Below are positions 1 through 26,454 of a stretch of DNA of 26,454 bases, in pieces (the stretch's first letter is position 1; every line of letters starts with the position of its first letter). The notes beneath the pieces were generated by a model. It was given only the letters and a program-made list of their open reading frames with translations. It searched no databases and had not been told where the DNA came from. Source of the stretch: a virus. The position numbers and the translations under genes were made by a program. Location: positions 1 through 26,454 of the IMG/VR virus record IMGVR_UViG_3300044846_005046. One strand, written 5' to 3'.

Positions 1-350
1 ATTTACTGGGAAACAACTTTGCAGAGAATATACAGAAATATGTTGAAATATTTCCTAATAGAAAACTGTCTAGTGGAAAGTATGCAAGAGTAAATCCTAA
101 AAACTTAGAAAATTCTTTTAGATGGTTCTTTGAGAACTATGAATATGATTGGGATATGATTTTTAGAGCAACAAAAAAATATATATATGATTACAGCTTA
201 AAGAATTATGAATACATGAGAACATCTCAGTATTTCATAAGAAAGCAAAATACTGATAAAACATATGATTCTGAGTTAGCTGATTACTGTAATATGATTG
301 ATAATGTGTTAGATGATGAAGTAGTATTTATTAAAGAGAGGAGATTATGA
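1..350 (+). CDS. Conserved phage protein, 5'-truncated
   Basis: The reading frame is open from base 3 to the stop at 348-350, so the gene begins before the window; the ATG at 156 is internal. The visible 115 residues are rich in Trp, Phe and Tyr, with a motif SGKYARVNPKNLENSF followed by WFFENYEYDWD and later YEYMRTSQYFIRKQ. From memory this pattern occurs in hypothetical proteins of Bacteroidetes and crAss-like phages, often near replication genes, but I know no assigned function. The stop overlaps the next start (ATGA at 347-350), so it is probably translationally coupled to it. The existence of the gene is clear; its role is unknown. Confidence 0.8.
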   Translation, partial: LLGNNFAENIQKYVEIFPNRKLSSGKYARVNPKNLENSFRWFFENYEYDWDMIFRATKKYIYDYSLKNYEYMRTSQYFIRKQNTDKTYDSELADYCNMIDNVLDDEVVFIKERRL

Positions 351-538
351 ATTGGAAATCAAGGGGGGTTTTACTACTCATTGCAGTTTTTAGTAGTGCA
401 TTTGCATATGTGGTTATCCACAATTTTATATTCCCAATATCAATTTGGGAATACTTAGTAATTGAAGGTTTAATAACTATCCTTCATTTCCTGTATAATA
501 TTTCAAAAGAAAAAACAATAGATCTTTTTGAAAAATAA
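347..538 (+). CDS. Small two-helix membrane protein
   Basis: This 63-residue protein starts with MNWKSRG, followed by a hydrophobic stretch at about residues 7-25 and a second at about 32-50, then a charged C-terminus (SKEKTIDLFEK). The pattern predicts two transmembrane helices joined by a short loop with an FPIS turn. It starts inside the stop of the upstream gene (ATGA), preceded by an AGGAG-like run that could serve as a ribosome site. Its position just before the helicase gene is unusual for a membrane protein. I do not recognise a family. Possible roles include membrane tethering of replication or an accessory host-interaction function, both speculative. Confidence 0.65.
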   Translation: MNWKSRGVLLLIAVFSSAFAYVVIHNFIFPISIWEYLVIEGLITILHFLYNISKEKTIDLFEK

Positions 539-543
539 TTCTT

Positions 544-1560
544 ATGGAAAATTTGTATAATGGAGCTCGGGCCTATCAGCCTATTAGTGAAAGAGACTCC
601 TTAAGAAAAGCTATTCTAAAAATCAAAGCCAGGAGGCAGGGAGATTTAAAGTCCTTGAAAACTTCTTGGGTTAGATTTAATGATGCATTTTGTGATGGTC
701 TTGAATGGAAGACTATTACTGTAGTTGGAGCTAGACCAGGAGTTGGTAAAACTTTATTTATGGAGCAATTGGTTAATGATGTTATATCAGAAAATACAGA
801 CCAAACCTTCAGAGTATTAAAGTTTCAATTTGAAATGGTTGATGAAACCAATGGTATTAGAAAACTATCTATGAATACAGGTTCTGATTACAATACTCTA
901 ATGAGTAAAGGAAAACTAGTTGACAAAGCTGTTTTTCAAAAGTGTATAGAAGTTTATGAGAAAACAGAACATACAGATGTGATTGATGTAATATATGATC
1001 CCTGTACTGTAGATGAAATGTGTGCAACTATACATGCTTATATGGAACAACACAAAGTTCAAAAGGGTGTTGACCAAAATGATTTCCCAATATATGAATA
1101 CATAAATACTTTAGTTACTATAGATCACTCATCTTTATTTAGAGTTGCAAAACAAGAAAAAGATAAGTTTGAAATGCTCTATTCATTAGGAGAAGCTCTT
1201 ACAAAGATGAAAAAGAAATATCCTATAGCCTTTATAGTTCTTAGTCAGCTCAATAGAAATATTGATCATCCTGACAGATCTAAAGATGGCCAGTATGGTA
1301 ACTATGTTTTAGATTCTGATTTATTTGGTGCTGATGCCTTACTTCAACATGCAGATGTTGTAATAGGTATTAACAAACCATTTTCAAGAAAAATAAGATT
1401 TTATGGTCCTGAAAGATATATAGTAAATGATGAAGAGCTTTTAGCTTTTCACTTTCTTAAATCTAGAAATGGCCTAACAGGTTTATTCTTTTGTAAACTT
1501 GATAGATCTACCATAAGAATAGTGGAGATTGATTTTCCACCACAAAGTATGAACAACTAA
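544..1560 (+). CDS. DnaB-like replicative helicase core (RecA-fold ATPase)
   Basis: Likely the phage replicative helicase, an ATP-driven motor that unwinds DNA ahead of the polymerase. The 338-residue protein matches the C-terminal RecA-like domain of DnaB: Walker A GARPGVGKT at residues 62-70, Walker B-type VTIDH around Asp194, the polar-sensor motif VLSQLNRNID at about 232-241, an FGADALLQHADVV segment like the DnaB motif before the last strand, and KSRNGLTG near the C-terminus, resembling the DnaB KNRNGPTG arginine-finger region. Bacterial DnaB is about 450-470 residues; the N-terminal collar domain that binds primase is absent or reduced to about 50 residues. The nearby primase-like and polymerase genes support the role. 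A non-helicase RecA-like ATPase is the alternative. Confidence 0.82.
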   Translation: MENLYNGARAYQPISERDSLRKAILKIKARRQGDLKSLKTSWVRFNDAFCDGLEWKTITVVGARPGVGKTLFMEQLVNDVISENTDQTFRVLKFQFEMVDETNGIRKLSMNTGSDYNTLMSKGKLVDKAVFQKCIEVYEKTEHTDVIDVIYDPCTVDEMCATIHAYMEQHKVQKGVDQNDFPIYEYINTLVTIDHSSLFRVAKQEKDKFEMLYSLGEALTKMKKKYPIAFIVLSQLNRNIDHPDRSKDGQYGNYVLDSDLFGADALLQHADVVIGINKPFSRKIRFYGPERYIVNDEELLAFHFLKSRNGLTGLFFCKLDRSTIRIVEIDFPPQSMNN

Positions 1561-1569
1561 TACAAATAT

Positions 1570-2187
1570 ATGAACAGAAAAGAAAAAGAAAATGAATTCT
1601 ATGCTTTCCATATGGAAAGATTTAAGCAACTGCAACTAGCAGATCCAACATTTGCATTAAAAACTGCTTTCTTTTCAAAGGGTAAATTTGGTAAACAAAT
1701 CCAACTATTTGAAGGAGAACTAAATAAAGGTAATGATATCTTTATTGAATTGATTGACATCATTAGAGATAATGATAATAAAGAAATAGATATGATTCCT
1801 GCTAATGCAGATAGACAACTATTTAAATATACATATAATCCTTACTTTGCTGAAGAGTATGAAACTAAAGAAGGTTTAGGTAAATCAGGAACAGGTTATG
1901 TTGCTTATGTAATCCCAACATCTGAATTAGTTGCTATTCTAGCTAATGGTTCTCAAATTACCTATAATTTATGGGAAAAGAGAAAACTTGATGCTGAAGT
2001 TACAGCAGATTCATTACCTAAATTACAGTCATCACCAACTATTTTTCCTGATTTTGTTGAAGCTTATGCTGCTACACCAACAAATTTAAAATTAGATGAG
2101 AAACCTTCAGAATTAGCTTCAGAAGTTCTTCTAAAGATTTCTGAACTTTTCAAAGAATTAGCAACTGCATTATCTAAACCTAATTAG
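1570..2187 (+). CDS. Hypothetical protein in replication cluster
   Basis: A 205-residue soluble protein without recognised motifs. The N-terminus is charged and helical (NRKEKENEFYAFHMERFK), the middle is mixed (about residues 70-150), and the last 25 residues form a likely amphipathic helix (SELASEVLLKISELFKELA). It sits 9 bases after the helicase gene and ends in TAG, with the next ATG one base later, so it belongs to the same transcript as the helicase and the Sak4-like ATPase. A helicase loader or other replisome partner is a reasonable guess from position only; nothing in the sequence proves it. Confidence 0.7.
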   Translation: MNRKEKENEFYAFHMERFKQLQLADPTFALKTAFFSKGKFGKQIQLFEGELNKGNDIFIELIDIIRDNDNKEIDMIPANADRQLFKYTYNPYFAEEYETKEGLGKSGTGYVAYVIPTSELVAILANGSQITYNLWEKRKLDAEVTADSLPKLQSSPTIFPDFVEAYAATPTNLKLDEKPSELASEVLLKISELFKELATALSKPN

Positions 2188-2188
2188 T

Positions 2189-2911
2189 ATGAGTATAATA
2201 CTGCCAACTAAAAAAGTAAAAGTAGAAAGAAATAATCCTAAAAGATTAATAATCTACTCAAAGCCTAAAACAGGTAAAACAACTGCATTTGCTGGACTAG
2301 ATGATAATCTAATTTTAGATTTGGAAAATGGTTCTGAATATGTAGAAGCTCTTAAAATCAAAATAAATTCTTTACAGGATTTGTTAGATGCGGGTAAAGC
2401 TATTAAAGAAGCAGGATGTCCTTATAAGTATGTTACTGTAGATACAGTAACTGCATTAGAAGATATGATTGGTCCTTTAGCTGTCAAATTATATAAACAA
2501 ACACCAATGGGTAGTAAGTATGATGGAACAAATGTTCTCACTTTAGCTAATGGTGCTGGTTATTTATATTTAAGACAGGCTTTCTTTCAAGTTTTAGATT
2601 TTATTGATACCTTAGCACCCCATATTATTTTATCTGGTCATATTAAAGACAAACAGGTAGATGATAAAGGTGAGATGGTAATGGCTGCTAATATAGATTT
2701 AACAGGTAAAATAAAGTCTTTGATTTGTGCTAATGCAGATGCAATTGGGTATATGTTTAGAAAGGATAATCAAACTATTCTAAGTTTTAAGACTAATGAT
2801 GGAGTAACTTGTGGTGCAAGACCAGAACACTTAAGAGATCAAGAAATAGTAATTTCTGAGATGAATGAAAAAGGTGAATTAAATATTCACTGGGATAAAG
2901 TATACATATAA
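2189..2911 (+). CDS. Sak4-like RecA-fold ATPase (phage AAA_24-type)
   Basis: Probably a single-strand annealing or recombination ATPase. The 240-residue protein has a P-loop YSKPKTGKTT at residues 23-32 (Lys30, Thr31; the first Gly of the usual motif is Ser), an LDLENGSEY segment at 43-51, a Walker B-like strand YVTVDTVTALED with Asp85, and an IILSGHIKDK segment at about 147-154. These match the compact RecA-like phage nucleotide-binding proteins of the Sak4 type, usually 220-260 residues. Sak4 genes commonly lie next to an SSB gene, as here. It may promote annealing or strand exchange during recombination-dependent replication. It is distinct from full RecA/UvsX, lacking their extra domains. 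Confidence 0.78.
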   Translation: MSIILPTKKVKVERNNPKRLIIYSKPKTGKTTAFAGLDDNLILDLENGSEYVEALKIKINSLQDLLDAGKAIKEAGCPYKYVTVDTVTALEDMIGPLAVKLYKQTPMGSKYDGTNVLTLANGAGYLYLRQAFFQVLDFIDTLAPHIILSGHIKDKQVDDKGEMVMAANIDLTGKIKSLICANADAIGYMFRKDNQTILSFKTNDGVTCGARPEHLRDQEIVISEMNEKGELNIHWDKVYI

Positions 2912-2936
2912 TTAATAATTTAAAAACAAAAACAAA

Positions 2937-3608
2937 ATGGGATTAAGTACAACAGATTTAGGAACAGGTGGTGCAGGACAACCAAAAACAATTGGTCCAG
3001 GAAATCATTTATTAAAAATTAATAGCATTGAGCTAGAGGATTTTAAATTTATTGATAATGCTAAACATCTTATGTTACATGTAGAGACAGAACCAATTGA
3101 AGGTTTTACAGGATTTATGATTGATAAAGATGATGAAAGCAAAGGTCATTATGCAGGTCAGATTGGTAGAATAAAAGCTAGTCAGTATGCATATGCAGAT
3201 GGTGAAACTAAATCAGGTATTAAGATTCAAAGAGATAGATCTATCCTTATGTTTTTACAAGGACTATCTAAAGCATTTGAGTTTTATGATTGGTTTATTA
3301 ATGAAGATGGTAAACATGCTACAATAGAGAAATTTGTTGCTGCATTAAATAAAGCAAAACCATTTGAAGATAAGTATATTGACTTCTGTGTTGCTGGTAA
3401 AGAATATGAAGGTAAAACAGGTTATATTAACTTTGACATGTGGTTACCAAAAGCAGAAAATAAAAAGTATGCATATGGTGATAATGTAATGACTTATGAT
3501 GAAACTAAACATCTTAAGAAGATTGAAGTAAAAGAAGTAAAAGGATTTGGTGATGATGATGATTTTACAACTCCAACTAAAGGTTCTTCTGACTTTAGCT
3601 TAGACTAA
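2937..3608 (+). CDS. Single-stranded DNA-binding protein-like
   Basis: A 223-residue protein beginning LSTTDLGTGGAG and containing an antiparallel strand-rich core (for example HLLKINSIELED at about 24-35 and KHLMLHVETEP at about 43-53), a later NFDMWLPKAE segment, and an acidic C-terminal tail (GFGDDDDFTTPTKG, ending in FSLD). An acidic tail after a beta-rich core is the signature of SSBs, where the tail recruits partners. Its position directly after the Sak4-like ATPase fits the common Sak4-SSB pairing. The start has an A-rich leader (AAAAACAAAAACAAA) and no Shine-Dalgarno. A hairpin terminator follows. No strict SSB motif is visible, so the assignment relies on architecture and context. 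Confidence 0.6.
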   Translation: MGLSTTDLGTGGAGQPKTIGPGNHLLKINSIELEDFKFIDNAKHLMLHVETEPIEGFTGFMIDKDDESKGHYAGQIGRIKASQYAYADGETKSGIKIQRDRSILMFLQGLSKAFEFYDWFINEDGKHATIEKFVAALNKAKPFEDKYIDFCVAGKEYEGKTGYINFDMWLPKAENKKYAYGDNVMTYDETKHLKKIEVKEVKGFGDDDDFTTPTKGSSDFSLD

Positions 3609-3616
3609 CAACTCTC

Positions 3617-3652
3617 ATATAAGGGGAGTTGTCTAATTCCCCTTATATTTTT
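3617..3652 (+). terminator. Intrinsic terminator after SSB-like gene
   Basis: An 11-bp perfect stem pairs ATATAAGGGGA (3617-3627) with TCCCCTTATAT (3638-3648), with a 10-base loop and a short T run (3648-3652). It lies in the 57-base gap before the primase-like gene and probably ends the first transcription unit. Confidence 0.8.
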
Positions 3653-3665
3653 AAAATGAGTTATT

Positions 3666-4649
3666 ATGATTTCAACAAAGAATTTAATTTATGATTTGGC
3701 AGATGTGCCAAGAGAATGGATATTTGAACACTATCTTAATCTAACAGAAAAACTTACAGGTCAAGACCTTAAAATAAAATCTGTATTTAATTTACGTGAG
3801 AAAACTCCTTCTATGTGTATCTATATGGATACAAATAATATCTATAAGTTTAAAGACTTTTCTTCTGGTAATGGAGGTGATGCTTTAAGTCTTGTGCAAA
3901 ATCTATTTAATCTCCCTACTAGGGGACATGCATCTTTTAAAGTAATAGAAGATTATAACCAGTATGTTTTAAGTAATGGTATTAATCCTATAAACTCTTA
4001 TAAGCAACAAAGTAGATATAAAGTTACTGACTTTGAAATCAGGCACTGGAATACTCTTGATCAAAAATACTGGATGGGATATAAGATTGGGTCTAAGTTA
4101 TTAGAGAAATATAATGTTAGTCCATTAGAATATTATATTATGCAAAAAACAGATGAAAATGAAGTTTTGTCTAGTATAACTATCAAAGGTAATTATATCT
4201 ATGGTTACTTTAAAGAAGATGGTTCTCTTTATAAAATATACCAACCTAAAGTAAAGGATAGTAAGTTTATTAAAGTAAGAGATTACATCCAAGGTTCTGA
4301 ACAGCTTGCACAGGATAAAACATTTCTTGTTATAACATCATCTCTTAAGGATTTGATGGCATATAATAAATTAAAGTTTATTAATTCTGAAGCTATTGCA
4401 CCAGACAGTGAGAATACTATGATTCCAGAAAATATTATGAATAGTTTATCTACTAAGTATCAAGATGTTTGTCTATTATTTGATAATGATGAGCCAGGAA
4501 TTAAATCAGCTGAAAGATATAAATCTAAATATGGTTTTAATTATGTAGTTTTAAACATGGAAAAGGATTTATCTGATTCTATTAAAGTTCATGGAATTGA
4601 AACTGTAAGAAAAGAATTACTACCTTTATTAAGAAATGTACTACTATGA
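3666..4649 (+). CDS. Toprim primase-like protein
   Basis: Likely the phage primase, making short RNA primers for the polymerase. In the N-terminal region (about residues 35-80) LREKTPSM, YKFKDFSSGNGGDALSLVQ and nearby residues resemble the DnaG zinc-binding domain, but zinc-ligating cysteines are absent. The C-terminal region resembles a Toprim fold: VITSSLKDLMAY at 222-233 in the place of the usual Glu-Gly motif, LLFDNDEPG at 270-278 carrying the paired aspartates (273, 275), and KDLSD at 300-304. The canonical Toprim Glu is replaced by Ser, which I believe also occurs in other phage primases. The stop overlaps the next start (ATGA). It could be an inactive or specialised Toprim protein, so activity is inferred. 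Confidence 0.72.
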   Translation: MISTKNLIYDLADVPREWIFEHYLNLTEKLTGQDLKIKSVFNLREKTPSMCIYMDTNNIYKFKDFSSGNGGDALSLVQNLFNLPTRGHASFKVIEDYNQYVLSNGINPINSYKQQSRYKVTDFEIRHWNTLDQKYWMGYKIGSKLLEKYNVSPLEYYIMQKTDENEVLSSITIKGNYIYGYFKEDGSLYKIYQPKVKDSKFIKVRDYIQGSEQLAQDKTFLVITSSLKDLMAYNKLKFINSEAIAPDSENTMIPENIMNSLSTKYQDVCLLFDNDEPGIKSAERYKSKYGFNYVVLNMEKDLSDSIKVHGIETVRKELLPLLRNVLL

Positions 4650-5080
4650 GTTGGCTATATCAAGGAGACCCTTTTAATAATTCAATGATACCTGAAAATG
4701 CAGAAGGGTTTGTATATGAAATGCAAGCTACTATTGATGGTAAACTTGTTAAGTATATTGGAAAGAAAAACTTTTATTCTTCTATAAAGAAGAGATTTGG
4801 TAAAAGAGCTTTAGCTCAAGTAACTGATAAAAGAACCAAAAAATATACTGTTGTCAAAAAAGAAAGCTATGAAAACTATTATAGCAGTAATAAAATTTTA
4901 CAAGAAGCTCACAAAGCTGGAATTGAAATAAGAAGATATATGATTCGCATATGCTTCTCTAAAACAGAACTTACTTATTTTGAAGTTAAGTTTCAGTTTA
5001 CCAGAGAAGTATTGGAAAGGGATGATTTCTTAAATGGTAATATTTTGGGCCGATTCTATGGTCCATTTAAAAAACAATAA
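4646..5080 (+). CDS. SegE-type GIY-YIG endonuclease-like protein
   Basis: A 144-residue protein matching the SegE-like branch of the GIY-YIG nuclease family, which makes DNA breaks. GFVY at residues 21-24 corresponds to the GIY strand and KYIGKK at 36-41 to the YIG strand. Further matches are NYYSSNKIL around 78-85, Glu113 in TYFEVKFQF as candidate metal-binding catalytic residue, and the C-terminal NILGRFYG. An Arg/Lys-rich stretch (48-72) could contact DNA. It starts within the stop of the primase gene. SegE relatives in T4 are free-standing homing endonucleases, but the 4-base overlap argues for a gene integrated in the operon rather than a recent insertion. The substrate is unknown. Confidence 0.72.
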   Translation: MSWLYQGDPFNNSMIPENAEGFVYEMQATIDGKLVKYIGKKNFYSSIKKRFGKRALAQVTDKRTKKYTVVKKESYENYYSSNKILQEAHKAGIEIRRYMIRICFSKTELTYFEVKFQFTREVLERDDFLNGNILGRFYGPFKKQ

Positions 5081-5082
5081 TT

Positions 5083-5487
5083 ATGACAGAAAATGATATG
5101 ACAGGCCTTCTATTACAGTTGGCTGACCTTGGTGTGACCGGAATTAAAGTATTATACTCAGGTGGAGGAGATTCAGGTGCAATTGATGAAATTATATATA
5201 CAACAGAAAAAGTAACATGTCTTGAAGATTTAGATGATTTAGATCCTTATAGTGAAAATGTTCTTAATTTAAGAGATCTTAGCACATCTTTCTATTCAAA
5301 TATGGAAGACTTTGCTACTTCACAAATCTTAGATAATATAGAAGATTGGTGGAATAATGAAGGTGGTTATGGAACAGTACTTATTAGTATTCCTTCTGGT
5401 AACTATACAATTAATAACAATATTTATTTTACTGAAACTGAAACATATAATCATAATGGTAATTTAATTAATAAAAGCTTAAACTAA
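5083..5487 (+). CDS. DUF6878-like protein
   Basis: A 134-residue acidic protein. YSGGGDSGAIDEI at about residues 25-37 and WWNNEGGYGTV at about 88-98, followed by FTETETYNHNG near the C-terminus, resemble the family I recall as DUF6878, found in phages, plasmids and other mobile DNA, with no known function. The GGGDSG loop and the conserved Trp/Gly motif suggest a binding or catalytic site, but no reaction is known to me. It begins two bases after the nuclease stop and ends in a TAATG overlap with a DUF6915-like gene. Family assignment is from memory of the motifs. Confidence 0.65.
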   Translation: MTENDMTGLLLQLADLGVTGIKVLYSGGGDSGAIDEIIYTTEKVTCLEDLDDLDPYSENVLNLRDLSTSFYSNMEDFATSQILDNIEDWWNNEGGYGTVLISIPSGNYTINNNIYFTETETYNHNGNLINKSLN

Positions 5488-5828
5488 TGGCACATCCAAT
5501 GCAACATTGCAAATCATCAGTTAAAAAATGGGGTGGTCAGTTATCTGATTACCAACCTATTCATGATTGGTTTGATGAAACCAAAGCTTGGATAGGACAT
5601 AGTAAGCATAGAATGTTTAGACACCACAGTGAAGGAATATTTGAATGTGAAAAAGTGTTTGGTAACTCATTTATAAATTCAGATGGTAAAACAGTATATA
5701 CAAGATATGTTGGAGAACAACATGTAAAGGAAGACTGCAATGGATATATTCCAAGTGCAAAAGAATGGGTGGACAATATAAACAAGCCCACAGAGTGGAT
5801 GATAAAAACCTTAAAAATAGAAGACTAA
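5487..5828 (+). CDS. DUF6915-like protein
   Basis: A 113-residue protein rich in His and Trp, with MAHPMQHCKSSVKKWGG at the N-terminus, then YQPIHDWFDETKAWIGHSKH, MFRHHSEGIFECEKVFG, and VGEQHVKEDCNGYIPS. This arrangement matches what I recall as DUF6915, a small family in phages and bacterial mobile elements without assigned function. The conserved histidines (HHSEG and EQHVKEDC) could bind a metal, which is inference. The gene starts at a TAATG overlap with the DUF6878-like gene and ends at another TAATG (5826-5830), so its expression is likely coupled to both neighbours. Confidence 0.68.
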   Translation: MAHPMQHCKSSVKKWGGQLSDYQPIHDWFDETKAWIGHSKHRMFRHHSEGIFECEKVFGNSFINSDGKTVYTRYVGEQHVKEDCNGYIPSAKEWVDNINKPTEWMIKTLKIED

Positions 5829-6148
5829 TGGAAAGTGTAAAAATTAATGACCAAAATATTAAAGTGGTCTTTTCAAATGAAAATGGATCAGGTGAGTTAC
5901 CTCTAGAAATGAGACTCACACTAAGTAAAGAAGAAGATAAAAAAGTAATTACAGTTACTTTAGATCCAAAGTTAACTACAACTGAAGCTTCTTTTATGGG
6001 AGCTGTTTATATGGATACTTTAAATATATTAATGAAAATAAAAGAATCATTTGATAGTGGTGAGGGTTATCAAGGATTGCATATATTAACTAGAGCAGAG
6101 TATAAAGAATATGTAATAAAAGTATTGGGACATAAACTTGAAGACTAA
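5828..6148 (+). CDS. Small hypothetical protein
   Basis: I place the start at the ATG at 5828, which overlaps the preceding stop as TAATG. An in-frame ATG at 5765 would overlap the DUF6915-like gene by more than 60 bases and is less likely. The product is 106 residues: MESVKINDQNIKVVFSN, strand-rich segments (MRLTLSKEEDKKVITVTLDP), then a helical stretch around YMDTLNILMKIKESF. No family is recognised. It ends with LED and another TAATG overlap. The 11 bases GAAGACTAATG are identical at its start and end junctions (5820-5830, 6140-6150). Confidence 0.65.
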   Translation: MESVKINDQNIKVVFSNENGSGELPLEMRLTLSKEEDKKVITVTLDPKLTTTEASFMGAVYMDTLNILMKIKESFDSGEGYQGLHILTRAEYKEYVIKVLGHKLED

Positions 6149-6558
6149 TGATTTTTAACAAAGAAGAAACAAAGAACTTATTAAATATGTTAAGGTCATC
6201 TGATAAAGAAAATGCTATTATTGCATTTGAATCTTTAAAAAAAGTTGACACAAAAAAGTATATAGGAGAACTAATTGTACTCTATAAGTTTGGAAATGTT
6301 ACTCCTGAAGACTGGAAAACTAATTGTCCTAAAGTTGCAAAACTATTAGTAAAAACAAAAATTCTTTCGGGTTCTTATACAGCACTATCTAGTGGAGTTT
6401 GTTTATCACACATGACAAATAATAATGCTAGTATACAATCTATAGAACTTTTTATGGAATTCTTTACTAAAAGTATGATTGAATTTTTAGGTCAGATGGG
6501 ATATCCTGCTGATAAATTTGAAATTAATATAAACTTAAAAGATGGACAAAGCACTTAG
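6148..6558 (+). CDS. Small helical hypothetical protein
   Basis: A 136-residue protein that looks mostly alpha-helical (KEETKNLLNMLRSSDKEN, ALLs and FMEFFTKSMIEFLGQ), with one Cys pair-like segment (TNCPK, GVCLSH). No motif or family is recognised. It starts at a TAATG overlap and ends with TAG, 17 bases inside the following VWA-domain gene. Its fixed position before the VWA/MoxR pair might indicate a shared function, for example as an adaptor, but nothing else supports that. Confidence 0.62.
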   Translation: MIFNKEETKNLLNMLRSSDKENAIIAFESLKKVDTKKYIGELIVLYKFGNVTPEDWKTNCPKVAKLLVKTKILSGSYTALSSGVCLSHMTNNNASIQSIELFMEFFTKSMIEFLGQMGYPADKFEININLKDGQST

Positions 6559-7720
6559 TCTTAGCAAGATAGCAAAAGAATTAATGTTAATAGAGCCCTA
6601 TTATGGGTTCTTTCTAATTATGTTAAATAAAACATGGAGACAAGATTTACCTACAGCGGGAGTAAGTAAGAATGGTATTAATTACCAGTTAGCAATAAAT
6701 GAAGAGTTTTGGACAAGTCTTAGTGAAGAACATCAACTTGGATTGTTAAAACATGAACTCTTACATATAGCTTTTGGTCACTTAACAAGTTTTGGTTCAT
6801 TTAGTGATAAAAAACTAGCTAATGTGGCTATGGATATGGAAATCAATCAATATATTGATACTGATTGGTTACCTAAAGGTGGTATCATGATAGAAGACTA
6901 TGAAGATCTTAATCTTGATGAAAGAGCAGGTTGTAGATACTATTATAAGAAACTACAAGAGCTTAAACAAGAAAAGGATAAGAATGGTACTTGTGGTAAT
7001 GAACCTATGGATAAGTTACTAGATGATATAGAAAATGGGAATGTTCCTGATCATGGTACCTGGGAAGAGTTTGATGATCTTAGTGAAGCTGAGAAAAAGC
7101 TAATTGATAAGCAATTACAAAAAGTTCTATCAGATGCTAAAGAACAAACAGTAAAAAAGAGAGGACGTATCCCTGGAGAAATAGAAGGAGTAATTACTAT
7201 TGAAGAAATAGTTACACCTAAGTTTGATTGGAGAGGATATATGAGAAGGTTTACTGGAATTAGTACAAAGGTATTTACTAAGAAGATAAGGAGAAAAGAG
7301 AATAGAAAATTTCCTGAGAGTCCTGGTCTTAAACTTAAGATGAAACAACATATGTTGTTAGGTATAGATACTTCAGGTTCTGTAAGTGATTCTGAATTAC
7401 AAGAGTTTATGAGTGAAATAAATCATATTTATAAAGCAGGAGTAGATGTTACTATAGTTCAATGTGATACTGATATCAGATCTATTGAATCTTATAAAGG
7501 TAAATTTGAATTAAATGTAATAGGGAGAGGGGGAACAGAGTTTGATCCTGTTTTAGAATATTATAATGGAAATCAAAAGAGATATACTAGTTTAGTATAT
7601 TTTACTGATGGAGAATGTAATACACGTGTAAAACCAAAGGGACATGTTCTTTGGGTTTTGTCAGAAAGATCAAATATGAATGAAAGTTTACCAGGAAAAG
7701 TAATTAAATTAGAACTATAA
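6542..7720 (+). CDS. VWA-domain metallopeptidase-like protein (DUF2201 type)
   Basis: A 392-residue two-part protein. The N-terminal part resembles the putative metallopeptidase domain of the DUF2201 family: PTAGVSKNG, then a zincin motif HELLHIAFGHL with His71, Glu72 and His75 plus a following His80. The C-terminal part is a VWA-like domain with an intact metal-ion-dependent adhesion site: DTSGS at 276-280, Thr332 in RGGTEFDP, and Asp356 in YFTDGEC. Between them lies a charged linker (about 120-225). Such proteins usually pair with MoxR-like AAA+ ATPases, which follows here 11 bases downstream. Known MoxR-VWA pairs act as chaperone-like machines inserting cofactors or remodelling complexes. 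In a phage, the substrate is unknown. The start overlaps the previous gene by 17 bases. Confidence 0.82.
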   Translation: MDKALSLSKIAKELMLIEPYYGFFLIMLNKTWRQDLPTAGVSKNGINYQLAINEEFWTSLSEEHQLGLLKHELLHIAFGHLTSFGSFSDKKLANVAMDMEINQYIDTDWLPKGGIMIEDYEDLNLDERAGCRYYYKKLQELKQEKDKNGTCGNEPMDKLLDDIENGNVPDHGTWEEFDDLSEAEKKLIDKQLQKVLSDAKEQTVKKRGRIPGEIEGVITIEEIVTPKFDWRGYMRRFTGISTKVFTKKIRRKENRKFPESPGLKLKMKQHMLLGIDTSGSVSDSELQEFMSEINHIYKAGVDVTIVQCDTDIRSIESYKGKFELNVIGRGGTEFDPVLEYYNGNQKRYTSLVYFTDGECNTRVKPKGHVLWVLSERSNMNESLPGKVIKLEL

Positions 7721-7731
7721 AAAGAAAAAGT

Positions 7732-8901
7732 ATGAATCAAGTACAATTAAATGTAGAAGAGTTAAAAAGTTTTATAAAGCATATGGTTGGTAATAACCAA
7801 CATATTCAAGCTGAAGGTAAAGTTCCTGTGGCAATTAATATTGAGGGTGATGCTGGTCTTGGTAAGACTTCTGCTATTATGCAATTGGGCAAAGAAATGA
7901 ATATGCAAGTTGTAAAGCTTAATTTATCTCAGTTAGAAGAATTAGGTGACTTAGTTGGTTTTCCTGTAAAAGAATTTGAGATCACAAATGCTGAAGGTAA
8001 GTCTACATGGATTAATGAAGTTCAGATAGATGCAGCTATGAAAAAAGGATATAAAGTTGGAGCTAAGAGAATGTCTCATGCTGCACCTGAGTGGATTCAA
8101 GGTAAAGGTGAAGGTGGATTCTTAGTATTAGATGATTATACTAGAGCTGATCACAGATTTATGCAAGCAACTATGGAGATCTTAGATAGACAAGAATATG
8201 TTTCTTGGAAATTACCTAAGAACTGGCATGTTATCTTGACTACTAATCCAGATAATGGAGACTATAATGTAACTTCTTTGGATGTAGCTCAGAAGACTAG
8301 ATTTATCTCTGTTGAGTTGAAGTATGATGTTAATGTATGGTCTAAGTGGGCTGAGACTGCAAGAATAGATGGTAGATGTATCAACTTTATGTTGATGAAT
8401 CCAGAACTTGTAACTCAAAAGGTAAATCCAAGATCTATTACTACTTTCTTTAATGCTATTAGTTCTATAGAAAAGTTTGAGGCTGACCTACCTCTAATTC
8501 AAATGATTGGTGAAGGTTCTGTTGGAGCAGATTTTAGTTCTATGTTTACTATGTTTATTAATAACAAGTTAGATAGGATTATTTCCCCGGAAGATGTCTT
8601 GACTAAAGATGAAGTATATGTAATGGGAGCTTTGACAAGTGCAGTTGGTAAAGATGATGAGTTTAGAGCAGATATATCTAGCGTAATTGCAACAAGATTA
8701 ATAAACTATTCATTGCTTCTTTCTGAAAGAGGCCCAGTTCCAGCAGCTATTACTGATAGATTAGCCAAACTTACTACTGAATGTGATGCATTTACTAATG
8801 ATCTTAGATATTACATGATCAAAGAAATAGTAAATGGTAACAAAGTTAAATTTGCTAAACTAATGCAGAATACTAAGGTGGTGAAGATGGCTATCAGTTA
8901 A
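7732..8901 (+). CDS. MoxR-like AAA+ ATPase
   Basis: A 389-residue AAA+ ATPase of MoxR type. Walker A is GDAGLGKTS at residues 39-47 (Lys45, Thr46), Walker B is LVLDDYTRAD at 131-140, and the sensor-1 region is LTTNPDNGDY at 169-178 (Asn172). Arg190 in KTRF is a candidate Arg finger. The usual MoxR Walker B Asp-Glu is Asp-Asp here (134-135), so hydrolysis may be slower or altered. It probably forms a ring that works on a target presented by the VWA partner encoded immediately upstream. The leader is A-rich (AAAAAGAAAAAGT). A hairpin that could end transcription follows at 8954. The family is clear; the biological substrate is not. Confidence 0.85.
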   Translation: MNQVQLNVEELKSFIKHMVGNNQHIQAEGKVPVAINIEGDAGLGKTSAIMQLGKEMNMQVVKLNLSQLEELGDLVGFPVKEFEITNAEGKSTWINEVQIDAAMKKGYKVGAKRMSHAAPEWIQGKGEGGFLVLDDYTRADHRFMQATMEILDRQEYVSWKLPKNWHVILTTNPDNGDYNVTSLDVAQKTRFISVELKYDVNVWSKWAETARIDGRCINFMLMNPELVTQKVNPRSITTFFNAISSIEKFEADLPLIQMIGEGSVGADFSSMFTMFINNKLDRIISPEDVLTKDEVYVMGALTSAVGKDDEFRADISSVIATRLINYSLLLSERGPVPAAITDRLAKLTTECDAFTNDLRYYMIKEIVNGNKVKFAKLMQNTKVVKMAIS

Positions 8902-8953
8902 AACAATGATAGAACAGTTACCCCTTTAAAAAAACAATAAACTAATTAAAACT

Positions 8954-8988
8954 AAGATAGGAGGAGATAATACTCCTTCTATCTTTAT
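8954..8988 (+). terminator. Hairpin after MoxR gene, probable terminator
   Basis: AAGATAGGAGGAG (8954-8966) pairs with CTCCTTCTATCTT (8973-8985) with one G-T wobble and a 6-base loop. The downstream T tract is weak (TTTATATTT), so it could be a weak terminator or an RNA-stability element. It lies in the 98-base gap between 8901 and 9000, where I see no other feature. Confidence 0.6.
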
Positions 8989-8999
8989 ATTTCAACAAT

Positions 9000-10256
9000 A
9001 TGAAACAATTTATAAATATAAAACTTGATAACTCTGCAGATGATAAATCAATTAGTTCTTTTGAACTAGAACTTTTAGAAGGTGCAGATGATCTTAATGA
9101 AATTGTAAATACACAAGGATATATTCCTGTAAAAGGAGACATGATATACTTATTGCCTGGAGTTAATATTCCTAGAGTTAAACTAAAAGATTTAGCATTA
9201 AGTTTAGGAATTAGAGTAGTAAGAGATCCTGCTAAAGCAAATATAATTTTTGCAGGTAGAAACTCTATTGCAAAAATTACTAGTTCTAGATGGACATATA
9301 AAGTTAATTCTACTTATGCATTGGAAAGAATTAAAGAATTATGTAATGATGACTTTTATATACAGAATTTAGAAACTGCTATTGCTAGTACGGGAGAAAC
9401 TGATATTTTTGGTGATTATAATGACATATATAATATATTAGCTAATGGTTCTAGAAATGATTATACTAGTTCTTATATCTATACTATAGACCCTGATTAT
9501 AGTGAAATGTATAATACAGTTAAAGATAAAACTATTTACAGTGAAGCAGAATTATTAAATAACATTAATGGTGATGATTCTACAACAATAGATGAAGAAG
9601 TTTTCCAGCAACTTAAAAGTATGTTTGACAGTTCAGATTCTGACAATCATGTACTTGCTATGGAGATTATGGCAAATTCTAAATATGAAGATAGTGTATT
9701 ATATTTATTGATGCTAATATCTGAAAATGCATATAAGATAAACAATAGCAATACAAGAAATCATGTGAATTTTAAGTCTATGCTTACTTATTTTGGATGG
9801 CAGCCAAGAGATGTTACTCACCAAAATACTGATGATATTGTTCAAATAATAGACAATAAAGGTTTATTAACTGTAGATATGATTAAGAGGTTGTATCAAG
9901 AATACAGTGGTGATATTGTCAGAAATATATATTATGATGATGTATTTGAAGTTAAAGAAGTAACTATTAAGCAAGAGTATCTTGACAAATTAAATCTAAC
10001 ATCTATTAATTTAATAAATCCTGAAGAAGATATTACTTCTACACGACCGGATCCTGTAGAAGTTGAAGAAGAGGTTTTAGAAGATGAACTTATAGAAGCT
10101 GCATTTACTAATCTTGAAAGAAAAGAACTCAAGTCAGAGTTAATAGCTCTTGAAGAAGAAGAATTAGCTGAAAAAGATTTGGCCACTTTTAAAGAAGAAG
10201 AATCAAATAACCATCAAATAAACTCAAATGAATCTACAGACATTGATTGGTTCTGA
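9000..10256 (+). CDS. Conserved phage hypothetical protein with acidic tail
   Basis: A 418-residue protein, probably multi-domain. Residues about 40-80 (IPVKGDMIYLLPG, then LKDLALSLGIRVVRDP, ANIIFAGRN) alternate strands and helix and faintly recall a BRCT-like or Rossmann-like unit, which I cannot confirm. Residues about 190-260 are helical, with AMEIMANSKYEDSVLYLLML and HVNFKSMLTYFGW, a pattern I associate with conserved hypothetical proteins of Bacteroidetes phages. The last 90 residues are very acidic (VEVEEEVLEDELIE, IALEEEELAEKDL), possibly disordered or partner-binding. It overlaps the PD-(D/E)XK nuclease gene by 29 bases, so the two are likely coupled and may work together. Function unknown. 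Confidence 0.75.
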   Translation: MKQFINIKLDNSADDKSISSFELELLEGADDLNEIVNTQGYIPVKGDMIYLLPGVNIPRVKLKDLALSLGIRVVRDPAKANIIFAGRNSIAKITSSRWTYKVNSTYALERIKELCNDDFYIQNLETAIASTGETDIFGDYNDIYNILANGSRNDYTSSYIYTIDPDYSEMYNTVKDKTIYSEAELLNNINGDDSTTIDEEVFQQLKSMFDSSDSDNHVLAMEIMANSKYEDSVLYLLMLISENAYKINNSNTRNHVNFKSMLTYFGWQPRDVTHQNTDDIVQIIDNKGLLTVDMIKRLYQEYSGDIVRNIYYDDVFEVKEVTIKQEYLDKLNLTSINLINPEEDITSTRPDPVEVEEEVLEDELIEAAFTNLERKELKSELIALEEEELAEKDLATFKEEESNNHQINSNESTDIDWF

Positions 10257-11247
10257 AGAACTAACACAATTTTACAAGAATAAATTTTACTTTAGCTATA
10301 GTAGCATTAATAAGCTATTATTTTCACCTAGAAGTTTTTATTCACACTATGTTTTAAATCAGAGAGAAGACAGTATAGACCCTCACCTTGTAGGAGGTAG
10401 GGTCTTACACTGCTTACTTTTAGAGCCTGAGAACTTTGAAAAGGACTTTATATTAATGCCTGATAAGTTTCCCACAGATAGTAATAGAATATTAATTGAT
10501 AATATTTTTAAAAATTACTTGTCAATTGAAAATAATACATTACTTTTGGAGGAATTCCAAAAGGAAATACTCACAGATCTCTTAAATAGCAACTTATACC
10601 AAACCTTAAAGACTGATCAACAAAGACTTGATAAAATTCTTACTGATCAAAACAAAAATTATTTTGAGTTTCTCAAAACTAAACAAGATAAAGCCTTAGT
10701 TGATCCCATAATTTATGCTAACTGTATAGAAACAGTAGCAATGCTTAAGAGCAATCTGGAGGTAAGAGCTTTACTATATTTAGATAAGGAAATTTCAGAT
10801 GACCATATTACAGTGTTTAATGAGTTGCCACTTAAACATAATGTAAATAACTTACCATTTGGATATAAAGGAATCTTAGACAATGTAGTTATAGATACAG
10901 ACTCAAAAACCATATTTATTAATGACTTAAAAACAACAGGAAAAGGTTTATTAGACTTTCCAGAGACAGTTAAGTATTACAAGTATTGGATTCAAGCCTC
11001 TATGTACTACCACTTAATCTATGATAAGTATGTTAAAGATAAACCTGATGCTAAAGATTGGAATATAGTGATAACATTTATTGTAGTTGATAAATATAAT
11101 CAGATTTACCCTTTCCAAGTATCACAAGAAAGTCTAGCAGCATGGTTGAAAGACTTTGATAAAATAATTGATATTGTAAAATATCATTATGAAAACAAGG
11201 ACTTTACTCTACCATATGAACTAGCAATTGGTAATGTAAAATTGTAA
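10228..11247 (+). CDS. PD-(D/E)XK nuclease, RecB/Cas4-exonuclease type
   Basis: Probably a phage exonuclease acting on DNA ends. The 339-residue protein follows the RecB-like PD-(D/E)XK pattern: YSSINKLLFSPRSFY at about 24-38, GGRVLHCLLLEP with His61, GILD with Asp218, then a strand ending IFINDLKTTG with Asp233 and Lys235, and YWIQASMYY with Gln256 and Tyr260. These match the His-Asp-Asp-x-Lys-QxxxY signature of the YqaJ/RecE/Cas4-like clan. Together with the Sak4-like ATPase and SSB it could provide the resection step of phage recombination. The start lies 29 bases inside the upstream gene; the next in-frame ATG is about 75 residues later and would remove the His61 motif, so this start is required. 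Confidence 0.83.
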   Translation: MNLQTLIGSEELTQFYKNKFYFSYSSINKLLFSPRSFYSHYVLNQREDSIDPHLVGGRVLHCLLLEPENFEKDFILMPDKFPTDSNRILIDNIFKNYLSIENNTLLLEEFQKEILTDLLNSNLYQTLKTDQQRLDKILTDQNKNYFEFLKTKQDKALVDPIIYANCIETVAMLKSNLEVRALLYLDKEISDDHITVFNELPLKHNVNNLPFGYKGILDNVVIDTDSKTIFINDLKTTGKGLLDFPETVKYYKYWIQASMYYHLIYDKYVKDKPDAKDWNIVITFIVVDKYNQIYPFQVSQESLAAWLKDFDKIIDIVKYHYENKDFTLPYELAIGNVKL

Positions 11248-11251
11248 AATT

Positions 11252-11818
11252 ATGGTAATACAAACAATTTATGGGAAATACTTCCAAAAGTCTAAGATAT
11301 TTTTATATCCGCTCTTAGATATTAAAAGGGGTACAAGCGTTGTTCCTAGTGAAACTTATGTTAGCTGGACCAATACTTATACCACTGAGGATATGAAACT
11401 AGTGTGTGTCTATAAAAATAGAACTGATTCTGAATATTTAAACTTTGAAAAACAAGTTTTACTTAAACACAACAGAATAAGTAACTATATAAAGATAGAT
11501 TCAGAAAATACTGTTTTTATATTTGATTTTTCTGATTTAAAAAATGATTGGACTTATTTTATTACTGGTAAATACAGTAGAATGAGTCCTAAGATAAAAA
11601 ATAAAATAGTTGACTTTTTTGATAAAAATAGTGGTAATTACGAATATGTAAAAAGCTATTTATTTCCAGAAAAATATTATGAAGATTATGCAAAGATTCT
11701 TGATTGCTCTATAGAACTACTAATGTCAGTTCAAGAACTTTGTGACAAACCTAATCTTGATAAAGAAAAGCTGCTAATTGAAGTAGCAAATTTGGAAAAT
11801 ATAAAAATTCTAACTTAA
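11252..11818 (+). CDS. Hypothetical protein
   Basis: A 188-residue protein, four bases after the nuclease stop. It has a strand-rich N-terminal half (KIFLYPLLDIKRGTSVVPSETYV, LVCVYKNRTDSEYL), a motif FDFSDLKNDWTYFITGKYSRM around residues 88-108, then helices (SPKIKNKIVDFF, YEDYAKILDCSIELLMSVQEL). I recall related hypothetical proteins in phages and some bacteria but no function. Its position suggests cotranscription with the PD-(D/E)XK nuclease. No signal or membrane segment is visible. Confidence 0.65.
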   Translation: MVIQTIYGKYFQKSKIFLYPLLDIKRGTSVVPSETYVSWTNTYTTEDMKLVCVYKNRTDSEYLNFEKQVLLKHNRISNYIKIDSENTVFIFDFSDLKNDWTYFITGKYSRMSPKIKNKIVDFFDKNSGNYEYVKSYLFPEKYYEDYAKILDCSIELLMSVQELCDKPNLDKEKLLIEVANLENIKILT

Positions 11819-11847
11819 TTTGTACTAACTTTATAAAACCAAAACCA

Positions 11848-12234
11848 ATGAGTGAAAAATCAATGCTACTTGTCCAAGCAACATGGCAAGAAAGCCAAAC
11901 CTTTAGAATGATTCCTATTACTGAATCATGTCCCTATGTAGAATGTATATTTGATCCGGGAACAAAAGTATTTGTAGTTATTTTGAAAACAACAAAAACT
12001 ACATTACACATGCTTCCTAAATTAGATGAATATGGTATTGCTATTACAGGAGCAAAAGGTACAAAACAAGATAGAAATAAAATTGAAATATTTCAAGAAT
12101 TCTATATTGAAGATCAAGCAGGTATATTAGATATTGTTGAACATTTTGCTATTAATGCAAAAAAGTTTGACTATAAATCTTTTATGGGAACTGTTTCTGA
12201 AGAAGTATCTGAAGCAAAAAAAACAAAGAAATAA
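11848..12234 (+). CDS. Small hypothetical protein
   Basis: A 128-residue protein beginning MSEKSMLLVQATWQESQ. Residues about 25-60 are strand-rich (YVECIFDPGTKVFVVILK) and followed by a KGTKQDRNKIEIFQEFYIED segment. The C-terminus is Lys-rich (EAKKTKK). No family recognised. The leader is A-rich (AAAACCAAAACCA) with no Shine-Dalgarno. It is the last gene of the third unit, and a strong terminator follows. Confidence 0.65.
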   Translation: MSEKSMLLVQATWQESQTFRMIPITESCPYVECIFDPGTKVFVVILKTTKTTLHMLPKLDEYGIAITGAKGTKQDRNKIEIFQEFYIEDQAGILDIVEHFAINAKKFDYKSFMGTVSEEVSEAKKTKK

Positions 12235-12244
12235 TCTGACTACC

Positions 12245-12273
12245 AAGTGGGTAGTCTAACTACCCACTTTTTT
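12245..12273 (+). terminator. Strong intrinsic terminator
   Basis: A perfect 10-bp stem pairs AAGTGGGTAG (12245-12254) with CTACCCACTT (12260-12269), with a 5-base loop and a T run of six (12268-12273). It separates the 128-residue gene from the DNA polymerase gene. Confidence 0.88.
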
Positions 12274-12311
12274 ATTAACTAATTGGGGGAACAGCTTAAC
12301 TGAACTAATCT

Positions 12312-14210
12312 ATGAAGACAAACTATGTCATGGATTATGAAACTCTTGCTAATTGTTTCATAGCCTGTTTTGAAGAAACAAAATCTGAAAACCAAGAAGT
12401 ATTTGTTACACATGAAAGTAAAAATGATATTCTAGAACTGGTAACTTTTCTAGAAAAGAATATTGCTTATGGTGAATGGCATGTAAGTTTCAATGGTCTA
12501 AGTTTTGATAGTCAAATTACTGAACACATATTAAGAAATAAGGAACAACTTTTAGAACAAGATGGTGATACTATTGCCAGATTCCTGTATAATAAAGCAC
12601 AAGATATTATTAATAGACAAAACCAAGGTGAATTCTCTGAGTTTTCTCCACGGGATTTGCATATTAAACAACTGGATGTATTTAAATTAAACCATTGGGA
12701 TAATCCAGCCAAGAGAAGTTCATTAAAATGGATTCAGTATACTATGGATTGGCACAACATAATGGATATGCCTATTCATCACACTACTGAAGTTACTGCA
12801 GATCAAATACCAGAGATTATAAAATACTGTTGGAATGATGTTAAGTCTACCAAACAGATCATGATGCTTAGTAAAAGCAATATTGATTTAAGAGGTAAAC
12901 TTACTGAAGAATATGGTATAGATTTATATTCTGCTTCTGAACCAAGAATTTCTAAAGAATTGTTTTTACATTTCTTATGTGAGAAAACAGGTATGAAGAA
13001 ATATGATCTCAGACAGATGAGAACTAAAAGAGATAAGATTGTAGTTAAAGATATCATACTACCTTATATAGAATTTAAAACAGCTCCCTTTCAAAACCTT
13101 CTAAAGAAGTTTCAAGAAGTAGTAATCTTTACAGGAGAAACTAAAGGAGGTTTTAAATATTCTGTAAGATATAAAGGTCTTCAAACTGATTATGGTTTAG
13201 GAGGTATTCATGGGGCGCGGGCTAGTAAAGTTTATACAGCTGAAGATGATATGGTTATTATGACCTCAGATGTTACAAGCTTCTATCCTAATCTTGCTAT
13301 CAGAAATAAATGGGCACCTGCTCATCTACCACAGAAAGCATTTTATGATTTGTATGAGTGGTTCTTTGAAGAAAGAAAGAAGATTCCTAAAGCAGACCCT
13401 AAGAACTATGTATACAAGATTATACTAAACTCTACATATGGTCTAAGTAATGATGCTAACAGCTTCTTATATGATCCAGAGTTTACTATGAAGATTACTA
13501 TCAATGGTCAGTTAAGTCTTACTATGTTGTATGAGATGATTTGTGAAGAGATTCCAGGTTCTATTCCTTTAATGCAGAATACTGATGGTCTTGAAACTAT
13601 TATTCCAAGAGAATATGTAGACAAGTATATGGAAATCTGCAAGAGATGGGAAGATATCACTAGCTTACAACTTGAACATGATACATATTCTAAGATTATT
13701 CTTGGTGATGTAAATAATTACATTGCTATTACTGAGAAAGGTAAAACTAAATGTAAAGGTAGATTTGAGTTTGCTGATTTAGCTCTTCATAAGAACAAAA
13801 GTTTTTCAGTTATTGCTCAAGGAGTTTATAATTACTTTGTAAATGGAATTAAACCTGAAAAGTTTATAAAAGAAAATTTAAACATATTTGATTTTTGTGG
13901 AGGAGTTAAGATTAAAGGAGATTGGTCTTTTCATAAACATGAAGTTGTAAACCAAGAATATAATACAGAAAAATTACAACAAACAATTAGATATTTTATA
14001 TCTAATACAGGAGTTAAGGTAATTAAAAAGAATAATACAGACAATAGAGAGATACAAATAGAAGCAGGAAAATGGCTTCAGACTCTACTGATTAACTATG
14101 AGGAAAAACCTTTTAGTGACTATGATATAAATTATGATTACTATTTAGCTAAGATCAATAAGGAAATACTTGATCTTGAGCCTATTATTACACAACTAAA
14201 ATTATTTTAA
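12312..14210 (+). CDS. Compact family-B DNA polymerase
   Basis: The phage replicative DNA polymerase. The 632-residue protein has a 3'-5' exonuclease domain (Asp8/Glu10 in MDYET, Asn61/Asp66 in FNGLSFD, Tyr172/Asp176 in YCWNDVKST). The polymerase domain has motif A DVTSFYPNL (Asp320), motif B KIILNSTYG (Lys369 to Gly377) and motif C QNTDGLE (Asp425). In motif C the usual Asp-Thr-Asp is Asn-Thr-Asp; the retained second Asp is, by family knowledge, the metal-binding one. A KGRFE segment near residue 482 may correspond to the KxY region. It is short compared with T4-like family-B polymerases (about 900 residues). crAss-like phages carry either a PolA- or PolB-type enzyme; this one is PolB. The gene follows a terminator. 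Confidence 0.9.
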   Translation: MKTNYVMDYETLANCFIACFEETKSENQEVFVTHESKNDILELVTFLEKNIAYGEWHVSFNGLSFDSQITEHILRNKEQLLEQDGDTIARFLYNKAQDIINRQNQGEFSEFSPRDLHIKQLDVFKLNHWDNPAKRSSLKWIQYTMDWHNIMDMPIHHTTEVTADQIPEIIKYCWNDVKSTKQIMMLSKSNIDLRGKLTEEYGIDLYSASEPRISKELFLHFLCEKTGMKKYDLRQMRTKRDKIVVKDIILPYIEFKTAPFQNLLKKFQEVVIFTGETKGGFKYSVRYKGLQTDYGLGGIHGARASKVYTAEDDMVIMTSDVTSFYPNLAIRNKWAPAHLPQKAFYDLYEWFFEERKKIPKADPKNYVYKIILNSTYGLSNDANSFLYDPEFTMKITINGQLSLTMLYEMICEEIPGSIPLMQNTDGLETIIPREYVDKYMEICKRWEDITSLQLEHDTYSKIILGDVNNYIAITEKGKTKCKGRFEFADLALHKNKSFSVIAQGVYNYFVNGIKPEKFIKENLNIFDFCGGVKIKGDWSFHKHEVVNQEYNTEKLQQTIRYFISNTGVKVIKKNNTDNREIQIEAGKWLQTLLINYEEKPFSDYDINYDYYLAKINKEILDLEPIITQLKLF

Positions 14211-14212
14211 TT

Positions 14213-15394
14213 ATGCCAAAGAAAATTGCTGAATGCACCAAAGCTCACTTAGTAAGTGTAGCTTTACCAAATCATGCTGCTACTTACACTGTAATTAGCC
14301 ACCAGTCTGTAATAGATTATGTATATACTGAACTTGCTACGGCAGGTTTCTCAATCCTTGATGAGGAGTTTAGATGCACTGCTGATGGACAGATTGCTCA
14401 AGGAATTCATAAACTAAGTTTTAATTCTGACCCTGAACTATCTATGATGTTTGTATGGACAAACAGTTATAATAAACAAGTAAGGTTTAAATGTGGTGTA
14501 GGAGCTTATATTAATCTTACAGGAACTACAATGGTTTGTGGAGATATGGGAAACTGGGCCAGGAAACATACTGGAACAGCTGATGAAGAAACTATTAAAA
14601 CCATACAAGAGCAAATAGCTAATGCTCATATGTATTATAATCAGTTAGCTGCAGATAAAGAGATAATGAAGACAGTAATTCTTAATAAAAGAAGACAAGC
14701 TCAAATGTTAGGTATCTTATTTGCAGAATATCAGATTCTTACTACTGAACAAGCTAGCTTGGTTAGAAGTCAAATGGACAGACCTAGTCATGTCTTTGCT
14801 GATTCTAATAGTCTATGGGCTTTTTATAGTTATGTAACTATAGCTTTACAGCATTCACATCCTAAAACTTGGATGGAAGACCAAAGAGTTCTACATTATT
14901 TTATGTCTAGTATAAATAACTTTCAGCAGTGCAGTGTGCCTGCACAGATAGTTCCGGCAACTCCTGAAGTTATAGAAGATGAGACAGCTTTTGTTGATCC
15001 TAATCAACTTAATTTACTAGATCAGATTGCTGCAGCTGAAGCTGAAGAAATATCAGTTCTTTATACAGATCCTATGGGAAACACATTTGAAACTATTGAC
15101 TTTCATAATGCAGTAACTTCAGATCCAGGAGATGATGATGATGATGAACTTGATATCTGGGAAGCTGTTCCATTAAAAGAAGAAGAAATATTTGAAATTG
15201 ATGAGAATCAAGAGTGGACAGGAGAGAATGCTTCACATATGAGTTTAGAAGTTGCTCCTGAAGATAGGGAACAAGCAGAAAGAGAACTAATCTTATTAGA
15301 AGAAAAAGCTAAAGAAGATGCTAATTTTGATGATTTAGATTTTAGCATTAGTGATAATACAGAAGATAAAGATACAACATCTGATTTCTTCTAA
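14213..15394 (+). CDS. DUF932-like protein with acidic C-terminus
   Basis: A 393-residue protein two bases after the polymerase stop. The N-terminal 240 residues resemble the DUF932 phage/plasmid family: HQSVIDYVYTELATAGFSI, then SMMFVWTNSYNKQVRFKCG, GAYINLTGTTMVCGDMGN, and later DSNSLWAFYSYVTIALQHSHP with WMEDQRVLHYF. The family is widespread in phages and plasmids and has no settled function that I know. The C-terminal 140 residues are very acidic, with a run of five Asp (DDDDDELDIWE) and a final DTTSDFF, probably disordered. The coupling to PolB suggests a replication-associated role. A bidirectional terminator follows. Confidence 0.68.
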   Translation: MPKKIAECTKAHLVSVALPNHAATYTVISHQSVIDYVYTELATAGFSILDEEFRCTADGQIAQGIHKLSFNSDPELSMMFVWTNSYNKQVRFKCGVGAYINLTGTTMVCGDMGNWARKHTGTADEETIKTIQEQIANAHMYYNQLAADKEIMKTVILNKRRQAQMLGILFAEYQILTTEQASLVRSQMDRPSHVFADSNSLWAFYSYVTIALQHSHPKTWMEDQRVLHYFMSSINNFQQCSVPAQIVPATPEVIEDETAFVDPNQLNLLDQIAAAEAEEISVLYTDPMGNTFETIDFHNAVTSDPGDDDDDELDIWEAVPLKEEEIFEIDENQEWTGENASHMSLEVAPEDREQAERELILLEEKAKEDANFDDLDFSISDNTEDKDTTSDFF

Positions 15395-15430
15395 AGAACC
15401 TGTTTGACAGGGTTAATAATCAAAAAAAGA

Positions 15431-15462
15431 AAAGGGATAGCTTCGGCTGTCCCTTTTTTTTT
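15431..15462. terminator. Bidirectional UUCG-hairpin terminator between convergent genes
   Basis: The stem AAAGGGATAGC (15431-15441) pairs with GCTGTCCCTTT (15446-15456) across a TTCG tetraloop, with one wobble. On the + strand nine T residues follow (15454-15462); on the - strand the A-rich run before the stem gives a T-rich tail. It sits between the + strand gene ending at 15394 and the - strand giant gene ending at 15473, so it can terminate both. Confidence 0.9.
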
Positions 15463-15472
15463 AACTTCATAA

Positions 15473-18400
15473 TTAATCTAAATTTTCAAAAGTTTCATAC
15501 TTTTTAATGGCCCAATAAGCATCTCTATTTTTACCTTTAACACCATACATAGTTCCAATATTATTCCAAATTTTATATTTACCTTTCTTTTGCCAAGAAT
15601 AAGGTCCAACATCTTGTGAATATACAGCATCAGGATTATCAAAAGCCATATCTTTTAAATTACCCATAATTTTTATATAAACCTTTAAAGTATTTTGTGT
15701 TGCAATAGTTGTTGATCCAAAATAATTAAACATTGCTTTGGTACCAAATCCAGGAACAAAAGCTTGATTTTCTACCTGAGTCATCATTAATAAATATAAT
15801 AAATGATTTTCATAGTGTCCAATATTAGTTTCACCTCTTGCTTTAATTTTAGCCCATCTTTCTGGATCTTCTGGATCATAACCAAACATCCAACTTCCTA
15901 CTATACTTGCAAGTATAAATAATAATAATCCTTCAGCTACAACTTTTTTCATTGCAGCTTTTTCTTCTCTTGTTAATAAAGGCCAATCTTTACCAATACT
16001 TCTGGCAAGATTATATATATTTATCATAGCAGTTGGATAGTAACCTCTTTCTAAAGTATTTGTATCCCAATTATAAACATGTCCTCCACGGTTACCTTTT
16101 GTAGTATCCATTTGATACTTATCCATAAACATACCTGTAGCAAATCTTTTGTAGAATGTAAATGCTCTATACCAAAGATATTTTTCAGCATGCGGAGTAT
16201 CAAACTTATCCATAGATCCAGTAGCTTTTTTATTAACACCTTGAACTAATAGTTTCATCCTATTAAATTCTTTAGCATTACCTACTTCAATTTCTTGACC
16301 AATTTGTAAATCTGATATAGAAGTAATATCTGCACGTTTTTTTAATTCCTCTACAGAAATATTATATTTCTTAGCAATACTATCAAGAGTTTCACCTCCA
16401 GTATATACATGATTTACTTCTCTAAATCCATAATTAGGATCAATACCATCTTTTAATTGTAATATACCTTGAGCATCTGTTGTCCAAGCTTCTGCATATG
16501 GAATTGATACACCATTTTGATCAACATATTTATTATACATTACTCCCCAGAATAATTCCATAGAAGCTTCATATTCCATAGTTCTTCTAAAATCAAAAGC
16601 ATAAGTCATATCAGAAATATCCTTAGCTATTGATCTAGATGAAGATCTACCAAATTCTGATCTAGTTCTAAGAGCTGGGTCAAATCTTTCAATTAATTGT
16701 ATATCTTGAGTTTTCATACCTTTTGCATATACATCTTTAAATATCCAATATGCAGCAGACTCTTTAGCTTTAAGTTTACCTTTTGCTAAAGAAGCTAAAG
16801 TGAGGTGTTTTCCTCCAGAAGCTAAAATAACATTTTGATATAGCATTCCCCAACGGTTTTTAATTGCAGATTGTGGATCAAAAGCAATAAAAGCTCTAGA
16901 AGATCTTCTAAATAAACCTTGAAATATTTTAGTTATACCAGGATTCTTTTTTTCAAAATCACTATTTGGTTTACCATAAAAAGTTTTATTAATTAAATAA
17001 TCAATAGCATCCTTTCTATTATTATATTCATCTTTTAAATATTCTTTTTTACCTGTAAGTACAAATTTATCTTTATCAACTTTACCTAATTCTTTAATAG
17101 GATTTTCTTCCAATACACTGCTTAAAGCTTGTGCTATTGGTTCATTTTCTCTTAAAGTTTCTTGTTCATTTAATGATAAAAGATATTCATACATACCTCT
17201 CATAACATCTTTAGATACAAGATCAGCATCTAAATTATATGTACCCCTTACAGGTATTTTACTTTTAGCATTCCCTTCTAAATCTGTAGATACTAAAACA
17301 TCTCCTTCATCAAAGTTATAGCCGTATTCTACATCATCTGCAGATTTACCAAACATTGTTGCCCAAATGTCTTTAAAACTATTTACTTTTTTAGTTACAC
17401 CATCTTTAACTTGTCCAGACTCAAGATATTCTAAGTTACTTCTTCTACGGAATCTTGGCATATCTAAATAGAGTCTACTATTAGTAGCTTTATTTTCTTG
17501 AATCTTTAACATAGATTCTGTAACTGCCTTGAGTAATTTAAATTCAGCAGAATTTTTATCTAATGCTTCATATTTTTCATTCATGTATTTATTATCAAAT
17601 GCTGAATTTAAATCTCCTGGTGTATAAGCTCTAGGTAAAAAGTTTCCACGGTTATCTATTATAGTACCTACATAATTATCCCAACTTTCTCCTCTTGGAA
17701 TAGTAAGTAAACTATTTTTAAGTACACTCTTAGTATATTTTCCAGATGGTACTCCTTCTTTAATAATTTCTTCTTTAGTATAAGGATCAATAAGAGTAGT
17801 TTTTTGATAAGCTGATTCATAAGAAGGTTTAGTTACTGTCCAAACATTAAGTCTTAGATTACTATTAATAGTTTCTCCAGAAGCAAAATCAAATCTTTGT
17901 TTAGTATAGTGATTTCTTGTAAACCATTGTGTAAAATCTTTACTTGCAGCCATAGCTTGTTCTAGATTAGTAGAATTAATCCATGAATCTGCATTATCTA
18001 TAGTAATTTCAGGAAGACCTAAATCTCTTATAGCATAATTAAAAGCTTCTATATAATAATCAGTAGCTTCCTTTGTACTTATATCTGATAGTTCACTAAA
18101 TTTAGTACGTAAAATTTGTTGCTCAAGAGGACTTAAGGCCATTTCATTTTTAACTGCATAAAGTTTTGCATAGTCTTCTCTTTCTTCAGCAGTTAATTCT
18201 TGGTTAAGAGATGACTTTTTAACATAACCTTTAAGTCTTGCAAGTTCTTCTTTAAGTAAACCACTTTTCTTATCAAAACTTGCTTCTAATGCAACAATTT
18301 TTTCTTCTATAGTTCTTAATAAATCTATTTGCTCAGGAGTAAAATTAACACCATTAGGTTGTCCATTATTATCAGCAGTTGAATTTGCTAATCTATATCT

Positions 18401-21400
18401 TTCTTTATATAACTCAGCAAGATCCATTACAACTTGAGATTTAATTCCTGCTTTTTCAGAAATTTTTCTTATATCTTCAAAAATTTGTTGTCTTGATTTA
18501 TAATATTCAGATGTATATGCTGTCTTTAAATTCTTTTTAAAGAATCTATCCATTTCTTTTTGATATAGATTTTTATCATCTCCTTCTGCAGGTCTTTGTT
18601 CTGGATCTATGCCCCTAGCAAGTAATTGATTAGAAAAGTTATCTAAATCTTTTTGGATACGGTCTGTATCTGAACTATAGTCATACATACCTCTACTTAA
18701 CTCACGGTGTTTTTGTCTAAGCAAAACTCTTTCAAGTTCTTCACCAGTCTTAGGCTTACCATCAAGACCATAAGTATCAAACAATCTATTGTATTCTAAT
18801 CTAGCTTGCTCTTCTGAGTCACCTAGTTCATACATATCTTCAAGTTCTAGAAAATGTACATTCTTTAAAGTGTTCATCTTATCTAGATCTTGTTGTCTTT
18901 CTAAAAATGAGTCAAAAGCAACCTTTGGTCCTACAGTTATTTCTTCTTTAGTAAATGGATTTATAACTTTAGCTCCTGTTTTCCATATTTTTTGAATATC
19001 ATAGAATTCTTTTTTAAATTTCCTATGCATATATTTTTCATCAAAATCTTGGATAGCTTCATATGCTTCCTTCATTTTAATTTTATCCTTAGTAGCTTTA
19101 GCTTGATCAAAATTATTTTGCAAGCGGGCTCTATCAGCACGGTAGTTTTTAAATTTATTAAGGAAAGTTAATACATCCTTTTCTTCAAAGACACCATCAT
19201 TAGTAGTGTAACCAATCTTATCAGTAAAGAGAAGCATGTCTCCTAATTGATTTGTTCTTGCAGGATTATAACCTACAGCATTAAGAAGAGGTAATAATTT
19301 TACAGTAATATCATCTGCTTGATTTTGACTTGCTGTTAATGCATCAGACATTTTAGTTTTAATAAAGTTTACAAAACCCCCAGCAATAGGATCATCCATA
19401 TTAGAATAAGGAGTAATCCAGTTAGTAAAGTAACCAAGATCACCTCTTTCCCCACGTAAATATTCTTGAATTTGGTCACGGCCAAGTCTTTTATGATAAT
19501 ATTCTTGAGCTGCATCAACAATTTTTTTAGCTCTTCTATTATCAATATTTAAACCTAAATCTTTAACTTGTAATGTTTTACCATCAGTATTATTAATTAT
19601 TTTATTAATAAATGTTTCAATATCTGCTTCAGAAACACCTTCTGCTTTTAAAATAAGAGTAGCTCTGTCACGGAAGTTATTTTCTACAGCATCTCCCATT
19701 AATTCTGTTTCATTACTAAAGAACTCACTAATGAAATTAAATTCAATTTCTTTTATTTTAGAATTAGCTGTTATAATTGAATCACCAATTGAGTTTAAGG
19801 TCTTATAAAATAAACTGTCTTTACTTAAACCAGGAATTGTTTTTAAATTAGAAATTAATTCTTCTTGTGTTTTTAGGAATCCTTTATAATAAACAACCTT
19901 AGATATATTTTCATTAGTTTGTTTTGCACTACCTTTAATATCTTTTAAAATAACATCAATACCTTCTGTAAAAACTTTAATTTCATTTAATGAATTAATT
20001 AAGGCAAGTGATCTTAATTTAGTTTCTTGTTCAATATCAGCAATGGCATTAATAATATTATCAGGGTTTACATCTTTAGCACTAATGTTTATAGTTTGAT
20101 ATTTTTCTAATTCTTCTTTTACATAATTAAGAATCTTAGTACTTTGTGATTTAAGAAGGTCTTCTTTAACTTTAAATGGAGCTTGTTTAAGTGCATCTAA
20201 CTGTCTTATTACATCATTATAAATCTTATCTATTTGTTGTTGTAATTCTACAACAGGGACAGCTTTTAATTCTGCTATTCTTTCTGCAATTTCATTACTT
20301 CTAAATTCTGCCATTATAGAAGGCTCAATTTGTAAATCTTCAATAACAAATTCTTTATTGGCCAACATATCTGCTAATTGTCCTAATGTAGTTTTTGCAC
20401 TAAGTTTATTTAAATTAACTTTAGTTGCTGTCTTACCAGTAAATAAAGATCTTAAAACTTTTTTAAGAGCAAACATTAGTTTCTCTATAAATTTCCCAAA
20501 AGCTGTTTGGTTATTTGCTTTTTGGGAAGCCATTCTTTCTATAGAAGTAACCATAGCTTCTTCCATAAATCTATCTGACCCTTCTTCTAAATTAGGATAC
20601 TCTGCTTTTATAGCAGCAATAATTTCTTGTCCTTCTATAGTTGATTGAAGCTGAGAGTAAAGACTTTTAAATAATTCTGGATTTTGTTTTAATATACCTT
20701 TTATTAATGGATGAGCAAATTCATGCAATACATTATCTGCAGTTACATTACCTTCAATAATATATATTTTATTGGCATGAAAAAATGCAGGTTGATTCCC
20801 GTAAGGAGTTGGAGTTCTTTCTAAAATTAATGTAGCCATTTCTGGTGTAATAACTTCATACTCCATTCCAAAAGCTGCTTTTAATTTTTCAGCTAAAGCA
20901 ATAGCAATTGCTTTTCCTTTAATAGTATCTGGTTCTTCTAAGCTATCTTCAGGCTCTTCAACTTCTAATTCATCTAGTCTTCTTACTTCCTCAAACTGTT
21001 GATTAAGTTGTTCATCAGTTATCATTGGATTAACTTCAAGAGGAATCTTTTGAAATGGTAAATCAAAATCATCAAGATTTTCAGATGATAAACTAAAACC
21101 TTTATCTTGAACAACTTCACTTCTAATTAAGATTCTTGGGTAAATTCTTGCAGCTGATTTTAATGCTGTAATTTTTGCATTAATAAGAGCTTGTTGATCA
21201 AGTTTAGATTCTTCTTTTTTATTCTTATCTAATACATCTGCTTTTACATATTCAATAGGTACTTTAATATTTTCATTAGTAATTGTAGGTTGAATTGCAG
21301 AATTAAAACTTTCAGTAGTATTTATTCTATAATTCTTGGAATCATATTTTCTATCTTCTATAAAATTTTCTGCATCTTCTTTATTACCAAATTCTTTAAT

Positions 21401-23842
21401 AAGATCTAACTTCATAGTATCTTCATTGTAGGCTACTACATTATATTTATTATTATTTAATGAAATACTAGGCTTAGTAATTTTACCATATTTTTGATCT
21501 AGTATATTATTAATACTAGTTATTAATTTTCTAGTAGATACTGGAGTATCTCCACCAGCTTCTAATCTAAAATTATTTTTTGTTAACCTTATACCAAGTT
21601 CATTATGAACATGTGCTAACTTATCAATTGTATCAGCTAAGTTTGGTAATATAGTAGATATATTACTTAATTGAGGAGCTTTTGTATATGATACTCCAAT
21701 TACTTCAGATTTTTTATTACTAAATTTTTCTGAAGCATCCCATACAGATCCAGAATAAACATCTCCATTAGATGCCCATTTAATATCTTCAGACTTTGGA
21801 TATATAACAAAATTAACACCAGACTCACGCTCTAGATGTCCAAGTTTTACTGATACAGGTTTTGTAAATGCAGATATAACAAATTCACCACCTACTTTTT
21901 CATTAACATCAATATTATCTAATAGATTTTGAAATAAAAGATCAATATCTAATTCAGAATAAGCACCAACAGCTGAATAAAAACCTTGACCTCTTGAATA
22001 AACTTCTTCTGGATTATACTTAATATTATTTTTTTCTTTCCACTCTTCTATAATTTCTTTAGATTGTTCAAATTGTTTGTTTTTTTCTATAAAAGTATTT
22101 ATGGTATTATCTGATAATATCCCACTTTCAATTTTTACTATATTTGTCTGATACTCATAAGATTCTTTATATAACTCTTTAGCTGTATTACTATCAATAG
22201 TATCTATAATAGTTTGTTCTTCATCTTGTATTATGTAATTATTTCCTTGTTTAGAAACATAATAATCACCAATAGTAAAAGAATTTGGAAGTATATTTCC
22301 TATATTAGTATTACTTATATCAACATCTTCAAAACTTTTAGTTAACTCACTTATATGTTGTGAAGCCTCTCCATAAGTTGGAAACTCTACATTATCAGGA
22401 GTAGTGTATTTTACTTTATAACCTGGTAAAATAAGTTTATTATTACTGTATGCAATAATATCTGAGATATCTCCAAGAGTAGCATTTTCAGGTAAGTTTT
22501 GTAAATCAACATTTCTAGAAGTAATTAACTTTCTGATAACTTCATTTAACCTTTTAAGTAACTCTTTTAATAAACTAACTAAATTCTTATTTTGTTTTTT
22601 ATCAATTTTATCAGCAGTCATTAACCCAAGTAATTCAACAAGAGCCTCTTTCTCAATATTTTCTTTTGACTCTGCCTCATATTGAAAAACACTAACATCA
22701 TCTCCCTTTATTTTTAACATGTACTGATTTGCATCATTAGGAAGAGAAAACTTTTTATTAGCAACAAGATTAATTATATCTTCATTAAATTCTCCTTTGT
22801 ATTCTTTATATTGTTCAGTAAGATATTTTTGAACTTTGCTTAAAATTTCATTATTATTTTTTTGTCTTTGAGTTAAAATATCTCCTTCACTAAAACCTAT
22901 TTCTTTTTCTTTAAAGTTATAGGTTCTCTCAACACGGTCATATACTTCTTTTCCTACACCAGCATTTAACTCTTTAATAAGATTATTATAAAGTGTATTA
23001 TTATATGTTTGAATAGTATCCATTAAAGGATGTCCTATAATCTCATGTATGGGAGTATCTAAAGTAGCATAAGCAAGATTAATAATAGCAAGTTTTCTAT
23101 TATCATTTGTTTCTAGTCTTCCTTTAAATTTTTGATTTACATCATTAATAAATTTTGCTGGGATACCTATTCTCTCTGTAAGTCTAACTGCTACATCTTT
23201 CATTACAGACTCAGCAGTTTTAATTCCTTGATCACTAGTTAATTGAAAAAGATAATCATCATTATAGCTTATACCTAATCTTTGAGCATCATCTCTTTGT
23301 ATTTGTCTTGCTTCTTCTGTATTATATTCTTTTTGAGGATCTAGTTCTTCTTCATAATCAAAGTACTCATCATTATTAATCATTTCTTCTAAAGCACTAA
23401 CAGAAATATTTGATTGGCCAGGATCTACTATTCTACTTTTTGCTCTTTCAAGTTTAGCTCCTATATCTAGTGTACCCTTTAATTTTTTAAGACCCCAAGT
23501 GCTTAAATCAGATTCTCCTACTTGTTCAATATTATAAAGACCATATACAGTAGGTACATTATTTTTAAAATTTCTATTATTAATTGCAGATATAGTAGCT
23601 TTTAAACTAATAAGTTGATTACTATTAATTTGTTTGGACATACTTCTTCCAATCTCTTGCTTAACTTTTGAAATAGGAATAAGTCCCAACTCTTGTTTTA
23701 TATTTTTATTAGATATAAAATCTTGATATGTAGGCATTGTATTTGGAAAATATGTATCTAATAATTTAGACACTGTAACTTCTCCAAAGTCATTTACCAT
23801 CTTTGAAATATTCTTATCTCCTAAGTTTAAACACTTACTCAT
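15473..23842 (-). CDS. Giant polyvalent virion-type protein with two zincin-like modules
   Basis: A 2789-residue protein, likely packaged in the virion and injected, as giant proteins of crAss-like phages are. About residues 214-472 form a zincin-like module with HEIIGHPL (His266, Glu267, His271; three residues separate Glu and the second His instead of two) and Glu399. About 580-780 carry segments typical of crAss-like giant proteins (ISAFTKP, YSGSVWDASEK). About 975-1167 form a second, related module with canonical HEFAHPL (His1040, Glu1041, His1044) and Glu1094/1095. Residues about 1170-2300 are long helical regions. A LysM-like domain lies at about 2478-2520 (GETLDSIAKKYNISVEELK) and one hydrophobic segment at about 2630-2652. 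I saw no RNA polymerase DFDGD motif. The start overlaps the upstream stop (ATGA). Enzymatic activity is inferred. Confidence 0.82.
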   Translation of the reverse strand: MSKCLNLGDKNISKMVNDFGEVTVSKLLDTYFPNTMPTYQDFISNKNIKQELGLIPISKVKQEIGRSMSKQINSNQLISLKATISAINNRNFKNNVPTVYGLYNIEQVGESDLSTWGLKKLKGTLDIGAKLERAKSRIVDPGQSNISVSALEEMINNDEYFDYEEELDPQKEYNTEEARQIQRDDAQRLGISYNDDYLFQLTSDQGIKTAESVMKDVAVRLTERIGIPAKFINDVNQKFKGRLETNDNRKLAIINLAYATLDTPIHEIIGHPLMDTIQTYNNTLYNNLIKELNAGVGKEVYDRVERTYNFKEKEIGFSEGDILTQRQKNNNEILSKVQKYLTEQYKEYKGEFNEDIINLVANKKFSLPNDANQYMLKIKGDDVSVFQYEAESKENIEKEALVELLGLMTADKIDKKQNKNLVSLLKELLKRLNEVIRKLITSRNVDLQNLPENATLGDISDIIAYSNNKLILPGYKVKYTTPDNVEFPTYGEASQHISELTKSFEDVDISNTNIGNILPNSFTIGDYYVSKQGNNYIIQDEEQTIIDTIDSNTAKELYKESYEYQTNIVKIESGILSDNTINTFIEKNKQFEQSKEIIEEWKEKNNIKYNPEEVYSRGQGFYSAVGAYSELDIDLLFQNLLDNIDVNEKVGGEFVISAFTKPVSVKLGHLERESGVNFVIYPKSEDIKWASNGDVYSGSVWDASEKFSNKKSEVIGVSYTKAPQLSNISTILPNLADTIDKLAHVHNELGIRLTKNNFRLEAGGDTPVSTRKLITSINNILDQKYGKITKPSISLNNNKYNVVAYNEDTMKLDLIKEFGNKEDAENFIEDRKYDSKNYRINTTESFNSAIQPTITNENIKVPIEYVKADVLDKNKKEESKLDQQALINAKITALKSAARIYPRILIRSEVVQDKGFSLSSENLDDFDLPFQKIPLEVNPMITDEQLNQQFEEVRRLDELEVEEPEDSLEEPDTIKGKAIAIALAEKLKAAFGMEYEVITPEMATLILERTPTPYGNQPAFFHANKIYIIEGNVTADNVLHEFAHPLIKGILKQNPELFKSLYSQLQSTIEGQEIIAAIKAEYPNLEEGSDRFMEEAMVTSIERMASQKANNQTAFGKFIEKLMFALKKVLRSLFTGKTATKVNLNKLSAKTTLGQLADMLANKEFVIEDLQIEPSIMAEFRSNEIAERIAELKAVPVVELQQQIDKIYNDVIRQLDALKQAPFKVKEDLLKSQSTKILNYVKEELEKYQTINISAKDVNPDNIINAIADIEQETKLRSLALINSLNEIKVFTEGIDVILKDIKGSAKQTNENISKVVYYKGFLKTQEELISNLKTIPGLSKDSLFYKTLNSIGDSIITANSKIKEIEFNFISEFFSNETELMGDAVENNFRDRATLILKAEGVSEADIETFINKIINNTDGKTLQVKDLGLNIDNRRAKKIVDAAQEYYHKRLGRDQIQEYLRGERGDLGYFTNWITPYSNMDDPIAGGFVNFIKTKMSDALTASQNQADDITVKLLPLLNAVGYNPARTNQLGDMLLFTDKIGYTTNDGVFEEKDVLTFLNKFKNYRADRARLQNNFDQAKATKDKIKMKEAYEAIQDFDEKYMHRKFKKEFYDIQKIWKTGAKVINPFTKEEITVGPKVAFDSFLERQQDLDKMNTLKNVHFLELEDMYELGDSEEQARLEYNRLFDTYGLDGKPKTGEELERVLLRQKHRELSRGMYDYSSDTDRIQKDLDNFSNQLLARGIDPEQRPAEGDDKNLYQKEMDRFFKKNLKTAYTSEYYKSRQQIFEDIRKISEKAGIKSQVVMDLAELYKERYRLANSTADNNGQPNGVNFTPEQIDLLRTIEEKIVALEASFDKKSGLLKEELARLKGYVKKSSLNQELTAEEREDYAKLYAVKNEMALSPLEQQILRTKFSELSDISTKEATDYYIEAFNYAIRDLGLPEITIDNADSWINSTNLEQAMAASKDFTQWFTRNHYTKQRFDFASGETINSNLRLNVWTVTKPSYESAYQKTTLIDPYTKEEIIKEGVPSGKYTKSVLKNSLLTIPRGESWDNYVGTIIDNRGNFLPRAYTPGDLNSAFDNKYMNEKYEALDKNSAEFKLLKAVTESMLKIQENKATNSRLYLDMPRFRRRSNLEYLESGQVKDGVTKKVNSFKDIWATMFGKSADDVEYGYNFDEGDVLVSTDLEGNAKSKIPVRGTYNLDADLVSKDVMRGMYEYLLSLNEQETLRENEPIAQALSSVLEENPIKELGKVDKDKFVLTGKKEYLKDEYNNRKDAIDYLINKTFYGKPNSDFEKKNPGITKIFQGLFRRSSRAFIAFDPQSAIKNRWGMLYQNVILASGGKHLTLASLAKGKLKAKESAAYWIFKDVYAKGMKTQDIQLIERFDPALRTRSEFGRSSSRSIAKDISDMTYAFDFRRTMEYEASMELFWGVMYNKYVDQNGVSIPYAEAWTTDAQGILQLKDGIDPNYGFREVNHVYTGGETLDSIAKKYNISVEELKKRADITSISDLQIGQEIEVGNAKEFNRMKLLVQGVNKKATGSMDKFDTPHAEKYLWYRAFTFYKRFATGMFMDKYQMDTTKGNRGGHVYNWDTNTLERGYYPTAMINIYNLARSIGKDWPLLTREEKAAMKKVVAEGLLLFILASIVGSWMFGYDPEDPERWAKIKARGETNIGHYENHLLYLLMMTQVENQAFVPGFGTKAMFNYFGSTTIATQNTLKVYIKIMGNLKDMAFDNPDAVYSQDVGPYSWQKKGKYKIWNNIGTMYGVKGKNRDAYWAIKKYETFENLD
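20342..20920 (-). repeat. Zincin-like module, copy 2 (canonical HExxH)
   Basis: Second copy of the internal duplication in the giant protein. HEFAHPL at residues 1040-1046 is followed by EEAMV, then a basic helical stretch ending TLGQLADML. The same order occurs in copy 1 (HEIIGHPL, KEALVELLG, LLKELLKRLNEVIRK, TLGDISDII). Confidence 0.7.
22427..23203 (-). repeat. Zincin-like module, copy 1 (HExxxH variant)
   Basis: First copy of the internal duplication. HEIIGHPL at residues 266-273 has one residue more than HExxH. About 130 residues separate it from the conserved KEALVE segment (Glu399), against about 55 in copy 2. The shared TLGD element closes the module. Confidence 0.65.
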
Positions 23843-26454
23843 AATCCTTTACATTTAATATAATAATCTAATGCTTCACTAGCATCTAAGTTAGGGTTTT
23901 TTATTGTTTCTTCAGCAAAGAAGCTTTTAAATTCTGGAGTATTCATGATTTCTAATTGTTCATTAATACTTTTACCACTAAAAGTTAAAGGTGTTTGATT
24001 AAATAAATCAAGTTGAGTATCTTTAATACTATCACTTACCATATTTGATTTAACACTAGTAGATGGTTGAGTAACAAAATTTTTGAATCCTTCTATATCT
24101 TGTTTACTTCCTAATATATGTATTTGTTCTGGTTCTCTAACAATAACTTCTTCTGATGGTCTATCTGTATAATCTCCAGCTTTATTAATCATCCCATCAT
24201 AATTTTTATCAAGTGATTCTAATGCTTTATCTTTAGAATTAAAAGTTTTATCTTCAAAAATAACTGGATTTTTTAAATTTACTATAGCTCTATAAAGAAT
24301 ATCTCCTTCTCCTGTATAATATTCTTTAGCATGATCTATATTATATGCAAAATATATATAATCAGTAAAATATGCTGATTTGTTTTTGTCAAATTTTTCA
24401 CCTTCTAATTTCCCTGAAGCTTGATGATAAACAATATCTTTTACTTTACTATCAGGAAATATAGTAGATAGATACTGAGAGTATTGTTCAGGTGTTCCTA
24501 ATTTAGCTAATTCTGGATTAGATTCAAATACTTCAGATACACCTTCTTTAATACTAGTAGTAGGTTTACCTGATACAAATTCTTTAAATCCTTTTATATC
24601 TTGTTTAGAACCTAAAGCAACAAGTTGTTTATTTGAATTAACTGCAAATTGAGTCCAATAAGGTGTTGCATAAATTTCAGCTTGATAAGTTGGAAAACCA
24701 TTTACATCTACAGGTCCAATATACTTACCCGTATAATTATTAAACTTAACATAACTATCTCTATCTAAATTTTCAACATTTAATAATGTATCACTTGTAC
24801 CTTCTGTAATTTGATTAACAGTAACATTATTAGCTGAATGATAACCTCTATCCCAATTTTTTTGAAGAGCAGTTACAAAGAAATCTGGAACATCAGCAAT
24901 AAATGCAGTTGTTCTTCCCGTCTCACCTTTATATTTATCAGCAAGTGATTTTTCTTTAGCCATGTAAATTCCTTTACCTAAATTTTTTGAACCTGTTCCT
25001 TTTTCTGGATCAAGATCTGATGCTTCTAATTTAGCAGAATCTCTAGTAGCTCTATAAACAATATCTTTTATTTTACTATTAGGAAATACACTATCTAAGT
25101 ATTCTGAATATTGTTCTGGTGAACCTATTAGAGCTAACTCAGGATTATCTTCAAACACTTCTTGTACACCCTTCTTAGTTTCAATTACTTTTTGAGCAAC
25201 AACAGGTTTTGTCATTGACAAATAATTCTTAAAGTTTCTAGTAGCTGGATCTGAAATAATATCAAAAAGCTCCATCATAGTATCTGTATTCAAAGATGTC
25301 TTCATAAAGTCATTAGAAGCTTTATCCATTACAGTAACAAAATCTTCATAAGGAAGTATTTCATTAAAGCCATATTTACTATAACCTACACCATTTTGAT
25401 ATAATGATATTAAAGGTAGAACCTTAAACATATCACTAATGTATTTATTCTCAACAGGATCAGATACTTTTTTAACATTAACATCAGCTAATTGTTTAAT
25501 GTTTTCATAGTACTGTTCAGTGTAGTTTCCTTTAACTAATAATTTTTGATTATTTAAAGAAAGTACTTTTTCACCTCCTTTTAATATAGGTGAAGCTATT
25601 TGTTGTAAAACACTATACTTATCTTTTAATCCAGAATGTTTTTCTATTAAGGCCATTAGATCATCAGCATAAGAAACATCACTCTCTGTAAAGAAGACAT
25701 TATCAGTAAAGTATTTGGAAAGTAATTCTGTTGGTATATCTAAAACATCATTACCTGAATTTACATAATTTCTCATGTAATTTTGGAAAATAGAATTTAC
25801 CATTCCATTTTTAAACTGTGTCATAAATAATGATACACCATCTTCACCTTTACCAAAAGCTTTAGTTATTGCACTTTTCTTAGACTTAACTAAATCAATA
25901 ATAGACTTAGTTACAAACTTATCATTTTTTAATTTAAATAAAGGTTCTACTAAATCAGAAATAATTTTGTTATCATAGAATGTATTTAAAATAGATTCTT
26001 CTCTTAAACCTTTTACTAAAGCAGGATCAATCTTTGAATTACTAACTAAATCATCTAAAGCAATATTTCTTTTAATTACTTCTTGTATGCTTTTAGAAGT
26101 TTTAGTATCTGGATTTGCTAATCTTATTACATCTTGGAAACCAGAGAATTGATTTTCTAATTCTAAAAAGTGCATAAAAATAGCAATTGAATGATCATCA
26201 AAATCTTTATTCTCTGGTTGATCTAAAATATTATCAAGAAGTTGAATATCAAAATTTCCATCTTTATTTAGAATACCACTTTTATTTGCAAAAATTTTAG
26301 CTGTATCATATTTCTTTTTTACAAATTTCTTAGACTCTGACTCTATTACACCAAACTCAGTTAATACTTTAACTGCTGCTTTATCTTTTACATACATCTT
26401 AGAAGTATCTGCTCCTTCTACTAAATTAGCATATGAACCACCAAGTAATCTTTG
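23839..26454 (-). CDS. Giant phage protein with tandem ART-like domains, 5'-truncated
   Basis: The frame is open to the window edge. Codons upstream of the ATG at 26397 read sensibly (GGSYANLVEGADTSK), so the true start lies outside and this is the C-terminal 871 residues. The first 400 visible residues are helical and unrecognised. Then come two tandem copies of an ADP-ribosyltransferase-like domain of the type found in phage polyvalent proteins. Copy 2 has VYHQASG (His), AYFTDYIYFAYN and EEVIVREPEQIHILG, consistent with a His-Tyr-Glu triad. Copy 1 has VYRATRD and GKGIYMAKEKS. Such domains may modify host proteins after injection (inference). The stop overlaps the start of the 2789-residue gene (ATGA), so the two are coexpressed. 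Confidence 0.78.
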   Translation of the reverse strand, partial: QRLLGGSYANLVEGADTSKMYVKDKAAVKVLTEFGVIESESKKFVKKKYDTAKIFANKSGILNKDGNFDIQLLDNILDQPENKDFDDHSIAIFMHFLELENQFSGFQDVIRLANPDTKTSKSIQEVIKRNIALDDLVSNSKIDPALVKGLREESILNTFYDNKIISDLVEPLFKLKNDKFVTKSIIDLVKSKKSAITKAFGKGEDGVSLFMTQFKNGMVNSIFQNYMRNYVNSGNDVLDIPTELLSKYFTDNVFFTESDVSYADDLMALIEKHSGLKDKYSVLQQIASPILKGGEKVLSLNNQKLLVKGNYTEQYYENIKQLADVNVKKVSDPVENKYISDMFKVLPLISLYQNGVGYSKYGFNEILPYEDFVTVMDKASNDFMKTSLNTDTMMELFDIISDPATRNFKNYLSMTKPVVAQKVIETKKGVQEVFEDNPELALIGSPEQYSEYLDSVFPNSKIKDIVYRATRDSAKLEASDLDPEKGTGSKNLGKGIYMAKEKSLADKYKGETGRTTAFIADVPDFFVTALQKNWDRGYHSANNVTVNQITEGTSDTLLNVENLDRDSYVKFNNYTGKYIGPVDVNGFPTYQAEIYATPYWTQFAVNSNKQLVALGSKQDIKGFKEFVSGKPTTSIKEGVSEVFESNPELAKLGTPEQYSQYLSTIFPDSKVKDIVYHQASGKLEGEKFDKNKSAYFTDYIYFAYNIDHAKEYYTGEGDILYRAIVNLKNPVIFEDKTFNSKDKALESLDKNYDGMINKAGDYTDRPSEEVIVREPEQIHILGSKQDIEGFKNFVTQPSTSVKSNMVSDSIKDTQLDLFNQTPLTFSGKSINEQLEIMNTPEFKSFFAEETIKNPNLDASEALDYYIKCKGL
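24048..24534 (-). repeat. ART-like domain, copy 2
   Basis: Begins EVFESNPELAKLGTPEQYSQ and ends near LGSKQDIEGFKNFV. The same framing segments bound copy 1, marking an internal tandem duplication. This copy keeps a candidate His-Tyr-Glu set: His in VYHQ, Tyr in YFTDY or YIYFA, Glu in PEQIHIL or EEVIV. Confidence 0.72.
24535..25161 (-). repeat. ART-like domain, copy 1
   Basis: Begins EVFEDNPELALIGSPEQYSE, contains IKDIVYRATRD where copy 2 has VKDIVYHQASG, and ends near LGSKQDIKGFKEFV. The copies differ between the framing segments; copy 1 is longer and carries Arg in place of His. Confidence 0.7.

Follow-up and report, generated by a model that had tools for sequence, protein, structure and literature searches.

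The window analysed here, a virus record taken as a whole (26,454 bases), encodes on its minus strand a giant protein of 2789 residues (15473..23842) that contains two homologous zincin-like modules, copy 1 and copy 2. We are highly confident that copy 1 lies in an exchangeable cassette and belongs to a separate HExxxH lineage, and cassette exchange is its most likely origin. Copy 2 (HEFAH...E) is the resident zincin, located just ahead of the conserved C-terminal part. The cassette, of about 725 residues, separates copy 2 from the N-terminal part, and its zincin, copy 1 (HEIIGH...E), represents a distinct HExxxH lineage within the same subfamily. On balance, we favour the overall explanation that the protein is a gp49-like cargo giant of a crassvirus, with a resident copy 2, an exchangeable copy 1 cassette, zinc sites and possible processing.

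Two homologous modules in the giant protein

According to PHROGs matches, the left half of the window encodes proteins of replication and recombination on the plus strand: a DnaB-like helicase, a Sak4-like protein, a primase, an exonuclease and a DNA polymerase. The minus strand, on which all the features described below are located, carries the giant ORF and the end of another large ORF upstream. The N-terminal part of the giant protein (residues 1–205, 23228..23842) is common to close relatives, with 38–53% identity along the aligned stretch in the family A giants. Family A denotes the close relatives that are 57–69% identical across the common C-terminal part. This conserved C-terminal part (residues 1206–2788, 15479..20227) was defined by an HMM and by the identity of 57–69% in the nine closest contigs. 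The giant protein also has a LysM match, and the matches from a PDB sequence search with it, to two LysM-type proteins and one luciferase, are all weak.

The first-pass annotation had described a duplicated zincin-like module within 20342–23203, which corresponds to residues 214–1167 of the giant protein. Two homologous zincin-like modules are indeed present in the protein; the profile–profile alignment between them has a probability of 99.0 and an E-value of 3.9e-18 over 170 columns. With other settings, the profile repeat scores 126.7; 60 column-shuffled controls reach at most 25.3, and 16 slices taken from the C-terminal part reach at most 23.6. The ordered elements named in that annotation were found in both copies: HE..HPL, a Glu segment (E399 or E1095), a basic helix and TLGD/TLGQ. 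The two glutamates that it had proposed as ligands, E399 and E1095, are aligned with each other. The alignment has a one-residue gap within the HE motif, and the copy 1 motif (HEIIGH, of the HExxxH form) is one residue longer than the copy 2 motif (HEFAH, of the HExxH form), as had been noted. HEIIGH (residues 266–271, 23030..23047) and HEFAH (residues 1040–1044, 20711..20725), located by motif scan and in alignments A2 and A3, respectively, are the only HExxH/HExxxH matches in the giant protein. When the protein was shuffled, the mean number of such motifs was 0.023, and two motifs were obtained in 0 of 2000 shuffles.

The evidence for homology of the copies from single sequences is only modest. 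By phmmer, with the giant protein alone as the database, copy against copy gives two collinear stretches with E-values of 5.3e-4 and 5.3e-5. By blastp, copy 1 against copy 2 gives 32.0 bits, where 1000 shuffles reach 29.3 bits and the best among 27 other segments of the giant protein reaches 30.0 bits. Once relatives are included, the evidence is strong. The module of the Leptolyngbya phage Lbo-JY46 (HEFMH) matches both copy 2 (E-value of 1.8e-10) and copy 1 (4.5e-9) in a set of 10 segments.

Copy 1 family, cassette site and history

Copy 1 (residues 206–482, 22397..23227) and copy 2 (residues 965–1181, 20300..20950) were delimited by alignments A2 and A3, respectively, together with HMMs and structural models. 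Single-module scans of viral contigs found no close relatives, and a scan of genome contigs for the copy 1 family found no relative. Among the INPHARED phages, the whole giant protein, the C-terminal part and copy 1 (the window's own and that of the L044 relative) gave 0 matches each, and copy 2 gave one match. Relatives were found via the C-terminal part, and then by alignments and a degenerate motif. The scan for P[ILM]HEhhGHP gave 19 contigs, all of one family with long common stretches beyond the motif, and an alignment-based scan with no GH requirement gave 5 further contigs. The motif is covered in 23 of these 24 contigs and reads HExxGH in 21, HExxAH in 2 and HExxH in none, where only four contigs (two GH and two AH) are independent of the GH-requiring pattern by which the 19 were picked. 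The distant Glu is kept in 23 of 23. All these counts refer to contigs, as several loci are one contig fetched twice (e.g. L048 and L060).

Alignment A2 has 17 rows, the window plus 16 of the 19 pattern loci; L046 was omitted as incomplete, L047 for its long insert and L054 as a near-copy of L042. Alignment A3 consists of the window and 15 of 17 loci, all 17 picked by HEF[AM]HP, with L003 and L020 left out. Copy 2 types that lack HEF[AM]HP are outside A3 (L031, L034–L039, L048/L060, L061, L079 and L081). The window copy 1 shows 39–48% identity to the A2 rows overall. In the core common to both copies, its mean identity is 0.51 to the HExxxH family, compared with 0.22 to copy 2 of the same protein, and the corresponding value for the window copy 2 to its own family is 0.40. 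In the tree, the window copy 1 is placed among the HExxxH modules, and the window copy 2 is placed next to those of family A. The 17 copy 1 rows are split from the rest with a bootstrap of 76% only, and the modules of Lbo-JY46 (HEFMH) and L079 (HEIFTH), which are from the other side of the split, adjoin the copy 1 clade.

The cassette (residues ~205–930, 21053..23230) contains the copy 1 zincin and a downstream domain (residues 587–867, 21242..22084). This accompanying domain was identified by profile matches in the copy 1 contigs, where it follows the module, save in L042/L075, in which the contig ends first. The close relatives of family A match residues 1–~211 and ~924–2789, and the middle is unmatched, save for alignment ends to 308–341 in three of them. 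The cassette site was compared in the 8 distinct family A contigs that have the N-terminal part, copy 2 and the C-terminal part. The site is empty in four of the eight (L019–L022), and the flanks are contiguous. At the junction, the window reads DDYLF-[QLTSD...DLPF]-QKIPLEVNPMITDEQ, and the empty relatives read, for example, DDYLFGRNSEETLGVDPNITEAE. In the other four, the site is filled with a HEYAH stretch (L002, L004 and L015) or a HEPFH stretch (L003); judged by motif only, these fillings may also be zincins. The empty and otherwise-filled sites show that zincin modules are passed from phage to phage as cassettes.

In the HExxxH contigs, it is mainly the complementary part, residues ~199–940, that is matched; some alignments extend further, to 1079 in L044 and to 1062 in L052. 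The next ORF of L048 matches residues 949–1614 with 21% identity. As the C-terminal parts of several HExxxH contigs are distantly related to those of family A, the two groups are distant cousins that differ in the N-terminal half. The GC content of the cassette is 0.26, and that of the N-terminal part is 0.273; same-sized segments sampled from residues 931–2789 have values of 0.283–0.300.

The first-pass annotation had explained the two modules by duplication within the giant protein and later divergence. This history has in its favour that the two homologous modules are part of one protein. It is contradicted, however, by the core identity, which is far higher to the HExxxH modules of other phages than to the protein's own copy 2, by the placement of the window copy 1 in the tree, and by the relatives with an empty or otherwise-filled site; we consider internal duplication very improbable. 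The gene orders of two contigs would agree with another history. In L060, the HExxxH module has a gene of its own, which runs into the beginning of the gene that encodes a copy 2 remnant and the C-terminal part. In L081, the module gene is located 929 bases ahead of a gene with copy 2 and the C-terminal part. These separate module genes make fusion or homologous replacement an alternative to insertion: the neighbouring genes would be ancestral, the window protein would have arisen by fusion or replacement, and the empty relatives would be deletions. Against this, the N-terminal part is present in 8 family A contigs without the HExxxH module (four empty, four with other stretches), and we regard this history as fairly unlikely. 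The window is known only as an assembled contig, and a chimera of assembly might also bring the two modules together. Both junctions, however, are in frame and within a linker, at the place where relatives hold other stretches, and a chimera is hardly to be expected at all. Cassette exchange is the reading that we retain for copy 1.

Fold and predicted metal sites

Both copies are probably metal-binding peptidases, most likely of the MPTase kind found in 'polyvalent proteins'. Each copy would bind zinc through two His and one Glu, with E399 (22646..22648) as the predicted third metal ligand of copy 1 and E1095 (20558..20560) as that of copy 2. The predicted ligands are invariant in 17 of 17 A2 rows and 16 of 16 A3 rows; the HE motifs of most rows served to find these rows, whereas the distant Glu did not.

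The AlphaFold2 models have moderate confidence, with a mean pLDDT of 63 and a pTM of 0.47 for copy 1, and 71 and 0.69 for copy 2. At this level, both models show the same order of elements: a helix, three strands, the HE helix, further helices and the Glu helix. Both HE motifs, E399 and E1095 fall in predicted helices. The models differ in that copy 1 has additional strands, whereas in copy 2 a short additional helix is inserted among the strands. Foldseek gave no match at an E-value of 0.001 or better for either copy. By VIA, the best match has a Z of 5.6 for copy 1 (r.m.s.d. of 4.5, 118 aligned residues) and 7.1 for copy 2 (r.m.s.d. of 4.2, 149 aligned residues), both below the caution level of Z 8. 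Among the matches listed, the upper rows for copy 2 are the zincin-bearing lethal factor, PPEP-3, N4 virion RNA polymerase, PprI and ArdC. Those listed for copy 1 are a mixture, zincin-bearing in part, with HtpG and roadblock proteins at similar Z. The naming of these rows as zincins is in part our assumption. The lethal-factor matches of copy 1 cover the range 48–257, which we take to be the N-terminal, non-catalytic domain. In Pfam, PHROGs and NCBIfam, no zincin family was found at the cut-off among the matches listed, and matches below the threshold to DUF4932 (E-value of 0.04) and M64_N (0.12, one member) were disregarded.

The shifted second histidine of copy 1 had been read as a sign of one active copy and one merely binding or regulatory copy. 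This division finds no support in the window protein: both copies keep two His and two Glu, and HExxxH is conserved across the copy 1 family. The extra residue of copy 1 might be absorbed by a bend of the helix, as has been proposed for the HEXXXH polyvalent MPTases and as in the M49 peptidases. As the 5- and 6-residue zinc sites of M49 are alike, the motif shift alone is no sign of inactivity, and characterized HEXXGH peptidases are known (PMC5805324). A non-catalytic copy 1 would agree with the departure of its motif from HExxH and with the existence of inactive copy 2-type modules among relatives. However, its family keeps both His, the Glu between them and the distant Glu without exception, and in L048/L060 it is the copy 2 motif that is lost, with the HEILGH copy intact. 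Such a role for copy 1 is improbable in our view. Copy 1 as a decayed copy was also considered, and was rejected as its motif is conserved in its family.

Several relatives show what has become of the second site. L048/L060 have ADLAM at the copy 2 position and Lys in place of its Glu, next to the HEILGH copy. In L061, a weak copy 2-like match reads EEAMH. In L081, HEFSH is kept beside HEIVGH, and in L079 a second module is present and reads HEIFTH. Loss of one site thus occurs among relatives, yet it is not a rule. The motif-less copies in the cases seen (L048/L060, L061 and crAss001 gp49) are of the copy 2 type.

Crassvirus kinship, possible processing and known systems

The giant protein is, by the C-terminal HMM and hhalign, a distant relative of crAss001 gp49, a virion cargo protein that is termed RNA-polymerase-associated. 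The C-terminal profile matches gp49 with an E-value of 2.2e-8 in a set of seven crAss001 proteins (20.7 bits, bias of 27; hhalign probability of 94.7); it does not match the six others (four others by hhalign). The 77 reversed or shuffled decoys of this match give at most 2.1 bits. The match is weak and has a high composition bias. The window giant protein alone gives an E-value of 0.037 against gp49. The copy 2 profile also matches gp49 (9.2e-6, 14.3 bits; decoys of at most 4.6 bits), and the site there reads EEFAH. The profiles of copy 1 and the accompanying domain have no match in gp49. Thus, gp49 resembles the window protein in a related C-terminal part, a copy 2-like stretch and a gp50-like neighbour gene. 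It differs in length (1349 residues compared with 2789), in EEFAH instead of HEFAH, and in that copy 1 and the accompanying domain are unmatched. crAss001 gp49 may therefore carry a remnant of the protease domain.

G001, which is the contig of L002, has matches to the crassvirus muzzle (crAss_MUZ, 2.1e-28) and tail ring protein (CrAss_Ring_1, 7.2e-10). A neighbour protein in G001 matches gp50 with an E-value of 7e-16 and has a DFDVD motif. The upstream ORF of the window, of which the C-terminal end is included (23839..26454), matches this gp50-like protein by protein comparison; it has no gp50 match itself, the gene being partly outside the window. The muzzle and ring proteins of relatives and the gp49/gp50 similarity are the basis for assigning the window to the crassviruses. 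Searches for a terminase, in seven and in eight records, were negative, and no relative was found for a 672-residue protein from the late region of G001. Mass spectrometry of crAss001 virions has detected both gp49 and gp50 (PMC10172136). By analogy, we infer, with less certainty, that the giant protein is packaged in the virion. The giant protein as the polymerase itself was rejected, as DxDxD is absent from the giant protein and gp49 and is present in gp50 and the G001 neighbour. A point against this rejection is that a crystal structure of a gp49 homologue is mentioned in a polymerase reference (PMC10172136).

The cassette is flanked by FQ in the linker ahead of copy 1 (residues 199–200, 23243..23248) and in the linker past the cassette (residues 930–931 in DLPFQK, 21050..21055), the latter located by junction alignment and linker scan. 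In 23 of 24 sequences, [FY]Q is present within 30 residues upstream of copy 1, compared with 12% of random 30-residue segments; the motif was picked after the linkers were viewed, the kinship of the sequences inflates the count, and the 24 linkers include two near-identical contigs (L068 and L075). In a later control on the same linkers, YQ is the commonest dipeptide (20 of 24), followed by QN (11 of 24). Past the cassette, ...PFQ or a close variant is found in 14 of 24, and 10 have no match, some through the end of the ORF or contig. Over 23 giants, [FY]Q[KLN] occurs 83 times against 42.7 expected. This enrichment was set aside as evidence, because conserved sites within domains inflate it and because other tripeptide classes are equally or more enriched in family A. 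The [FY]Q linkers are hypothetical cut sites of the zincins and supply concrete candidates. Three observations were less expected: the empty cassette site, the presence of [FY]Q in the linkers that adjoin the cassette, and the loss of the copy 2 motif in some relatives.

Self-processing of the giant protein by the zincins is plausible as a hypothesis. One or both zincins would cut the giant protein, or neighbouring giant cargo, in the linkers and release domains, either before packaging or after delivery, and exchange of the cassette would alter the set of delivered activities. A maturation role for the modules is plausible by analogy and is in line with the processing role put forward for polyvalent-protein MPTases (PMC5512222). 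We give processing of the phage's own cargo nearly an even chance. The same source names host targets as another option for such domains. On this view, the phage would deliver the zincins as effectors against host proteins, such as those of defence, which would be cut early in infection, and the giant protein itself would be left unprocessed. The exchange of cassettes between phages resembles weapons under arms-race selection, and so does the adjacent variable stretch, which has a match to an ADP-ribosyltransferase (ART-PolyVal in the neighbouring gene, just under the cut-off); moreover, the N4 virion RNA polymerase is packaged unprocessed despite its MPTase domain (PMC5512222). On the other hand, the occurrence of [FY]Q in the linkers that adjoin the cassette is a hint of processing, copy 2 is kept together with the C-terminal part and is not exchanged, and P1 DdrB, which bears a domain of this type, is processed ahead of packaging (PMC5512222). 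We hold the effector role possible rather than probable.

A wider reading is that crassvirus giants contain exchangeable protease cassettes within [FY]Q[KLN] linkers cut by the zincins, where HExxxH and HExxH proteases are interchangeable and the resident site may decay. Examples of such decay are the change of HEFAH to ADLAM in L048/L060, where the HExxxH cassette is present, and the degenerate EEFAH in crAss001 gp49. We consider this generalization unlikely as it stands. If it is true, the window giant took in a second protease, and both sites are still intact.

The polyvalent-protein MPTases are described with a HEXXH or HEXXXH helix, a Glu on a second helix and a three-stranded sheet; the inserts between the two helices vary, and about 8% of the MPTase-bearing proteins have more than one copy (Iyer et al., 2017; PMC5512222). 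The window protein is likewise a large multidomain phage protein, and its models suggest the HE helix, the Glu of a following helix and the three-stranded sheet after an N-terminal helix. The N4 virion RNA polymerase is similar in having a zincin in a giant virion protein, and its VIA match with copy 2 is weak (Z of 4.9, r.m.s.d. of 4.6, 146 aligned residues). In N4 the polymerase is in the zincin protein, whereas here DxDxD is in the neighbouring gene of a relative and is absent from the giant protein. In a Thermus phage, an RNA polymerase is fused to a tape measure protein with a metallopeptidase domain (PMC10770324).

In M49, 6- and 5-residue motifs coexist with no significant difference between the zinc sites; a 5-residue enzyme has reduced activity, a simulated Gly insertion alters the zinc coordination, and EECKAD is an instance of the second motif (PMC5805324). 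The window HEIIGH resembles the HEXXGH motif of M49 dipeptidyl peptidase III, and the protein context is different. The second motif of M49 has the consensus EExxA(E/D), which does not fit here: the window reads EKEALVELL, and most relatives read EEAIVEL. Profile searches agree: the window module matches two families at an E-value of up to 1, neither of them M49, and none of the best 25 of 31 families for the 17 copy 1 members is M49.

Among the matches listed in the open-licence literature, no zincins named in crassvirus cargo proteins were found, and the parts seen of two papers on crass-like phages and metallopeptidases (PMC8525569 and PMC9853417) have nothing bearing on them. HEXXXH motifs and multiple MPTase copies in polyvalent proteins are already described. 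The modules studied here differ from the known ones in that no library model matches either of them at the cut-off, that a single subfamily, and a single protein, contains both motif forms, and that the site is empty or otherwise filled in relatives. They would represent an unannotated family of zinc-protease-like modules linked to the giant cargo proteins in crassvirus virions.

Segments within the cassette and the copy 1 modules

The cassette of the giant protein contains a 51-residue block (residues 517–567, window 22142–22294), in which 45 of the 51 residues are identical to those of a block in L051, a relative with a HExxxH module. This identity is far above that of the surrounding modules. 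According to the sequence comparison, the block appears to be a small segment shared or exchanged independently of its neighbours. Across the 17 aligned rows of the copy 1 (HExxxH) family, L040–L058, between 11 and 93 residues separate the HE motif from LYxNLLKEL, and the distance between the second His and the Glu varies from 83 to 181. In L047/L079, the HEILGH module is interrupted by an inserted P-loop-like stretch, GTSRSGKST.

The upstream gene and the C-terminal part of the giants

Residues 2–415 and 803–871 (open frame) of the upstream gene (window 23839–26454) match the corresponding protein of the crassvirus contig G001, and the middle of the gene, between residues 415 and 803, differs in size from that of the G001 protein. 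At the sequence level, this shows the same pattern as in the giant, namely matching ends and a variable middle. In the window, this middle carries an ART-PolyVal match that falls slightly short of the cut-off (E 5.5e-7). A LysM domain (window 16283–16396, E 9.8e-7) lies within the conserved C-terminal part of the giant and is possibly a peptidoglycan-binding element carried by a cargo-type protein. In the giant of the family A relative L003, a single TAA at 12373–12377 splits the ORF close to the C-terminal end.

Zincin-like motifs in other proteins and in crAss001

A HELLH motif is present in the 392-aa protein at window 6542–7720 (phrog_1314, labelled HNH endonuclease), which adjoins a phage ATPase; the two together resemble a metallopeptidase plus a VWA-like protein. 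The protein encoded upstream of the giant in G001 (L083 3–6236) contains HEAWH, and crAss001 gp47 (L085 16120–23145) contains HEAFH. These two may be further zincins of cargo proteins. In crAss001 gp49 (L085 23434–27483), the copy 2-like stretch reads EEFAH, not HEFAH, and is probably a degenerate zincin in the cultured crAss001.
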